From the NCBI GenBank assembly GCA_039024915.1, contig JBCCPK010000002.1, positions 62,001 through 126,000 on the forward strand: a DNA stretch of 64,000 nt, in the 5' to 3' direction. The position numbers and the translations under genes are program-made. Shown one piece after another: positions 1 through 64,000 of this stretch (the stretch's first letter is position 1; each line of letters opens with the position of its first letter). Source of the DNA: Pseudomonadota bacterium. GTDB taxonomy: Bacteria; Pseudomonadota; Alphaproteobacteria; Rhizobiales; MH13. The notes beneath the pieces are model-generated. The model made no database searches and was not told where the DNA came from. It was given only the letters and a program-made list of their open reading frames with translations.

Positions 1-120
1 AAGGTGCCCCACTGACGGCCTAATAAACAGGCACGTCGCGAAACAATTGAAAAGCGTGGCTCGTCATACTGATCATTTCTTTCAGATGACGGGCTGCGGA
101 CGTAACAAGCTTGCAAAAAA

Positions 121-139
121 ATGTCAACATGACTGACAT
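121..139. promoter_or_regulatory. Inverted repeat upstream of the MarR-family gene
   Basis: A perfect 6-bp inverted repeat, ATGTCA (121-126) and TGACAT (134-139), is separated by 7 bp and lies about 40 bp before the MarR-family start at 181. Dyads of this size are typical operators for winged-helix dimers, so autoregulation is a reasonable inference. No promoter element is certain. The 120 bases before it hold no gene I can support. Confidence 0.4.
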
Positions 140-180
140 ATTTTTATGATGAGAAATTCGTGCTGTACGGAAGCCTGTTG

Positions 181-681
181 ATGACAGAGACGCAAACAAC
201 CCAAGAGCTCGAGATCATCGAGGCACTGTTCTTCGCCTATCGTGATTTTGTCGGCGAGCCGGACGGTGTTCTTAGCAAGCTCGGCTTTGGCCGTGCTCAC
301 CACAGGGTCCTGCATTTTGTTCATCGCAATCCAGGGATGACCGTCGCTGTCCTGCTGGACATTTTGCAGATTACCAAGCAGAGCCTAGCGCGTGTGTTGA
401 AGTCTCTAATCGATGAAGGCTTTATCGAACAAAGGCCTGGGCCGCGTGATCGAAGACAGCGGCTCTTGTACACCACCGACCAGGGTGCAACGCTCGCAAA
501 CGATCTCATTGCCATACAATCGTCACGGATTGGGCGCGCTCTACACGCTGTGCCAGCCGAACAGCGGCCGGCAATAGGTCTTTTCCTACGCAGTCTGCGT
601 AACCAGCCTACGGCACTCACCCATGGCTTTGCCGGGAATGTGCAACGCGATGCTGGTGTCGACGAGACGCCAAGTGAATGA
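181..681 (+). CDS. petP: MarR-family winged-helix regulator, PetP-like
   Basis: A 166-residue transcription factor of the MarR family. The central part (about residues 35-100) reads as a winged helix with a recognition-helix stretch around TKQSLARVLKSL and a wing around RPGPRDRRQR. Start choice: a GTG at 160 is in frame, but ATG 181 has a GGAA Shine-Dalgarno about 9 nt upstream. The stop is 12 nt before an OmpR-type response regulator. A MarR protein of about 165 residues followed by an OmpR regulator of about 237 residues matches the PetP-PetR pair of Rhodobacter capsulatus, which lies by the cytochrome bc1 genes. Here petABC is about 17 kb away. The family assignment is firm; the PetP name is inferred from arrangement and length. 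An inverted repeat at 121-139 may be its own operator. Confidence 0.75.
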   Translation: MTETQTTQELEIIEALFFAYRDFVGEPDGVLSKLGFGRAHHRVLHFVHRNPGMTVAVLLDILQITKQSLARVLKSLIDEGFIEQRPGPRDRRQRLLYTTDQGATLANDLIAIQSSRIGRALHAVPAEQRPAIGLFLRSLRNQPTALTHGFAGNVQRDAGVDETPSE

Positions 682-693
682 GCGAGGCCGTTT

Positions 694-1404
694 ATGGCTC
701 TGAAATTGAAATCCGCCATTCCTTCCGACACCGCCAGCCATATTCTGATTGTCGATGACGATGCCCGCATAGGCGAGCTGCTAAAGCGCTACCTCGGCGA
801 CCAAGGATACCGGGTCACGGCCGTCGCTTCGGCCGCTGAAGCCCGTGTCGCTCTCTCAGGCTTATCATTCGACTTGATTGTTTTGGATGTCATGATGCCA
901 AACGAGAGCGGGTTTGAGTTCCTCGAGAGCACACGCAAAGCATCGACGATTCCCGTCATCATGTTGACGGCACGGGGCGAAGCCGATGATCGGATCAACG
1001 GCCTTGAAGGGGGCGCGAACGATTATCTGACAAAACCATTCGAGCCGCGCGAACTGGTTTTGCGGATTGAAAACATTCTGAAGGCTGGACAATCGGGGCG
1101 AAATGCACCGGTCGATATGGTGGATTTCGGCGCATTTCGCTTCAACCTGAAACGCCGCGAACTGACCCGCAACGGCGAATTGGTCCGGCTGACCGAACGC
1201 GAACGCGAAATCATGGCGCTGCTTGCCGCCAGGCCCAACGCCACGGTGTCGCGCTTCGACCTTCTGGGTGCTGACGACTCCAAAACCGATCGTGCCATAG
1301 ACGTCCAGATGACCCGCTTACGACGCAAAGTTGAGACAGACCCAGGAACGCCCGCCTATCTTCAAACAGTCCGTGGCTTGGGCTATCGTCTTGTCAGCGA
1401 CTAG
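694..1404 (+). CDS. petR: OmpR-family response regulator, PetR-like
   Basis: A 236-residue two-component response regulator. The receiver domain (about 16-130) has the acidic pocket D21-D23, the phosphoacceptor D65 in LIVLDVMMP, and the conserved K114 in YLTKPFEP. The C-terminal part (about 140-236) is an OmpR/PhoB winged-helix domain, with AIDVQMTRLRRKVE and TVRGLGYRL typical of its DNA-binding end. It starts 12 nt after the MarR-like gene with GAGG upstream, so the two are probably co-transcribed. It is followed by a histidine kinase that is the likely partner. Architecture and position match PetR of Rhodobacter capsulatus. Whether it controls the bc1 genes in this window cannot be read from the sequence. 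Confidence 0.85.
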   Translation: MALKLKSAIPSDTASHILIVDDDARIGELLKRYLGDQGYRVTAVASAAEARVALSGLSFDLIVLDVMMPNESGFEFLESTRKASTIPVIMLTARGEADDRINGLEGGANDYLTKPFEPRELVLRIENILKAGQSGRNAPVDMVDFGAFRFNLKRRELTRNGELVRLTEREREIMALLAARPNATVSRFDLLGADDSKTDRAIDVQMTRLRRKVETDPGTPAYLQTVRGLGYRLVSD

Positions 1405-1456
1405 CGAGCAATCAAGCGCTCGCGCCTGACGATAGTGGAGCCAAGCGCGTTGGACC

Positions 1457-2944
1457 ATGGCCAACATTGAACGATCCGATGCTGAATTGGACCTGCCATC
1501 GACGCAAGGCATCGCGCGCGACGAGGGCCAAGAGAGCCATGCGGTTGGCGCAAAAAGCGGCGCAACGCGGCAGTGGCTGAGTTCGCTGTTAGCACCACTG
1601 GCTTGGCTGCAGAGACTCATCGGCAAACTCATCAAACCAATCTTGCCGCGCGGGCTCTATGCGCGGTCTTTAATGATCATCATAGCACCGGTCGTCCTGC
1701 TGCAATCTGTAGCGGCCTTCGTTTTTCTCGAGCGCCACTGGGAGCTGGTCACCGAGCGCTTGTCAGAAGCTGTCACGCGCGACATCGCCGCGGTCATCGC
1801 AATGGTCGAAACCTATGCTGACGATGATGAGGCGCAAGCGGACATTTTTCGGATCGCTCGAGAAACGCTCGATCTCAACGTTGCAGTCTTGCCAGAAACC
1901 TCTCTGCCAGATGCCCTTCCAAGGCCCTTTTTTGACCTGTTGAATCGGACCTTGTCCCAGAAGATCGCTCAGAGGATCGATCGGCCCTATTGGGTCGATA
2001 CGGTCGGTCGTTCGAACCTGATTGAAGTGCGCGTTCAACTCGACGACGGGCAAACCTTGCGTGTGTTCGCCCGTCGCAGCAACGCTTACGCTTCGAATTC
2101 GCATATCTTCCTCGTCTGGATGACAGGGGCCTCACTTGTCCTGCTGATCGTCGCGATCCTGTTTCTGCGAAACCAGATTCGGCCAATTTTGGAGTTGGCC
2201 GGCGCAGCGGACCGATTTGGACAAGGTCAAGCTGTTGATCGCCCAATTCGGTTGAGGGGTGCACGGGAAGTACGCAGCGCCACCTTGGCTTTTTGGCGCA
2301 TGCAGGAGCGCATCGAGCGGCACGTGGACCAGCGCACGGCCATGTTGTCCGGTGTCAGCCACGACCTGCGAACCATCCTGACCCGGTTCAAGCTGGAATT
2401 GGCACTGTTATCCGACCAAGAGGCCGCCAGATCGTTGACGCGTGACGTTGATGACATGCAAGCAATGCTGGAAGGCTATTTGGCGTTTGCCAAAGGCGAT
2501 GACGGCGAAAACTCGATCCCAACAGATGTCGAGGCACTATTGCACGACGTTGCGTCCCAGGTCGGCACCGCAGATGGACCCATCGCCGTTAGCTTTGAAG
2601 GCGACGCCGAAACGTCCGTTAAACCCAACGCCTTCAAACGCTTGATCACCAACCTCATCATGAATGCTCTGCGGCACGCGGAGCATGTCACAGTGCGCGC
2701 GACTCGCTCCGCCGACCTGCTCACCATCGATATAGACGATAACGGGCCTGGTATTCCTGCGCACAAGCGTGAAGAGGTTTTTCGACCCTTTTACCGCCTT
2801 GATGAGGCCCGCAACCTCGACGACAGCGGGACCGGGCTTGGCCTGCCGATCGCCCGTGATATCGCGCGCGCACATGGAGGCGATATCACACTGGACGAAA
2901 GCGCGATGGGGGGCTTGCGGGCTCGGGTTACTCTGCCGGGCTAG
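1457..2944 (+). CDS. Sensor histidine kinase
   Basis: A 495-residue membrane kinase. A hydrophilic N-terminal stretch of about 65 residues precedes TM1 (about 72-91). A periplasmic sensor region (about 92-215), TM2 (about 217-237) and a HAMP-like linker follow. The H-box SHDLRTILTRFK carries the phospho-acceptor H302; the usual proline after SHDLRT is isoleucine here. The ATPase domain shows the N-box (NALRHAE), G1 (DDNGPGIP) and G2 (GTGLGLPIARD) motifs. It begins 52 nt after the response regulator, and the gap contains a short hairpin (1404-1409 with 1418-1423) without a T-run. It is almost certainly the cognate kinase. The signal it senses is unknown; the long cytoplasmic leader before TM1 is less common. 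Confidence 0.9.
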   Translation: MANIERSDAELDLPSTQGIARDEGQESHAVGAKSGATRQWLSSLLAPLAWLQRLIGKLIKPILPRGLYARSLMIIIAPVVLLQSVAAFVFLERHWELVTERLSEAVTRDIAAVIAMVETYADDDEAQADIFRIARETLDLNVAVLPETSLPDALPRPFFDLLNRTLSQKIAQRIDRPYWVDTVGRSNLIEVRVQLDDGQTLRVFARRSNAYASNSHIFLVWMTGASLVLLIVAILFLRNQIRPILELAGAADRFGQGQAVDRPIRLRGAREVRSATLAFWRMQERIERHVDQRTAMLSGVSHDLRTILTRFKLELALLSDQEAARSLTRDVDDMQAMLEGYLAFAKGDDGENSIPTDVEALLHDVASQVGTADGPIAVSFEGDAETSVKPNAFKRLITNLIMNALRHAEHVTVRATRSADLLTIDIDDNGPGIPAHKREEVFRPFYRLDEARNLDDSGTGLGLPIARDIARAHGGDITLDESAMGGLRARVTLPG

Positions 2945-2972
2945 CCTGTTAGCAGATGGCCGCTGTCCCTTT

Positions 2973-3323
2973 TCAGTACATCCGCCCGCCATTTGGCACA
3001 GATTGGGTCGGCTCCAGGAGAACGACCTCACCTTCAGTGTCCGAAACACCCAAGGTCAGCACTTCAGACATGAACGGACCAATTTGGCGGGGTGGGAAGT
3101 TCACGACGGCCATGACCTGTTTACCCAGCAAACCTTCAGGCGTGTAATGCGCCGTGATCTGAGCCGAGCTCTTCTTGACCCCGATATTGTCGCCAAAGTC
3201 GATTTTCAACTTAAAGGCGGGTTTGCGTGCTTCCGGAAAGGGCTTGGCTTCGACGACCGTACCAACGCGAATGTCGACCTTAAGAAAATCGTCGAAAGAG
3301 ATCGTTTCAGGCAACTCGCTCAT
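2973..3323 (-). CDS. csaA: CsaA-like tRNA-binding-domain protein
   Basis: A 116-residue protein made almost entirely of one OB-fold tRNA-binding domain of the CsaA/YgjH family (usual length about 110). Recognisable stretches are DFLKVDIRVGTV (12-23), KKSSAQITAHY (50-60) and VVNFPPRQIGPF (73-84). CsaA was described in Bacillus subtilis as a chaperone-like protein linked to export; related domains bind structured RNA, and the role in alphaproteobacteria is not established. The ATG overlaps the stop of the upstream TetR-family gene by 4 nt, so translation is probably coupled. It converges with the histidine kinase, with 28 nt between the stops. Confidence 0.85.
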   Translation of the reverse strand: MSELPETISFDDFLKVDIRVGTVVEAKPFPEARKPAFKLKIDFGDNIGVKKSSAQITAHYTPEGLLGKQVMAVVNFPPRQIGPFMSEVLTLGVSDTEGEVVLLEPTQSVPNGGRMY

Positions 3324-4024
3324 GCGGCTTGGCCGGTCGTCGCATCCTCGTTTGCGCTCCCTGCACTTTCGCCATCACGCCGACGGTCCATTGCAGCGCG
3401 CAGACGGCAGAGCGGACCGCCGGTTGGACCGCCCTCCCCGCGCATCAGTGTCACACTGCGATCAATGTCACGCATTCTGCGTTCCGCTTGTCGCAACGCC
3501 GTGTCCAGCGATGCCATGGTCTTGGCTTGCCCGCCTTCCTCTTCCGCCAAAAACACGCGCATCGTGCGCTCATGCAGGCGCAGCAGACCTGTCAAGACCA
3601 AGCCGCCGCGGGCCCCTTCAACATCAAGGTCGGCTCTGACCGCCATACGCCGCATCGAGCGTGACGCAATGCGCGCCAGCTCAAGCATAAGCGCGGGGTC
3701 ACGCCGTGCATCCTTTTCCAGTTGGATCAATGCCAGCTTGTAAGGTAGCAGCGCGTCGTACCGGCGCATAAGCACATCAAACAACCGCTCACGAGCGGGT
3801 TCATCACCCATATCTGGGTCGTCGTCAGCGAGGACGATCTCATCGATCCGTGATGCAAAAGCGTCCAACAGTTCGGTCTTTTGCGAGAACGTCATGACAA
3901 GCTTGGCGAGTGGGACGTTCGCCTCGTCCGCCACTCCACGAAGCGTGACCGAAGAAAATGACTCGGTCACCAGTAAATTCATGAACGCATCAACCGTTTT
4001 TGTGGACTGCGCCTTGGTCAGCAT
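3320..4024 (-). CDS. TetR-family transcriptional regulator
   Basis: A 234-residue protein with an N-terminal TetR-type helix-turn-helix (about residues 8-55, including VTLRGVADEANVPLAKLVMTF) and a helical, charged C-terminal ligand or dimer region. The tail (about 195-234) is rich in Arg, Gly and Ser and looks disordered. It overlaps csaA by 4 nt (ATGA), so the regulator and the RNA-binding protein are expressed together; it may control its own two-gene unit. There is 54 nt to the proC stop upstream, so it could also belong to a longer proC transcript. Family membership is likely, although the helix-turn-helix is somewhat divergent. The ligand is unknown. Confidence 0.7.
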   Translation of the reverse strand: MLTKAQSTKTVDAFMNLLVTESFSSVTLRGVADEANVPLAKLVMTFSQKTELLDAFASRIDEIVLADDDPDMGDEPARERLFDVLMRRYDALLPYKLALIQLEKDARRDPALMLELARIASRSMRRMAVRADLDVEGARGGLVLTGLLRLHERTMRVFLAEEEGGQAKTMASLDTALRQAERRMRDIDRSVTLMRGEGGPTGGPLCRLRAAMDRRRDGESAGSANEDATTGQAA

Positions 4025-4078
4025 GGTTAGCTCCGAAATGAATAATGAACAGCTCTAATCCGATTACGAGTTGCACCT

Positions 4079-4921
4079 CTATTCAGATGACGCCAACTCC
4101 GCAGACCGGTCTGCCGCCGCTTGCACGGTCGCGGCAAGTAGGTCCGCCAAGGCTCCGCTATCGCGCAACACCTGCAAACCCGCTTGGGTGGTTCCGCCCG
4201 GAGAGGTAACATTCTCTCGCAAGGTGGCAGCATCTTCATCACTGGCTGACAGCAATGCTCCCGCACCAACGACCGTCTGCCGGGCAAGTGTCATGGCGGT
4301 GTTTGCTGGTAGACCCAGCTTCTCACCGGCGGAAGCCATCGCTTCAACCAAATGGAAGACATAAGCTGGGCCCGATCCAGACAAAGCTGTGACCGCGTCC
4401 ATGAGCGCTTCAGCATCCACCCAAACCACCGAACCCACAGCCTGCATCAGCGCTGCAACACGTTCACGTTCTGCTGACGAAGCTGATGAGGCAAAGCACG
4501 CCGTGATTCCCTCCCCGACCGCTGATGGTGTGTTGGGCATCGCCCGGACGACCGTTGACCGCGGAAGAGCGGCCCTGAGCGTGCTGGATCGCACGCCTGC
4601 CGCAATCGATACAACGACAAGATTATCGCGATCCAGAGCTTTAACGGATGCCAGCGCGCTCGCCATGATCTGGGGCTTTACGGCAAGCAGGATAATCGAT
4701 GGCTTTTTGATCCCAGCGCTCTCAACCGAAACGCAAACGTCGACCCCTTTGTCTATCCAGGTGCCTCCGCCCTGGGCGAAGATCGGGTCAACAAGTGTAA
4801 TCTCACCGGCTCGATATCCGCGAGCCAACCAGCCGTCGACCATGGCGGAGCCCATCTTCCCCGCTCCGATCACCATGATGGGCTGGATGCTATGAGCCGA
4901 TGAACCGGCGCCCCCGGTCAT
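4079..4921 (-). CDS. proC: Pyrroline-5-carboxylate reductase
   Basis: A 280-residue enzyme for the last step of proline synthesis: NAD(P)H-dependent reduction of 1-pyrroline-5-carboxylate to L-proline in the cytoplasm. The Rossmann glycine motif MVIGAGKMGSAM sits at residues 16-27. The C-terminal dimerisation and active-site segment contains MDAVTALSGSGPAYVF and ARQTVVGAGALL, which are family signatures. Length is normal. The start at 4921 gives a 15-residue leader before the first strand, as in many alphaproteobacterial ProC proteins. It follows the YbjN-domain gene by 6 nt on the same strand, so the two form an operon. Confidence 0.95.
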   Translation of the reverse strand: MTGGAGSSAHSIQPIMVIGAGKMGSAMVDGWLARGYRAGEITLVDPIFAQGGGTWIDKGVDVCVSVESAGIKKPSIILLAVKPQIMASALASVKALDRDNLVVVSIAAGVRSSTLRAALPRSTVVRAMPNTPSAVGEGITACFASSASSAERERVAALMQAVGSVVWVDAEALMDAVTALSGSGPAYVFHLVEAMASAGEKLGLPANTAMTLARQTVVGAGALLSASDEDAATLRENVTSPGGTTQAGLQVLRDSGALADLLAATVQAAADRSAELASSE

Positions 4922-4927
4922 GCCTTG

Positions 4928-5428
4928 CTAGGCCTCGCCAGCCGTCTCAAACAGAGCGTCGGAAAGGGCGTCTTGCGCGTTTTTTCCAGCCCAGACGACA
5001 TATTGAAAGGCCTCGTAGTACCGTTCGCAGGTATCAACTGCAGCCTCCAGCATGCAGGCGCATTGCTGGGAATTTGCATCTGCCCCACCGCTGAGCAAAA
5101 GGGTTGCCCGGAAAATAATTGCTGATTGTTCACGCCAAAGATCAAAGTGGCCAAGCCACAGCTGTTCATTAACCAGCGCGAGCAGCTTTGTGACCTCAGC
5201 CAGCCGGGTTGTTGGCACCTTAAGGTCGAAACCACACGCGAGGTGCAAGGCCTCGTTCTCTTCCATCCAAGAGAACGACACGTGGTAAGGGGACCACGAT
5301 CCCTCAACGGAGATGGTGATTTCGTGATCGCTCGAACGCTCAAATGCCCACTCGTTAAGAGAAGCAAGCTGTTCCACCACATCAACAGGGTGAACCAAGC
5401 GATCAAGCTCGAGATCGGCAAGCGACAT
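4928..5428 (-). CDS. YbjN-domain protein
   Basis: A 166-residue acidic protein covered by the YbjN domain, a type III secretion-chaperone-like fold of unknown general function. Typical family features are FSWMEENEALHLACGFD and a late helix rich in aromatic and acidic residues. The start is ATG 5428 rather than the GTG two codons upstream (5434), because AAGGA lies 8 nt before the ATG. It directly precedes proC (6 nt), a pairing I recognise from Hyphomicrobiales genomes. E. coli YbjN affects motility and stress responses when overexpressed, but no biochemical activity can be assigned here. Confidence 0.85.
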   Translation of the reverse strand: MSLADLELDRLVHPVDVVEQLASLNEWAFERSSDHEITISVEGSWSPYHVSFSWMEENEALHLACGFDLKVPTTRLAEVTKLLALVNEQLWLGHFDLWREQSAIIFRATLLLSGGADANSQQCACMLEAAVDTCERYYEAFQYVVWAGKNAQDALSDALFETAGEA

Positions 5429-5684
5429 GCACACTATCCTTCCGGCCCGCTAGAAGGCTGGTATTTGGCGCAACCGGATCGTCAGATGCCAATTGAGCGC
5501 CAACAAACGAGCGGATCGCTGCGCGAACACCGCCCGAATCTTTTTACAGTTTGGAGTATAGCTTTACGGCAAAGCCGCGGCACCAGCCACGCAAGCCAGG
5601 CGCCTGACTTATCCGTGAACAATTCCACCTTATCGTGTGGAACACCGCGCCAACTGGGCGTTTGCAAGCGATTTAGCGCGTTGA

Positions 5685-5945
5685 TTAACCTGCTTTTTCG
5701 CTTAGTTTCGCTTCAAGCGCGTCAACGCGTTTGGCAAGTTCCACGTTTTCTTCGCGCAGGGTCGTCAGCATATCGCGAAGTGTCTCAATGTCTTCTTCGC
5801 GAGCGAGATCCATCGTCGCCAGAGCCCGCTCCATCTGACCCCGCGCGACAGTTTCAACCTCGCGGCGCACGCCGTCAGCCAGCCCTGCCGCATCTGTCAT
5901 CAGGCGGCCAAGATCGTCGAGCAGTCGGTTGTTGGGTCCTGTCAT
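5685..5945 (-). CDS. ubiK: UbiK / BMFP accessory-factor protein
   Basis: An 86-residue small coiled-coil protein. It starts TGPNNRLLDDLGRLMTDAAG after Met and ends in a heptad-rich helix (TLREENVELAKRVDALEAKL), the pattern of the BMFP/UbiK family (formerly DUF526). In Enterobacteria, UbiK is an accessory factor for the aerobic ubiquinone biosynthesis complex, and the Brucella BMFP protein was studied as a membrane-fusogenic peptide. A longer reading from further upstream is possible, but ATG 5945 has AGAAGGAC at the right distance and gives the family's usual length. It lies divergent from lgt across 193 bp. About 250 bp on its downstream side (5429-5684) holds nothing I recognise. Confidence 0.85.
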   Translation of the reverse strand: MTGPNNRLLDDLGRLMTDAAGLADGVRREVETVARGQMERALATMDLAREEDIETLRDMLTTLREENVELAKRVDALEAKLSEKAG

Positions 5946-6123
5946 CGATTTCAGTCCTTCTAAAGACGGGTTCGTATGCCAAGCACGACACACATGACTT
6001 TCACGTATTTGATATGGTTTGCGCCTGTCGATCATGCAAGACGATTGACAGGTCGCACAAGCGGGCATGCGGCCACAGCCCATGTAATGTCCTTGCAGGC
6101 CTGAGCCAAACAACCAACGGTTT

Positions 6124-6141
6124 GAAGGAAGAGAAACGCTG
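6124..6141 (+). promoter_or_regulatory. Ribosome-binding site and CTG start of lgt
   Basis: GAAGGAAGAG (6124-6133) stands 5 nt before CTG 6139. In the lgt frame a stop (TAA 6085-6087) is followed only by non-start codons up to this CTG. No in-frame ATG, GTG or TTG occurs before GTG 6268, which would remove the first membrane helix. The CTG is therefore the most likely initiation codon. A weaker alternative is a non-canonical start within the next few codons or a sequencing error. Confidence 0.6.
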
Positions 6142-6975
6142 TCCCTTACGACCTTACCCGCGATCGCATTTCCGGTCATTGACCCAGTTCTGATCCAAAT
6201 TGGTCCCCTCGCCATTCGTTGGTACGCCCTGGCCTATATTGCAGGCCTTGTTGGCGGGTGGTGGTATGTGCGCCGTTTGGTGCGGCGGCCGTCTTTATGG
6301 GCCAAATCAGCCGCACCCTACACGCCGGCGGATATCGATGACTTCCTGACTTGGGCAACGCTCGGGGTCATTATCGGCGGACGGCTTGGTTACGTGTTGT
6401 TTTACGAGCCCGACCGGTTCCTCGCCGAGCCCGCCGCCATTTTATATGTCTGGCAAGGTGGAATGGCGTTCCATGGCGGTCTGCTGGGCGTGATCGTTGC
6501 GATGATCGCCTTCGCGCACAACCGGGGCCAAAGCGCGCTGAGCCTGTTTGATGTCATCGGGGCGGCAGCGCCGATTGGCCTGTTCTTTGGACGCATCGCC
6601 AATTTCATCAACGCGGAACTATGGGGCCGTCCGACCGACCTGCCTTGGGGGATGGTATTTCCGACCGCAGACGAGCAGCCGCGCCATCCTAGCCAGCTTT
6701 ATCAAGCGTTTGGGGAAGGGTTGGTGCTGTTTGCTATTTGTGCCGTCGCCATCGCGCTTGGCGGTCTCAAGAAGCCCGGTCTTGTCGGCGGCCTGTTTAC
6801 CGCAGGGTATGGCTCCGCCCGATTTCTTGCCGAATACGTGCGGGCGTTTGACCCGCAAATCGGGTTGCTGTTCGGCGTGCTTACGATGGGACAGCTACTG
6901 TCACTGCCAATGATAGCGGTTGGGCTACTCATGATTGCATCAGCCCAACGCCGCACCTCCCATGAACCCGCTTGA
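6139..6975 (+). CDS. lgt: Phosphatidylglycerol--prolipoprotein diacylglyceryl transferase
   Basis: A 278-residue multi-pass inner-membrane enzyme that moves diacylglycerol from phosphatidylglycerol to the lipobox cysteine of prolipoproteins, the first step of lipoprotein maturation. From the CTG start it reads AIAFPVIDPVLIQIGPLAIR, the normal Lgt N-terminus. It then shows the conserved GGRLGYVLFYEP, GGMAFHGGLLGV and FGRIANFINAELWGRPT signature segments, and HPSQLYQAFGEG near the end. Length fits the family (270-290). Starting at the next conventional codon (GTG 6268) would delete about 43 residues including TM1. The 3' end overlaps the methyltransferase gene by 14 nt, opening a plus-strand operon that runs at least to pgeF. 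Confidence 0.92.
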   Translation: MSLTTLPAIAFPVIDPVLIQIGPLAIRWYALAYIAGLVGGWWYVRRLVRRPSLWAKSAAPYTPADIDDFLTWATLGVIIGGRLGYVLFYEPDRFLAEPAAILYVWQGGMAFHGGLLGVIVAMIAFAHNRGQSALSLFDVIGAAAPIGLFFGRIANFINAELWGRPTDLPWGMVFPTADEQPRHPSQLYQAFGEGLVLFAICAVAIALGGLKKPGLVGGLFTAGYGSARFLAEYVRAFDPQIGLLFGVLTMGQLLSLPMIAVGLLMIASAQRRTSHEPA

Positions 6976-8050
6976 TGCACTCATCAGCACAGAGATTGAA
7001 ACGACCGGGCCGATAACGGTCGGCCGATACATGCAGCTTTGCTTAAGCCACCCCAAGTATGGCTACTACACAAGCAAGCAGCCGCTCGGGGCACAAGGCG
7101 ATTTCACCACCGCACCTGAGATCAGCCAGCTGTTCGGGGAGCTGGTGGGCGTTTGGCTTGTCACCGTCTGGCGCGCACTCGGCCAGCCAAGTCCGTTTGC
7201 ATTGGTCGAGTTGGGACCGGGTCGCGGAACACTGATGGCCGATATCCTTCGGGCGGTAGCGGTCGACCGCGCATTTACTGATGGTTGCAAGGTCCACCTG
7301 GTCGAACTGAGCAAACCCCTTCGCGACCTTCAGTCCAAAACACTGCAAAGCTCTTCGATCGCGCCCACATTCCACAGCGACATCGCTTCACTTCCCAAGC
7401 TGCCAACTCTCTTCGTGGCAAACGAGTTTTTCGATGCCCTGCCGACCAACCAGTGGGTGCGAACAGACAGGGGCTGGAATGCCAGAAAGATCGGCCTGGA
7501 CGCGGACAACAAGCTTACCTTCGGTGTTGATCCAACGCCGTTGCCAGCCCCACCAAAGCTCATTCGAGAAAACGCGGCGCTTGGTACGATCGTCGAACAC
7601 AGCCCGGCGCAAGACACTATCATGGGTATGATGGCAGATCGCATCGTCCGCTACGGGGGGGCCGCTCTGATCACCGATTATGGCAGCTTGAGCACCGGTT
7701 TCGGGGACACGCTGCAAGCCGTCCGAATGCATCGACCTGCTGATCCGCTAGACGATCCTGGAGCATCTGATCTGACAACCCAAACCGACTTCGGCCATTT
7801 GCGCAGCAAGGCGATTGATGCTGGCGTTCGAACGACAGCTTGGTCCGCCCAAGGGGACTTCCTGATCGCGATGGGACTTTTGGAACGGGCGGGGGTGCTG
7901 GGCGCCAACGCCGGCCCCGAGGAGCGCGACGCCATAAGCGCTGCGGTGGAGCGGCTTGCATCGGATGCGGCGATGGGCAAGCTATTCAAGGCCATGGCCC
8001 TCGCCAGCAAAGAAATCCACTTACCTGGCCTTATTGTTGTCAACGACTAA
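6962..8050 (+). CDS. Class I SAM-dependent methyltransferase, MidA/NDUFAF7 family
   Basis: A 362-residue protein of the MidA/NDUFAF7 (COG1565) methyltransferase family. The SAM-binding motif ALVELGPGRGTLMADILR appears about 80 residues in. The family hallmarks GDFTTAPEISQLFGE (before it) and VANEFFDALPTNQW (after it) are intact. Human NDUFAF7 methylates a complex I subunit arginine during assembly; that role is plausible in an alphaproteobacterium but not shown for this gene. ATG 6962 is chosen over the TTG 27 nt upstream. The coding sequence overlaps lgt by 14 nt and ends 18 nt before pgeF, so the three are likely co-expressed. Confidence 0.88.
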   Translation: MNPLDALISTEIETTGPITVGRYMQLCLSHPKYGYYTSKQPLGAQGDFTTAPEISQLFGELVGVWLVTVWRALGQPSPFALVELGPGRGTLMADILRAVAVDRAFTDGCKVHLVELSKPLRDLQSKTLQSSSIAPTFHSDIASLPKLPTLFVANEFFDALPTNQWVRTDRGWNARKIGLDADNKLTFGVDPTPLPAPPKLIRENAALGTIVEHSPAQDTIMGMMADRIVRYGGAALITDYGSLSTGFGDTLQAVRMHRPADPLDDPGASDLTTQTDFGHLRSKAIDAGVRTTAWSAQGDFLIAMGLLERAGVLGANAGPEERDAISAAVERLASDAAMGKLFKAMALASKEIHLPGLIVVND

Positions 8051-8068
8051 CGGAGTACATTCGGTCAT

Positions 8069-8842
8069 ATGAACGCGACTCCGCCATATCTGACCGCGCC
8101 TACCTTCGAGCCAATCCAGGGGGTTCGGCACGCCTTCTTCACGCGGCAAGGCGGAGTTTCGGATGGACTTTACGCAAGCTTGAACGGCGGCATCGGTTCA
8201 AACGATCGACGAAGCAAAGTCTTGGAAAACCGAGAGCGCATGAAAGCAGCTTTGGGCGGCGAGGCGCTGCTTACAGTCTATCAGCACCACAGCACGACCA
8301 GCATACGGACCGCTGCGGCGTGGGAAGCGGGATGCGCACCGCGCGCGGACGCCATCGTGACCGCAAAACCTGGACTTGTCGTCTGCGCTCTGGCGGCCGA
8401 TTGCGGCCCAGTGTTGTTTGCCGACCCCCATGCAAAAGTTGTCGCGGCCGCTCATGCCGGTTGGAAAGGCGCCCTTGATGGGGTGTTGGAAGCAACTCTC
8501 GAAGCGATGGAAGCGGAGGGGGCAACACGAGATCGGATCATCGCCGTACTTGGTCCATGCATCAGCCGGAACGCCTACGAGGTCGGGCCGGAGTTCAAAG
8601 CGCGTTTTGTGAGCGCGAATATCGCGAATGACCGGTTTTTTGAACCGTCGCAGCGCGCGAACCATTCCATGTTTGATCTGCCCGCCTACATCCTCGCGCG
8701 ACTGCAAGCAGCTGGCGTAGCAGCTTCAACGCTGGACCGATGCACGTATGGCGAACCTGACCTGTTCTACAGCTACAGACGCTCCACCCATCAACGCGAA
8801 CCCGATTACGGCCGGCTGGTTAGCGCCATCATGTTGACATAG
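8069..8842 (+). CDS. pgeF: Laccase-domain purine nucleoside phosphorylase, PgeF/YfiH family
   Basis: A 257-residue member of the multicopper-polyphenol-oxidase-like YfiH/PgeF family. PgeF is linked to peptidoglycan editing in E. coli, and homologues act on purine nucleosides. Conserved elements are HAFFTRQGGVSDG, QHHSTTS, AADCGPVLFADP, AAAHAGWKGAL (zinc and catalytic His region) and LGPCISRNAYEVG. The C-terminal CTYGEPDLFYSYRR segment closes the family pattern. CGGAGT lies upstream of the ATG at 8069. It follows the MidA-type gene by 18 nt. Length is typical. Confidence 0.92.
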   Translation: MNATPPYLTAPTFEPIQGVRHAFFTRQGGVSDGLYASLNGGIGSNDRRSKVLENRERMKAALGGEALLTVYQHHSTTSIRTAAAWEAGCAPRADAIVTAKPGLVVCALAADCGPVLFADPHAKVVAAAHAGWKGALDGVLEATLEAMEAEGATRDRIIAVLGPCISRNAYEVGPEFKARFVSANIANDRFFEPSQRANHSMFDLPAYILARLQAAGVAASTLDRCTYGEPDLFYSYRRSTHQREPDYGRLVSAIMLT

Positions 8843-8915
8843 GCACCCGCAATAGGGCCAAAACGATTGTTGTTGGACATCCAGCGCAACCGCGCGCCGT
8901 AGAAGCCTGTGTACC

Positions 8916-9803
8916 ATGCGTTTTTTCTTCCTCTCCGTCGGTCTGCTCGCGCTTACCGCTTGTGCGTCGGTTGAGGGTCCAGGTTCACTCGGTCGTGTGG
9001 GGGCAAGCAGCCCTGCCACCACTCAGCCGCCGGTCGCGCAGACAGCGCCCTTACCCGCACCGGTCTCGTCGCAAGCACTCAACACACCCGGGCAAGCAGC
9101 GCCGAGCCTTTACAGCAATCAGATTGGTGCCGAAGGCGCTGAGTCGATCTTCGCATCACCCGGTCAGCCATCTGGCGATCCACTCGTCAGCCCGCAAGTC
9201 AACGCAGGGGTGTCATCTCAGTCTTCCGGTTTGACCTTGGAAGATTTCTCAAGCATCGATCCTCGTCTCGTGCCAGAAAACGACCCTTTTGCTGACGAAC
9301 GTGAGGCGCAAACCCTGAATACGCTAGGCGCCAACACCTTCGGGGACGGGACGCAGCGATCCATGGAAGACTCAGTTGAGCAAAGTCTCACTGGACAGGC
9401 GACCCCTGGACTTCTGCAGCCGGCAAGGCCCCAGTATCCCCGCGCTTCGCTGGCGCCGATTTCAAGCGCGCCAGAACCACAGTCCACCCAGCTTTTCGAT
9501 GCGTTAGACGATGTGATGTTCGAAGGTGGTATGCAACTCGCGTTTTTTGGCGATGACACAGCCCAGTTTGTGGTGCGCTCGCAACTAAGCGCCATACCGT
9601 CAGATACGAGCACCCAAGTCTTGTACACCTTTGACGTTTTTGACGCGCGGGGGACGCTGCGCCACCGCGTGGTTGGCAGTTTGGCGGTTCCACAATCTGG
9701 CCCCAATGGATGGGATTTCGTCAATCCAGCAGCCATTACGACGATCGCGCGCGACGTTGGGGGTCAGTTGCTGCCGTGGTTCCGGTTAAATCCACAGGGA
9801 TAA
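8916..9803 (+). CDS. Predicted lipoprotein of unknown function
   Basis: A 295-residue exported lipoprotein. The N-terminus has a short charged start, a hydrophobic stretch and the lipobox L-T-A-C with Cys at residue 16, so it should be a substrate of the Lgt encoded 2.7 kb upstream. Residues 17-190 are Pro/Ser/Gln/Ala-rich and probably disordered. The last 100 residues (from about 190, DALDDVMFEGGMQLAFFGDD onward) look folded. I do not recognise a named domain. The placement between pgeF and prs is probably conserved among relatives. It starts 73 nt after pgeF without a strong Shine-Dalgarno. Confidence 0.75.
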   Translation: MRFFFLSVGLLALTACASVEGPGSLGRVGASSPATTQPPVAQTAPLPAPVSSQALNTPGQAAPSLYSNQIGAEGAESIFASPGQPSGDPLVSPQVNAGVSSQSSGLTLEDFSSIDPRLVPENDPFADEREAQTLNTLGANTFGDGTQRSMEDSVEQSLTGQATPGLLQPARPQYPRASLAPISSAPEPQSTQLFDALDDVMFEGGMQLAFFGDDTAQFVVRSQLSAIPSDTSTQVLYTFDVFDARGTLRHRVVGSLAVPQSGPNGWDFVNPAAITTIARDVGGQLLPWFRLNPQG

Positions 9804-9905
9804 GGGCCAAGCGCGGCGAGAGAAAACCCGCCAATCGGTTTATGGACTCTCGCGGCACGCTTGATTAAAGGCACCCCCAAGCGGCTCGCGCAGGATGACA
9901 TTTTC

Positions 9906-10841
9906 ATGAAACTTGTATCTGGCAACTCAAACTTGCCCCTGTCGCACGCTATTGCCAACTATTTGGATGCATCGCTTTGCAAAGCGGACGTCAGACGCTT
10001 CGCAGACCTCGAGATTTTCGTCGAGATCGAGGAGAACGTTCGCGGCGAAGACGTCTTTGTGCTCCAGTCGACCAGTTTCCCGGCAAACGACAACCTGATG
10101 GAGTTGCTGATCCTAATCGACGCGCTTCGTCGATCCTCGGCCAAACGGATTACCGCCGTCATCCCCTATTTCGGTTATGCCCGGCAAGATCGACGGACGG
10201 CGGGCCGAACACCAATATCCGCCAAACTCGTCGCCAACCTGATCACCGAAGCCGGCGCCGATCGTGTGCTGACGCTCGATTTGCATGCCGGGCAAATTCA
10301 GGGCTTTTTCGACATACCCACCGATAATCTTTTTGCCGAACCTGTCATCTCCAGGGACGTCATGGACAACTATATCGCCAACGGTCCGGTCGCCGTGGTT
10401 TCGCCCGACGTCGGCGGGGTTGTTCGCGCCCGTGCGATCGCCAAACGGATCGACGCACCACTGGCTATTGTCGATAAACGCCGGGATCGCCCCGGCGAGT
10501 CGGAGGTCATGAACGTTATCGGAGACGTGCAGGGCAAGTGCTGCTTACTGGTTGATGACATCGTCGATTCAGGCGGTACGCTGTGCAATGCGGCCGATGC
10601 CTTGCTGGGAATGGGTGCCACACAAGTATCAGCGTACATCACTCATGGCGTTTTGTCGGGCGGTGCCGTGGCCCGGGTCTCCGGCTCCAATCTGAAGGAG
10701 TTGGTCATTACCGATAGCATCGTGACAACCGAGGCGATCAAGACGGCCCACAACATCCGGGTGATCACAGTCGCGGGCCTGCTTGGGGAAGCAATCAACC
10801 GGACGGCTTTGGAAAAGTCTGTTTCCAGCCTTTTTTCCTAG
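9906..10841 (+). CDS. prs: Ribose-phosphate pyrophosphokinase
   Basis: A 311-residue enzyme making PRPP from ribose 5-phosphate and ATP, the precursor for nucleotides, histidine and tryptophan. It begins [20 protein letters not shown], the standard alphaproteobacterial N-terminus. Key motifs include [17 protein letters not shown], the flexible loop [17 protein letters not shown], and the PRPP-binding [13 protein letters not shown]. An in-frame TTG at 9861 would add 15 unrelated residues, while ATG 9906 has AGGAT about 9 nt upstream and gives the normal length. The nearby apt gene (17.5 kb) uses its product. It ends 8 nt from the convergent small gene. Confidence 0.97.
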
Positions 10842-10849
10842 CCGCCGCC

Positions 10850-11149
10850 TCAGTCCAAACGCACAACCCGACGCAGGAAGCGCGTGTCATCAAAAATCAG
10901 GCGTACCGTGTCCCCCACACTGAGAGGGTGAGACTGGGAAAACCCTTCGATCAAACGATCAAGGATCATGCCATTGGCGAGCCTGAAGGTGCCGCGCCGC
11001 GGGCCGTGCGCGACTATCTGGGTATCGATGATGTAGACCTTACGATCCCAATAAGGGAGCGCATTTGCCTGAGGCTGCGGCCCACATACCGCACCCAGAG
11101 CAATCAGAAGAACTGCAAGTCTGAAGCTAAAGGTCCGTACAGCCAGCAT
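10850..11149 (-). CDS. Small exported protein of unknown function
   Basis: A 99-residue protein with a classical signal peptide (charged start, hydrophobic LAVLLIALGAVCG, probable cleavage near residue 29-30 before LPYWDRK). The mature part of about 70 residues is mostly beta-like and basic, with no cysteine or metal motif visible. No family is recognised. It converges with prs (8 nt between the stops) and lies 50 nt downstream of chrA on the same strand, so it might be read through from that operon. Confidence 0.6.
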   Translation of the reverse strand: MLAVRTFSFRLAVLLIALGAVCGPQPQANALPYWDRKVYIIDTQIVAHGPRRGTFRLANGMILDRLIEGFSQSHPLSVGDTVRLIFDDTRFLRRVVRLD

Positions 11150-11199
11150 TATTCAAACTCCCCGACATCCAAGGGCCAAGAGTAGTCCAAGTTACAAAG

Positions 11200-12519
11200 C
11201 TAGAAAAGCAGACGGGCAACAACACCGGCAAAACCGCAAAGAGCAATGGTCGTCAGCAGCTGCACCCGTAAACCAAACAGAAGCACAGCAGCGAGGCTCA
11301 CTATTGCAAGCGCAAGAGCATTGAGAGTGCTCAAGTCAGGTGCAGGCAAGCTCATCGGCCCGAACGATACCGTCGCAACCTCTGCGAACAGGACTTGCAA
11401 GGCAAACCAAACGCCCAGTGATGCGATGACGCCAACCACAGCAGACGTGACCCCGCGGAGGGCATTCTTAAGCCAGACAATCTCCCGTGAACGCTCAACA
11501 AAGGGCGCACCAAGAAAAATCCAGACGAAACACGGCATGAATGTCACCCATAGGGTCACACATGCGCCAAGTAGTCCGGCAAGGACGGGGTCAATGGCTA
11601 AACCTGCATTTGCGGCAGAGACAAAGCCGACGAAAACCAACACGAGGATCAAGGGTCCGGGCGTCGTTTCGGCGAGACCCAGCCCGGTGACCATTTCAGC
11701 CGTCGACAACCAAGCAAAATCCTGCACCACGACCTGTGTGATGTAGGCAAGCACGGCGTACGCACCGCCAAAGGTAATGATAGCTGTCCACGAGAAGAAC
11801 AAGGCCTGTTGCGCCCAGATGGACTGAGCGCCCGCAAGGGCGACCAAACCCAAAACAGGAGCAAGCCATAAGCCTGCGCAAATCGCCGCCGCACGCATCG
11901 ACGCCGCTTGCTGATCCTTTTCAACCGCAGGTGAAACGCCCTTGCCTTGAGGTTCGCCACGCCCCCAAACCGCGACCCCCAAACCGGCAGCCAAAGCGAT
12001 AACGAGTGGAAACGGCAAGTCGAAGACGTACAAGCCGATAAAAGCGGCAACAGCTAAGGCAACGGAGAGTGGAGACGTCAGAGTTTTCTGCGACAGTTTC
12101 AAAAGCGCTTGGACGACAAGAACCAGAACAGCCGACTGAAGCCCAAAAAGCAGACCTTCAACGGCAGGGACATCGCTAAGCGTGATGTAGAGCGTAGCCA
12201 AGGCCACAAGCACAAAGAAACCCGGCAGGACAAACAAGGCGCCCGCGACCAAGCCGCCCCGCACCCCGCCAGTCAGCCAACCGATATAGGTTGCGAGCTG
12301 CATAGCCTCTGGGCCAGGCAAAACCATGCAGTAATTCAAGGCATGCAGGAAACGCTCATCATTGAGCCACTTCTTTTCGTCAACGATGACACGATGCATC
12401 AAAGCGATCTGCGCGGCGGGCCCTCCAAACGAGAGCAAGCCCACACGCGCAAAGGTGCGGGTGATCTCGCTCGTGGTGATGTTGGGAACTTCGGGAGTAC
12501 TTACCGTTGCATCAGTCAT
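11200..12519 (-). CDS. chrA: Chromate efflux transporter, long-chain CHR family
   Basis: A 439-residue inner-membrane protein with two homologous CHR halves and about 10-12 membrane spans. The first half has the conserved FGGPAAQIALMHR, NYCMVLPGPEAMQLATYIGW segments. The second half has ITFGGAYAVLAYI and GLGLAETTPGPLILVLVFVG, the repeat of the same pattern. ChrA exports chromate, or in some members sulfate-related anions, by proton motive force. It overlaps the upstream rhodanese gene by 8 nt, which couples the two. Chromate specificity is inferred from the family; no chrB regulator is visible in this window. Confidence 0.92.
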   Translation of the reverse strand: MTDATVSTPEVPNITTSEITRTFARVGLLSFGGPAAQIALMHRVIVDEKKWLNDERFLHALNYCMVLPGPEAMQLATYIGWLTGGVRGGLVAGALFVLPGFFVLVALATLYITLSDVPAVEGLLFGLQSAVLVLVVQALLKLSQKTLTSPLSVALAVAAFIGLYVFDLPFPLVIALAAGLGVAVWGRGEPQGKGVSPAVEKDQQAASMRAAAICAGLWLAPVLGLVALAGAQSIWAQQALFFSWTAIITFGGAYAVLAYITQVVVQDFAWLSTAEMVTGLGLAETTPGPLILVLVFVGFVSAANAGLAIDPVLAGLLGACVTLWVTFMPCFVWIFLGAPFVERSREIVWLKNALRGVTSAVVGVIASLGVWFALQVLFAEVATVSFGPMSLPAPDLSTLNALALAIVSLAAVLLFGLRVQLLTTIALCGFAGVVARLLF

Positions 12520-12904
12520 GGCTGGGCTCCCATCGCGGGGTGGAGGGCCCGGTGGGCAGCCCTGCCGACTTCCATGCCGTCAACCCACCTTCAAGGTACA
12601 TCGCGTCGAAGCCAAGACAACGCGCAACTATGCAGGCGGACTGGCTCACTGAATGGCCGTAGACACACACCATGACAAGCGGATGAAGGAAGCTTCGCGA
12701 TCCCCGCAGCTGCGATAGCCTTGCGGGGATCAACCAGGGTGGAAGCCACTCAGCGCCAGAAATCGTGTCAGGTTCGCGTTGGTATGCCGTCTCGCGCCGA
12801 ACATCAAAAATTAAGGCACGCTCAGAGGGCAGCTGAAACAAGGCCGGCACCGAGATCGCAGTGGCGGTGTTGGACACCACTCGAGATTTAATGGACAAGG
12901 CCAT
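12512..12904 (-). CDS. Rhodanese-like domain protein coupled to chrA
   Basis: A 130-residue single rhodanese domain. It has the N-terminal LIFDVRRE motif, the active-site loop starting with Cys (CVYGHSVSQSA), and the closing YLEGGLTAWKSAGLP. The chosen start (ATG 12904) gives a normal single-domain length; its GAGGAG is very close, so initiation may be weak. Extending upstream adds about 60 residues without rhodanese character. Rhodaneses transfer sulfane sulfur. Rhodanese-like genes (chrE) occur in some chromate-resistance operons, so a role in thiol or sulfur handling alongside ChrA is plausible. The 8-nt overlap with chrA implies translational coupling. Confidence 0.8.
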   Translation of the reverse strand: MALSIKSRVVSNTATAISVPALFQLPSERALIFDVRRETAYQREPDTISGAEWLPPWLIPARLSQLRGSRSFLHPLVMVCVYGHSVSQSACIVARCLGFDAMYLEGGLTAWKSAGLPTGPSTPRWEPSHD

Positions 12905-13093
12905 TCTCCTCAAACACCAAAGAGGAGCGGCACTTGGGTTCGGTGGAACCACATTGGGGCGGCCACTGGAGGCCCCATTGCTAGCGGGGCTATACGTAAG
13001 GCCCGACGATGGCAAGGCGTTGCATCGAAGGGCAAACGGCGATATGCACTGCCGTCCGCGCCAGACACCCCTGGAGGCAAGCGCGGTGAGCAC

Positions 13094-13115
13094 GCCGGAC
13101 TACCCGGCAGTTTTT
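13094..13115 (+). terminator. Terminator-like hairpin in the rplY leader
   Basis: GCCGG (13094-13098) pairs with CCGGC (13104-13108) across a 5-nt loop and is followed by AG and a T-run (13111-13115). It ends about 11 nt before the rplY Shine-Dalgarno. No plus-strand gene lies between prs and rplY, so it would sit in the rplY 5' leader and could act as an attenuator. It may also stop stray read-through. The stem is only 5 bp. Confidence 0.4.
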
Positions 13116-13137
13116 ATTGCATTTCTGGAGATATGCT

Positions 13138-13782
13138 ATGCGTGAGAGCTACGAATTGGCTGGCACGCGGCGCGAACGGGTCGGCAAGGGAGCCGCCCGT
13201 GCATTGCGACGCGAGGCTCAGCTACCAGCCGTCATTTACGGTGACAAGAAAGACCCGATTCCCGTTGCCCTGCCCTATAAGGAAGTGAATCTGCTGATAC
13301 ATGGCGGCGGCTTCATGACCACGGTCGGGACCATCAATGTTGATGGAGAGCAGCATCAGGTTATCGCCAAGGATTATCAACTTGATCCAGTCCGCGATTT
13401 CCCGATGCATGTCGATTTCCTGCGGGTTGCCAAGGGCGCCGTGCTAACCGTCAATGTTCCGGTGCACTTTCTCAATGAAGAAACCAGCGTTGGGCTCAAA
13501 GCTGGCGGTGTGCTGAACGTTGTCCGCCACGAGGTGGAGCTCAACTGTCCTGCAAACGCGATTCCCGAGTTCCTTGAGCTTGACCTCGAAACGGCTGAGC
13601 TAGGCGATACGCTGAACATCTCGAACATCACTTTGCCTGACGGTGCCGAACCAACCATCACCGACCGCGATTTCGTGATCGCAACCATTGCTTCGCCGGC
13701 TGGCCTGAAGAGCGAGGACGATGACGCTGAAGGCGCCGAAGATGACGGCGCCGAAGCCTCTGAGGATAGCGCTGAAGAGTAA
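13138..13782 (+). CDS. rplY: 50S ribosomal protein L25/general stress protein Ctc
   Basis: A 214-residue protein that binds 5S rRNA through its N-terminal L25 domain (about 1-90: [30 protein letters not shown]). The C-terminal TL5/Ctc beta domain (about 95-185) has the typical [19 protein letters not shown]. The last 30 residues form a very acidic tail of repeated Asp, Glu, Ala and Gly, common in alphaproteobacterial homologues. ATG 13138 is preceded by GGAG 8 nt upstream; an in-frame codon at 13117 is unlikely. It begins a cluster with pth and ychF. Confidence 0.97.
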
Positions 13783-13829
13783 GCGGCGCCCATTGCTTCT
13801 CTGCCTGTAAGGGCGTTGGAGACAATCCG

Positions 13830-14570
13830 ATGCAGGTAATCGTCGGTCTTGGTAACCCTGGCGCTCAATACGCGCGCAACCGCCACAATATCGGCTTTAT
13901 GGCAGTCGACTCGATTCATGAGCGTCACGGCTTTTCGCCGTGGCGTTCACGTTTCTCCGCCGAAACCGCCGAAGGGCGGATTGGCAGCCAAAAAGTGCTC
14001 CTGCTTAAGCCGACGACTTTTATGAACCTGTCCGGTCAGGCGGTGGGAGAGGCGCTGCGCTTTTACAAGCTCGACCCTTCCGACGTTAGCGTGGTTCACG
14101 ACGAACTGGACCTCGATCAAGGCCGCACACGCATCAAGCGCGGCGGTGGCCATGGTGGGCACAACGGTCTCAAGAGCCTCGACACACATATTGGCAAGGA
14201 CTATCGCCGTGTTCGCTTGGGCATTGGTCATCCCGGCCACAAAGATCTTGTGTCAGGCTACGTGCTTAAGGACTTCCCAAAGGCGGACGAACAATGGGTC
14301 GAAGCGCTGTGCGACGAGCTCGCGCGATCAACAGACTTACTCATCGAGGGTAAGGATAGCGATCTCAACAGCCGCTTGAACGAGGCGACTGTATCGTTTC
14401 GTCAGAGCACGCCGAACGATGCAAAGGTTGCTCAGAAGACTGCCGCAGCGAAAGGGCGCTCGCACATCCGCCAGGCGCGCGTGCCGAGCGCCAACACACC
14501 TCAATCGAAGGTCCCTGAAAAAGGGCCCATGGCCGACATGCTGAGAACGCTGTTTGGCACCAAAGACTAA
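13830..14570 (+). CDS. pth: Peptidyl-tRNA hydrolase
   Basis: A 246-residue enzyme that frees tRNA from drop-off peptidyl-tRNAs. The N-terminal active site has [18 protein letters not shown] with Asn9 and catalytic His19, followed by [15 protein letters not shown] and [25 protein letters not shown]. The core is about 190 residues. The remaining 55 are a basic, low-complexity extension ending [13 protein letters not shown], a form common in Hyphomicrobiales. It lies 47 nt after rplY and 15 nt before ychF, an arrangement devoted to translation. Confidence 0.97.
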
Positions 14571-14585
14571 GAACGGACCATTGCG

Positions 14586-15683
14586 ATGGGTTTTAAATGC
14601 GGCATCGTTGGCCTGCCCAATGTCGGCAAGTCCACACTGTTTAACGCGCTGACGAAAACCGCTGCGGCGCAGGCGGCAAATTACCCCTTCTGCACCATCG
14701 AGCCGAATACTGGCGACGTCGCTGTGCCAGACCCACGGCTCGCGGAGATTTCGATCATCGCGCAGTCAAAAGAAGTGATTCCGACCCGGATAACATTTGT
14801 CGATATCGCGGGCCTTGTGCGTGGTGCAGCTTCCGGCGAGGGATTGGGCAACCAGTTTCTCGCCAACATCCGGGAAGTCGATGCCATCGTGCATGTGGTC
14901 CGGTGCTTCGAAGATGACGACATCACCCATGTCGATGGAAAGATCGATCCGCTAGCCGACATCGAGACCATCGAAACCGAGCTGATGCTCGCCGATCTCG
15001 AAAGCCTCGAAAAGCGTGTGATAAACACACGCAAAAAGGCCTCCGGCAAGGACAAAGAAGCGTTGGTTGTGCTTCCCATCATGGAGGCGGCGCTCACCAT
15101 GCTTCAACAGGGCAAGCCGGCACGGATGGTCGAACGGACGCCGGAAGATGAGAAAGCGTTTCGCGGCCTGAACCTCCTGACATCCAAGCCGATCCTCTAT
15201 GTCTGTAATGTTGAGGAAGACGCAGCCGGAGATGGCAACGCATACTCCGCTAAAGTCCAGGACCATGCTGCGGCGACGGGCGCGCGCGCCGTGGTGATCT
15301 CAGCAGCCATCGAGGCGGAGGTCGCGGTTCTGCCAACCGATGAACAAGCCGAGTTTTTGGAAACACTGGGGCTTAACGAAGCGGGTCTCGATCGCCTCAT
15401 TCGGGAGGGATATGCCCTGCTGGGTCTTGTCACCTATTTCACCGCGGGACCCAAGGAGACGCGCGCTTGGACCGTTACCACGGGTACCAAGGCGCCGCAG
15501 GCAGCCGGTGTCATCCACACGGATTTTGAGCGTGGCTTCATCCGCGCCCAAACCATTGCCTTCGATGACTATATCTCCCTGAAGGGCGAAGCGGCCGCAA
15601 AAGAGGCTGGCAAGGCGCGTGATGAAGGCAAGGAGTATGTCGTCCAAGACGGCGACGTGCTTCTGTTCAAGTTCAACACATGA
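14586..15683 (+). CDS. ychF: Redox-regulated ATPase YchF
   Basis: A 365-residue Obg-type P-loop protein of the OLA1/YchF group. Motifs: G1 [15 protein letters not shown]3 [19 protein letters not shown], and N-x-x-E (NVEE) in place of the usual NKxD, which explains ATP rather than GTP preference. The helical insert and C-terminal TGS domain ([25 protein letters not shown]) are complete. It binds ribosomes and modulates translation and oxidative stress responses. Length is normal. It is 15 nt after pth. Confidence 0.97.
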
Positions 15684-15752
15684 CATTCATCTGGCAGGCG
15701 TCTCGAAGCGCACTACCTATTTCGCGGTCACCCGCCGGAAAAGGAAATCGCC

Positions 15753-16511
15753 ATGCGCCCGTTTGTAGCCTCCACCTTTCTCATCACCTGCGCGTTTGCA
15801 GCGTCGACCGCCAACGCCGAAATCGTTGGCGAAACCCACACCTACACGATTGGGGATCTGACCTTCGAAGGCTATGTCGCGACGAATACCGCGCTGGAAC
15901 AGGCAAAGGGTACAGTCCTTATCGTCCACGATTGGGATGGTCTGACAGACTATGAGATGCGCCGCGCCGATATGCTCGCGGCGCTGGGCTACACCGCATT
16001 CGCCATTGATGTGTATTCAACAGACGTGAACCCGCAAGGGTTTGAAGAGTATCGCGCCGCTTCCGGCGCCATGTACGCAGATCGCGAGACCTTCCGTGAG
16101 CGCCTGCTTGGTGCCGTCACTGAAGCATCCAACATCGCGGGCGGCACCGATAACATCATCATGATCGGCTACTGCTTTGGCGGTGCGGCGGTACTCGAAG
16201 CTGCTCGGGCCGGCGCCGATGTCGATGGATTTGTGGCTTTCCACGCCGGTCTGGGCACACCGGAAGGTCAGGACTGGGCATCTGTCGCAGCGCCCATTCA
16301 ATTCCACCACGGTACCGCTGACCCCGTATCGGGGATGGCAGACTTGGCGCAAACGCTTGATGAACTTGAAGCCGCCGGTGTCAATCATGCCGCGAGCATC
16401 TACGGCGGCGCGCGTCACTCGTTCACGGTGTTCAACTCACGAGACTATTTGCTCGAAGCCGACCAAGCGTCCTGGGCTGGCCTCCAGACCTTCTTGACAG
16501 AGCAGCTCTAG
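15753..16511 (+). CDS. Exported dienelactone hydrolase-family protein
   Basis: A 252-residue alpha/beta hydrolase with a signal peptide (ASTANAEIVGE around the cleavage site, residues 18-27), so it should act in the periplasm. The dienelactone-hydrolase triad is visible: Cys141 in GYCFGGAA, Asp190 in HHGTADPVSG and His222 in GGARHSFT. Cytoplasmic members hydrolyse dienelactone in chloroaromatic degradation; exported members have undefined ester or lactone substrates, and no aromatic-degradation gene is nearby. It begins 69 nt after ychF. Confidence 0.88.
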   Translation: MRPFVASTFLITCAFAASTANAEIVGETHTYTIGDLTFEGYVATNTALEQAKGTVLIVHDWDGLTDYEMRRADMLAALGYTAFAIDVYSTDVNPQGFEEYRAASGAMYADRETFRERLLGAVTEASNIAGGTDNIIMIGYCFGGAAVLEAARAGADVDGFVAFHAGLGTPEGQDWASVAAPIQFHHGTADPVSGMADLAQTLDELEAAGVNHAASIYGGARHSFTVFNSRDYLLEADQASWAGLQTFLTEQL

Positions 16512-16541
16512 GCCTGAGCTCCGGCAGCGATAAGAGAAGTC

Positions 16542-17144
16542 GTGAACACCCAGACGCATTTTCTTGTCGCTGCCGCGCTGTTTGCAAGGCCGAACGCGCC
16601 ACGCCGAAACATCGCGTGGGCGGTCGGCGCGTTTCTGCCCGATCTGGCAATTTTTGGCCTCTTTGCGTGGGCGCTGGTGACGGGCACACCCCAAAACGAG
16701 CTTTGGAGCCGAATCTATTTCTCTGAGCCGATGCTGACGCTAACGGCGATTGCGAACTCCGCTCCGCTGTACGTTGCTATTGCTCTGTTAGGCTGGTTCT
16801 GGGCTCAGGCAAGGGCGGGCAAAAGCGTGGACACCTTGCCCGCCCTAACTGTTTTAGGCCTCGCTGCATTGAGCCATCTTGCAGGCGATCTTCCAGTCCA
16901 TGTGGATGATGCTCATCCACATTTCTGGCCACTGACAGATTGGCGCTTCCGTTCGCCGATATCCTATTGGGATGGCAACCACTATGGTCGTGAGTTCAGC
17001 TTGTTCGAGGCCTTACTCGGGATCGGGCTCGCAGTCTTTCTTTGGCGCCGTTTCGCAAGCATATGGTTCCGCGCTCTTCTTGCCTTATGCATCGCCGCGT
17101 ACCTGATTGTGCCGTTATTTTGGTGGTTGCAGTTCGGCGGGTAA
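16542..17144 (+). CDS. Multi-pass membrane protein with conserved histidines
   Basis: A 200-residue inner-membrane protein starting with GTG at 16542. Four to five membrane segments are visible (about 25-45, 68-90, 100-118, 150-166, 175-195). A His near the N-terminus (NTQTHFLVAAALF) and a cluster HLAGDLPVHVDDAHPHFWP around residues 112-130 resemble the metal-dependent hydrolase-like YdjM/DUF457 membrane family. I cannot assign a substrate. It lies 30 nt after the dienelactone hydrolase and probably shares its transcript. Confidence 0.65.
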   Translation: MNTQTHFLVAAALFARPNAPRRNIAWAVGAFLPDLAIFGLFAWALVTGTPQNELWSRIYFSEPMLTLTAIANSAPLYVAIALLGWFWAQARAGKSVDTLPALTVLGLAALSHLAGDLPVHVDDAHPHFWPLTDWRFRSPISYWDGNHYGREFSLFEALLGIGLAVFLWRRFASIWFRALLALCIAAYLIVPLFWWLQFGG

Positions 17145-17154
17145 CGTCAGCCGA

Positions 17155-17364
17155 CTAGGCGGACTTCTTCGAGCAGGTCGATAGACCCAGTATGGAGTAG
17201 CCCGGGCACGTCCGCAGAAGCCCTGTTGTCGCCACGAAGAAGCCCAGGTAGCCGACGCCCTTCCAAGCGATTTCCTCCGGCCCAAAGACTGCAAACGCGA
17301 CCATGGCAACACCGGCCACTACTCTCAGTAGGCGGTCGAGCTTTCCGACATTTGTTTCCCACAT
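17155..17364 (-). CDS. DUF2892 (YgaP-like) inner-membrane protein
   Basis: A 69-residue protein of the DUF2892 family. It has a short basic start (TNVGKLDRLLRVVAG), two hydrophobic helices and the closing CPGYSILGLSTC with two cysteines, which is the family signature. These proteins occur alone or fused to rhodanese domains (as in YgaP) and are linked to sulfur handling. It converges with the preceding membrane-protein gene (10 nt). Confidence 0.85.
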   Translation of the reverse strand: MWETNVGKLDRLLRVVAGVAMVAFAVFGPEEIAWKGVGYLGFFVATTGLLRTCPGYSILGLSTCSKKSA

Positions 17365-17456
17365 TGCAATGCTCCCCCTGTTGCTGTCGCTGCCTCAAGC
17401 ACGTTTAGAACGGCCATGCATTGCGAAATATCAGGCTCGCTATCGTGGCCTGCACA

Positions 17457-18008
17457 TCAGTCGCCCTCAAACTCCAAGAGCGCGTTCACGGGCACACCAA
17501 GCGCCTCAATTTTCTTCGCGCCACCGAGATCCGGGAGATCAATCACAAAGCACGCCGCAACAACCTGGGCGCCAATCGATTGCAGGAGTTTGATCGCGGC
17601 CTCCGCGGTACCACCCGTGGCAATCAAATCGTCAACAACCAGTACCTTCTCACCTGGACCGACGGCGTCTTTGTGCATCTCCATCTCATCGATGCCGTAT
17701 TCAAGAGAATACGCGATGCGCACGGTCTCGTGCGGCAGCTTTCCCTTTTTACGGATCGGAACGAACCCAGCCGAAATCTGATGCGCGACAGCGCCACCCA
17801 GAATAAAACCCCGAGCCTCGATACCAGCAACCTTGTCGATCTTATGCCCTGCATAGGGCTGCACAAGCTGATCAACCGCACGCCGGAAAGCACGAGCATC
17901 ACCAAGCAAAGTGGTTATGTCGCGAAACTCAATGCCGGGCCTCGGATAATCAGAGATTGTTCGGATTGCTTGTTCCAGAATGGGATCAGGTGCAGGCGCC
18001 ACAGACAT
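17457..18008 (-). CDS. apt: Adenine phosphoribosyltransferase
   Basis: A 183-residue salvage enzyme converting adenine and PRPP to AMP. Conserved elements are [45 protein letters not shown] and the PRPP loop [17 protein letters not shown]. Length is normal. It is downstream of petC on the same strand, but the strong terminator at 18097-18123 lies between them, so it probably has its own promoter in the 88 bp between that terminator and its start. Confidence 0.97.
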
Positions 18009-18096
18009 TGTCCTCAGCTCGGTAAAATCGACAGGCGTCGCACCCTATGGCCGTCTCACCGCATTGGAAAGCGCATGGCTGGCTTTGTCCGAACAT

Positions 18097-18123
18097 AAAA
18101 AAGGGCCGCCCGATGGCGACCCT
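18097..18123 (-). terminator. Rho-independent terminator of petABC
   Basis: Read on the minus strand: a 9-bp stem AGGGTCGCC / GGCGGCCCT (one T-G wobble) with a 4-nt loop ATCG, then a run of six T. It begins 27 nt after the petC stop. This is the clearest terminator in the window and ends the cytochrome bc1 operon. Confidence 0.85.
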
Positions 18124-18150
18124 CCACTATTGCAAGACCGGCGCGGTTGA

Positions 18151-18993
18151 TCAGTGCTCGATTGTGCTCCAGACCCGGCGCTTGGTCGCGTAGACCAAAC
18201 CGCCAAAGATCAAAAGGAAGGCCATCACGCGAAAGCCCATTTCCTTACGGGCGTTAAGGTGCGGCTCGGCGGCCCACATCATGAAGGCTGAAATGTCCTT
18301 GGAGTACTGGCTAACCGTCTCCGGAGATCCATCCTGATAGGCGTGCATACCGTCCCACAACGGCTGTGCCATTGCGATATACTCACCGCCCGCAAAGTAG
18401 GGATTGTAGTTGCCGCTCTGGCCTTCCGGGTTGACGTGATCAGGATCATAACCAGTCAACAGGGAATAAATGTAATCCGGCCCATTCTCAGCGTATCCCG
18501 TGAAAATATCGAACACGAAGTTCGGGAAACCGCGGGTTGGAGCGCGCGCTTTGGCGAGCAGTGAAAAGTCTGGCGGATAGGCACCCATCGCAGCAACCGC
18601 AGCTTCCCGGTTCGGGAACGGCGTTGGAAAGCGATCAGATAAACGCGCCTCACGCTCAAACATATCTCCAAAGCTATCTGGCCCATCTTCCACAAAATAG
18701 GTCGATGCGATGGCGCGAACCTCGGCCTCCGAAAACTCTGGCCCACCGGGCTCCATGAGGTTACGGAATGCGATGCGGCTCAAAGCGTGGCATGCAGAAC
18801 AGTTTTCCGAGAAAATCTGGAACCCGCGCTGAAGTTGGGGGGTATCGTAAGTGCCGAAAATGCCGGCGAACGACCAATCCTGTTCGCGCGGCGCTTTCCC
18901 GCCACCGGCAGCGAGCGCAGCCGATGCCGGAAGGATCGCCACCAAAGCGGCGACCAGCACGTTCTTGAAGGTCCGGCTTGGGAAGTAAGCCAT
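18151..18993 (-). CDS. petC: Cytochrome c1 of the bc1 complex
   Basis: A 280-residue periplasm-facing subunit of ubiquinol:cytochrome c reductase. A Sec signal peptide (VLVAALVAILPASAALA) is followed by the heme-attachment motif CSACH (Cys65, Cys68, His69). The C-terminus has the anchoring helix (VMAFLLIFGGLVYATKRR). The size is that of a separate c1, so this is the three-gene form and not the fused cytochrome b/c1 (fbcH) seen in Bradyrhizobium. It lies 31 nt after petB and is followed by the operon terminator. Confidence 0.97.
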   Translation of the reverse strand: MAYFPSRTFKNVLVAALVAILPASAALAAGGGKAPREQDWSFAGIFGTYDTPQLQRGFQIFSENCSACHALSRIAFRNLMEPGGPEFSEAEVRAIASTYFVEDGPDSFGDMFEREARLSDRFPTPFPNREAAVAAMGAYPPDFSLLAKARAPTRGFPNFVFDIFTGYAENGPDYIYSLLTGYDPDHVNPEGQSGNYNPYFAGGEYIAMAQPLWDGMHAYQDGSPETVSQYSKDISAFMMWAAEPHLNARKEMGFRVMAFLLIFGGLVYATKRRVWSTIEH

Positions 18994-19024
18994 TTATTTC
19001 GTCTCCTTAAGGAAGCTCAACCAA

Positions 19025-20320
19025 TCAACCCTTCGTTTCAGGCGCTGCAGTCGCCCCAGCGGGCTGACCTGCACCTGAAGCAATTGGGCGCTTGGAAGAC
19101 TTCTTGAGAACTGCTTCGGTGATCGAGGCCGGGAGAGGCTTTGGCGTCTCAAAGAGACCCAGCACCGGCAGAATGATCAGGAAGTAAGCGAAGTAATAGA
19201 CGGTGCCAATTTGCATGGCGGGAACGTACCAGCCCTCGGCTGGCTTCGAGCCCAACCATCCCAGCCAAACGGCGTTGATAGCAAACAACCAGAAAGCGGT
19301 TTTGAACCAGACCGAGCGGAAGGCGCCGGAACGAACCTTCGAGGTGTCGAGCCATGGCAGGAAGAACAGCACCACAATCGCGCCAAACATTAATAGCACG
19401 CCGCCCAACGCAGACGGTACTGCGCGCAGGATCGCGTAAAATGGCAGGAAGTACCACTCAGGCACGATATGGGCCGGCGTCACGAGCGGGTTCGCCGCAA
19501 TGTAATTGTCCGCGTGACCCAAATAGTTTGGCAGATAGAAGACAAAGTATGCGAACACCGCGAAAAACACGATCATCGCAAACAAATCTTTGACCGTCGC
19601 ATATGGGGTAAATGGCACAGTGTCGGATTTCTGCTTGACCTCCACGCCGGTGGGGTTGGTCTGGCCTGTCACGTGCAGGGCCCAAACGTGCAGAATAACT
19701 ACGCCGAGGATCATGAACGGCATCAGATAATGCAGTGAGAAGAAGCGGTTCAACGTCGGATTGTCGACAGCAAATCCGCCCCACAACCATTGCACCAGCG
19801 TGTCGCCAACGATCGGGAACACCGAGAAGAAGTTCGTGATAACCGTCGCGCCCCAGAAGGACATCTGGCCCCAAACAAGCACGTAACCCATGAACGCAGT
19901 CGCCATCATCAGGAGGAAGATGATCACGCCAAGGATCCAAAGAACCTCTCTCGGCTCTTTGTAAGACCCATAATAGAGCCCACGGAAGATGTGGAGGTAG
20001 ACGGCGATAAAGAACATCGACGCACCAACCGCGTGCATGTAACGCAACAGCCAGCCGTAGTTCACATCCCGCATAATGTGCTCAACAGAGTTAAACGCCA
20101 TGTCCGCATGCGGCGTGTAATGCATCACAAGCACAATGCCGGTCACGATTTGCGAGACCAGCATAATCATCAGGATGCCGCCAAACGTGTACATGTAGTT
20201 GAGGTTCCGAGGGATCGGAAATTCAACAAATTGGCCGTGCATCATCCGCACGATCGGAAGACGCGCATCGAGCCAACGCTCAACACCCGTCTTAGGAACG
20301 TAGCTTGAAGGTCCAGACAT
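19025..20320 (-). CDS. petB: Cytochrome b of the bc1 complex
   Basis: A 431-residue membrane subunit with eight expected helices and two b hemes. It carries the Qo-site PEWY motif in [17 protein letters not shown]. The N-terminal half has [20 protein letters not shown] with heme-ligand histidines, and [20 protein letters not shown]. The C-terminal 30 residues ([14 protein letters not shown] and onward) are a low-complexity Ala/Gly/Pro tail. It is 39 nt after petA and 31 nt before petC. Function: ubiquinol oxidation and reduction in the Q-cycle. Confidence 0.98.
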
Positions 20321-20359
20321 AAAATATCTCCTCAGAGATGATAAGATTGTCCGCCGGTA

Positions 20360-20938
20360 TCAGCCGATGCGGATGGTCGTGTCAGAAATGAATTCGTAGG
20401 TCGGTATCGCAAGATTTTCCGGGGCCGGGCCGCGCCGAATCCGTCCGGCGGTATCGTAGTGAGACCCATGACAAGGGCAGAACCAGCCCCCAAAATCACC
20501 GGCTTCGGAAAGCGGAATGCAGCCCAGATGCGTACAAACACCCGTCATCAGAATGAATTCCGGACGATCGGCAAGCGAACGGTTTTCGTTCGTCGCTGTC
20601 GCTGCCGGGTCTACCTCAAGACGCGCATTCTGGTCGGGCAGTTCGGAAACTTCGACTGCTTCTGCTTCCGCAATCTCTTCCTCAGTGCGGTACCGAATGA
20701 AAACCGGCTTGCCCCGCCACATGACCGACACCTGGTCGCCAGGCTGCATGGATCCGATGTCAACTTCACTTGTCGACAAGGCCAATGCGGAGGCATCAGG
20801 GTTCATCTGCGCAATAAAAGGCCACGCGAGTGAGCCTACGCCGATTCCTCCCATCGCGATTGTCGCAATGTAAAGAAAATCCCGCCGTGTTGGCTCGTCA
20901 CCATCGGGATCTGGGGAAATATCAGTTTGTGTCGACAA
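20360..20938 (-). CDS. petA: Rieske iron-sulfur subunit of the bc1 complex
   Basis: A 192-residue protein. The N-terminus has a twin-arginine motif (TRRDFLYIATIA) leading to a single membrane anchor (about 20-43). The soluble domain holds the two cluster-binding boxes CTHLGC (Cys135, His137, Cys140) and CPCHGSH (Cys154, Cys156, His157). The Tat motif fits export of the folded [2Fe-2S] domain, with the anchor normally not cleaved. First gene of petABC; it is divergent from trmL across 332 bp. Confidence 0.98.
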   Translation of the reverse strand: MSTQTDISPDPDGDEPTRRDFLYIATIAMGGIGVGSLAWPFIAQMNPDASALALSTSEVDIGSMQPGDQVSVMWRGKPVFIRYRTEEEIAEAEAVEVSELPDQNARLEVDPAATATNENRSLADRPEFILMTGVCTHLGCIPLSEAGDFGGWFCPCHGSHYDTAGRIRRGPAPENLAIPTYEFISDTTIRIG

Positions 20939-21270
20939 GGTCCTAATCCTCAGCAGAAAATCGAGTTGGCATACGCCTTTGTCCGCATCCTGCTACCCAT
21001 TTACTTTAGAATGGTTACATAATTCAAATTGGCTCTGTGGTCAGTCTGGCAATTCGCCGCATTCCATGGCTGTTGGAGCAATCTTTCAGCGCGCCAAAAG
21101 TCTCAATGCAACACCTCTCGGCGGGACAAATGTGCAAGTTTTTTTGCTCCTGAGAGCTAGGCATCTTATCCAAGCGATGCGATACCCCAGCCTGTGACAG
21201 ACATTAGTCTGTACGCAATTTGGTTCGCTATGGTTCACGCCCGCTATCACCCCGAAAAGTACCGCGTTTT
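20939..21270. other. Divergent intergenic region petA / trmL
   Basis: 332 bp with no supported gene. It must carry the petABC promoter (minus) and a promoter for trmL-hemF (plus). A perfect 16-bp palindrome ACAGAC-ATTA-GTCTGT lies at 21197-21212, about 60 bp before trmL. A run of eight T occurs around 21140. No -35/-10 pair is certain. Confidence 0.6.
21197..21212. promoter_or_regulatory. Perfect palindrome between petA and trmL
   Basis: ACAGAC (21197-21202) and GTCTGT (21207-21212) form a perfect dyad with a 4-bp centre. It is placed where an operator for trmL-hemF or petABC would be expected. The protein that binds it is unknown; the PetP/PetR homologues at the window start are candidates only by inference. 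Confidence 0.35.
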
Positions 21271-21738
21271 ATGGTAGCACTTGCACTGTTTCAGCCTGAG
21301 ATTCCCAGCAATACCGGCGCATTGATGCGCTTGTCAGCGTGCCTCGATATACCGTTGCACATAATAGGCCCGACCGGTTTCGTGATGACGGATCGGGCGT
21401 TGCGGCGGGCTGGCCTCGATTATCGTGATAATGCCCAAACCCACCTCTATCCCGATTTCGATGCTTTTTCCTCCGCCATGGCGTGGGATCATCCGCGCCT
21501 TGTTCTGATGACAACGCAATCTCACGTCCCTTATCATGACCACCGCTTTGAAGCGGGCGACGTCATCGTTATGGGGCGCGAATCGTCCGGGGCACCTGAG
21601 TGGCTACACCAACGTGCTGATGTTCGTTTGTGCGTTCCTATGGCTCCAAACCAGCGCTCACTGAACCTCAGCATCGCAGCAAGCATCGTCATTGGCGAAG
21701 CTTTGCGGCAAACCAATGCGTTCCCCGGTCACTTATGA
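21271..21738 (+). CDS. trmL: tRNA (cytidine/uridine-34 2'-O)-methyltransferase
   Basis: A 155-residue SPOUT-class enzyme that methylates the wobble nucleotide ribose of certain tRNA-Leu species. Knotted-fold motifs: [19 protein letters not shown] at the N-terminus, [14 protein letters not shown], and the C-terminal [23 protein letters not shown] 21271 gives the usual length; an upstream TTG (21220) would add 17 non-conserved residues. It is divergent from petA and 40 nt before hemF, with which it is probably transcribed. Confidence 0.93.
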
Positions 21739-21778
21739 TCAGCCAAACAAAGCATACACCGAACGAAGCCCGACCCTC

Positions 21779-22714
21779 ATGACAAGCTTTAAACCGATCT
21801 TCTCGCCAGACGCTCTGCCGGCACAGCTGCCTGATGACACCGAAGACAAAAAAAATCTCGCCAGGACCTGGTTCGAACAGTTACGCGACCGGATCGTCGG
21901 GGCGTTTGAGCGCATCGAGCAGGATGCAGACGGAAAACCCGGCACAGAAGGCCACGCCGCTGGCCAATTTGAGCTACGCCCCCACGAAAGGACGAACCAT
22001 GACGGGACCGCAGGGGGCGGCGGCGTCATGGGGCTGATGAAGGGAAGAATTTTCGAGAAGGTTGGCGTTCACATATCCACCGTCCACGGGACCTTCGCAC
22101 CCGCCTTCCAGAAGCAAATTCCTGGTGCCGCAGACGACCCTCGTTTTTGGGCGTCGGGCATCTCGCTGATCGCCCACATGCGCAATCCGAACATACCAGC
22201 GGTGCATATGAATACGCGCATGGTTGTAACGACGAGGCAATGGTTCGGTGGAGGCGCAGACCTCACGCCCGTGCTTATGGCCCGCAGAACACAAGACGAC
22301 CCCGATAGCCTAGCATTTCATCAGGCGATGGAAGATGCGTGCGACGGGCATGAGCCAGCAGACTATGCCGCGTTCAAGGCTTGGTGCGACGACTATTTTT
22401 ATCTACCGCATCGCGACGAAGCGCGCGGCATAGGCGGCATTTTTTATGACTATCTGCATTCTGGCGATTGGAACGCCGACTTTGCCCTGACCCAGTCAGT
22501 GGGAACCGCTTTTGCCGACATTTACCCAAAGCTCGTCCGCGACAATTGGGACAAGCCATTCAGTCAAGCGCAACGGGACGAACAATTGGTCCGGCGCGGG
22601 CGCTATGTTGAGTTTAACCTGCTGTACGACAGAGGCACAATTTTTGGCTTGAAAACCGGCGGAAACGTCGATGCAATCCTATCGTCAATGCCGCCAGAAG
22701 TGCACTTTCCCTGA
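21779..22714 (+). CDS. hemF: Oxygen-dependent coproporphyrinogen III oxidase
   Basis: A 311-residue cytoplasmic heme-synthesis enzyme converting coproporphyrinogen III to protoporphyrinogen IX with O2. Conserved segments: [57 protein letters not shown] and [23 protein letters not shown] 21779 is used; an in-frame codon at 21692 would extend back into trmL without conservation. Location beside petABC groups heme supply with a major heme consumer. It converges with cca (23 nt). Confidence 0.96.
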
Positions 22715-22737
22715 CAAATCCTGCCAGTCTTTTCCCT

Positions 22738-23985
22738 TCAGCTTTTCAAGACATCCAAGAGTTCATCACGGCCCATTTGAAAGTCGGACGCCACCCAGGC
22801 TCCTTCCATCATACTAAGCGCAGCACCGAGCTGCGGGCCCTGCTCGATCCCGCGCGCAACAAGATCCGAGCCACTCACCGGAAGACTGGGCTTTTTCCAA
22901 GTACGGCTTTGCTTGAGCACATCGGACAACACGGCAACCAATGCAGCCGGTAAGGGCTGCTCAGGATCCGCGTCCAAAGATGCAGCGCCACGGAGGATGG
23001 CGGCATCAATGATGGCGCTTGCCCCGTGCTGGTAAAGGGACAGACGCAGCTTGGCCGGCTCGGAAAGCCGATCAATATTAGCATCCTCGATCGCAGAGCG
23101 CACATTAAGCAGTGTTTTGCGCTCTACACCCGATAGCCTCAGACGCTCGGCAAGCGCGTTGGTTCTATCCGGACCAAAAGGGTTCAACAGGACTAGGAGC
23201 CGCCGGAGTGGCTCCACCGGCGCTTCCAAGGCGCTCTCCAGGCGCTGCAACCGCGCGAAACCGTCCATGTCGCCGCTTTCGGGCAGGATGATCTGATACA
23301 CCCCGCATTGGCGCATCCACAAAAGCGCTCGGCCTGCATCGGGTGCCGAAAGCAATTTCTTCAACTCTGACCAAACCCGCTCCGCGGAAAGCTCGCGCAG
23401 ACCATCGCGTTTGTTGACGATGGCCTTAATGGCATCCCGGTCAGGCGCACCTCGACCGTACCAGCCGTAAAAACGGAAAAACCGCAGTATCCGCAGATAG
23501 TCTTCGGTGATGCGCTGAACAGGATTGCCGATAAAGCGTAACCTACGCGCCTCGAGATCATCGAGACCGCCAACCGGGTCGTGCAGCGTGCCGTCCGCAG
23601 AGACGTAAAGCGCATTCATCGTGAAGTCGCGACGCACAGCGTCGTCGCCAAGATGGCGGGAAAAGGCCACAACCGCGCGACGCCCGTCCGTCGCAACATC
23701 CTTGCGAAGTGTCGTGATTTCAAACGGAACGGAACCCACCACCAGCGTGACCGTTCCATGGTCAATCCCAGTCGGTACAGCTTTGATCCCGGCTGTCTGG
23801 GCGCGTGCGATTACCGCTTCAGGGACGGCTTGCGTTGCGATGTCGATATCACCAACGGGCTCGCCAAGAAGGGCGTTACGAACGCACCCTCCCACAAGCC
23901 AAGCCTCGTCTTCGTCCTGCTGGACAGCGTCGAAGACAGTGCGGACGCCCGGACGCTCAAAGAGCGCGCCGATTGCGTCGGTCAT
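22738..23985 (-). CDS. cca: CCA tRNA nucleotidyltransferase
   Basis: A 415-residue class II nucleotidyltransferase that adds or repairs the 3' CCA of tRNAs. The catalytic head has VGGCVRNALLGEPVGDIDIA (with the two metal-binding aspartates) and RRDFTMNALYVSADG. The neck contains RFIGNPVQRITEDYLRILRF, also conserved in the family. The C-terminal half is helical and less conserved. The start overlaps the DUF6111 stop by 4 nt (ATGA). It is the last gene of a DUF1285-Nudix-DUF6111-cca run. Confidence 0.95.
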   Translation of the reverse strand: MTDAIGALFERPGVRTVFDAVQQDEDEAWLVGGCVRNALLGEPVGDIDIATQAVPEAVIARAQTAGIKAVPTGIDHGTVTLVVGSVPFEITTLRKDVATDGRRAVVAFSRHLGDDAVRRDFTMNALYVSADGTLHDPVGGLDDLEARRLRFIGNPVQRITEDYLRILRFFRFYGWYGRGAPDRDAIKAIVNKRDGLRELSAERVWSELKKLLSAPDAGRALLWMRQCGVYQIILPESGDMDGFARLQRLESALEAPVEPLRRLLVLLNPFGPDRTNALAERLRLSGVERKTLLNVRSAIEDANIDRLSEPAKLRLSLYQHGASAIIDAAILRGAASLDADPEQPLPAALVAVLSDVLKQSRTWKKPSLPVSGSDLVARGIEQGPQLGAALSMMEGAWVASDFQMGRDELLDVLKS

Positions 23986-24236
23986 TCGGTAGGCTCGATA
24001 AAGCGACCTGGTACGATCTCGCCATCGACAATACGTGGCGGCTCATATTGACCAGTGGTCCCGCCCGTCTCGAACTGCGCCAGCGTGATCATGGAGACAA
24101 AAACGAGGGCCACACCGCTTCCAAGCAGCCAGTAAAACGGTACATCCGTCCGCTTGCCTCGAACCGTCGTCCAAAGCAAATACAGCGCGAACGGAACAAG
24201 AAACAGCGCCAGATTGATCACAGCGATACGAAGCAC
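23982..24236 (-). CDS. DUF6111-family small membrane protein
   Basis: An 84-residue protein with two hydrophobic helices (INLALFLVPFALYLLW and FYWLLGSGVALVFVSMITLA) and a polar tail ending in a Pro/Glu-rich stretch. The start is GTG 24236, preceded by AAGGTGG at about 6 nt; reading on to 24305 would intrude into the Nudix gene and adds unrelated sequence. It lies 11 nt after the Nudix stop and overlaps cca by 4 nt. The family is typical of Hyphomicrobiales; function unknown. Confidence 0.8.
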   Translation of the reverse strand: MLRIAVINLALFLVPFALYLLWTTVRGKRTDVPFYWLLGSGVALVFVSMITLAQFETGGTTGQYEPPRIVDGEIVPGRFIEPTE

Positions 24237-24247
24237 GGAAAACCACC

Positions 24248-24970
24248 TTAGTTTGTCAGAACCCGACTGGACATGTGGTGAATGATTCCTGCCGTCAAAC
24301 CCCATATGCGACGATCACCATATTGATAGGTGTAAAAGAAGCGCTCCGCACCTTCAAAAAAGCGGCTTGTCTTCGATACGTTTCGCGGATCGAGCAAAAA
24401 ACGCAGCGGCACAAAAAAAATGTCAGCAACCTCTGCAGGATTGGCGACCAGCGGCGGCCAGCCATCAACCAAAGACACCACTGGGTAGACCCGGTAACCG
24501 GTTCGGGAGGCGTAGCTTGGCAAAAAGCCCTTCAGCGATCCGGCGTCTTGATCGAGACCCACCTCCTCGAACGCCTCGCGCACCGCAGCCTCTTCAGGCG
24601 CCTCGCCAGGATCTATTCGGCCACCAGGAAACGCAATCTGCCCAGCATGTGACGACAGGTTAGCCGTCCGAACGGTCATCACAACCTCCGGCTCTGCCGC
24701 GTTGCGGTTTATCGCTATGAGGACCGCCGCCGGCTTGAGTGGTTGTTGCACCAAGCGACCAGAAAAGTCGGGGTTCAAAACATGATCACCGCTCGGATCG
24801 GGAACCGTGTTGGTCGGCCGCTCACCTGAGCTGAATATCGCTGGAGGATGTGTCACCGGGATGAGCGGCTTGAGAAGCAGGCTTTCAAAGAGCCTATCGA
24901 GCAATTGCGCACCGGACAGCGCAGAAAGACTATCGACCTTTGCGGCTTGCGACCTGCTCACGTTATCCAT
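24248..24970 (-). CDS. Nudix CoA pyrophosphatase
   Basis: A 240-residue Nudix hydrolase of the CoA-pyrophosphatase (NudL-like) type. The Nudix box runs from GRIDPGE to REAFEEVG with the expected Glu residues. The upstream RTANLSSHAGQIAFPGG is the subfamily signature for CoA/acyl-CoA cleavage to phosphopantetheine and 3',5'-ADP. ATG 24970 is preferred; an in-frame TTG at 25021 would add 17 residues and is possible. Part of the DUF1285-Nudix-DUF6111-cca run. Confidence 0.9.
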   Translation of the reverse strand: MDNVSRSQAAKVDSLSALSGAQLLDRLFESLLLKPLIPVTHPPAIFSSGERPTNTVPDPSGDHVLNPDFSGRLVQQPLKPAAVLIAINRNAAEPEVVMTVRTANLSSHAGQIAFPGGRIDPGEAPEEAAVREAFEEVGLDQDAGSLKGFLPSYASRTGYRVYPVVSLVDGWPPLVANPAEVADIFFVPLRFLLDPRNVSKTSRFFEGAERFFYTYQYGDRRIWGLTAGIIHHMSSRVLTN

Positions 24971-25039
24971 GAATAGTATATCCGGCGACGTCCGCCTGCC
25001 CTCTCCCGCGGCAGCAAACAATACAAGGGCTGGCCTTCG

Positions 25040-25597
25040 TCAAACGAGTGTAATGGGAAAGACTTCGCCGCCTGACCGAAGGATTGGCTGCTCATCGGAG
25101 AAGCCTACCAAGCGGTCATCGCTCAATATCGCCATCGTCGTGGAACGGTTGATCAAGGCTTCAATACGGCCGCGCACCAGAGCGTAGGGTTTGATGCCAC
25201 CGGTCTCCGGCTCAACCTCGAAGCGAATTGGATGCTCTGAACCTATCTCCAGAAAATCATCCATGTTCGTTCGCAAGGCCAGAACGGGGCCATCCTTGGT
25301 ATCTCGAATTGCGTGATCGACACCGATCAGCGGCGCGTCATCAACCGCGATGGCTAATTTCTCATGTGGCGTGACCAAATAGGTCACGCCGTCTTCGTCC
25401 TTGCGTAACAGTGAGGAAAACAGCCGCGCCAAGCGCGTACGATTGATTGGACCCCCTTCATGATACCACGTCCCATCCGCAGCGATTCGTATGTCGATGG
25501 ACCCACAAAGGGGCGGATCCCAGCGATCAACGGGCGGTGTCCGCCGACCAGAACCGGCGGCGAATAGGAGAGTCTCAAACGGCGTTAGCGTGTCCAT
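25040..25597 (-). CDS. DUF1285-family protein
   Basis: A 185-residue protein of the DUF1285 family. The GSIDIRIAADGTWYHEGGPI motif near residue 32, RLARLFSSLLRKDEDG, and the later RFEVEPETGGIKPYALVRGR are characteristic. Structures of the family show a compact beta fold; no function is proven. It is the first gene of a minus-strand unit with the CoA pyrophosphatase, DUF6111 and cca, and is divergent from moxR across 296 bp. Confidence 0.9.
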   Translation of the reverse strand: MDTLTPFETLLFAAGSGRRTPPVDRWDPPLCGSIDIRIAADGTWYHEGGPINRTRLARLFSSLLRKDEDGVTYLVTPHEKLAIAVDDAPLIGVDHAIRDTKDGPVLALRTNMDDFLEIGSEHPIRFEVEPETGGIKPYALVRGRIEALINRSTTMAILSDDRLVGFSDEQPILRSGGEVFPITLV

Positions 25598-25722
25598 AGG
25601 AAAGAGTGTCGTGCTTTTTTGCCTTCAAGGAAAGAGCGTAATTGCCCGATATGTTTCGTGTGTGGCGCTGTGCGCTTTCAAATAACCTGTCGATGACACC
25701 TTAGCGCTCTATGTGCACAGCC

Positions 25723-25744
25723 AAGCTCAAAAGACATTGAGCTT
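25723..25744. promoter_or_regulatory. Inverted repeat in the DUF1285 / moxR divergent region
   Basis: AAGCTCAA (25723-25730) and TTGAGCTT (25737-25744) make a perfect 8-bp inverted repeat with a 6-bp spacer. It lies 126 bp from the DUF1285 start and 150 bp from the moxR start. No T-run follows, so an operator is likelier than a terminator. The rest of 25598-25893 shows nothing I recognise. Confidence 0.4.
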
Positions 25745-25893
25745 TGTCAGAAAACTGCGTTCACTGCGGTTGGAATCATATGAATACGCGGCAACTAACT
25801 TGATCGACAGACGCCGCATCAACGCCATCAGACGGGCCTAATTGGTCATCACAGGTTGCAAGAGCAACTTGATCCAAGGCAGGAGAGCAAGTC

Positions 25894-26907
25894 TTGAGCG
25901 ACGCTGTAATCGAAACGGCCCATGCCTCCGAGACACAAATTGCGGATCGGGCGGCGGCAATGTCCGAAAAGCTTGAGCAGGCGCGCGTTACGATTGGCCA
26001 GACGATCCTTGGCCAGCAAAAAGTGATCGATAGTGCACTGATCGCCTTGCTGTGCGGCGGTCACGCGTTGCTGGTCGGCTTGCCGGGTCTTGCGAAAACC
26101 AAGCTGGTCGAAACGCTTGGGACAGTTCTCAGCCTTGATGCGCGCCGCGTCCAATTCACACCCGACCTCCTTCCGTCCGACATCCTTGGAGCTGAAGTGC
26201 TTGAGGAGAGTGCGGACGGGCGGCGCGCCTTCCGCTTTATTGAGGGGCCTGTGTTCTCGCAACTTCTGATGGCCGATGAAATCAATCGAGCAAGTCCAAG
26301 AACGCAAAGCGCTCTTCTGCAGGCCATGCAGGAACAACATGTGACAGTCGCTGGCACCCGCCATGAATTACCAGCGCCTTTTCACGTTCTCGCCACGCAA
26401 AATCCCATAGAGCAAGAGGGCACCTATCCGCTGCCTGAAGCGCAGCTCGACCGGTTTCTTCTGGAGATCGAAATCGGCTTTCCCGACCGCGAAGCTGAGC
26501 GCGCTATGCTGAAGCTAACCACCGGGAGCATTGAGGCCACGCCAACCGCGATCTTATCGACGTCCGAACTGATTGCGGCTCAGGCCCTCGTTCGGGCCAT
26601 GCCAGTTGGCGAAAAAGTTGCTGAAGCGATCCTGGACTTGGTGCGGGGCGCCAGACCAGGGCCGGAAGCTCACGCGGTCATCGGCGACCATCTGGATTGG
26701 GGGCCTGGTCCCCGCGCCTCCCAGGCTTTGATGCTTGCAAGCCGGGCCCGAGCCCTGCTCACCGGTCGCTTTGCCCCTTCTACCGAGGACGTCGCAGCGC
26801 TCGCCGAACCGGTCTTGAGGCATCGCATGGCGCTCACGTACGCAGCGCGGGCGGAAGGTGTCACGCGACGCGATTTGGTGGCGAAGCTCGCTGAGGCGGT
26901 CCTGTGA
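25894..26907 (+). CDS. MoxR-family AAA+ ATPase
   Basis: A 337-residue AAA+ protein of the MoxR class, thought to be chaperones that mature partner proteins, often those with von Willebrand A (VWA) domains. Motifs: Walker A region GLPGLAKTKLVETL, Walker B LLMADEINRASPRTQSALLQ, and LATQNPIEQEGTYPLPEAQL. Start: TTG 25894 with AGGAG 8 nt upstream; no better in-frame start is seen before the conserved region. The stop overlaps the next start by 4 nt (GTGA). First gene of a four-gene unit whose other members carry VWA or BatA features. Confidence 0.93.
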   Translation: MSDAVIETAHASETQIADRAAAMSEKLEQARVTIGQTILGQQKVIDSALIALLCGGHALLVGLPGLAKTKLVETLGTVLSLDARRVQFTPDLLPSDILGAEVLEESADGRRAFRFIEGPVFSQLLMADEINRASPRTQSALLQAMQEQHVTVAGTRHELPAPFHVLATQNPIEQEGTYPLPEAQLDRFLLEIEIGFPDREAERAMLKLTTGSIEATPTAILSTSELIAAQALVRAMPVGEKVAEAILDLVRGARPGPEAHAVIGDHLDWGPGPRASQALMLASRARALLTGRFAPSTEDVAALAEPVLRHRMALTYAARAEGVTRRDLVAKLAEAVL

Positions 26908-27854
26908 TCAGTTTTGGCACCTTGCTGTCAAACAAAACTGCCGCCATCGGCCCGGATCAGCTCGACCCGGTTGACCTGCTGGACATAAGCACGCGACCGC
27001 GGGCTCTAGCAGACAGTATGCCGGCTTTGATGGTCGAGGCGCGCAGATTGGCGGCTTCTTTACTTGCTGGCCTGCACGGCCGCAAACGCGCCGGTCCCGG
27101 TCATGCCTTCTGGCAATTCAGGCAATATGGCGTAGGAGATGCGTCATCGCGCATCGATTGGCGTCGATCAGCACGGGGTGACACGTTATTTGTGCGCGAA
27201 ATGGAGTGGGAGAGCGCCCATACGGTGCGGCTGTGTGTCGACATGTCTGCGTCCATGCGCTTCGCATCGCCCGATGCGCGCGAGCCGAAGCGAGATCGCG
27301 CGGTGCTGCTCGCGATGGCCTTGGCAAGCCTGCTGACAGCTGGTGGCGAGCGTGTCGCGCTGGTGGGAGGTGAGCGCCCGAAAACCGGCAACGCGGCGTT
27401 GCGAACAATCGCACAGGAACTGCTGACACGCGATACTGACAAGTCCGGCAAGCACGTTTGGTCGGATATGACGGCCGTGCGCCCACGGGAAGATGTCGTG
27501 ATCCTTTCGGATTTCCTTTTCCCTGATGACGCTCGAACAAAGCTGGTGGATCAGTTGGTTTCGCGTGGGGCCCGCTCCCACTTTGTACAGATCGTCGACC
27601 CAGCGGAAGAAGCCTTCCCATTCAAGGGACGCATAAGGTTCGAAGGCTTATCCAAAAGCCGATCAAACCTCTTGGCCGGTCGCGCAGAAAGATGGCGCGA
27701 CGGATACCGCGAGCTTTTCCTCGCTTTCACAGACGAACTGAGGCAGATCGCTCGGGCACGCGGCTGGAGCCATACACTTTCCCACACGGACAGGACCGCT
27801 TCGATACCGCTGCTCAGTGTCCACGAAGCGCTTTCACGCGCAAAACAGGCTTAA
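26904..27854 (+). CDS. DUF58 protein with VWA-type fold
   Basis: A 316-residue protein. The DUF58 signature is present: FWQFRQYGVGDASSRIDWRR and FVREMEWE. It leads into a VWA-like domain with a MIDAS-type DxSxS (VDMSASMRF). GTG start, overlapping moxR by 4 nt. MoxR and DUF58 proteins act in pairs in many bacteria, but their client process is largely unknown. No membrane helix is obvious, unlike many DUF58 proteins, so it may be cytoplasmic. The stop is 4 nt before the next ATG. Confidence 0.92.
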   Translation: MISFGTLLSNKTAAIGPDQLDPVDLLDISTRPRALADSMPALMVEARRLAASLLAGLHGRKRAGPGHAFWQFRQYGVGDASSRIDWRRSARGDTLFVREMEWESAHTVRLCVDMSASMRFASPDAREPKRDRAVLLAMALASLLTAGGERVALVGGERPKTGNAALRTIAQELLTRDTDKSGKHVWSDMTAVRPREDVVILSDFLFPDDARTKLVDQLVSRGARSHFVQIVDPAEEAFPFKGRIRFEGLSKSRSNLLAGRAERWRDGYRELFLAFTDELRQIARARGWSHTLSHTDRTASIPLLSVHEALSRAKQA

Positions 27855-27858
27855 GGGT

Positions 27859-30771
27859 ATGGGCGGCATGATCGGCCTGTCAGCCCTTAGCTTCACAGCA
27901 CCTCTCGCGCTTTTAGGCTTGCTTGCCTTACCCGCGCTGTGGTGGCTCTTGCGCGCAACGCCACCTCAACCCGTTCGGACCTTTTTTCCGCCCGTTGAGA
28001 TCCTGCGAAAACTTGAGCAGCCTGAGCAGACACCGGACAAAACACCGTGGTGGCTCTTGCTTTTGCGCCTGCTGCTGCTCGCCGCACTGATCTTGGCGTT
28101 CGCGGGACCACAATGGCGCGCTGGGAACGCGATCGCGCTCCCCGGCGCGTCGGATGATCCAATCCTGCTCGTTATCGAAAGCGACTGGGCGAGCGCTCAC
28201 AACTGGACCCAACGCATTCAGCAAGCCGAGCGGATTGCCGATGCAGCCGCCCAGCAAGGCCGTCCGATCGCTTTGTTGGCAGTTCCGCAGCCGACGAGCA
28301 CAGCACCATTTCCCTCGGATGGCGCTGCGGCAGCTTCACAACTAGACGACCTCCAGCCCCATCCGGCACGACTTGATCGGTTGGCGGTCGCCGAACGGGT
28401 CAGTGAATACCTCCAGACTGATGCCTGGACCAATCCAGCGATCATCTGGATGACAAGCGGTTTGGCCGAGCCCACCCCAAGTGATGACAACGCTCGGGCG
28501 CCCGCCTGGATCGAGCCCCTACTCCAAATGGGAAACCTCGCGATCATCCCAGGCGCCTCGCCAGAGCTTGCACTGACCCTTGACGGTGGGCGCGACGGCC
28601 CAGCCGCGCTAATCCACACCGTGCGGTCTGACCCGCAAACGGAGCCGTCCTTCCCAACTGATTTCAGGGCCCGTTCGGTGATTGCCTACGACGCAGCGGG
28701 GCGTCAGTTGGCAACCGTACCGTTGACTAATGCGGAGGGGGTCACTGCCGAACGTATCGCCTTTGACCTACCCAGCGACTTGCGAAATGACATTGCGAGA
28801 ATAGCCGCCCAGCCGGTTTTACACGCAGGCGAGGTTCTCCTGATCGACGATCGAAATGAGCGTCGGCAGGTTGCCATTATCAGCGGCGATAGGGCTGACC
28901 AGGCCCAGCCGCTTCTATCCGCAGCAACCTACCTTCAGCGCGCTCTTCAACCATTGGCGGACGTTCGTGCCCCGCGAACTGGCGACGGTAACAGTGAGGT
29001 GCGACGGGCGATAGCAAATGGTGCGGACGTCATCATCCTGGCAGGCTCGCTAAGCCTTGTGCCCGGCACCGTAGCCGACCTTTCTCCGTGGATCGAAAGC
29101 GGCGGGGTGCTTATCCGATTTGCTAGCGCCGGGCTTGCTTCTAATCCAGATCCGCTGTTGCCCGTCCCGTTGCGCGCCGTCGATAGGCAGTTCGGTGGGG
29201 CGCTGACCTGGGAACAGCCGCAAAACATTGCACCGTTCAGGGCATCCAGTCCATTTGCTGGGCTAACCGTGCCCAGCGAGATTGTTATTGAAAGGCAAGT
29301 CCTAAGCGAACCGGGAAGCGCGCTCGCCACCAACACGTATGCTGAGCTGAGTGATGCGACCCCGCTTGTTACGGGTCAGCACAGAGGCTTGGGCCACCTG
29401 ATCCTGTTCCATGTGACGGCGGAAACCAGCTGGTCGAACCTGCCCTTATCAGGTCTGTTCGTCGATATGTTGGGGCGGCTTATCGAACTGGCGGTTCCCA
29501 ACACGAGCCGAGCGCGAAACGCCGAACGGACAGGTGCGCTGGCCGTTGACGACACAACGGCCCGCCAGGGCGAGGCTCAAGCCCTGAACCCGCGTCAGAC
29601 GCTGAACGCCTTCGGCACTCTCGGCGGGGTCCCATCCTTCGCCGAAACCTTGGTTCTGGCCGCTGGCGTGGAGCCACTTGCTACCGTCGGAACCCCACCA
29701 GGGTTTTACGGCCCCCCATCATCGCCGTTCGCCCTCAATCTCTTCGATGGCGATCCCTATCTGGTCGCCGCGCGCCCGGATCTGTTGAGGGAGAGCGGTG
29801 CCGGTCTTTTGGTGATCGATGAACACGAGGGCACAGACCTGCGCACGGGGCTGTTCACACTTGCCATCTTGCTGGCCCTGACAGACGCTGCCATCGTACT
29901 TGCGCTATCCGGCGGTCTGTTGCGCGGTCGAGTTGCTTCGAGTGCCAGCGTCGGGTTTCTTGCGTGTGTGCTGGTCGTGGTTGATCCGGCCGGTACTGTT
30001 GCCCAGACCAACGAAGCGGATGCTCTGCAAAAAATCATTGCTGCAAGCAATGAGACGCGTTTCGCCTACGTACTCACCGGCGAAAGTGACATTGACCGTC
30101 GGTCCCGTGAAGGCATCTCAGGGATATCACGCATTCTCACGCAACGAACGGCTTTCGAACCGGCACCACCATTTGGCATCGACCCGGCGACCGATGAGCT
30201 ATCGGTTTATCCGCTTTTGTATTGGCCAATGCCCGACACACCGATGGCCGTACCAGAGGCACTTGTGGAGCGCATTGACGCTTACATGAAAAATGGCGGC
30301 ACGATCCTTTTCGATACGCGCGACGAAGCCAGCGATGCGTTTTCCAATGCCTTGACCCCGCAAACAGCCAATCTTCGCGCACTACTGGGCGCTCTTGACA
30401 TTCCGCCGCTTGAGCCTGTGCCGGATGATCATGTCCTTACCAAGAGCTTCTACCTGATAGATGCTTATCCAGGGCGCTACCCCAATGGGCCTTTGTGGGT
30501 CGAACGCCTGCCGGATTCGCCCGATGATGTGGACCGTCCGGCACGCGGCGGAGATGGCGTCAGCGCCATCATGATCACGAGCAATGATTTTGCATCAGCG
30601 TGGGCACTATCAAACGATGGGCGACCGCTTTACCCCACCTCACCGCCAAACCCGCTGCAGCGCGAGTTCGCATACCGGACCGGGGTCAACATTGCCATGT
30701 ACGTCATGACCGGAAATTACAAAGCCGATCAGGTGCACATTCCCGCGCTACTTGAACGGCTCATCCAATAA
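27859..30771 (+). CDS. BatA N-terminal / DUF4159 membrane protein
   Basis: A 970-residue protein. The first 90 residues match the BatA (aerotolerance regulator) N-terminal module: two helices separated by FFPPVEILRKLEQPEQTPDKT. The middle is a long region with glutamine-amidotransferase-like alpha/beta folding and a second hydrophobic pair (about 670-720: LFTLAILLALTDAAIVLALS, ASVGFLACVLVVV). The last 230 residues are DUF4159 (YPLLYWPMPDTPM, MKNGGTILFDTRDE). A MIDAS motif is not clear in the first soluble part, where SDWAS replaces DxSxS. ATG 27859 or ATG 27868 can be the start. It ends by overlapping the next start by 1 nt. Confidence 0.85.
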   Translation: MGGMIGLSALSFTAPLALLGLLALPALWWLLRATPPQPVRTFFPPVEILRKLEQPEQTPDKTPWWLLLLRLLLLAALILAFAGPQWRAGNAIALPGASDDPILLVIESDWASAHNWTQRIQQAERIADAAAQQGRPIALLAVPQPTSTAPFPSDGAAAASQLDDLQPHPARLDRLAVAERVSEYLQTDAWTNPAIIWMTSGLAEPTPSDDNARAPAWIEPLLQMGNLAIIPGASPELALTLDGGRDGPAALIHTVRSDPQTEPSFPTDFRARSVIAYDAAGRQLATVPLTNAEGVTAERIAFDLPSDLRNDIARIAAQPVLHAGEVLLIDDRNERRQVAIISGDRADQAQPLLSAATYLQRALQPLADVRAPRTGDGNSEVRRAIANGADVIILAGSLSLVPGTVADLSPWIESGGVLIRFASAGLASNPDPLLPVPLRAVDRQFGGALTWEQPQNIAPFRASSPFAGLTVPSEIVIERQVLSEPGSALATNTYAELSDATPLVTGQHRGLGHLILFHVTAETSWSNLPLSGLFVDMLGRLIELAVPNTSRARNAERTGALAVDDTTARQGEAQALNPRQTLNAFGTLGGVPSFAETLVLAAGVEPLATVGTPPGFYGPPSSPFALNLFDGDPYLVAARPDLLRESGAGLLVIDEHEGTDLRTGLFTLAILLALTDAAIVLALSGGLLRGRVASSASVGFLACVLVVVDPAGTVAQTNEADALQKIIAASNETRFAYVLTGESDIDRRSREGISGISRILTQRTAFEPAPPFGIDPATDELSVYPLLYWPMPDTPMAVPEALVERIDAYMKNGGTILFDTRDEASDAFSNALTPQTANLRALLGALDIPPLEPVPDDHVLTKSFYLIDAYPGRYPNGPLWVERLPDSPDDVDRPARGGDGVSAIMITSNDFASAWALSNDGRPLYPTSPPNPLQREFAYRTGVNIAMYVMTGNYKADQVHIPALLERLIQ

Positions 30772-32912
30772 TGACGGATTGGTCAATCACTGCCGACCCG
30801 CTGATCTCTCCAGCAGTCATTGGCGTTTTCGCTCTTCTCGCGTTCGCGGTCTTCACCGCAGGCGTTCTGCGCCGACGTCCAGGCGCGTGGCTTCGGGGGA
30901 CAGCACTGGCGCTGGTAGCAGGCTGCCTGGTGAACCCCTCGCTCCGATTGGAAGAGCGCGAGCGGCAACCGACAGTGATCGCAGTCGTTGAGGACGCGAG
31001 CGCCAGCCAAACCAGCATTGATCCACGCCAGGAGCAAACCGCTCAAGCATCTGAGCTTCTCAAAGAGCGCCTCTCTGAGCTTGGGGGTGTGGAAATTCGG
31101 ACGGTGACGCTTGGAACCGACCGTGAAGCCGGCACCCTCGCAATCGGCCCCCTCCAGGAAGCCTTGGCGGATGTCCCACGCGAACAGATCGGCGGAGCCG
31201 TGCTCATAACCGATGGGCAAATCGCAGATTTACCTGCAGCTACGCTGGACGCGCAAGCACCTGCTATTCTGGGTGACGGCATCCCCATCCACGCGCTGAT
31301 CACTGGCGTGCCGGACGAAGGCGACCGGCGTATTGAGCTGCTCCAAGTGCCTCGCTTCACGCTGGTGGATCGCAGGGAACCGCTTGTATTCCGGGTTGTC
31401 GAGGATGGAGCCCCACTTACCGCGAACCCCGATGCCACCGTCAGACTTTCGATCTTGCGGAACAACGAAATCCTCATCGAAACAGAGGTGCCAATCGGCG
31501 TCGATATCGATGTGCCAATCTCGGTCGACCGCGCAGGCGACAATCTGTTTGAGCTGCGCATCGCGCAGGCCGATGGTGAACTGACCGAGTTGAACAACCA
31601 GGCAACTTTCTCAGTGGAAGGGGTCCGGGACACTTTGCGTGTCCTGCTCGTTTCGGGTCAGCCGCATGCAGGCGAGAGAACATGGCGCAACCTCCTGAAG
31701 TCCGACCCGGCTGTGGACCTGGTGCACTTCACCATCCTGCGTCCCCCCGAAAAACAGGATGGAACACCGATTGGCGAGCTGTCGTTGATCGCGTTTCCAA
31801 CCCGAGAGCTATTCGTCGAACGTATCAACGATTTTGACCTTATTATTCTGGACCGTTACCAGCGTCGCAGCGTTTTGCCGCTGGTCTATTTTGACAACAT
31901 TGCCGATTATGTGCGCCGCGGCGGCGCACTACTGATCGCAGCGGGGCCGGAATTTGCCGATGAGACCAGCATAGCGTTTACGGCACTCGCGGACGTCCTA
32001 CCCGTTTTTCCAACCGGCGAAATTCTAGAAGCCCCTTTTCATCCGCGACTATCGGAGATCGGCCGAAGGCATCCAATCACCCGAGGGCTGGTAGGCGCCC
32101 CTACGGCGACGGAAACAGACGAAAACGACCCTGACTGGAGCCGTTGGTTCCGATTGATTGCGGCAGAAGCCACGCAAGCCAGTACGGTCGCAATGCGAAC
32201 ACCAATCGATGCAGCCGTTCCAAGCGCGCCGCTTCTTGCACTGGACAAGCGTGGGGACGGGCGTGTGGCTGTGTTGCTGTCGGATCACATATGGCTTTGG
32301 GCGCGCAACTTCGAAGGAGGAGGGCCGCATGTGCAATTACTGCGTCGGACCGCACATTGGCTGATGCGAGAGCCCGACCTTGAAGACGAGACACTTCAGG
32401 CTCGTGTTGTCGGGGAGCGTCTGCTGATTGAACGCCGAACGCTGGCCGATTCGGTGGACGACATCGACATCGAGGCGCCAGGCGGTGAGGAGCTTACTGT
32501 CTCTCTGGACAATCAGGGCGACGGGCTATTCCGCGTCTCGATAGAGGCTCGCGAGATCGGGCTTTGGCGCTTAACGGACGGCACCTTATCCACCCTCGCA
32601 CACGTGGGGCCACCTAACCCCAACGAACTGCAGACAGTGGTCAGCTCAACGCAGCGATTTGAACCGATAGCCGCCGCGACCCGCTCTGCAGCAGTGCGCC
32701 TACAACCAACCGCAGATGGATCACTTTCTGTGCCCCGCACGCGACTGGTGGACGGCGCCGGCCGGACGACTGGAAGCGGCTGGATCGGTTTCCGGCGCAG
32801 TGAGGCATCTGTTCTTCTCGGCGCGAGGCAACAGCCGCTAACACTGGGACTTTGGACGCTGATACCTGCACTGATGCTTTGGGGCGCGACATGGTGGCGT
32901 GAAGGTCGCTAG
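30771..32912 (+). CDS. VWA-like / glutamine amidotransferase-like membrane protein
   Basis: A 713-residue protein. Two N-terminal membrane helices (about 13-32 and 38-56) are followed by a VWA-like segment with DASAS, which fits the MIDAS DxSxS pattern. A central region (about 290-520) with FDLIILDRYQRRSVLPLVYF and GGALLIAAGPEFA resembles the class I amidotransferase-like fold of large membrane proteins; no catalytic Cys is visible there. One C-terminal helix (LWTLIPALMLWGATWW) anchors the end. The ATG overlaps the previous stop (TAATG). It completes the moxR-DUF58-BatA unit. Function unknown; cell-envelope or respiratory assembly is a guess from related clusters. Confidence 0.82.
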   Translation: MTDWSITADPLISPAVIGVFALLAFAVFTAGVLRRRPGAWLRGTALALVAGCLVNPSLRLEERERQPTVIAVVEDASASQTSIDPRQEQTAQASELLKERLSELGGVEIRTVTLGTDREAGTLAIGPLQEALADVPREQIGGAVLITDGQIADLPAATLDAQAPAILGDGIPIHALITGVPDEGDRRIELLQVPRFTLVDRREPLVFRVVEDGAPLTANPDATVRLSILRNNEILIETEVPIGVDIDVPISVDRAGDNLFELRIAQADGELTELNNQATFSVEGVRDTLRVLLVSGQPHAGERTWRNLLKSDPAVDLVHFTILRPPEKQDGTPIGELSLIAFPTRELFVERINDFDLIILDRYQRRSVLPLVYFDNIADYVRRGGALLIAAGPEFADETSIAFTALADVLPVFPTGEILEAPFHPRLSEIGRRHPITRGLVGAPTATETDENDPDWSRWFRLIAAEATQASTVAMRTPIDAAVPSAPLLALDKRGDGRVAVLLSDHIWLWARNFEGGGPHVQLLRRTAHWLMREPDLEDETLQARVVGERLLIERRTLADSVDDIDIEAPGGEELTVSLDNQGDGLFRVSIEAREIGLWRLTDGTLSTLAHVGPPNPNELQTVVSSTQRFEPIAAATRSAAVRLQPTADGSLSVPRTRLVDGAGRTTGSGWIGFRRSEASVLLGARQQPLTLGLWTLIPALMLWGATWWREGR

Positions 32913-32916
32913 CGGC

Positions 32917-33492
32917 TTATGTTCGACGCGGCAGTCGAGTTTGCCGCTCTCCGCGCGCGACCCCCTTGGGCATATCATCCGCGCATAGAGGCCCACGCGC
33001 AACCAACAAGCGGTCTGGCGCAACGGGACCGGGCATAACGATCTGATCGGCTGCGCAGGGCGTGAAGCCAAACGGTTCATAATATGGCTTGTCGCCAACG
33101 AGCAGCACGAACGGTTCCCCAGAAAGAAAAGCGCGCTCAACAGCCTTAGCAAGCAACGCACGACCAACGCCACGCTCGCGTTGGGAAGGCACAACTGCGA
33201 GCGGGCCCAGCAAAACGCCACGGTCAGCGCCAACGCGGATGCGCGAGACAGTCACAGCGCCGATGAGGTTATCTCGATCCATCGCCGTAAAGCAGAAGGA
33301 TGCAATCGGTTCGGCCTGCTCACGCAGCCGAAACGCGGTGCGGGCGAAGCGGCCGGGCCCGAAAACTGACGCGTGCAGACGGTCCACGTCGGGTGCGTTT
33401 GTCGGATCAAACGGAACAAGAGAGAACGAAGGGCCGATCGCCGGGCCTGCAGAAGGCCGGGCACTGGCGCTTAGGGCATTGGGGGAGGTCAT
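32917..33492 (-). CDS. GNAT-family N-acetyltransferase
   Basis: A 191-residue protein of the GNAT superfamily. The acetyl-CoA loop pattern appears in PLAVVPSQRERGVGRALLAKAV, followed by VLLVGDKPYYEPFGF typical of the YhbS-like subgroup. Substrate unknown. It converges with the VWA-like membrane protein gene (4 nt between stops) and faces the glutathionyl-hydroquinone reductase gene across 304 bp. Confidence 0.88.
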   Translation of the reverse strand: MTSPNALSASARPSAGPAIGPSFSLVPFDPTNAPDVDRLHASVFGPGRFARTAFRLREQAEPIASFCFTAMDRDNLIGAVTVSRIRVGADRGVLLGPLAVVPSQRERGVGRALLAKAVERAFLSGEPFVLLVGDKPYYEPFGFTPCAADQIVMPGPVAPDRLLVARGPLCADDMPKGVARGERQTRLPRRT

Positions 33493-33796
33493 GGACTAAC
33501 TCGCCACTGAAGATTCACAAAGCACAAAGGGCGATCCAGCCCCTTGCAGGGATCGTCAAATCGCTATGCTTCGTCGCAGTCGGGCTGAGGGTCTTGTGTC
33601 CATGACGATGCGGCTACCACGGGCAGCTTCGCGTGACAATCATTTGAACAGGCAACACGCGCTTCGAGAATGTCGTGCTTACCGTTGCGAATATCCAAAC
33701 AGTTTGTCATGGGCGCCAGAGGTGGCCCGCCGTGTATGGACCGTTTATTGCTTTTCATTCTTAGAAAAGTTCAGCGACACAAAAGGGAGCGAACCG
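33493..33796. other. Divergent intergenic region
   Basis: 304 bp between the GNAT gene and the glutathionyl-hydroquinone reductase gene. It can hold both promoters. An inverted pair CGATCC / GGATCG (about 33522 and 33540) is present but spaced by 12 nt. A continuous reading frame upstream of 33797 exists but shows no conserved character and I do not treat it as coding. Confidence 0.5.
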
Positions 33797-34789
33797 ATGG
33801 GGCTTTTGGTTGACGGCGTGTGGCAAGATCAATGGTACGATACCCGTAAGACCGGCGGAAAGTTCGTCCGCTCCCAATCCCAGTTTCGCCATTGGGTCAC
33901 CGCTCATGGTGACGCCGGGCTATCGGGCGTTGGAGGGTTCAAGGCGGAGCCTGGGCGCTACCATTTGTACGTATCCCTCGCCTGCCCGTGGGCCCATCGC
34001 ACGCTGATTATGCGCAAGCTCAAAGGTCTTGAGGACATGATATCGGTCGATGTCGTCTCCCCACTCATGTACGAAAAAGGTTGGGTTTTCGACGATCAGC
34101 AACCCGAAGCAACATCAGACCGACTATTCGGATCATCAGCGCTTTCGGAAGTCTACGTGAAAGCCGATCCAACTTACTCCGGACGTGTCACGGTCCCGAT
34201 CCTTTGGGACAAAGCGCAGAACGCAATGGTGTCAAACGAGTCGTCGGAGATTATCCGTATGCTCAACAGCGCCTTTGACGGCGTTGGTGCAACGCCCGCA
34301 GATTACTATCCGCAAAACCACCGCGTTGAGATCGATGCTCTGAACGAGCGGATCTACGACGCGATCAACAATGGCGTTTACAAATCAGGCTTTGCAACCA
34401 CACAGGAAGCCTACCACGAAGCGGTCACAACACTGTTTGAAGCTCTCGATGAAGTTGAAGAGCGACTATCTCGGAACCGCTATCTGGTTGGGGATCAAAT
34501 CACCGAAGCAGATTGGCGGCTGTTCACAACGCTGATCCGATTTGACGCGGTGTACGTCGGCCACTTCAAATGCAATGTCCGCCGGATTTCAGACTACGCT
34601 AATCTCTCGGGCTACTTGCGCGAGCTCTTTCAATGGCCAGGAATCGCCGAAACGGTCAGCTTCGATCATATCAAACGCCACTACTATGCCAGTCATGAGA
34701 CGATCAATCCGACGCGGATTGTACCAGTTGGACCTGAACTCGACCTGGATTCACCGCACGGTCGAGATCATCTTCGCGCAGCAGCGTGA
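33797..34789 (+). CDS. Glutathionyl-hydroquinone reductase (GST Xi class)
   Basis: A 330-residue member of the YqjG/PcpF/ECM4 family that reduces glutathionyl-hydroquinones with glutathione. The catalytic Cys63 lies in SLACPWAHRTLIM; VPILWDKAQNAMVSNESSEI (the GSH site region) and EADWRLFTTLIRFDAVYVGH follow. Start ATG 33797 has AAGGGAG upstream and yields the family length. It may recycle quinone adducts formed under oxidative stress. It converges with a Nudix gene (4 nt). Confidence 0.94.
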   Translation: MGLLVDGVWQDQWYDTRKTGGKFVRSQSQFRHWVTAHGDAGLSGVGGFKAEPGRYHLYVSLACPWAHRTLIMRKLKGLEDMISVDVVSPLMYEKGWVFDDQQPEATSDRLFGSSALSEVYVKADPTYSGRVTVPILWDKAQNAMVSNESSEIIRMLNSAFDGVGATPADYYPQNHRVEIDALNERIYDAINNGVYKSGFATTQEAYHEAVTTLFEALDEVEERLSRNRYLVGDQITEADWRLFTTLIRFDAVYVGHFKCNVRRISDYANLSGYLRELFQWPGIAETVSFDHIKRHYYASHETINPTRIVPVGPELDLDSPHGRDHLRAAA

Positions 34790-34793
34790 CAGT

Positions 34794-35285
34794 CTAGCCG
34801 TTCCAATACGCAGAGATTGGGGAGCCCGCTTGCCATTCAACAATGCGGGCTCGCGTCCCTGCGCTCGTATCCGCAGGCAGATCGTCCGGTGAGAAAAAGC
34901 CTGTTTCCGCAATCTCAAAGCCTGGTTTCACGTCAGCCATCTTTTCTAAGTCGGTGGCATAGAAAACCACGACATGGTCGCCTTTCCAGAGCTTTCGATT
35001 GTACGCTACACCTTTGATGTGCATCCCGTTCGGGCATCGATATCCGGTCTCCTCGAGTAGCTCCCGCGCTGCGGCGGCTTCGAGGGTTTCGTTATAATCG
35101 ACGCCTCCTCCTGGCAGGTGCCACCCTGGCGTGTACCCATGGCGAACCATGAGGATCCTACCAGAACGATCGACGGCCAGCACACGCACGCCAAGTGACA
35201 TCCCTCGGAACACCATGATGAGCCGAAACCTGACCTCGCGCAGCAGAGACCTCAGGGGGCTCCTTGGCTTTGGACCTTCGAGCAC
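34794..35285 (-). CDS. Nudix hydrolase
   Basis: A 163-residue Nudix protein. The box is visible from GGGVDYNETLEAAAARELLEE to TGY (helix and metal-binding Glu), preceded by MVRHGYTPGWHLPG, as in NUDT-like sugar-nucleotide or oxidised-nucleotide hydrolases. Start: GTG 35285 is preferred because GGAAAGG lies about 9 nt upstream; an in-frame ATG at 35522 would add 79 residues with odd composition. A small hydrophobic or basic leader (RSLLREVRFRLIMVFRG) precedes the domain. Substrate unknown. Confidence 0.82.
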   Translation of the reverse strand: MLEGPKPRSPLRSLLREVRFRLIMVFRGMSLGVRVLAVDRSGRILMVRHGYTPGWHLPGGGVDYNETLEAAAARELLEETGYRCPNGMHIKGVAYNRKLWKGDHVVVFYATDLEKMADVKPGFEIAETGFFSPDDLPADTSAGTRARIVEWQAGSPISAYWNG

Positions 35286-35593
35286 GTCTTTCAACCTTTC
35301 CGGTACGCGGTGGGCGCAGAGCTGGGTTGCACAGGCGGGCGTTGCACAAATCGTTGCCGTTGCCACATGCGCGTTCCGCACAGCGAGACAGTCTGTGCGG
35401 TCAGTATGATGGAGTGATACAATGTTTAGGCAGTTTTGGACCATTCTCTGGTCCGCACCGCTCGCACCGCGCCATGCAATGGTTGACTGGTCAAAGCCGG
35501 GGATATCTGAGGCTCGATTCACGATGCCACTATAGGTTCGATTAGGCGCATAGGACTTTGCCTGCGGATCAAATTAAGGGCATTTGATAAGGC
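35286..35593. other. Divergent intergenic region with a small palindrome
   Basis: 308 bp between the Nudix and phosphoesterase genes. A perfect inverted repeat GGACCA-TTCTC-TGGTCC lies at 35438-35454. A frame running upstream from the Nudix gene covers part of the interval but is rich in Cys, Ala and Thr and unlike any family I know. No RNA gene or promoter can be pinned down. Confidence 0.5.
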
Positions 35594-36505
35594 ATGTCTT
35601 TTCGCATTGCACACCTATCAGACGTTCACCTAGGGCCAATGCCAGTGGTGAGCATACGAGATCTTCTTTCAAAGCGTGCGATTGGTTTCCTCAACTGGCA
35701 CAAAAACCGAGGTAGATCCTTCCGCAGCTCTGTTACCGATCAGCTTGTTGGCGACATAAAAGCCAAAAAACCGAACCATATCGTTGTTACTGGGGACTTG
35801 GTGAACATTGGCCTTGATGCCGAATATGGGCGCGCGCGAACCTTCCTTGAACAACTTGGCGACCCTGCAGACGTTTCCGCTATCCCGGGCAATCACGACG
35901 CTTACGTGCAGGGAGCACTTGGTCAGTTTAACGCCAATTGTGGTGATTTCTTTGAAGGGGATCAGCCAGATAAGGAAGTTGGGCAGCCCTATCCGTTCGG
36001 TCGCTATCGCGGCCCGGTTTGCGTCATCGGGATATCATCGGCGGTCGCGACTGCACCGTTCATGGCAACTGGATTTGTCGATCGCCGCCAAAGGCGCGCT
36101 TTACAGCGACTACTGGCGCAAGCGGAAGGACACTTCCGCGTTGTTCTCGTTCACCACCCGCCATTCCCTAAAGCAACCCATTGGCACAAAAGGCTGATCA
36201 ACGAGGCTCAGCTTCGGGAGGATATTTTTGATGGAGGTGCCGAGCTGGTTTTGCACGGGCACACGCACTTGCCCACGCAAACAACGATATCCAGTCGATC
36301 TGGACCCGTACCCGTGTTTGGCGTTTCCTCAGCTGCACAGGCTCCCGGTGGCCATAAGCCAGCGGCAGCCTACACGCTTTTCACCATAGCTCGGAGCACG
36401 GACGGCTGGTTGCTCAGCTTTGAAAGGCGAGGCTATGCAGATCGGAGCGATACGATCGATACACTCGAACGCGGGGAGGTCGCCATTTCGCGGAAGCTGA
36501 CCTAG
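35594..36505 (+). CDS. Calcineurin-like metallophosphoesterase
   Basis: A 303-residue enzyme of the calcineurin-like superfamily. Dinuclear metal motifs in order: HLSDVHLG (Asp10, His12), VVTGDLVNIG, AIPGNHDAYV, VLVHHPPFP and LHGHTHLPT. The cyclic-nucleotide or UDP-diacylglucosamine type cannot be chosen from the sequence; the overall pattern is that of the general Icc/CpdA-like group. The stop overlaps the convergent gene by 4 nt. Confidence 0.92.
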   Translation: MSFRIAHLSDVHLGPMPVVSIRDLLSKRAIGFLNWHKNRGRSFRSSVTDQLVGDIKAKKPNHIVVTGDLVNIGLDAEYGRARTFLEQLGDPADVSAIPGNHDAYVQGALGQFNANCGDFFEGDQPDKEVGQPYPFGRYRGPVCVIGISSAVATAPFMATGFVDRRQRRALQRLLAQAEGHFRVVLVHHPPFPKATHWHKRLINEAQLREDIFDGGAELVLHGHTHLPTQTTISSRSGPVPVFGVSSAAQAPGGHKPAAAYTLFTIARSTDGWLLSFERRGYADRSDTIDTLERGEVAISRKLT

Positions 36506-37152
36506 GAACCGGGATAAGCAAACCAAGCCCATAGAAACAGGACAAACACACCACAAAGCACACCCAGAAAAAACAATCCCAGTCCGGGCCACAGGCTACG
36601 CTTTGTGCGGGTAGATGCGCTCGTTTGCTTCGGTGACTCAGGTAGTTTCATCTCGGACGAGCGATGGACCGGCTGCATGAGTTGGTGACTTGGCGGTCCG
36701 TCCAATTCGCGCTCGACCAACCGCTGTGCGATGTAATCGGCGACTGCATCGGTCATGGCATCGCGGTCAGAGCTCTCAAACAGGGTATCGGGCCCTTCGC
36801 GTCGCTGTCGACGCAAACGATATTGCGCGCTTTGCGGGTCGATATCCACATAGCTAAGCGTGTCCACGACTATACGATCACCGACCTGAGACGGGATCAG
36901 CTCGAAACGATCAACGGCATCAGTATCTGAAACCGAATTCAATTCTTCAGCGAGATCATCAAGCTGAAGGGCGAGATGGGACAGGGAGCTTTCGCGGTTA
37001 GCGAGCTCGCGGCGAAGCTGTTCTTCCTGCCTCCCCCGCGCCCTTTTTAGCGCGTCTGCGAGGCGGCCCGCTCGGCTGACGATCGGAACCACATTGTCGG
37101 ATGGCCGCGACTGCGCGTAACCGCCGGTACGATCATGCTCACCATCCACCAT
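36502..37152 (-). CDS. Unknown protein with coiled coil and C-terminal membrane anchor
   Basis: A 216-residue protein. Residues 25-75 are charged and likely coiled coil (ALKRARGRQEEQLRRELANR, LALQLDDLAEELNS). The middle region (80-145) is mixed alpha/beta. A Ser/Thr/Lys linker leads to one C-terminal hydrophobic helix (about 188-212), giving a tail-anchored arrangement. No domain is recognised. It lies 23 nt upstream of ackA on the same strand and overlaps the phosphoesterase gene convergently by 4 nt. Confidence 0.6.
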   Translation of the reverse strand: MVDGEHDRTGGYAQSRPSDNVVPIVSRAGRLADALKRARGRQEEQLRRELANRESSLSHLALQLDDLAEELNSVSDTDAVDRFELIPSQVGDRIVVDTLSYVDIDPQSAQYRLRRQRREGPDTLFESSDRDAMTDAVADYIAQRLVERELDGPPSHQLMQPVHRSSEMKLPESPKQTSASTRTKRSLWPGLGLFFLGVLCGVFVLFLWAWFAYPGS

Positions 37153-37175
37153 CAGCGCTTAGCTCCAGCCACAAC

Positions 37176-38345
37176 TTACCCTTCCGCCAGATCAATCGCG
37201 GCGTGGGCGATAACTGCCTCTTCATCAGTCGGCAACACCATAACCTCCACCTGTGACCCGTCAGGGCTGACGACATCGGCATGCTGGTCGTTCTTCGATG
37301 GATCAATGGATAAACCTAGCCACCCAAAGTCGGCACAAATACGTTCACGGACGACAGCCGAGTTCTCGCCGATACCCCCAGTAAAGACCAACGCGTCCAG
37401 CCCGCCCAACACCGCCGTCATCGCGCCAATTTCACGCCGAATGCGGAAAACGAAATAATCGATAGCGTCTTGCGCTCGCGGACGGTCGCTCTCCAACAAG
37501 ACCCGCATGTCATTGCTGATGCCAGAAATGCCCAGAAGACCGGACTCACGGTACAAAAGATCGGTGAGCTCCGCCCTGTCGAGCCCATGCGTTTCCATAA
37601 GGTAGATCAGGACTCCTGGGTCGAGCTGACCGCACCGCGTTCCCATCGGAAGACCGTCAAGCGCTGAAAATCCCATTGTGGATCCGATGCTTTGGCCCTC
37701 TCGGATGGCGCACATGGATGCCCCGCTTCCCAAATGCGCCACGATAACTTTCGCCTTTGCGAATTTTGGATCGCGCCGACCCAGTGCCTCGCTGATCGAA
37801 GTGTATGAGAGACCATGAAAGCCGTAACGACGAACGCCCTCGTCAAAGAAGCGATAGGGCAACCCAAAAGTGTCGTTCACAAATGGGTGCCTTCGATGAA
37901 ACGCGGTGTCGAAGCATCCAATCTGCGGCACGCCCGGAAACGCCCGGCGTGCAAGCCGGACGCCTTTAAGATTGAAGGGCTGGTGAAGCGGTGCAAGAGG
38001 CTCCAACTTCGCGAGCTCAGACAACGAAGCATCGTCCAAGACGATCGGGTTCGTGTAGGTCAGGCCGCCATGAACGATCCTGTGGCCAATCGCGTCGATG
38101 TTGCCAGCGGATTGGTGTTGGGAACTCCAGCGAAGCAGCGTTTCGAAGGCGGACGATAGATCGCCGGACTGTTCAAGCCCTAAGGCAAAATCCTCGCCAG
38201 TTGACAGCTCGATTGTCAGGCTATCGGGCGCTTTTCCAGCGTCGAAATGCCCTTTGAACAGACGGGATGGATCTCCTTCTGTTCGCTTGAAGCCGCTGAA
38301 CTTCAAGCTTGAGGAGCCTGCGTTGAATGTCAGAACGATACCCAT
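37176..38345 (-). CDS. ackA: Acetate kinase
   Basis: A 389-residue kinase for the reversible acetyl phosphate + ADP to acetate + ATP step. Motifs: LTFNAGSSSLKFSG at the N-terminus, VAHLGSGASMCAI, TMGFSALDGLPMGTRCGQLD and FTGGIGENSAVVR. The ATG at 38345 overlaps the pta stop by 1 nt (TGATG); an upstream in-frame codon would add 22 residues that read through the pta tail. Coupled to the MaoC-Pta gene, giving a complete acetyl-CoA to acetate route. Confidence 0.96.
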   Translation of the reverse strand: MGIVLTFNAGSSSLKFSGFKRTEGDPSRLFKGHFDAGKAPDSLTIELSTGEDFALGLEQSGDLSSAFETLLRWSSQHQSAGNIDAIGHRIVHGGLTYTNPIVLDDASLSELAKLEPLAPLHQPFNLKGVRLARRAFPGVPQIGCFDTAFHRRHPFVNDTFGLPYRFFDEGVRRYGFHGLSYTSISEALGRRDPKFAKAKVIVAHLGSGASMCAIREGQSIGSTMGFSALDGLPMGTRCGQLDPGVLIYLMETHGLDRAELTDLLYRESGLLGISGISNDMRVLLESDRPRAQDAIDYFVFRIRREIGAMTAVLGGLDALVFTGGIGENSAVVRERICADFGWLGLSIDPSKNDQHADVVSPDGSQVEVMVLPTDEEAVIAHAAIDLAEG

Positions 38346-39817
38346 CAGGACGCATCGCCATCTTGGGCACCGAAAAGGCCCGGAGCGACCGGTAATCCCG
38401 TCCTCAACCAAACCTCATAGAGGACCGCGAGCGCACACGATGCTAATCGCGCTTTGTCGCCATCTGCCCTACTTGTCAGGATGACGGGGACACTGGCTCC
38501 CACCAGAAGCCCAGCAGCTTCCGCGTTGGCCAGGAACGTCAGCTCCTTAGCGAGCATGTTGCCCGCCTCAAGATTGGGCGCCACGAGCACATTGGCATAG
38601 CCAGCAACAAGGCTGGTGATGCCCTTGGTGCGGGCGGCACCAATATCGACGGCATTATCCATCGCCAATGGACCGTCAACCATGCCGCCCGTTATCTGAC
38701 CACGATCCGCCATCTTCGAAAGCACAGCTGCATCAATTGTCGATGGCAGGGCGGGGTTGACCGTCTCCACCGCTGATAAGATCCCCACCTTGGGAACGTC
38801 GAACCCAATAGCTCGCGCCAGGTCGATAGCGTTCTGAACGATGTGGACCTTGGTTTTTAAATCTGGGGCAATGTTGATCGCCGCATCGGTAATGAGAATT
38901 GGGCTTTGACGGCCGGGCACGTCCATAACGAAAACATGGCTGATACGCTTGCCTGTCCGAAGCCCGCCATCAGACTTCAAAACATGCTTCAGAAGGTGAT
39001 CGGTGTGCAAATGCCCCTTCATCACCGCGCGTGCAGCGCCCTGGTGAACCAATTCGACCGCACGCGCAGCCGCTGTAGGCTCATCTTCAATATCGATCAG
39101 TTCAATGCCTTGAAGTGAAATCGAAAGTTCACCGGCAGCCTCTGCTATCCTTGATCTCGATCCGACCAAAATCGGCTTAATCAGCCCCTCATCTCGTGCG
39201 AGAAGCGCGCCCCCCAGCGAATTGGGATCATCCGGAGCAACCACAGCAACCGGCATTGGGGGCAATTCTTGAGCGCGAGCCAGAAGCGCATCGAAATGCG
39301 CATGTTTTTGCACCTGAAGGTCTGGGACGTCGATATCGCCAAGAAAAAGAGGGCGGCTTGGCGCCCGCACACTTGCTTGACCGTCAACAAGCAATGCGTC
39401 GTCTGCGCTCCGTACGGTCGTCGCCAGCAAAACCTCACGCGCCTCGCGAAGCTCGAGCACCTTCAGACTTATGCGCAGTAAGTCGCCTACGCTTGCCCGG
39501 GCATGAAACCTCAGGTTCTGCGACAGATACAGGCTACCGGGACCAGGCAGGTGATTACCAAGCGCCGCAGAAATCAACGAAGCCAGCCACATGGATGGTG
39601 CGAGCGGCACGTCGTCGACGCCATCGCCGGTATAATCGGTGGTGGGCAAATGAAGCGGATTCCGATTGCCCGAAGAATGGGCGAAAACAATGAGGTCGTT
39701 TTGGGTACACAACCGCTCAACAGTCACGGTCTGGCCAACCTCGAGCTCATCAAAAGGCACGTTTACCGGACGCGGCTGCGCGTCAGAAAGTTTTTGGGGG
39801 GAAGCTGTGTCGTTCAT
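38345..39817 (-). CDS. pta: MaoC-like hydratase / phosphate acetyltransferase fusion
   Basis: A 490-residue two-domain protein. Residues about 15-155 form a hot-dog MaoC-type (R)-enoyl-CoA hydratase domain; AHSSGNRNPLHLP resembles its catalytic Asp/His segment, although the usual Asp seems replaced. Residues about 175-480 are the phosphate acetyl/butyryltransferase domain (ARAVMKGHLHTDHLLKHVL, RISHVFVMDVPG, TDAAINIAPDLKTKVHIVQN). Such fusions are well known in alphaproteobacteria. The acyl group used is not certain: acetyl fits the partner ackA, longer acyl would fit the hydratase. ATG 39817 is chosen; a GTG 10 codons upstream is possible. Confidence 0.9.
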   Translation of the reverse strand: MNDTASPQKLSDAQPRPVNVPFDELEVGQTVTVERLCTQNDLIVFAHSSGNRNPLHLPTTDYTGDGVDDVPLAPSMWLASLISAALGNHLPGPGSLYLSQNLRFHARASVGDLLRISLKVLELREAREVLLATTVRSADDALLVDGQASVRAPSRPLFLGDIDVPDLQVQKHAHFDALLARAQELPPMPVAVVAPDDPNSLGGALLARDEGLIKPILVGSRSRIAEAAGELSISLQGIELIDIEDEPTAAARAVELVHQGAARAVMKGHLHTDHLLKHVLKSDGGLRTGKRISHVFVMDVPGRQSPILITDAAINIAPDLKTKVHIVQNAIDLARAIGFDVPKVGILSAVETVNPALPSTIDAAVLSKMADRGQITGGMVDGPLAMDNAVDIGAARTKGITSLVAGYANVLVAPNLEAGNMLAKELTFLANAEAAGLLVGASVPVILTSRADGDKARLASCALAVLYEVWLRTGLPVAPGLFGAQDGDAS

Positions 39818-39894
39818 CAGATTTAAGTCGGGGCTACAAATCAGCACGACGTAGCCAACCCCGATGACCGCGTCATGTCAAAGCCGGGCAATAC

Positions 39895-40623
39895 CTACCC
39901 TCTTTTGTCGGTCATGAGGCCTCGCGTGCCCAGATAACGTCCGATTGGCGTGTCGGGATCGCTGTCCATCAGCCTATCAAACGGCCCGTCCTGCGCGATG
40001 CTGCCCTTATCGATAAAGACGAGGCGTTCACAAAGAGGTTGAAGCTCATAAGGCGAGTGAGAGATGATCAACATCGTGAGGTGATGCTGGGATTTAAAGC
40101 GAGCCAGTAAGTCGGTGAACCCCGCACGCATTGAAGGCCCCAGCGCAGCAAAAGGTTCATCCAGAAGAAGAACCGGCCGATCCCGAACCAATGCGCGGGC
40201 GAGCGCTACGCGCTGCGCTTCGCCACCTGAAAGCGTGTGGGCGCGCCGGTCTTCAAATCCCGCTAACCCAACCTGATTCAGAGCATCGAGCACAACCGAT
40301 AAGTCACTGGATTTTCGCGAAAATTGTGGGCTGATTCCAAGCCCAACATTGGTCGCGACATCAAGATGATCGAACACATTGTTCGACTGGAACATCATGG
40401 ACACAGGGCGGTGAGCCGGTGGTGACGCCGTATGGTTTTTGCCGTCGAGACAGACGCTGCCTCTGTCGATAGGCAGGAACCCACCAAGCATGGCTAACAG
40501 CGTCGATTTCCCAGCTCCGCTCGGACCGATAAGGCCCACACCCTCGCCCTTCGAAATGCTCAAGTCATAGGTGAAGTCCGCGCCCGTCGAGAATGAAATG
40601 CCCGCACCTTCCATCTCAATCAT
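39895..40623 (-). CDS. thiQ: Thiamine ABC transporter ATP-binding protein
   Basis: A 242-residue ABC ATPase. Walker A GLIGPSGAGKSTLLAML, signature LSGGEAQRVALARAL, Walker B VLLLDEPFAALGP and the switch histidine in IISHSPYEL are all intact. It overlaps thiP by 4 nt and is third in a thiBPQ operon preceded by a TPP riboswitch, which fixes the substrate as thiamine or its phosphates. The MaoC-Pta gene follows 77 nt downstream and may be partly co-transcribed. Confidence 0.95.
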   Translation of the reverse strand: MIEMEGAGISFSTGADFTYDLSISKGEGVGLIGPSGAGKSTLLAMLGGFLPIDRGSVCLDGKNHTASPPAHRPVSMMFQSNNVFDHLDVATNVGLGISPQFSRKSSDLSVVLDALNQVGLAGFEDRRAHTLSGGEAQRVALARALVRDRPVLLLDEPFAALGPSMRAGFTDLLARFKSQHHLTMLIISHSPYELQPLCERLVFIDKGSIAQDGPFDRLMDSDPDTPIGRYLGTRGLMTDKRG

Positions 40624-42212
40624 AGGGAGATCCTGTTGATCCGATCGGCGAGCCAGATAAGCGCGAAGACGAACAGCGCCAACGCCAGCGCGACGCCAGC
40701 AGCGTCGGTGGTCCGGTAACTTCCCATCAGGTTGAGGATCAGGATAGGCAGAGTCACAAGGTCATAAGCCCCGAAGATCGCCGCGGCACCAAGGTCGCCG
40801 ACCGACAGCACAAGAGCGAAGGCGCATGCAGCTGCGAACGGGCGAGCGAGTACCGGTGCATCAATCAAAACGAAGCGCCGCCATCCAACAAGCCCCAAGC
40901 CTGCACACAAGGAACCATATCTGCGCATCGCCGCCTGGTGCGCTGGAGCAAGAACGCGCAGAACGAAAGGAAGAGCCATCAGTGCGTTGACGATAATCAC
41001 CATCACAGCGGCCAGAGCCGTCTGATGAGCAGCGCCGCGCAGCAGTATAAACCAACCAGCACCAAGGATGATTGGTGGAATAGCGAGGACAGCCGACCCA
41101 ACCGACGCGTAGCCGGCCATATAAAGGCCTCGAGCCACACCTCGTGGCGCAAGACCGCGATCCCTGCCAACAGCCAGCAAGTACGCCCCCGTCACCGACA
41201 AACACGCTGAGCACGCCGCAATGACCAAGCTCGTGATGGTAGCAGACCAAAGCCTTGGAAGGAGCACGAGCCGCTCCCATTCAGCACCAACACCGGCAGC
41301 GGCCAAAGCGACGAGCGGGGCCAGCAAGAGAAGCCCGTAAACGCCCAGCAAAGCCAAAACACTCCGGGGCAAATTCTCCCCGCCCATCTGCGGTCGGGAT
41401 GAGGTTCCCGCCCTATCGTCGGGCGCACCGCCAAATCGATGTAAGACGAGAAGAATTGTTGTTGCCAACACCAGTTGCGCCAACGTGAAAACGGCCGCAA
41501 GGCCGGGGTCGAAGTCAAAACGGAGAGCCTGGTAAATCGCGACCTCGTAGGTGGCGGACGCGGGCCCACCACCAAGCGTCAGGACAATCGTGAACGACCC
41601 GATGCAGAGCATCAGCACGAGCCCGGCGACCGCCGGAAGATGCGGGAGCAAAAGTGGTGCCTCAAGCAGACGAACGCGCGACCACCCCGATAGGCCCAAC
41701 TGATCGGCTAAACGAAACACGGTGTCGGGCTGGCGCTCAAGATGCGTAATCATCAAACGCGCAGCGAGAGGCAAGTTGAAGAAGACATGGGCAAGAACGA
41801 CCCCTCCCATGCCGAAGATCGATAACCTCATATCAAGGCCAAGGAACTGCAGCAGATCGGAGACCGTACCACTGCGGCCCCAGACCTGAAGCAGACCAAT
41901 GACTGCAACGAGCGGTGGAAGCGCGAGAGGCAGAGCCAGCAGTCGAATGATCCAGTCCCGCCCCATGAAGCGTCGATAACGGATCACAATCAACGCGAGC
42001 GGGATTGCACCCAAGATCGAAAGCCCAACCGATAAAAAGGCCTGAGAAAGCGTAAAGCCCAGTATGCGCAGGGCGTATGGGCTGGCGAGCCGATCGATAG
42101 GCAGGCCGAGCGGCCCACCGTCCGCCGCGCTGATGAGCGCGACCAGTGCCACCAGCGTAAAGCCACCAAAGCCCAAGAGGACAAAAGAACCAGAAACGAG
42201 CGCTCGGTTCAC
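40620..42212 (-). CDS. thiP: Thiamine ABC transporter permease
   Basis: A 530-residue inner-membrane protein with two fused permease modules of about six helices each. The cytoplasmic EAA-like loops appear as RLADQLGLSGWSRVRLLEAP (first half) and RRYGSLCAGLGLVGWRRFVL (second half). This duplicated layout is typical of ThiP and ferric-iron type permeases; the riboswitch and ThiB point to thiamine. It lies 25 nt after thiB and overlaps thiQ by 4 nt. Confidence 0.94.
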   Translation of the reverse strand: MNRALVSGSFVLLGFGGFTLVALVALISAADGGPLGLPIDRLASPYALRILGFTLSQAFLSVGLSILGAIPLALIVIRYRRFMGRDWIIRLLALPLALPPLVAVIGLLQVWGRSGTVSDLLQFLGLDMRLSIFGMGGVVLAHVFFNLPLAARLMITHLERQPDTVFRLADQLGLSGWSRVRLLEAPLLLPHLPAVAGLVLMLCIGSFTIVLTLGGGPASATYEVAIYQALRFDFDPGLAAVFTLAQLVLATTILLVLHRFGGAPDDRAGTSSRPQMGGENLPRSVLALLGVYGLLLLAPLVALAAAGVGAEWERLVLLPRLWSATITSLVIAACSACLSVTGAYLLAVGRDRGLAPRGVARGLYMAGYASVGSAVLAIPPIILGAGWFILLRGAAHQTALAAVMVIIVNALMALPFVLRVLAPAHQAAMRRYGSLCAGLGLVGWRRFVLIDAPVLARPFAAACAFALVLSVGDLGAAAIFGAYDLVTLPILILNLMGSYRTTDAAGVALALALFVFALIWLADRINRISL

Positions 42213-42237
42213 TGTCTGCTCAACCGACCGGACGAAA

Positions 42238-43251
42238 CTACCGATCGACCGCGTTCAACCATTCATCAACCCACTCACCACGACGCTCGGCCACTATTTG
42301 CGGGTCGAGCAGCAAGGCTTGTGTCGGTTCGACAAGCCGTTCAAACGGCTCAGGCAGGGCTTCAGACCCGGGGGCCACAGGCAGCATCCAGTTGGTGACG
42401 GGAATAACCGATTGCGCCTGAGGAGAGATCAGGAAAGCGAGAAACTCTCTTGCAAGATCGAGCTCGCCAGACTGCGCTACAGCCGCCGCGATCTCGATCT
42501 GGATGTAGTGGCCTTCCTCAAACGCGGCGGCCTGATAACGCCCCTCCTCCTCGACGACCATGTGATAGGCAGGAGATGTTGTGTAGCTCAGCACCATAGG
42601 CGCTTCGCCTTGAGTGAACAGTCCGTACGCTTCGCTCCAACCGGGCGTGACCGTCAAAATGGTATCAGACAATTCTTGCCAACGTTCAGCGGCGTCATCG
42701 CCAAACACAGCCTTCATCCAGAGCAGAAAGCCAAGGCCCGGTGTCGATGTCCGCGGGTCTTGAATAACCAACGGCTGCGAGCCGTCGCTGGCGACGAGTT
42801 CCGCCAGCGATGTGGGCGGCGTTTCGATCGCTTGGGTGTCGTAGATCACTGCAAAATAGCCATAGTCGAACGGGACGAAAGTCTCGTCTTGCCATTCCAC
42901 CGGCAGCTCGAGCGTCGAAAGATCGGTTTCGTGAGGCGCCAACAGACCGGTCTGCTGCGCTTCCGCCAACAGGTTGGTGTCAAGCCCAAGGACGACGTCC
43001 GCGTCAGTTGTGTCCCCTTCGAAGCGCAGCCGATTAAGGACAGCCACGCCATCGCCTGGAGCAACCCAATCGAGCGTACAGGAGCACTGAGCCTCAAAGG
43101 CCTCTGTGAGAACAGGGCCTGGGCCCCAGTCTGCAATGAAACTATCATAGGTGTAGATCGTCAGGACTCGTTCCTGCGCCCAAGCGCTGCCCGCGAAGCT
43201 GACGGGAACCACTAAAGCGACGGCAAAGCGGATCGCACGTGACAGATACAT
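42238..43251 (-). CDS. thiB: Thiamine-binding periplasmic protein
   Basis: A 337-residue solute-binding protein. Signal peptide about 1-25 (IRFAVALVVPVSFAGSAWAQ); the mature protein begins with LTIYTYDSFIADWGPG, the ThiB hallmark. FDYGYFAVIYDTQAI and GLGFLLWMKAVFGDDAAERW are also typical. The start is ATG 43251 with GAGGGG 9 nt upstream; an in-frame ATG at 43347 lies inside the riboswitch and is not used. First gene of thiBPQ. Confidence 0.95.
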   Translation of the reverse strand: MYLSRAIRFAVALVVPVSFAGSAWAQERVLTIYTYDSFIADWGPGPVLTEAFEAQCSCTLDWVAPGDGVAVLNRLRFEGDTTDADVVLGLDTNLLAEAQQTGLLAPHETDLSTLELPVEWQDETFVPFDYGYFAVIYDTQAIETPPTSLAELVASDGSQPLVIQDPRTSTPGLGFLLWMKAVFGDDAAERWQELSDTILTVTPGWSEAYGLFTQGEAPMVLSYTTSPAYHMVVEEEGRYQAAAFEEGHYIQIEIAAAVAQSGELDLAREFLAFLISPQAQSVIPVTNWMLPVAPGSEALPEPFERLVEPTQALLLDPQIVAERRGEWVDEWLNAVDR

Positions 43252-43329
43252 GAATGTTATCCCCTCGATAGCGACCCGGAAACAGCGGTGATCATGGGGG
43301 AAGACTGCTTTGTTCAAGCACGCCAGCCC

Positions 43330-43422
43330 AAATCCCTCCGCCGGCATGATCCGGATCAGGTTCTACGGGTTGGCGTAAGCGTTGTTCGCTTTCCGCCTCT
43401 CAGCCTCTTGGGCACCCCGGTG
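43330..43422 (-). promoter_or_regulatory. TPP riboswitch (THI element)
   Basis: On the minus strand the conserved parts occur in order: CGGGGTGCCC, CTGAGA, a variable arm, ACCCGTAGAACCTGATCCGG, then ATCATGCCGGCGGAGGG. This matches the thiamine pyrophosphate aptamer consensus. It sits about 80 nt upstream of thiB. Between aptamer and start, the run CCCCC (minus-strand reading of 43296-43300) can pair with the thiB Shine-Dalgarno GAGGGG (43261-43266), suggesting translational control. No T-run terminator is seen. Boundaries are approximate. Confidence 0.93.
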
Positions 43423-43500
43423 AGCAAGCCGCAAACTACGCGCCGTAGGGGCCCTTGTCTACCGCTTGAAACACGATGCAAGTCATGCGACTGCGACACG

Positions 43501-44163
43501 ATGGCGACCGAAGCGGATACGCGCTATGCAATTCTCCTGGGCGGTGACGTAACCGCGTCGCAAGCGCTGAAAAAGCTCGTGCCGGGACGTCGCGTGATCG
43601 CCGCGGACGGAGGCATTCGACACGCCCGGCACCTTGGTTGTGATATTGAGCTTTGGGTTGGCGACTTCGACTCGGCGTCCGCATCCGATCACAATCAGTA
43701 TGCGCAGGTCTCGCGGCTCTCCTACGATCCCGAAAAATCCGATACCGACGGCGCCCTAGCAATTGCCGAAGCGAAGAAGCGAGGGGCGACCGACATCGTC
43801 CTTGTGGGCGCGCTGGGCGGCCGGTCCGACCACACTTTTGCTCTGATGACACAAGCCATTGCGCTTTACGGAGAGGGGCTGGATGTCGTTTTAACCGACG
43901 GGGTGCAGTTTGCGGTGCCGCTTGGAGACGAGGAAATACACTTGGCCCTTCAAAATGGTGATCGTTTCAGTGTGCTTGGATTTACCGAAATGCAGGGCCT
44001 GAACCTTCACAACGCAAAGTGGCCATTGGTCGGGGCCAACGTTCCGTTTGGTAGCACTCTGACCATCTCAAACGAAGCGCAAGGGCCAGTAACCGCTTCC
44101 CTTGCCAAAGGGCGAGCTCTGTTGATCTGGTCTGCGTCACAGCCGGACGAGGTGGTTCAATGA
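43501..44163 (+). CDS. Thiamine diphosphokinase
   Basis: A 220-residue enzyme that makes thiamine pyrophosphate from thiamine and ATP. Motifs: VIAADGGIRHARHLG, ELWVGDFDSAS, and YDPEKSDTDGALAIAEAKKRG, typical of the thiamine pyrophosphokinase catalytic domain, then GGRSDHTFALM. ATG 43501 is used; a frame continues upstream but overlaps the opposite-strand riboswitch and is not conserved. Divergent from thiBPQ, so import and activation of thiamine are encoded back to back. It overlaps the convergent lacI-type stop by 7 nt. Confidence 0.92.
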   Translation: MATEADTRYAILLGGDVTASQALKKLVPGRRVIAADGGIRHARHLGCDIELWVGDFDSASASDHNQYAQVSRLSYDPEKSDTDGALAIAEAKKRGATDIVLVGALGGRSDHTFALMTQAIALYGEGLDVVLTDGVQFAVPLGDEEIHLALQNGDRFSVLGFTEMQGLNLHNAKWPLVGANVPFGSTLTISNEAQGPVTASLAKGRALLIWSASQPDEVVQ

Positions 44164-45272
44164 ACAGCGCCGTTTGCTTCAGGACGCCCTCGCCTTGTTG
44201 GGGAGCCGTCTGAAGATCGCCGAACCAGGGTTGGCTCCAAGACAACCTGAAAACCATCGGGCTGGGCGCCGGCCATAATGGAAAAAAGCGTCGATATCAG
44301 CCACTTGCCAATCTTCTTGGTTGGTTGGCTCATCGTCGTCAAGGGAGGCGACGTCGAAGATCCTAGCGGAACCCCGTCATAGCCAGTCACCGACACATCG
44401 CGCCCAACAGCGTATCCACGCGACGTGATCGCCTGAATGGCACCAATGGCAACGATGTCGGCCGGGCAGACTATCGCGGTCGGCTGATGCGAGTTTGTGC
44501 CATCAAACAACTGCGCGACAGCCATCTGACCGCTTGCCGATGTATGTTCACTTGAGACGATCTCAACATCCTCGGCAGATAAGCCACACGAGCGAGCGCC
44601 CCGGTCAAAGCCAGCGCGTCGTAGCCTTGCAAACGTCGCATCGTCTTTCAGGTCTAGGTACGCGAAACGCCGGTGCCCTAACGCGCAAAGATGATCGACC
44701 ATGCGGGCGATCGCCGCTTCATTGTCCATATCTATGTAGGCAAACGGCGTTTCCGTCTCCGCTCGGCCGTAAACCACAAAAGGAACCCGCATCTCCTGCA
44801 AAAGCGCGATGCGAGGATCATGATCGCGGGAATTGGTAACAATGAAGCCAGCGGTTTTCTGCGCCGAGATCAGGCGGCGGTATACATCGACCTCCTCTTC
44901 GCCCTCACGCACCGTTGCAACAAGCAAATCAAAATCCTTCTCTGCCAGCGCAGAGGCAAGAGCATCGAGAAAATCCGACAGAAAGGGGTCGCTCATTGGC
45001 CCGTTTGCAGACGGCAAAATAAAAGCGACGGTTTCAATGCTTCCACGCGCCAGCTGCCGGGCACGGGAAGATGGCCGGTAGTTCAGCTCACGCGCAAGTT
45101 TCAAGATTCGGTCGCGGGTCGCTTCGGCTATGTCGGTGTAGCCGTTGAGCGCACGCGAAACGGTGGCAGGCGCCACCCCCGCACGCTCAGCGAGATCATT
45201 TATATTGATCCCCGCGTTTGTCCTCACCCTACGGGATCGATCTGAGACTGCTCCGGTCACCTTCTTGGTCAC
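44157..45272 (-). CDS. LacI-family transcriptional regulator
   Basis: A 371-residue regulator. Helix-turn-helix: NINDLAERAGVAPATVSRAL, then the hinge helix NYRPSSRARQLARG. The remainder is a periplasmic-binding-protein-like sugar sensor with FAYIDMDNEAAIARMVDHL and GYDGVPLGSSTSPPLTTM. GTG 45272 with GGAGGG upstream is preferred over an in-frame codon at 45401, leaving a 24-residue lead before the helix-turn-helix. It is downstream of the MATE/isomerase genes on the same strand; those genes or the distant mannosidase operon are likely targets by inference. Confidence 0.9.
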   Translation of the reverse strand: MTKKVTGAVSDRSRRVRTNAGININDLAERAGVAPATVSRALNGYTDIAEATRDRILKLARELNYRPSSRARQLARGSIETVAFILPSANGPMSDPFLSDFLDALASALAEKDFDLLVATVREGEEEVDVYRRLISAQKTAGFIVTNSRDHDPRIALLQEMRVPFVVYGRAETETPFAYIDMDNEAAIARMVDHLCALGHRRFAYLDLKDDATFARLRRAGFDRGARSCGLSAEDVEIVSSEHTSASGQMAVAQLFDGTNSHQPTAIVCPADIVAIGAIQAITSRGYAVGRDVSVTGYDGVPLGSSTSPPLTTMSQPTKKIGKWLISTLFSIMAGAQPDGFQVVLEPTLVRRSSDGSPTRRGRPEANGAVH

Positions 45273-45449
45273 CTGGCCCTCCTGCGCGAAGCGGGTTTGA
45301 CCCACTTTTTTGTTTCCGCGCGGCCTGCTAGCGGATTGATTTGCCACCAACCGCCGACGTTTCTCCCGTCCGCCGGTACCGTTTTCACAGGCAGCAAGCA
45401 ACCATTGCCATAGTCTGATCGCTTCCTTCCAGCCACATTGAACGGGCCG

Positions 45450-46847
45450 CTATGCCACCGCGACATCTGGCAGACCTCTCCGAGAGAGCACGACAAAACG
45501 CATTGCCATAGCAAACAGCGAGAAAACGCTGCTCAGTAGGATAGCTTGGTAGAGCCCCAGAGGTCCGCCGCCTAGGTGGACGGCCAGCACCCAGCCCAGT
45601 GGCACCATGATAGCCCAATAGCTCACCAGGTGGGCCAAAGTTGGCACCCAGCTATCTCCCCTGCCGCGGCAGGCATGGTTGAGCACGGTTTGTCCGCCAT
45701 CAGCGATAAGGGCCGCAACCATCCAAACCATCACTGGAGCCGCCGCAAGGAGAACCGCTTCGTCCGTCGTCAAAATGCCGAGAAACCAACGAGGCGCCAG
45801 AAGGAACAGGGCACAGAAGACCAGCGAGCAGAAAACGGAAAGCGAGAATCCAGCCCATCCGGCCCAAACCATGTCCCGAAGACTTCCCCTGCCCCAAGCG
45901 TTGCCCACGCGAACTTGCGTTGCTCCCGCAATTCCAAATGAGATCATGAAGGTGACGGCGAACAACTGAAACAGAACGCCCATCGCGGCCAGCCCTATAA
46001 CGCCAAGCAGGCCGGCGATCAGCGTCAATGCTGTAAACGACCCCGCTTCAAGACCGTACGAGACGCCCGATGCTAGTCCCACACGGCTCTGTTCACGCCA
46101 GGTTGGGGCGTGAACAGCCTGATCAGCGTCAGCAGTCGTCGGAGTACCAATTCCATAACGCTGGCGATCGCGAAGTCCAAAAAAGACATAACAATATAAG
46201 CCAACGCCAAGAAACGAAGCGGTGACAAGCGTAGCTAACGCGCAGCCCCACGCACCCAAAGCCGGTATCGGTCCAATGCCAAATACCAGCGTGATACTCA
46301 ATCCAAGGTTCAGGACGTTCGCCAACAAAACCGCAAGCGTGGCTTGGAGCGGTTTTTCAAGTGCTTCGAGGAACATCGCTGAAACGAGGAATAGCCCAAA
46401 AAAAGGCAAACACATCCCAAGCAAAGCGGTAACCTCGCCACCGCCTTCTGCAAGGGTCCTGTCCTGACCCAAAAGCGTAAACAGCCAAGGCGCACCTTGA
46501 ACGATCAACGCAATGACGGACCCGATGACAATCGCAGACACAAGCCCTCGCTTCCAGACGAGAGCGGCATGAACGGGTGCGCCGGCGCCAATCGTTCGCG
46601 ACACGAGCGTGGGAACACCCAAATGCAGCCCAGCAACCATGGCGACAAGACTGTCATAGATTGCATAACCCAGGACATAGAACGCCAGTTGGTCGGCTCC
46701 GGCGCGCCCGACCACGATGACATCGACGGTGGTCATCATCAGGATGCCAACCCGTGACAAGATCACGGGCCAGGCGAGAACCACGGTGCGCCGGAGATGC
46801 CAAGCCAGTCCGGCTTCGGAGCGTTGTTTGCTTGGAGTTGCAGTCAA
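45450..46847 (-). CDS. MATE-family efflux transporter
   Basis: A 465-residue membrane protein with about 12 helices and the MATE fold. Recognisable segments: RRTVVLAWPVILSRVGILMM, VDVIVVGRAGADQLAFYVLG, ATQVRVGNAWGRGSLRDM and GGQTVLNHACRGRGDSW. These exporters use Na+ or H+ to expel cationic drugs or metabolites. The start is TTG 46847, directly after the TGA of the sugar isomerase with no spacer and no Shine-Dalgarno, so translation probably depends on coupling. Substrate unknown. Confidence 0.9.
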   Translation of the reverse strand: MTATPSKQRSEAGLAWHLRRTVVLAWPVILSRVGILMMTTVDVIVVGRAGADQLAFYVLGYAIYDSLVAMVAGLHLGVPTLVSRTIGAGAPVHAALVWKRGLVSAIVIGSVIALIVQGAPWLFTLLGQDRTLAEGGGEVTALLGMCLPFFGLFLVSAMFLEALEKPLQATLAVLLANVLNLGLSITLVFGIGPIPALGAWGCALATLVTASFLGVGLYCYVFFGLRDRQRYGIGTPTTADADQAVHAPTWREQSRVGLASGVSYGLEAGSFTALTLIAGLLGVIGLAAMGVLFQLFAVTFMISFGIAGATQVRVGNAWGRGSLRDMVWAGWAGFSLSVFCSLVFCALFLLAPRWFLGILTTDEAVLLAAAPVMVWMVAALIADGGQTVLNHACRGRGDSWVPTLAHLVSYWAIMVPLGWVLAVHLGGGPLGLYQAILLSSVFSLFAMAMRFVVLSRRGLPDVAVA

Positions 46848-47561
46848 TCAGACAGCCGGGCTTTGCGGCGCCGCTAGCCAGCGATCATAATCAGACACAA
46901 GAAGGTGGATGGGCGCTTCGTCCTCTTCGACTTCCGTAAATCGCGGAATTTCCTCGCGAAACACGTTATCGATCTCGTCGTCGTTGACTGTCGAAACCTC
47001 ACCAATGAGAACATCCGCTTTCTCCGCCCAAAAGGCGTGCCAGACGCCGGGCATGAGCGTCACGCTTTCTCCGGGCTCGAGCTTTAGCAGACCCCCCGCC
47101 TGCAAGCTCTTCATTCGTCCATCGACGGGCACCGATACAGGTTTAGTTGGATGCAGCCACCCTTCCTCGTCCGGAGCGAACAGTTCGAGCACCAAAGTGC
47201 CGCCGCCTCGGTTGATGATGTCTTCAGCCTTGATGTTGTGCCGGTGCATCGGCGCCAACTGATCTTTCCGCGAGATCATGATCTTTTCCGCGTAGACCAT
47301 ACCGCCACCGGCTTCTAAGTCAGCCAAAAGCCCGTTGCGAACGGTAAAAAGGAAGAGCCCTGTTTCGCTGAACGCACCGGTCGCATAATCGGTCACGTCC
47401 CAACCCATACGCCGCTTTGCAACCTGAGAGACTGTATCCCCCGAGCAATTCGACACCAGCTGGTCAGGCGTCCAGTACGCGAAGGGCGGCAGTGTGTAGG
47501 AGAAGGAGCGGAAAAACGCGTCGCCCTGCCGGACGATTTCATTGATTTCAGATCGCTTCAT
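46848..47561 (-). CDS. D-lyxose / D-mannose family sugar isomerase
   Basis: A 237-residue cupin-fold isomerase (formerly DUF1498; D-lyxose ketol-isomerase family). N-terminal MKRSEINEIVRQGDAFF is characteristic. Metal ligands are expected at His106, His108 and Glu113 (APMHRHNIKAEDIINRGGG) with His175 (MPGVWHAFW). The enzyme interconverts D-lyxose with D-xylulose and D-mannose with D-fructose. It abuts the MATE gene and lies near a LacI regulator. With the alpha-mannosidase 10 kb away, mannose to fructose is the more interesting possibility. Confidence 0.88.
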   Translation of the reverse strand: MKRSEINEIVRQGDAFFRSFSYTLPPFAYWTPDQLVSNCSGDTVSQVAKRRMGWDVTDYATGAFSETGLFLFTVRNGLLADLEAGGGMVYAEKIMISRKDQLAPMHRHNIKAEDIINRGGGTLVLELFAPDEEGWLHPTKPVSVPVDGRMKSLQAGGLLKLEPGESVTLMPGVWHAFWAEKADVLIGEVSTVNDDEIDNVFREEIPRFTEVEEDEAPIHLLVSDYDRWLAAPQSPAV

Positions 47562-47644
47562 GGAACAAGGCCGCCCTACCCATATCGACTTGGAGCGGCG
47601 ATAGGTGTCACGGCAACCGCAAGTAGGTCAATAAAACAAGCGGG

Positions 47645-47950
47645 TCAGTGTATGGGAAAATCTCCGTCCACATGCCGCCACACACCCGGGCTGATCAGTC
47701 TCCGGTGGGCAAACTGCACTGAATGCAGTGGCCCGTCGAGTTCGGCTTTCCAGAAAGCAATGAATTTCTCCAGGCGCGGAAATTCCGGTGCAAGGTCGAG
47801 CGTCTGCCAGATAAAGGTCTGCAGCAAGCTGGGATGATCAGGCATCCGATAGAGGATATTTGCGGTGGTAAGGCCGTAACCCTCCAACATGAGCTTCATA
47901 TCCTCGCGCGTCGGTGCCGCAGCTGCATTGTGGGGGCTGGGTGCTTGCAT
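47645..47950 (-). CDS. usg: Usg-family protein
   Basis: A 101-residue protein of the Usg family, named for a gene near trp loci in some alphaproteobacteria; it is not an enzyme of known type. Family pattern: LMLEGYGLTTANILYRMPDH, FIWQTLDLAPEFPRLEKFI, FWKAELDGPLHSV. ATG 47950 has CAGGAG about 7 nt upstream; an in-frame codon at 47974 would add 8 residues. Standalone here, with no trp gene nearby. Confidence 0.85.
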   Translation of the reverse strand: MQAPSPHNAAAAPTREDMKLMLEGYGLTTANILYRMPDHPSLLQTFIWQTLDLAPEFPRLEKFIAFWKAELDGPLHSVQFAHRRLISPGVWRHVDGDFPIH

Positions 47951-48092
47951 GGCGTGCTCCTGTTGCTTGCTCACAGATCAGCAAAGCGTCGGCAGGAACG
48001 GTAAACAAGTCCTTAAACTGAGCAGACGTGCACCAATTTTTTCCAATATGATCAGTATGTTAGCAGCCTATCATGGTGAGTGATAACAGCCT

Positions 48093-48953
48093 TTATCCTC
48101 GAACAGGATCCCCGCGATGACGGTTGCGATATCTCCTTGGGGTCGTCCCATGGGCACTTTTGAACTGCCCGTAAAAGTGGCTGAGATTCGGGAGACCGAC
48201 CTCATCGGCGATCTCAACGATGGCCATCGAACTGTGGACGAGCAATCGGGCGGCAGTCGCCATACGCGCCTTCGCCACCAGTGCTGATGGACTACACCCC
48301 GTATACTGACGGGTCGTCCGCGCGACGTGAGCGGGCGTCCGGCCGGAAGCCTGAACGAAACCTTTCACGCCACCCTTGAGGCCTTCCCGGGTATCGAGAT
48401 TTCTCCAGCATTCTAACAGCCAAGCTGGACCATCTTCGACACCCGGAGGCAGCGTGGTGTCGCTGTGCAGAAGGCTGAGCACAGCAAGCAAGAACGCGTC
48501 GAGCGATAAAGGCGTCCGCGCGGCGGCATCCAGTCGGTGACCCCAAAGCGTCAACGCTCGACGAGCCCAAGCCCCCAATGGCCGAACCTCAGGAAGGTGG
48601 CCGGTAGCCCAAAAGGCGGTGCCCGCGACCACCTCACCATGCCGCTGGGCGACGAACTCCAGGGCATCGGAAGGGAAAGCCAGATTGACGAGGAGGGCTG
48701 AGGCTCCAATCGGCTCAAGCTTGTGCACATCAGCCAGGCGCATGAAAACAATGTCGCCGACGCCAAGGTGCTGGTTATGGCCGTTGACTGTGTGGACCAA
48801 TCTCCCACGCTCAAGCCAGAACAGTTCGACATAGTCCTGGGAATGCGGACGCGCCGATGCAAGGGGTGTCGGTCGCAATTCTATTCGAGCGAAATGAAAG
48901 TACTCACCCGTGCTCGTGTAGTCCTCAAGTCTTCGCTGATCGGCCTTTGGCAT
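48093..48953 (-). CDS. AraC-family transcriptional regulator
   Basis: A 286-residue regulator. The N-terminal cupin sensor (HSQDYVELFWLERGRLVHTV, LGVGDIVFMR) is followed by a C-terminal double helix-turn-helix with IVEIADEVGLPNLSHFYGQF and HGTTPRRYRNRH. ATG 48953 is chosen; an in-frame codon at 48992 is possible. Divergent from the phytanoyl-CoA dioxygenase-like gene across about 115 bp, so that gene is the likeliest target. Confidence 0.9.
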   Translation of the reverse strand: MPKADQRRLEDYTSTGEYFHFARIELRPTPLASARPHSQDYVELFWLERGRLVHTVNGHNQHLGVGDIVFMRLADVHKLEPIGASALLVNLAFPSDALEFVAQRHGEVVAGTAFWATGHLPEVRPLGAWARRALTLWGHRLDAAARTPLSLDAFLLAVLSLLHSDTTLPPGVEDGPAWLLECWRNLDTREGLKGGVKGFVQASGRTPAHVARTTRQYTGCSPSALVAKARMATAARLLVHSSMAIVEIADEVGLPNLSHFYGQFKSAHGTTPRRYRNRHRGDPVRG

Positions 48954-49068
48954 CAAAATACCATAAGAAAAACGCCAAATCCGGCAAGACACATCAACAA
49001 AAGAGAAGTCTGTTCGCGGATGTGACGCTGCTCAGGTGGCAACCCACTTCGTAGAAGGCATCCGCTCC

Positions 49069-49899
49069 ATGCTCACGCTTGCCGAACCATATATTTTTCA
49101 GCCGAGCCCAATGAAAGCCGGCCACAAGCTGAGCGCCGCGCAAGTCTCTCACTACAATCGGGAAGGCTACATTAGCGGCTTGAGAGCTTTCGATGCCGAT
49201 GCCGTCGAGGCCAACCGAGCCTACTTCGACAGCCTGCTTCGGCAAGCCGGTCCCGATGGCGGATACGCGGTGAATTGCTTCCAAGCGCGGCTAAGGGGCG
49301 TCTGGGACCTGTGCACAAATCCACTCATTCTCAACCACGTCGAAGACATCATCGGCCCCGACATCATCTGCTGGGCGTCTCACTTTTTTGCGAAACTGCC
49401 TGGCGACCCACGCGCGGTTCCCTGGCACCAGGACGCAATCTTCTGGCATCTGGCGCCTAGCCGCACGGTTACGGTTTGGCTCGCGATTGATGATGCCGAC
49501 GAGGATAATGGTGCCTTGCAGTTCATTCCTCAGACACATGACAAGGGCCGCCTTGCTTGGAGGAAAGCCGGCGATCGCGATGTGCTCGACAAAAGCATCG
49601 TCGACGTGGATTCACTTGGCGAGCCCGTCTTCAACACCCTGAAGGCCGGCGAGTTCTCCTTGCATGCCGACATGCTGGCCCATGGATCGCGACCCAACCT
49701 TTCCGGTCGCCGGCGCTGTGGTCTGACGATCCGTTACTGTCCACCAGAGGTGACCGTTACGGATAAGACGTGGCGCCGCGGGATCGAGCCAATCATCTGC
49801 CGGGGAAAGGAGAGAACCGGCCATTGGGAGCATCATCAGCGCCCAAGTAGCGACGCGTTCGACCCTTCAAAAGGTCCGCGCAATGTCGGGGGAAATTAG
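49069..49899 (+). CDS. Phytanoyl-CoA dioxygenase-like Fe(II)/2-oxoglutarate oxygenase
   Basis: A 276-residue PhyH-family enzyme. Iron ligands: His120 and Asp122 in VPWHQDAIFW, and a distal His205 in MLAHGSRPN. A 2-oxoglutarate-binding Arg lies in GRRRCGLTIRY. The middle NGALQFIPQTHDKG is a family mark. Substrate is unknown; bacterial members hydroxylate very diverse small molecules, so phytanoyl-CoA is unlikely. Starts possible: GTG 49036, ATG 49069 (GAAGG upstream, used) and ATG 49111. Its stop overlaps the convergent transporter gene by 4 nt. Confidence 0.88.
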   Translation: MLTLAEPYIFQPSPMKAGHKLSAAQVSHYNREGYISGLRAFDADAVEANRAYFDSLLRQAGPDGGYAVNCFQARLRGVWDLCTNPLILNHVEDIIGPDIICWASHFFAKLPGDPRAVPWHQDAIFWHLAPSRTVTVWLAIDDADEDNGALQFIPQTHDKGRLAWRKAGDRDVLDKSIVDVDSLGEPVFNTLKAGEFSLHADMLAHGSRPNLSGRRRCGLTIRYCPPEVTVTDKTWRRGIEPIICRGKERTGHWEHHQRPSSDAFDPSKGPRNVGGN

Positions 49900-50369
49900 A
49901 CGCGCGACAGAAGCAGCCCACCAAGAACGAGGACGACTGCCATGATGCGTGTGGGAGAAACAGCCCGTGCCTCAAGTCCGAAAGCGCCCGTTGCGTCAAT
50001 GACGAGGGCCGCAAGTAGCTGACCCAGAACCGCTGCCGCGACTAGGGTTACGACCCCAACACGTGGCACGCTCCAAAGGGCAGCCAGAACATAAGTGGTT
50101 CCCAAAAGCCCGCCGATCCAGACCCAGCTCGGCGCCTCTGCGAGATCGGGCAGCGCAAAACCGCGACCGCTCGATACCACGCCCGCCAACCAGATAATCA
50201 GTAACGCGACGAAACCGACGAAGAAGGAAACACAGGCGGTTAGGACCGGATCGTCAAGAAAGCGATTCAAGGTCGCATTTATGGGCGCCTGGATGGAAAT
50301 GGACATTCCGCCGATCATCATCAACAGGATCGCAATCGCGATGATGAGTGGGGTCGGTTCACTGGGCAT
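49896..50369 (-). CDS. DMT-family transporter, YdcZ/DUF606 type
   Basis: A 157-residue protein with five hydrophobic helices. The pattern QAPINATLNRFLDDPVLTAC early and GQLLAALVIDATGAFGLE late identifies the small DUF606 (YdcZ) branch of the drug/metabolite transporter superfamily. These single-domain proteins probably act as dimers. ATG 50369 with GGAAC upstream is chosen over a much longer frame. It converges with the dioxygenase gene and faces away from the next gene across 103 bp. Substrate unknown. Confidence 0.85.
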   Translation of the reverse strand: MPSEPTPLIIAIAILLMMIGGMSISIQAPINATLNRFLDDPVLTACVSFFVGFVALLIIWLAGVVSSGRGFALPDLAEAPSWVWIGGLLGTTYVLAALWSVPRVGVVTLVAAAVLGQLLAALVIDATGAFGLEARAVSPTRIMAVVLVLGGLLLSRV

Positions 50370-50472
50370 AAAAGTTCCGTTGCTTTGGGTATGTTTGCGG
50401 GGCTTGCTTGGCCCGATACACTGGGCGAACAGGAATTTCGTTCCCCGCCTTCGAACAAGGACGATCACACCA

Positions 50473-51153
50473 ATGCAAGTAAAATGGTACGGCCAAGCCG
50501 CGTTTCTGTTGACCGCCGCTGACGGTACGCGCGTCATCACCGACCCTTACACGCCCGAACTGTTGGGATACAGCCCGATTCTGGATGAGGCCGATTTAGT
50601 CATCATTTCGTCGGCCGATGACCAAGCCCATTGTCGTGCTGATCTGATAGGCGGCAAGCCCAAGGTTATCAATGCGCTTGATACAGCGCTCGGGGGTGGC
50701 CTTGCGCGTGCGGCCGGGGTCGAAGTTCGCGCAATTGAGGCTGCAGAATGGGAGCACCATCCTCGAGGCGTACCCGGTCAAAATGGCATGTACAGGTTTG
50801 AACTCGATGGGATGAAGATCGCCCACATGGGTGATGTCGGCAATCCGCTCAACAAAAAACAGATGGCCTTTTTTGAGGACGTCGATGTGCTGCTGGCGTT
50901 GGCCGGCGGTTACCTGACCATTGAGTTGCCCAACCTCGATGAGCTGATCAAAACGGTCAAACCAAAGTTGGTGATCCCGATGCATTTCAGGACCCTCACA
51001 TACAAGCCGCGCAACACGATGTGGATCGAGAGTTTCCTGTCCTATTTCGACGACAGCGATGTGGACTTCGCACTTGATCACACCGTTAACCTGATGCCTG
51101 ACGATATCCCTGCCACGACACGCGTCCTCGTGATGGATTACGCCCGTCACTGA
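50473..51153 (+). CDS. Metallo-beta-lactamase-fold protein with degenerate metal site
   Basis: A 226-residue protein with the overall pattern of small MBL-fold hydrolases of the UPF0173/YtkL type: an N-terminal MQVKWYGQAAFLL, a retained HMGDVG and a retained VIPMHFRTL. The place of the metal motif HxHxDH reads SSADDQAH (residues 46-53), so at least two expected histidines and the Asp are missing. It may be inactive, bind metal differently, or have a regulatory role. ATG 50473 is chosen over a longer upstream frame that overlaps the transporter on the other strand. Confidence 0.8.
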   Translation: MQVKWYGQAAFLLTAADGTRVITDPYTPELLGYSPILDEADLVIISSADDQAHCRADLIGGKPKVINALDTALGGGLARAAGVEVRAIEAAEWEHHPRGVPGQNGMYRFELDGMKIAHMGDVGNPLNKKQMAFFEDVDVLLALAGGYLTIELPNLDELIKTVKPKLVIPMHFRTLTYKPRNTMWIESFLSYFDDSDVDFALDHTVNLMPDDIPATTRVLVMDYARH

Positions 51154-51661
51154 CGCTGAGTTGTACGCTGAACGTTTGCGGCCATCTTATCCGTGGTCAC
51201 GGGACAGGTGACGTCTCTCGCCTGCAGACCTGGCACCTAAATGATCGGCCTGATCGGCGTCGGCACACATCGGGGCAGCGGACTTTGTATCGTTGCAATG
51301 TCAGGCAAAAGTATCGCGCCGGCTGGAGCCTCACGCCTGTCCTTTGCTTCGTTCATCCCGCCTAACCGATTGGCACCGGCCCTCCTCTTCCCGACCCAAC
51401 AGATAAGGACCAACAGGCCGCGCAGCGCCCGTGTGAAAGCCGCGAACGCCAAGGATTGCAAGCTGCATCACGCTGACGATGGCAGCGCGCTCGCTGCCTT
51501 CGCTGGACGGCGCGAACCTCAAACGACGAGCGATGATGCCGCAGGTTTTGCATACGCTTGCAAACTTATTCGTACTAGACTTATTCTGAAGGCGGATTAG
51601 CATCATGGAAAAGCGGAAGCGGTTTTGAAAACTCGAGCCGCCGGGTTCAAGGGAGGAAATA
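51154..51661. other. Long intergenic region upstream of the ABC transporter operon
   Basis: 508 bp. Open frames on both strands cover parts of it, but none has a conserved look or a good start, so no gene is called; decayed coding sequence is possible. Near its 3' end two exact copies of CTTATTC (51565-51571 and 51580-51586, 15 bp apart) lie about 75-97 bp before the transporter start, and may be regulator half-sites. GGGAGG before 51662 is the transporter ribosome-binding site. Confidence 0.55.
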
Positions 51662-53395
51662 ATGACCCATCTTCAGGCCAGCCTTCTGGCAGGTACAGCG
51701 TTGGCGCTTGCCTTTACGGGGACCGTTAACGCACAAGATGTTCCCCGCGAAGACACCGTCATCTTCGATATCGACCGGACGATCCGGGATCCTGAGAATT
51801 TCAACCCGTTCACGCCCGGTGTTAAACGTCAGCACGGCGCGCATCAGACGATGTGGGAGCCTCTTTTCATCCTCAATTATGAGAGCGGTGAAATTGAACC
51901 GTGGCTGGCGACGGGTTTTGAATCCAATGAGGCGCAGGATGAGTGGACGCTTACCTTGCGCGACGGTGTCACATGGTCGGATGGAGAGGCCTTCAACGCT
52001 GATGACGTCGTCTTCACCGTCCAGATGGCACTGGACAATGAAGGCCTGTCCGAGCGTGAGCCGGCAACCATCCAGGCGCAAGTTGCTTCCGTTGAAAAGG
52101 TTGATGATCTGACGGTCACTTTCACGCTCAACAACTCCAATCCCCGCTTTGTTCTTGAGAATTTCGCCAACCGTATCTTTGGCTCGTTCTTGATCATGCC
52201 CGAGCATGTCTGGGCTGGCGAAGATCCTTCAACCTTCGCGTTCAATCCGCCGATCGGCACCGGCCCTTACACGATGACGTCCATGGCCACCAACCGGGCT
52301 ATCTGGGATCGAAACGATGATTGGTGGGGCGCTGCATCGGGCTTTATGGACCTGCCTGAGCCGCAACGCGTGATCTTCCTTGAGTCCGGCGGCGAGGAGA
52401 ACCGCGCCCAGCTGATGGTCGCGAACGAAATGGACGCTGCACAGGCCGTAACGCTTGGCACCTTCGAGGCCATGCAGTTCCAAAACCCGAACGTTATCGC
52501 TTGGTTTGATGACCTTCCATATGCCTGGCCCGATCCATGTGCTCGCCAAATGGAATTCAACACCACCGTTGCGCCCTGGGATAACGCGGATATGCGTCGC
52601 GCGGTGGAGATGCTGATCGATCGCAATCAGATCGTGAACGTCGCCTACGAAGGGACAACTCAGCCGTCACGGACCATGTTCGTGCAGTACGGCGCGATGG
52701 ACCCATTCATTGATGCCATCGAGGCTGCCGGTCACGGCTTCACTGCCGAAGCGGACGTCGACGGCGCGAAAGCGATCATCGAAGCCAACGGCTACACCAT
52801 GGGTGGCGACGGTATCTTCGAACGCGATGGCGAAGATCTTGTTGCCAACATCCACGTGAACTCGGCATCACCGGAATATACGCGTACAATCGACGTCATT
52901 GTCGAGCAGCTCAATCGGGCCGGTATATCGGCCCGCTCCGTGCCGGTCGAAAACTCCGTGTTCTGGGGCGAGGTCCTGCCGCTTGGCGGCTACGACATGA
53001 GCTATTCATGGCTGTCCTGCGGTTCGGTAAATGAGCCTTGGGCATCGATGAACCGCTACACCAACGCAACGATTGCCCCGATCGGTGAACGGGCTCCGGG
53101 CTTCAACAATACCGGTCGGTGGAACAGCGATGCCACGGCTTCCTACACCGAAATCGTCGAACAGATGGGCACCATGCCGATTGGCGATCCATCGATTGTG
53201 GACATGGTTGCTGAAGCGCACGGCTTCCTTGCTGATGAGGTGCCGTTCGTCCCGCTGGTTCAGGCCGCGAAGCTCTTGCCTTTTAATGAGACCTTCTGGA
53301 CGGGTTGGCCAACCGCCGAGAACAACTACAATCACCCCGCATTTTGGTGGGGGTCAGCACACCAGATCATCCACAATCTGGAAAAGGCTGAATAA
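51662..53395 (+). CDS. ABC transporter solute-binding protein, family 5
   Basis: A 577-residue periplasmic protein of the peptide/nickel/opine-binding family 5. Signal peptide about 1-24 (ASLLAGTALALAFTGTVNAQ). Typical early text: TMWEPLFILNYESGEIEPWL, then TLRDGVTWSDGEAFNADDVV. Family 5 proteins bind peptides, but also oligosaccharides (for example in Thermotoga). Here the operon carries an alpha-mannosidase, so a mannose-containing solute is more likely than a peptide. GGGAGGAAATA before the ATG gives strong initiation, and a terminator-like hairpin follows. Confidence 0.93.
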   Translation: MTHLQASLLAGTALALAFTGTVNAQDVPREDTVIFDIDRTIRDPENFNPFTPGVKRQHGAHQTMWEPLFILNYESGEIEPWLATGFESNEAQDEWTLTLRDGVTWSDGEAFNADDVVFTVQMALDNEGLSEREPATIQAQVASVEKVDDLTVTFTLNNSNPRFVLENFANRIFGSFLIMPEHVWAGEDPSTFAFNPPIGTGPYTMTSMATNRAIWDRNDDWWGAASGFMDLPEPQRVIFLESGGEENRAQLMVANEMDAAQAVTLGTFEAMQFQNPNVIAWFDDLPYAWPDPCARQMEFNTTVAPWDNADMRRAVEMLIDRNQIVNVAYEGTTQPSRTMFVQYGAMDPFIDAIEAAGHGFTAEADVDGAKAIIEANGYTMGGDGIFERDGEDLVANIHVNSASPEYTRTIDVIVEQLNRAGISARSVPVENSVFWGEVLPLGGYDMSYSWLSCGSVNEPWASMNRYTNATIAPIGERAPGFNNTGRWNSDATASYTEIVEQMGTMPIGDPSIVDMVAEAHGFLADEVPFVPLVQAAKLLPFNETFWTGWPTAENNYNHPAFWWGSAHQIIHNLEKAE

Positions 53396-53409
53396 AGACA
53401 TCAGCAAAG

Positions 53410-53440
53410 GGCGGGACGCGGACGAGCGTCCCGCCTTTTT
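53410..53440 (+). terminator. Intercistronic terminator-like hairpin
   Basis: Perfect 10-bp stem GGCGGGACGC (53410-53419) / GCGTCCCGCC (53426-53435) with a 6-nt loop and five T (53436-53440). It lies 14 nt after the solute-binding gene and 50 nt before the first permease. It probably ends most transcripts so that binding protein exceeds permease and ATPase, and protects the upstream mRNA end. Confidence 0.8.
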
Positions 53441-53489
53441 CGTAAGGTCGCGACCATAAGCGGCAAAAACAAACCAGGGGGACAAGGGC

Positions 53490-54572
53490 ATGAGCGGCGC
53501 TACGGCCAGCGTTCCGAACAGCGGCGGCACCATCTTCGGAATTCCGTCGTCCTATATCGTCAATCGCCTGATCACGTTCGTTTTAACGGTCTGGATTGCG
53601 GCGACACTGATCTGGATTATTCCACGGCTTTCACCGGTTGACCCTGCCGAAGTCATGCTCGGGCGGATGGCATCTGGTGGTGCATTCGTCGAAGGGTCCG
53701 ATCAGATCCTTGAACAGTTACGCGAGCGCTTTGGCCTCAACGAGCCTCTTTGGGTTCAGTACCTGCTTTACCTGCGTTCGATCATCACCTTCGATTTTGG
53801 CCTATCGGCGGCAAGCTTTCCGACACCCGTCGCCGCCCTGATCTGGCAGGCGTTGCCTTGGACCATCGGCCTGATGCTCCTGTCGGTGATCATCACCTTC
53901 ATCATCGGCAACGCACTCGGCGCGTTTATGGTGTGGGAGCGGACACCGAAAGTCTGGAAGGTGGTGATCCCAAGCTTGATGATATTCACCGCGATCCCGC
54001 CCATTTTGTCTGGCCTGCTGCTTCTGTATCTGTTCGCGATAAAGATGCGACAATGGACCGGGGGCGATTTGTTTTTTCCATTGACCGGGTCCTACGGCAT
54101 CAACGTGGAACCTGGCTGGACACTCGAGTTCGCCAATTCGGTTATCTACCACGGCACGCTGCCGGCCCTTTCGATCATCCTGGTGACTTTCGGCTTCTGG
54201 ACGCTCGGCATGCGGGGGCTGATGATCACCGTCCAAGGCGAAGACTATGTGAACCTTGCCAAGGCCAAGGGGCTTAAGCCGCGCTATGTGCTCTACAAGT
54301 ACATGGTCCGCAACGCGATCCTGCCGCAGGTGACTGCGTTCGCTCTGAAGATCGGACTGCTCGTCTCCGGCCAAATTCTAGTCGAGCGGATATTCTCCTA
54401 CAACGGCATGGGCAAGCTGCTCTACGACGCAATCCTCGATCAGGACTTCGCCGTCATTCAGGGCGTGAGTTTCATCATCATTTTGATGACCGCGGTGTCC
54501 GTCTTTCTGGTCGATCTCATTTATCCGCTGATCGATCCGCGAATACGGCAATCAACCGAGGGAGGTTCGTAA
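53490..54572 (+). CDS. ABC transporter permease, DppB/OppB-like
   Basis: A 360-residue inner-membrane permease. Six helices are expected; the first (about 25-45) follows a Gly/Ser/Thr leader. The DppB-type motif PRLSPVDPAEVMLGR and the EAA-type loop ending MRGLMITVQGEDYVNLAKAK are present. It ends with a 1-nt overlap (TAATG) into the second permease, so the two form a heterodimer. Confidence 0.94.
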   Translation: MSGATASVPNSGGTIFGIPSSYIVNRLITFVLTVWIAATLIWIIPRLSPVDPAEVMLGRMASGGAFVEGSDQILEQLRERFGLNEPLWVQYLLYLRSIITFDFGLSAASFPTPVAALIWQALPWTIGLMLLSVIITFIIGNALGAFMVWERTPKVWKVVIPSLMIFTAIPPILSGLLLLYLFAIKMRQWTGGDLFFPLTGSYGINVEPGWTLEFANSVIYHGTLPALSIILVTFGFWTLGMRGLMITVQGEDYVNLAKAKGLKPRYVLYKYMVRNAILPQVTAFALKIGLLVSGQILVERIFSYNGMGKLLYDAILDQDFAVIQGVSFIIILMTAVSVFLVDLIYPLIDPRIRQSTEGGS

Positions 54573-55537
54573 TGGCTGATGCAACGCAACCGGGCCAGAA
54601 CCTCGGACCAACCACGGACTCCGAAGCCGCGGGTGTGGTCGATACCTCCACCGCCTCGGGCAAGTTCAACCGTTTCGACAACCCCTGGCTCAACCCCAAA
54701 CTTATTTGGGGCATCGCGATTCTCCTCTTCATCATCATGATGGGCTTCATCGGGCAGTTCGTGTGGAACACCGAACTGGTCTTTACCGGCTCGACGCCCC
54801 TGCGCTTGCCACCGGTTGGTTTTGAGAACCTTCGGGGAACGCCCGGCGTTGGCGAATTCCCGCTCGGCACCGACGGTGCTGGTCGTGACCTCCTTGCCCT
54901 CTTGATCGTTGGGACCCCCAACACGCTCATGATCGGGGCGGTGGCCTCGCTCATCGGGATGTCGACCGGCATCTTTTTGGGCTTCTCGGCGGGCTTCATC
55001 GGCGGACGGACCGATGATGTGATCCGCATCCTGTCGGACGTGATGATCACCATTCCCCCGCTGCTCATCCTGGTCGTCTTCCAGTCCGCCTTCGGAGACG
55101 TCTCGCTTCTGATGATGGCGGTGCTGATTGCCGGCTTCATGTGGCAGTCGCCGACCCGACTGATCCGGGCGCAAGTTCTGTCCATGCGGGAGTCTGGCTA
55201 TGTGAAAATGGCGCAGCTCTCAGGCGCCTCGACGATGCACATCATGTTCCGCGAGATGATGCCCAACCTGATACCCTATCTGTTCGGCTCATTCATCGCG
55301 AACGTGACCACGGCCATCGTAACCGCTGTGGGACTGGAAGTGCTGGGGCTTGGCCCACAACGCATCCCGACCCTCGGACGGGTGATTTACGATGCGATCA
55401 ATTCTGGCGCGCTGATTCAGAACCTGTGGTGGTGGTGGGGCCTGCCGACGGCGCTGCTCGCGATCATGTTCATCGCGCTGCTGCTCGTGAACCTTGGGCT
55501 CGACGAGGTTTCCAACCCTCGTCTGCGCAAGCTTTAG
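54572..55537 (+). CDS. ABC transporter permease, DppC/OppC-like
   Basis: A 321-residue permease. The N-terminal 40 residues are hydrophilic, then a helix (WGIAILLFIIMMGFIGQFVW) precedes the DppC hallmark FPLGTDGAGRDLLALLIVGT. The EAA loop reads LSMRESGYVKMAQLSGAS. The ATG overlaps the first permease stop; the ATPase gene starts 12 nt after it with AGGAGG upstream. Partner of the upstream permease. Confidence 0.95.
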   Translation: MADATQPGQNLGPTTDSEAAGVVDTSTASGKFNRFDNPWLNPKLIWGIAILLFIIMMGFIGQFVWNTELVFTGSTPLRLPPVGFENLRGTPGVGEFPLGTDGAGRDLLALLIVGTPNTLMIGAVASLIGMSTGIFLGFSAGFIGGRTDDVIRILSDVMITIPPLLILVVFQSAFGDVSLLMMAVLIAGFMWQSPTRLIRAQVLSMRESGYVKMAQLSGASTMHIMFREMMPNLIPYLFGSFIANVTTAIVTAVGLEVLGLGPQRIPTLGRVIYDAINSGALIQNLWWWWGLPTALLAIMFIALLLVNLGLDEVSNPRLRKL

Positions 55538-55549
55538 GAGGTTGGGATA

Positions 55550-57343
55550 ATGGCAACTGAAACAATCCAACATCCGATCGATACCTCCGGCAAGGTCGTG
55601 CTGACGCTGAAAGACATATCGATCGATTTTCCGACCTCCGGCGGTCTTGTGCACGCCGTCCGATCGCTAAGCCTCAAAATCTACGAAGGGCGCCGTGTGG
55701 GCTTCATCGGAGAATCTGGCTCCGGCAAGACCACCACAGCGCTCGCCGTGATGCAGATGCTGGCGGCGCCTGGCTTTGTGTCTGAAGGCTCAATCCAGCT
55801 CGGTGATACGGAAATCCTCGATCTCAATGAGGAGGAGATGCGCAAGACGAGGCTCCGCCGGGTCAGCTACATTCCACAAGGCGCGATGAACTCGCTCAAC
55901 CCGATCATGCGCATTGAGCATCAGATCTGGGACGCAATCAAAGCGCACGAGGGCAACGTCTCGCAGGCCGAACTGAAACGCCGGTCCGATGCTTGCCTCG
56001 AAAGCGTCGACCTGCCCGCCCGCACCGGACGGCTCTACCCGCATGAACTGTCGGGTGGGATGAAACAGCGCGTGTGCATCGCGCTGGGTGTTTCGCTTAA
56101 CCCAGAACTGATCATCGCCGATGAGCCAACATCGGCGCTCGATGTGGTTACCCAGCGCCACGTCATGCAGACGCTGAAGGACGTGCAGGCCGAGATCGGG
56201 TCAGGCTTGATCCTGATCGGGCATGATATGGGGCTGATGGCGCAGTCAGTCGATGAACTGGCCGTTCTCAAAGATGGCGAACTGGTCGAGCACGGCCCGG
56301 TCAAGACCATCATCGAAAAGCCGGAGCATCCTTATACGCAACAGCTCATCTCCTCCGTGCCGCTCGTGGGCGGCGATAGTTTCCTTGATGCGGAAAACGT
56401 TGGAGCGCCCGCGATTAAGCGGGAAACATCGGACAAGCCGCTTCTTGAGTTTGACAACGTCTCGAAAGTCTATGACGGCGTGACCGCGGTACATCCGATG
56501 TCTTTCAAGCTTGATGGCGAAGTTCCCAAGATCATCTCGATTGTCGGACAGTCGGGATCAGGCAAGTCCACCATGGGTGGAATGATGCTTGGCTTCAACA
56601 AACCTTCAAGCGGCCGGGTGCTGTTCGAGGGCGAGGATGTCTACAAGATGGGACCAGCGGCCAGCCTCGCGTTTCGAAAACAGGTCCAGGCGGTTTTTCA
56701 AGACCCTTACGGCTGCTTCAACCCGTTCTATCGGGTCGATCATGCCCTGCGTTTTCCCTTCAAACGGTTCGGCTTTGCCAAGTCTGAAGCCCACACCGAA
56801 GAGAAGATGCATGAGGCTTGCACCGCCGTCGGCCTTGATCCGATCCAGGTACTGCGGCGCTACCCTCACCAACTCTCCGGTGGTCAACGCCAGAGGTTGA
56901 TTGTCGCGCGAGCCCTTATGCTCTCACCGAAATTGCTGATCGCCGATGAACCGGTATCGATGGTGGATGCGTCGCTCCGAGCGACCATCCTCAAGAACAT
57001 CTACGACTTGAAGGACAAGTACGGGATCTCGATCCTGTACATCACTCACGATCTGGCGACGGCCTATCACGTCTCGGACTACGTTATTGTCCTCTACCAC
57101 GGCCACGTTGCCGAAGCCGGCCCGCCAAAAGAGGTGATTGGAAATCCGCAACACCCCTACACGCAGCTTCTCATCGACTCGATCCCCTGGCCGGACGTCG
57201 AGCGGTCATGGGGAACGTCCGCCTCGGCGGACGATGACGTGAAAACGCTCGCCAGGATTTCGCGCGACACAAGAACTGTGTTTCGTGGTACTGCGCCGGG
57301 CTTCGATCTCTCTATCCCCGGGAGCGTTGCAAACGCGGCCTAG
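55550..57343 (+). CDS. ABC transporter ATPase, fused DppD-DppF type
   Basis: A 597-residue protein with two complete ATPase domains in one chain. First domain: GESGSGKTTTALAV, LSGGMKQRVCIALGVS, LIIADEPTSALD. Second domain (from about 300): GQSGSGKSTMGGMM, LSGGQRQRLIVARAL, LLIADEPVSMVDASLR. In most relatives the two are separate DppD and DppF proteins. Short peptide-transporter C-termini (HPYTQQLISSVP and HPYTQLLIDSIP) end each half. It is 20 nt before the alpha-mannosidase gene. Confidence 0.95.
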   Translation: MATETIQHPIDTSGKVVLTLKDISIDFPTSGGLVHAVRSLSLKIYEGRRVGFIGESGSGKTTTALAVMQMLAAPGFVSEGSIQLGDTEILDLNEEEMRKTRLRRVSYIPQGAMNSLNPIMRIEHQIWDAIKAHEGNVSQAELKRRSDACLESVDLPARTGRLYPHELSGGMKQRVCIALGVSLNPELIIADEPTSALDVVTQRHVMQTLKDVQAEIGSGLILIGHDMGLMAQSVDELAVLKDGELVEHGPVKTIIEKPEHPYTQQLISSVPLVGGDSFLDAENVGAPAIKRETSDKPLLEFDNVSKVYDGVTAVHPMSFKLDGEVPKIISIVGQSGSGKSTMGGMMLGFNKPSSGRVLFEGEDVYKMGPAASLAFRKQVQAVFQDPYGCFNPFYRVDHALRFPFKRFGFAKSEAHTEEKMHEACTAVGLDPIQVLRRYPHQLSGGQRQRLIVARALMLSPKLLIADEPVSMVDASLRATILKNIYDLKDKYGISILYITHDLATAYHVSDYVIVLYHGHVAEAGPPKEVIGNPQHPYTQLLIDSIPWPDVERSWGTSASADDDVKTLARISRDTRTVFRGTAPGFDLSIPGSVANAA

Positions 57344-57363
57344 CCGCCATCGCGTCATCGTAC

Positions 57364-60300
57364 ATGAGACATTCCATTTACTGGACGGTCGAGAAGATCG
57401 CCGCCCGTCTCAAGTTGGTTGCGCCGCTCGTGCATCGCAGGCGGCAAGCAATTGAACCTTTCCGATACAAAACGCTGTCGGGGCCGTTAGAACCTGCACC
57501 AACGGAACCAGCGATCGACGACAGCGCCTGGCCGATTATTCCTCCGCATAGCTATTGGGGGGAATGGGCCACAGACTTCATCCTGCGCACCAAAATCTCC
57601 GTTCCACAGGAGTGGAGCGACAGCAGGCAAGGACCACTGGCGCTTCACCTGCCACTGGGCGTCGCAGGAGACATATTTACCCACCCCGAAGCGACAGCCT
57701 ACATCGACGGGGAACTTGAAACGTCGATCGACCGCCACCACCACGAACTCCTGCTCCCCGAACATGTACTGGACGGCGAGGAGCATACCATCGCACTGCG
57801 GGGCTGGACCGGACTGTCCGGCTGGCCGCCCGATCCGAACGCAAAAGACAAACTGTTCATGCGCGAGTGCGCCATCGTCGAGATCGACGAGCCGACACGG
57901 GCCTTCTGTACCCTGACGGGCACCGCCCTGAGCGTCGTGGGGCAGCAACCGGAGACCTCAACGGCGCGCAACGAAATCCTCAAGAGCCTCGATGCGGCAT
58001 TCAAGGTGCTCGATACGCGTGACCCGGTCGGCGGTGAAGCGTTCTACTCAACCGTCCCAGCGGCGCTCGAAACGCTGACGACCGGCCTTCGGGAAGGCGG
58101 CAGCCCGCTTGATGTCGACCTGATTGCCGTCGGCCATGCGCATCTGGATCTGGCCTACATGTGGACAGTGGATCAGTCACGGCGCAAATGCGGACGAACG
58201 TTCGCAAACGTCCTGAAGATGATGGAGACCTATCCAGACTATCACTTCACGCAATCGCAGCCGCTGCAATATGTCTTCACCAAACAGGACTATCCAAAGC
58301 TTTACGCTGACCTGAAAGAGCGTGTTGCAGAGGGTCGCTGGGAAGTGCTGGGCGGGATGTGGGTCGAGCCTGACTGCGTCATTACCGGCGCAGAAGCGCT
58401 CGCCCGTCAGATCATCTATGGACGCCGCTGGTTTCGCGAAGAGTTCGGCAACGACGCCGAAACCCCCTGCCTGTGGCTTCCCGATACGTTTGGCTTCACC
58501 TGGTCGCTGCCGCAATTGATGAAAGAAGCGGGGCTCAAATGGTTCGTAACAAACAAACTCAACTGGAACCAATACAACCAGATGCCGTTCCAGCTGATGT
58601 GGTGGCAAGGGCTCGACGGAACAAAGGTCATGGCGCATTTCCTGACCACGCCCCGCAAGGTGCAGTATCTGCCGCACGCAACGACCTACAAAGCTGAGCT
58701 TACCGCCGAAGAGGTCTTTGGAACGTGGGAGAACTTCCGGCAAAAACCGTCACATAACGAACTCATCGTCGCCTACGGCTATGGAGACGGCGGAGGCGGG
58801 CCAACGCGAGAGTTGATCGATACGCTTCACGCCTATGAACACATTCCCGGCACGCCGCGCATGCGCGCAGGCACCGTTCGCGAGTTCTTTGAAAACGCCG
58901 AAAACGATCCGAATGTTGCCGAAATACCGACGTGGAACGGCGAGCTCTACCTCGAACTGCATCGGGGAACGCTGACAAGCCAGGCGCGCGCGAAATGGCA
59001 TAATCGCAAATGCGAGATCATGCTGCACTGCGCCGAGTTTCTTGGGAGCTTGGCACATCTGTCGACCGGTCACCCCTACCCGCACGCGATGCTCCGCAAA
59101 GCGTGGGAGACGGTTCTTCTCAACCAGTTCCACGATATTCTCCCGGGGTCTTCGATCACCGAAGTCTATGAGCAGACACTCACCGACTATGCGAACGTGC
59201 GGCACACGATCCGTGCTGCCATTGATGGAGCGCTTGATGCGTTGGGGCGCTCGATGCCCAAACAAACGGTCGCGATGGTGGTCAACTCTCAACCGTTTGG
59301 CGGCGGGCGCACTGGATTTTTGCCTGGGGCCATCGAAAAAGGCCTCATGGACCTGCGCGATCAACGAAGCCTGCTCACTCAGCCGGTCAGCGGCGGGACG
59401 CTGATTGAGACTCCCATCATCGAGCCCTACTCGGTCATTGCGCTGACCGAAACCGAAACCTCCGCCAATCCCAACACCGGCCTTAGGGCCGAGCGCACCA
59501 AAGATGGCGGCGCGCTCCTGGAGAACTTTGACGTCCGAGTCGTGTTCGCCACGAACGGTGAATTGGAATCGGTATGGGACAAGAAGGCCAAACGCGAAGT
59601 TCTCGCCGAAGGGCAAACAGGCAACCAATTACTCGCCTTCGAGGATCGACCAGTGGTTTGGGACGCTTGGGACATCGATATCTATTTCGAGGACCGCTGC
59701 GACCCGATCACCGCGCTCGATTCGATGGATATCGTGGAGACCGGGCCGATACGGGCGACCATCGAGATCGTCCGAACGTTCCGAAGCTCCAAAATCACCC
59801 AGCGCATTTCGCTGGACCACCGCTCAAGGCGGATCGACTTTGATACGCACATCGATTGGCGCGAAACGCATACCCTTTTGAAGGCAGCATTCCCCGTTGC
59901 AATCCTGTCACCCACGGCGACCTACGACATCCAGTGGGGCAACATCGAACGAACGACCCACCGTAACACCTCATGGGACCTCGCTCACTTTGAAAGCGCT
60001 GCGCAGAAGTGGGCGGACCTGTCGGAGGCCAACTACGGCGTCGCGCTCCTCAACGACTGCAAGTATGGCTACGACGTGCATCACAACGTCATGCGGCTGT
60101 CGTTGCTCAAGAGTGCTACCATGCCCGACCCAGTCGCCGATCAGGGAGAGCACCGCATGACCTACGCGCTTCTGCCCCATGAGGGCGACTGGCGGCGCGA
60201 TGTGCCCCGCGCGGCTTATGATCTGAACAATCCACTCATCGTGCACCGCGTCGACAATGCGGAGGGCAACACGGCCTGGCGGCATCTGGCGAAAACGCAC

Positions 60301-60597
60301 AAATCCAACCTGATCATCGAAACCATCAAGCAGGCCGAGGACGGCAACGGCATCATCGTTCGCCTGTTTGAGAACAATCGCGAGCGCGGGCCAGTTACGG
60401 TTCAGTTCGGTTTCGATGTTGCGGCGGTCATGGTCTGCAATTTGCTGGAAGACGTGCGCGAGCCGGTTCCGGTCCGACACAACCATATCGAGCTGGACGT
60501 CCGCCCCTATCAGATCATCACGTTGCGCGTCGTGCCCGCAGTGTCGTCCGGCGGCGCACCGCTCGAGCTCTTAAGGCAGGGGGACGACCTCAGCTAA
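57364..60597 (+). CDS. Alpha-mannosidase, glycoside hydrolase family 38
   Basis: A 1077-residue enzyme. Residues about 1-245 are the N-terminal beta region; catalysis lies from about 250. Zinc-site residues: HAHLD (His260, Asp262) and the nucleophile Asp374 in WLPDTFG; a distal His is expected in NQFHDILPGSS. The C-terminal half is the usual beta-rich GH38 C-domain. There is no signal peptide, so it should cleave imported alpha-mannosides in the cytoplasm. It follows the ABC ATPase by 20 nt, so import and cleavage are one operon. It overlaps the convergent L-2-hydroxyglutarate oxidase gene by 4 nt. Confidence 0.95.
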   Translation: MRHSIYWTVEKIAARLKLVAPLVHRRRQAIEPFRYKTLSGPLEPAPTEPAIDDSAWPIIPPHSYWGEWATDFILRTKISVPQEWSDSRQGPLALHLPLGVAGDIFTHPEATAYIDGELETSIDRHHHELLLPEHVLDGEEHTIALRGWTGLSGWPPDPNAKDKLFMRECAIVEIDEPTRAFCTLTGTALSVVGQQPETSTARNEILKSLDAAFKVLDTRDPVGGEAFYSTVPAALETLTTGLREGGSPLDVDLIAVGHAHLDLAYMWTVDQSRRKCGRTFANVLKMMETYPDYHFTQSQPLQYVFTKQDYPKLYADLKERVAEGRWEVLGGMWVEPDCVITGAEALARQIIYGRRWFREEFGNDAETPCLWLPDTFGFTWSLPQLMKEAGLKWFVTNKLNWNQYNQMPFQLMWWQGLDGTKVMAHFLTTPRKVQYLPHATTYKAELTAEEVFGTWENFRQKPSHNELIVAYGYGDGGGGPTRELIDTLHAYEHIPGTPRMRAGTVREFFENAENDPNVAEIPTWNGELYLELHRGTLTSQARAKWHNRKCEIMLHCAEFLGSLAHLSTGHPYPHAMLRKAWETVLLNQFHDILPGSSITEVYEQTLTDYANVRHTIRAAIDGALDALGRSMPKQTVAMVVNSQPFGGGRTGFLPGAIEKGLMDLRDQRSLLTQPVSGGTLIETPIIEPYSVIALTETETSANPNTGLRAERTKDGGALLENFDVRVVFATNGELESVWDKKAKREVLAEGQTGNQLLAFEDRPVVWDAWDIDIYFEDRCDPITALDSMDIVETGPIRATIEIVRTFRSSKITQRISLDHRSRRIDFDTHIDWRETHTLLKAAFPVAILSPTATYDIQWGNIERTTHRNTSWDLAHFESAAQKWADLSEANYGVALLNDCKYGYDVHHNVMRLSLLKSATMPDPVADQGEHRMTYALLPHEGDWRRDVPRAAYDLNNPLIVHRVDNAEGNTAWRHLAKTHKSNLIIETIKQAEDGNGIIVRLFENNRERGPVTVQFGFDVAAVMVCNLLEDVREPVPVRHNHIELDVRPYQIITLRVVPAVSSGGAPLELLRQGDDLS

Positions 60598-61799
60598 GCC
60601 GCCCGCGCGGCGATCAAGTCGACAAGGTGCGCGCCTATTGGCAGCGATGACGTCGCAGCCGGTGATGGTGCGTTGCAGACATGAACGCTTCGGGGCGTTT
60701 CCCGGATGAGAAAGTCATGCACCAAAGTGCCATCCCGCAGAACCGCTTGGGCGCGGATGCCGGCGGGGTAAGGCTCCAGATCATCCAGTTCCAAACCGGG
60801 TGCATATCGTCTGCAAAGCTCGAGGTAGCGCTTCTTCGACAGAGAGTTGCGGAACTCGGTGATACCGCTTCTCAGATTCTTGCGCGCCACCTTCCAAAAG
60901 CCCTTGAAACCGATCATGGATCGCACATCGCGCCAATCGACGGTGCCCTTGGCATAGCCTTCCCGCGCAAATCCGAGTACCGCATTCGGCCCGACAGTGA
61001 CCGTCCCATCGATCATGCGCGTGAGATGAACACCCAAGAACGGGAGGTCCGGATCGGGGATCGGGTAGATCAGATGCTTGATAATCTCATTGTGTTTGGG
61101 CGCCAGCCGGTAGTACTCGCCCCTGAAAGGCACGATCTGAAAATCGATATCAAGACCTGCCATTTCGGCGAGCCGGTCCGCTTGCAATCCGCCACAGACA
61201 ACCAGTTGTCTAGCCTCGATAATGCCCTTTGACGTGGCAACCGAAACAAGGTCCGGCCCTTCTGCGATGGCCGTTACTTCGACGTCGCAAAATACCTTTC
61301 CGCCCGCCTCTTCAAGCACCCGCGCCATCGCGCGCGCCATCGCCGGGTAATCGACAATCCCCGTAACGCGGACGAACAAGGCACCGAGCCCGCTTATGTT
61401 GGGTTCCCGCTGTCGTAGTTCCTCGGCTGACAGACGTTGAGGGTCGAGCCCGTTGGCGCGGCAGCGTTCTTCGAGCGCGTCCATGCGTTCAAGTTCGACC
61501 GGCGTGGTCGCCACGAGCAGCTTGCCGCACTGTTCAAAGGGAATTTGATGTTCGGTGCAGAACGCGACAGTCGCCTCGACCCCTGCCCGGCAAAACCGGG
61601 CCTTGAGGCTACCCGGCGCGTAATACACGCCCGCATGGATAACCCCGGAATTGTGGCCTGTTTGATGAGCCGCCAGCTCAGCTTCCTTTTCTAGCACCAC
61701 GATCGAAGCGTCGGGATAACGACGCGATAGCTGCATAGCGGCTGAAAGACCGACAATGCCCCCGCCGATGACGAGGTAATCAACAGAACCTTCTACCAA
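60594..61799 (-). CDS. lhgO: L-2-hydroxyglutarate oxidase
   Basis: A 401-residue FAD-dependent oxidase of the LhgO/DAO superfamily. The dinucleotide fold is at the N-terminus (VIGGGIVGLSAAMQLSRR), then KEAELAAHQTGHNSGVIHAG, the LhgO signature, and PFRGEYYRLAPKH later. It converts L-2-hydroxyglutarate to 2-oxoglutarate, passing electrons to the quinone pool or to O2. It overlaps the glyoxalase gene by 7 nt upstream and the mannosidase gene by 4 nt at its end. Confidence 0.93.
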   Translation of the reverse strand: MVEGSVDYLVIGGGIVGLSAAMQLSRRYPDASIVVLEKEAELAAHQTGHNSGVIHAGVYYAPGSLKARFCRAGVEATVAFCTEHQIPFEQCGKLLVATTPVELERMDALEERCRANGLDPQRLSAEELRQREPNISGLGALFVRVTGIVDYPAMARAMARVLEEAGGKVFCDVEVTAIAEGPDLVSVATSKGIIEARQLVVCGGLQADRLAEMAGLDIDFQIVPFRGEYYRLAPKHNEIIKHLIYPIPDPDLPFLGVHLTRMIDGTVTVGPNAVLGFAREGYAKGTVDWRDVRSMIGFKGFWKVARKNLRSGITEFRNSLSKKRYLELCRRYAPGLELDDLEPYPAGIRAQAVLRDGTLVHDFLIRETPRSVHVCNAPSPAATSSLPIGAHLVDLIAARAA

Positions 61800-62254
61800 C
61801 TACCGACGTTCTCCATTGCCGCCCATGGTTCCTGCTTAGTCAGACTTTCGCCCTTTTGAAGGAGCTCGATCGAAATGCCGTCAGGGGACCGAACGAAAGC
61901 CATATGGCCATCTCGTGGGGGCCTGTTGATGGTAACGCCAGCATCCATCAGCTTTTGGCAAAGGCCATAAATGTCGTCGACAACGTAAGCGAGGTGCCCA
62001 AAGTTGCGGCCACCTGAGTAGCTTTCGCCTTCCCCGTCTGCGTCGGGCCAATTGTAGGTGAGCTCGACCATGGGCGCCTTGTTGGCTCGTGCCGCTTCTT
62101 CGTCTTCGGGCGCAGCGAGAAAAACCAGCGTGAACCGGCCGCCTTCAGATTCACGACGACGTATCTCGACCATGCCCAACAGGTTGCAGTAGAAGTTGAG
62201 GCTGGCTTCCAAGTCCTCTACCCGGACCATTGTGTGCAGGTAACGCATTGTCAT
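61793..62254 (-). CDS. gloA: Lactoylglutathione lyase (glyoxalase I), VOC family
   Basis: A 153-residue glyoxalase I. The four metal ligands of the family are in place: His7 (YLHTMVRV), Glu64 (PMVELTYNW), His87 (FGHLAYVV) and Glu130 (GISIELLQ). The N-terminal HTMVRVEDLEASLNFYCNLLG is strongly conserved. It isomerises the glutathione adduct of methylglyoxal to S-lactoylglutathione. The stop overlaps lhgO by 7 nt. Methylglyoxal is a by-product of sugar catabolism, which suits the sugar-uptake region beside it. Confidence 0.95.
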   Translation of the reverse strand: MTMRYLHTMVRVEDLEASLNFYCNLLGMVEIRRRESEGGRFTLVFLAAPEDEEAARANKAPMVELTYNWPDADGEGESYSGGRNFGHLAYVVDDIYGLCQKLMDAGVTINRPPRDGHMAFVRSPDGISIELLQKGESLTKQEPWAAMENVGSW

Positions 62255-62333
62255 TCACTCCGCTTTGGTTGGTCGACACCGACTTAGAGCACACCGGTTG
62301 CCCGACCAAGACCCCTCATTCAAGGCATTTTTC

Positions 62334-63980
62334 ATGCTCGAAACCGCAGTCACCCCCCGCACGTCGCAAACCAAGACCCAGCTTGAGAAGGCGGCCTACC
62401 CGGTCCTGACCGATTCCCAACTGGCGCGGCTCGAAGGAGCGGGACGACGGGAGAACCTACCCAAAGGCCATGTGCTTTGGGAGGTGGGAGCGGACAGCTA
62501 TGACTGTTTCCATGTCCTGAGCGGATCAGTTGACATCATCGATCGCACCGACGGGCACACGGTTGTAAAACTTCAGGCCCCAAACCTGATCGGAGAACTT
62601 GGCCTCCTGATGGGTCAGCGAACGTTTTTTGCAGGCGTGGTCGGTGAAGATGCCGACATGATCATCGTCCCCAACGCCAAACTGCGAGAACTGATCGCCA
62701 CCGATCCGGAATTAAGCGATATCATCGTCACCGCCTTTGCTGCCCGGCGCAGACTGATCCTCGAATGGGGCGAAGGTCGCCTGACCATCATCGGTGACCC
62801 AAAAAATCGTAAGACCCTGGAACTCCTGCAATTTGCCACCCGCTCACTTGTCCCCCATCGCTTCGTTGATACCGGCGAACCGGGCTGGCGTGACCGGGTG
62901 GAGCACACGTGCAGCTTACCCGATGGCCAGTGTCTTGCGCTGATCGGCAAAGACGAGGTTTTGGTCGACCCGGAAACGCGCGAGGTTTCGGCTGCACTTG
63001 GCCTCGATCTCGAAGCGAAAGCCGACAAGGTGTTCGACGTACTTGTCGTCGGAGCGGGACCTGCCGGCCTCGCCGCGTCGGTTTACAGCGCGTCCGAAGG
63101 GCTCGATGTGATCACCATCGAAGACACCGCAATTGGTGGGCAAGCCGGAACGTCGAGCCGCATCGAGAACTATCTGGGGTTTCCCAGAGGCGTTTCAGGG
63201 GCGGAGCTGGCATACCTTGGTGAAGTTCAGGCTGTGAAATTCGGGGCCCGCTTCACGGTCCCTCGGCGGGCATCTCGGCTCGTGCGAAAGTCCGATCACT
63301 TCGCGGTGGAGCTGGACGATGACAGCTGCATCCGTGCCCGTGCGCTCATCCTTGCAAACGGTGTGCAGTATCGCCGTTTGCCGCTGGAAAACCTTGAAGC
63401 ACTTGAAGGCCACGGCGTTTACTACGCTGCAACAGAGCTTGAGGCGCGCTTCTGCAAGAACACGGAAGCAGTCATTATCGGTGGGGGAAACTCGGCCGGG
63501 CAGGCCGCCATGTTCCTGTCGCGCCACGCCAAACACGTTCATCTCGTTGTGCGTCGCGATGGCCTTTCGGAAACCATGTCATCTTACCTGACGAGCCGCA
63601 TTCATAGTGACCCGTCGATCACGCTGCACACACTCAGCGAAGTCACGGCGCTGGCGGGGAGCGAACGGCTGGAAGGTCTGACGCTGACAAACCGCCAGAC
63701 TGGAACGCAGACCAACATCGCAACAACAGCTCTTTTCATCATGATCGGTGCTGCACCGAACACCGAATGGCTGTCAGGTCAGATCGAGTTGGACGAAAAG
63801 GGATTTGTGAAAACCGGCCAAAGTGTCGGACTTCATACGCGTGGATACGCCACATCATTGCCGGGGGTGTTCGCAGTCGGTGACATCCGTTCAGGCTCGG
63901 TCAAGCGCGTGGCGTCCGCTGTTGGCGAAGGATCGGTCGTGGTTTCAGCGGTGCATGGCTATCTTGCCGATCCGACTTAA
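62334..63980 (+). CDS. Thioredoxin-reductase-like flavoprotein with cyclic-nucleotide-binding domain
   Basis: A 548-residue protein with three parts: a cyclic-nucleotide-binding domain (about 30-150), a linker that looks like a glutaredoxin or thioredoxin fold without cysteines (about 151-225), and a thioredoxin-reductase-like two-dinucleotide domain. FAD motif GAGPAGLAASVY (240-251), NADPH motif GGGNSAGQAAM (383-393), and GVFAVGDIRSGSVKRVAS at the end. Where normal thioredoxin reductase has CxxC before the NADPH site, this reads AATELE (365-370), so there is no redox disulfide. The start is ATG 62334; a longer frame begins at 62265. Divergent from gloA. Confidence 0.88.
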   Translation: MLETAVTPRTSQTKTQLEKAAYPVLTDSQLARLEGAGRRENLPKGHVLWEVGADSYDCFHVLSGSVDIIDRTDGHTVVKLQAPNLIGELGLLMGQRTFFAGVVGEDADMIIVPNAKLRELIATDPELSDIIVTAFAARRRLILEWGEGRLTIIGDPKNRKTLELLQFATRSLVPHRFVDTGEPGWRDRVEHTCSLPDGQCLALIGKDEVLVDPETREVSAALGLDLEAKADKVFDVLVVGAGPAGLAASVYSASEGLDVITIEDTAIGGQAGTSSRIENYLGFPRGVSGAELAYLGEVQAVKFGARFTVPRRASRLVRKSDHFAVELDDDSCIRARALILANGVQYRRLPLENLEALEGHGVYYAATELEARFCKNTEAVIIGGGNSAGQAAMFLSRHAKHVHLVVRRDGLSETMSSYLTSRIHSDPSITLHTLSEVTALAGSERLEGLTLTNRQTGTQTNIATTALFIMIGAAPNTEWLSGQIELDEKGFVKTGQSVGLHTRGYATSLPGVFAVGDIRSGSVKRVASAVGEGSVVVSAVHGYLADPT

Positions 63981-64000
63981 TCGGCAGCGGGGCCGATCGC

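Follow-up and report, generated by a model that had tools for sequence, protein, structure and literature searches.

The window analysed here, a stretch of 64,000 nucleotides from an alphaproteobacterial contig, carries on its forward strand an open reading frame (62334..63980; ATG at 62334, stop codon at 63978-63980) that encodes a protein of 548 aa. The start codon is supported by the protein of a congener (L128), which aligns from residue 1. The protein consists of a cyclic-nucleotide-binding-type (CNB) domain (residues 22-146; 62397..62771), a linker of glutaredoxin fold without CxxC (residues 147-231; 62772..63026) and a FAD/NADPH core of the low-Mr thioredoxin reductase (TrxR) type (residues 232-548; 63027..63977), all on the plus strand. 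Pfam searches revealed matches to cNMP_binding (PF00027; 33.7 bits, cut-off 27.5) and Pyr_redox_2 (124.2 bits). The linker was assigned by hmmsearch and by VIA-align comparison of a predicted model, the core by VIA-align.

The predicted structure of the full-length protein had a mean pLDDT of 83.2. Residues 225-548 of this model matched AhpF and thioredoxin reductases with Z values of about 31 (rmsd 3.4-3.6, 304-312 residues); individual comparisons of the predicted core showed Z 31.1 for the M. smegmatis TrxR (rmsd 3.4, 305 residues) and Z 31.2 for AhpF (rmsd 3.6, 312 residues). Both members of a L. lactis TrxR pair gave Z 31.0 and rmsd 4.0, so that this fold comparison fits the FO and FR conformations equally well. 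The FAD motif GAGPAG (residues 240-245; 63051..63068) and the NADPH motif GGGNSA (residues 383-388; 63480..63497) keep the GxGxxG and GxGxxA residues (G240, G242 and G245; G383 and A388). G240, G242, P243 and G245 are invariant in 36 of 36 family sequences, and G383, N386, S387 and A388 in 56 of 56. Arg407-Arg408 (63552..63557), which we take to mark the 2'-phosphate side of the NADPH site, aligns with an HRR motif found in 31 of 31 canonical TrxB sequences. R407 is present in all 56 family sequences and R408 in 22 (21 in a second alignment); the window protein keeps both.

At the place of the TrxR redox disulfide the window protein reads YAATELEARFC (residues 364-374; 63423..63455). Its AATELE aligned residue by residue onto CATC-D of solved thioredoxin reductases, with A365 and L369 on the two TrxB cysteines. 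In an alignment of 56 family sequences no CxxC was present at this site, whereas CATC was found in 31 of 31 TrxB sequences, which were picked from the window's own and related genomes by this motif (all 31 loci tried carried it). The replacement of CxxC by AATELE, as proposed by the sequence-only reading, is thus borne out. The first TrxB cysteine column is occupied by A, G, S or W in the family and the second mostly by M, L, V or I, with one extra residue between them. The Asp that follows CATC in all 31 TrxB sequences falls on Glu370 (63441..63443), a Glu in 56 of 56 family sequences. An acid at this position is kept in eight further sequences outside the 56 (L137, L147-L153), and one other protein (L182) has Asp there. 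Where TrxB has RQA (R in 30 and K in 1, Q in 31 and A in 31 of 31), the window protein has Lys524-Arg525-Val526 (63903..63911), and KRV was found in 56 of 56 family sequences. In E. coli TrxR, CATC-D and RQA contact the flavin. The fixation of Glu370 and KRV argues for selection for a different chemistry and not for decay; judged by these alignments, this is a conserved family and not a decayed gene. The features that define the CNB-TR family were found in the window protein, namely a CNB domain, a glutaredoxin-like linker, a core lacking CxxC, the pattern Y-x-A-x3-E-x3-C and KRV.

The TrxR model TIGR01292 matched the window protein with 231.6 bits, below its cut-off of 343.45, and the other family loci in 41 related genomes likewise stayed under the cut-off. 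An FF motif, named as thioredoxin-binding in the accessible part of PMC9025218, was present in 31 of 31 TrxB and in 0 of 56 family sequences. One of the 56 sequences (L022) has a C..C pair elsewhere (CTGC), starting at the position of Cys374.

The window protein contains five cysteines (58, 193, 200, 332 and 374). Cys374 (63453..63455) is the sole strongly conserved one, with Cys in 52 of the 56 sequences, in six of the eight further ones and in 39 of 39 in a smaller alignment. It is missing in L058, L063, L067 and L069 and in L148 and L153, and the tree spreads these losses over no fewer than four positions (L058; L063; L067, L069 and L153; L148). A search for a second conserved cysteine in the smaller alignment found none; the best other column had Cys in 26 of 39 sequences and corresponds to Ala324 of the window protein. 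A redox disulfide elsewhere in the chain, named by the sequence-only reading as the result that would count against it, is accordingly rejected.

The linker had been described as thioredoxin-like and free of cysteines. Profile search and model comparison point to a glutaredoxin/thioredoxin fold, in agreement with the first description; the second does not hold, since Cys193 (62910-62912) and Cys200 (62931-62933) lie within it. Neither is at a CxxC position; Cys193 is shared by 14 of 39 relatives, and one of three congeners lacks Cys200. The best hmmsearch match of the linker profile was the mycobacterial glutaredoxin Mrx1 (E 0.00096). Folded alone, the linker gave a pLDDT of 78.8, and this model aligned with glutaredoxins with Z values of 8-10 over 72-84 residues, mostly at rmsd 2.2-3.0. 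The glutaredoxin Pfam model PF00462 matched four of 36 family linkers and not that of the window protein. Glutaredoxins carry their active-site Cys where helix 1 begins; this Cys is absent here, with GDPKNRK in its place, and the linker alignment contains no conserved Cys. The linker is probably a catalytically dead glutaredoxin fold.

A profile of the family CNB domains found cGMP kinases, PKA regulatory subunits and CRP. The phosphate-binding cassette GELGLLMGQRTFFAGV (residues 87-102; 62592..62639) had been considered conserved. This holds for its Gly-Glu part, as the acid is kept (E in 38 and D in 17 of 56 sequences), but not for its Arg. An ungapped alignment to kinases and to a CNB domain that we presume to be of the cGMP type places the phosphate-binding Arg at T97/F98, where one and none of the 56 sequences, respectively, have Arg; at residue 96 the count is 13. 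One gapped alignment (3h3u) places Arg96 of the window protein at the phosphate-binding position, and Arg96 is kept in the three congeners. Under this alignment Arg96 could serve cAMP binding in this genus. PRS or PRT (GQPRSA/IPRTA) is seen in the same alignment in no fewer than three further CNB proteins encoded by this genome (L185-L187). Two class III cyclase matches were detected in the genome, and cAMP may be present in the host. With the phosphate-binding Arg gone from its usual place throughout the family, and visible in these other CNB proteins, the data lend no support to cAMP or cGMP, two of the ligands first suggested.

The gene was found in 4 of 4 genomes of the genus examined, with 75-76% identity in the three congeners and a conserved neighbourhood. 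A search of 397 sampled genomes of the phylum revealed a match at E 1e-60 or better in 56. Further relatives were detected in records named Rhodobacteraceae and other Pseudomonadota, Acidobacteriota, Planctomycetota, Cytophagales, Cyanobacteria, Actinomycetota and Deinococcota. The family is widespread and mostly unstudied. A relative of linker and core with 37% identity was also seen in a record of a phage collection (MT838110.1, 4294-5358; Bacteriophage sp., human fecal), whose DNA may be bacterial. Canonical TrxB scored above the cut-off in 36 of 41 related genomes, the window's own included, so the family generally adds to TrxB and does not replace it. In the window's genome the canonical TrxB with CATC (L002) lies at G000:C2:25116-26027, and a paralogue (L003), presumably ferredoxin-NADP-reductase-like, at G000:C7:91315-92286. 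A tree placed the CNB-TR family on one side against TrxB with support of 96/92; its rooting is uninformative, as the L003 row has a very long branch. In its labels L147 and L153 are grouped as variants despite their CNB domain, and L068, which has no CNB domain, is listed in the CNB group.

The neighbours kept within the genus, one divergent gene upstream and one frame downstream, which we take to be a glyoxalase-type gene and a RidA-like frame, offer little functional information. The window neighbourhood contains no trxA, chaperone or zf-UBP genes, and a zf-UBP partner was also not found in the window's genome. A candidate EcfG general-stress promoter was rejected, as GGAAC-N15-18-GTT had 10 matches in the window against 7.3 expected by chance, none of them near 62.3 kb; a sigma-70-like site before the gene was not found either. 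Three actinobacterial loci contain a row of GrpE, DnaJ, CbpM, ClpB, TrxA and zf-UBP genes that ends in CNB-TR (L054, 4269-6749; L057, 4245-7119; L155, 4224-7086), and a fourth actinobacterial CNB-TR locus that was examined (L058) has no chaperone row. The TrxA proteins of these rows have extra CxxC pairs at the N-terminus, and DUF1931 follows CNB-TR in the two Rhodococcus loci. Of 115 loci with the family, which differ in length and some of which share one gene, 13 contain a zf-UBP motif. On a Paraburkholderia dioscoreae plasmid (L148) a stand-alone Grx-TR and zf-UBP lie amid PsiE, Clp ATPase, Hsp20 and HdeD genes, a setting that reminds us of transmissible heat-resistance islands. In a group of Rhodobacteraceae loci (L008, L015 and related ones) YcjX (DUF463) and DUF697 genes precede the family gene. 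A scan of 93 neighbour proteins from 26 loci of the genome collection revealed no common neighbour beyond YcjX (5), DUF697 (5) and a class I tRNA-synthetase (4). The 93 were aligned out of 120 frames, with 27 mutually repeating ones of seven Henriciella/Hyphomonadaceae loci omitted, and the scan left out L013, L019, L021, L023 and L027, whose family gene a simple gene caller had missed.

Some members lack the CNB domain. No input domain of any kind is present in five proteins (L136, L137, L148, L149 and L150; L136 and L068 are one and the same gene), and in L151 and L152 a receiver domain (PF00072) stands in place of the CNB. A search with this receiver form (receiver-TR) revealed 11 plasmid records at a coverage of at least 99%, among 119 with a match. 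In the ten with at least 49% identity, which come from cyanobacteria, Burkholderiaceae, Deinococcus and actinobacteria, the receiver has the Asp of a DxRMP motif. In nine of these ten (L151, L152, L175-L181) the next gene encodes a histidine kinase with CNB and HATPase_c domains, and start and stop codons of the two genes often overlap; the exception (L174) has a transposase gene where the kinase is expected. An HE(L/M)NNPA H-box was present in all ten kinases examined. In the eleventh record (L182) a stretch resembles a receiver but lacks the Asp motif, and no kinase is present. A zf-UBP gene follows the kinase in L177, L178 and L180. A special kinship of the kinase CNBs with the flavoprotein CNBs was not shown, as they scored 17.6-61 bits, no closer than known CNBs. 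The same sensor and output thus appear to occur either fused or split via a phosphorelay, which is new in this analysis. The proposal of the sequence-only reading that the enzyme is switched by a ligand gains support from this arrangement of a receiver-flavoprotein gene next to one for a CNB-histidine kinase. In the limited library available, no title or abstract opening was found that notes the missing CxxC of the family or the split kinase form.

One relative of the same architecture has been characterised. According to the accessible part of PMC6544261 (PLoS One 2019), ATII-TrxR from the Atlantis II brine pool has the CNB-TR architecture, binds FAD and uses both NADPH and NADH (Km 5.21 uM and 4.17 uM). 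The kcat given there is 5.63 per s for DTNB and 28.4 per s for a thioredoxin. Its authors describe it there as a high-Mr TrxR with model-based redox centres Cys206-Cys223 and Cys376-Cys467; the term CxxC is absent from the text. The spacing of Cys206, Cys223 and Cys376 in that description equals that of Cys212, Cys229 and Cys382 in the C. metallidurans homologue L053, which shares 40.6% identity with the window protein over 96% and, like it, has a CNB domain, a linker and a TrxR-type core. Placed on L053, the two cysteines of the first published pair occupy columns in which 5 and 7 of the 56 sequences have Cys, and only Cys376 is general, which argues against these pairs as redox centres of the family. 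That the enzyme is reported to accept NADH agrees with the lost second NADPH-site Arg of the C. metallidurans homologue. The published rates are evidence that thiol chemistry has not vanished altogether, and we weigh this in full; together with the kept FAD and NADPH motifs they suit the earlier description of the window protein as a flavin NADPH oxidoreductase. Without a dithiol the reported thioredoxin reduction is difficult to account for, and host TrxR carried over as a contaminant may be its source; the DTNB reduction is no proof of a physiological acceptor. The stronger statement, that normal thioredoxin reductase function is impossible for this protein, is supported at the level of sequence and needs a qualification. 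The missing CxxC, the score below the TIGR01292 cut-off, the missing FF motif and the separate CATC-type TrxB of the genome all argue for it, but a relative of the same architecture is reported to reduce DTNB and thioredoxin (PMC6544261).

The architecture is also found under the product name "cyclic nucleotide-binding domain-containing thioredoxin-disulfide reductase" in plasmid records; among the 132 such records with a match, 107 reach a query coverage of 80% or more. It is thus already named in databases, and the TrxR activity implied by that name appears unsupported given the lost CxxC. With canonical low-Mr TrxB (TIGR01292) the window protein has the fold and the FAD and NADPH motifs in common, whereas the family differs by the missing CxxC, the change of Asp to Glu and of RQA to KRV, and the missing FF motif. 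It resembles AhpF in having a thioredoxin-fold domain before the TrxR core, and residues 161-548 of the predicted model matched intact AhpF (1hyu) with Z 28.3 (rmsd 3.2, 316 residues). In contrast to AhpF, it lacks both redox disulfides and has a CNB domain where AhpF has a second thioredoxin fold; the AhpF model TIGR03140 gave 159.7 bits, below its cut-off of 502.9, and no CxxC is present in the window protein. Other TrxR-fold flavoproteins that depart from the scheme of NADPH and CxxC are, as described in the accessible part of PMC9025218, the TrxR-like ferredoxin/flavodoxin-NADP reductases, FFTR/DTR and DDOR. FFTR and DDOR are described there as retaining CxxC and losing the NADPH motif, the reverse of the window protein. 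Solved FNR types scored at most 65 bits against the window protein, compared with 165.7 for TrxR.

The reading that we favour, with a confidence that stops a little short of even, is an NADPH-dependent flavoprotein reductase that is gated by a signal and needs no disulfide relay. NADPH would reduce the FAD in the TrxR-fold core, as expected from the kept motifs and as measured in one relative according to the accessible text of PMC6544261. As both active-site cysteines are lost, the reduced flavin would pass electrons directly to an acceptor bound at the former place of the disulfide. Glu370 may act as proton donor, the role of the Asp in TrxR, and Arg525 would lie beside the flavin in place of Gln. 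The architecture and the split kinase/receiver form suggest that the N-terminal CNB domain gates the reaction through the dead glutaredoxin-fold linker. The weakest step is the acceptor. It would most likely be a disulfide or another oxidised group of a small redox partner in protein stress, because the relative is reported to reduce DTNB and thioredoxin and because related genes adjoin trxA, chaperone and zf-UBP genes; against this speaks that the window neighbourhood has none of the three and the genome no zf-UBP. We further propose, more tentatively, that CNB-TR and the pair of CNB-kinase and receiver-TR are the one- and two-component forms of one module. Its output would be a redox reaction in place of DNA binding. 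An NADPH flavoenzyme that has no TrxR disulfide would be gated directly by a phosphorelay or by a ligand, and the CNB ligand would not be cAMP or cGMP in the usual mode.

Three other accounts of the enzyme deserve weighing. The protein could be a true if unusual thioredoxin or disulfide reductase, with Cys374 as single nucleophile forming mixed disulfides that are then resolved by the flavin. Cys374 is kept in 52 of 56 sequences and corresponds by spacing to Cys376 of ATII-TrxR, an enzyme reported to reduce thioredoxin and DTNB, and trxA lies two genes upstream in the three actinobacterial loci; we nevertheless consider this unlikely, as the residue was lost repeatedly in the tree while Glu370 was kept, and the thioredoxin-docking FF motif is missing throughout. 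That some members tolerate this loss would rather suit a diaphorase- or oxidase-like enzyme that delivers electrons from NADPH to quinones, flavin or O2 without a thiol partner, possibly with peroxide as a signal. Loss of the disulfide would expose the flavin, and two downstream frames of L005 (12190-13443), which are not adjacent, resemble quinone reductases, presumably of the flavodoxin fold. However, no quinone-enzyme gene is prominent beside the family among the first 25 of 62 families in the neighbour scan, and the activity reported for the relative with DTNB and thioredoxin points away from this account, which we judge to be rather improbable.

A signal protein that senses flavin or NADPH and has no turnover, its core informing the CNB, receiver or zf-UBP partner about the cellular redox state, would agree with the fusion to signalling domains and with the lost catalytic cysteines. 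Yet Glu370, KRV and the NADPH motif are fixed over several phyla, beyond the needs of a bare sensor, and turnover is reported for the relative in the accessible text of PMC6544261, which makes this account distinctly improbable. A pseudogene or annotation artefact has nothing in its favour but the missing CxxC. It is refuted by the identity in 3 of 3 congeners, the conserved neighbours, the absence of stops and the occurrence across the phylum, and its probability is negligible.

The window protein belongs to an enzyme family that is real, conserved and wrongly labelled. Because of their fold, many proteins bear the annotation thioredoxin-disulfide reductase although they lack the catalytic disulfide, and the part given to them in redox models is probably incorrect. 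The comparison of the fused and split forms makes the role of the sensor testable. If the gating is true, bacteria would possess an NADPH-driven redox enzyme that either a ligand domain or a histidine kinase controls directly; among two-component systems such an output would be uncommon.
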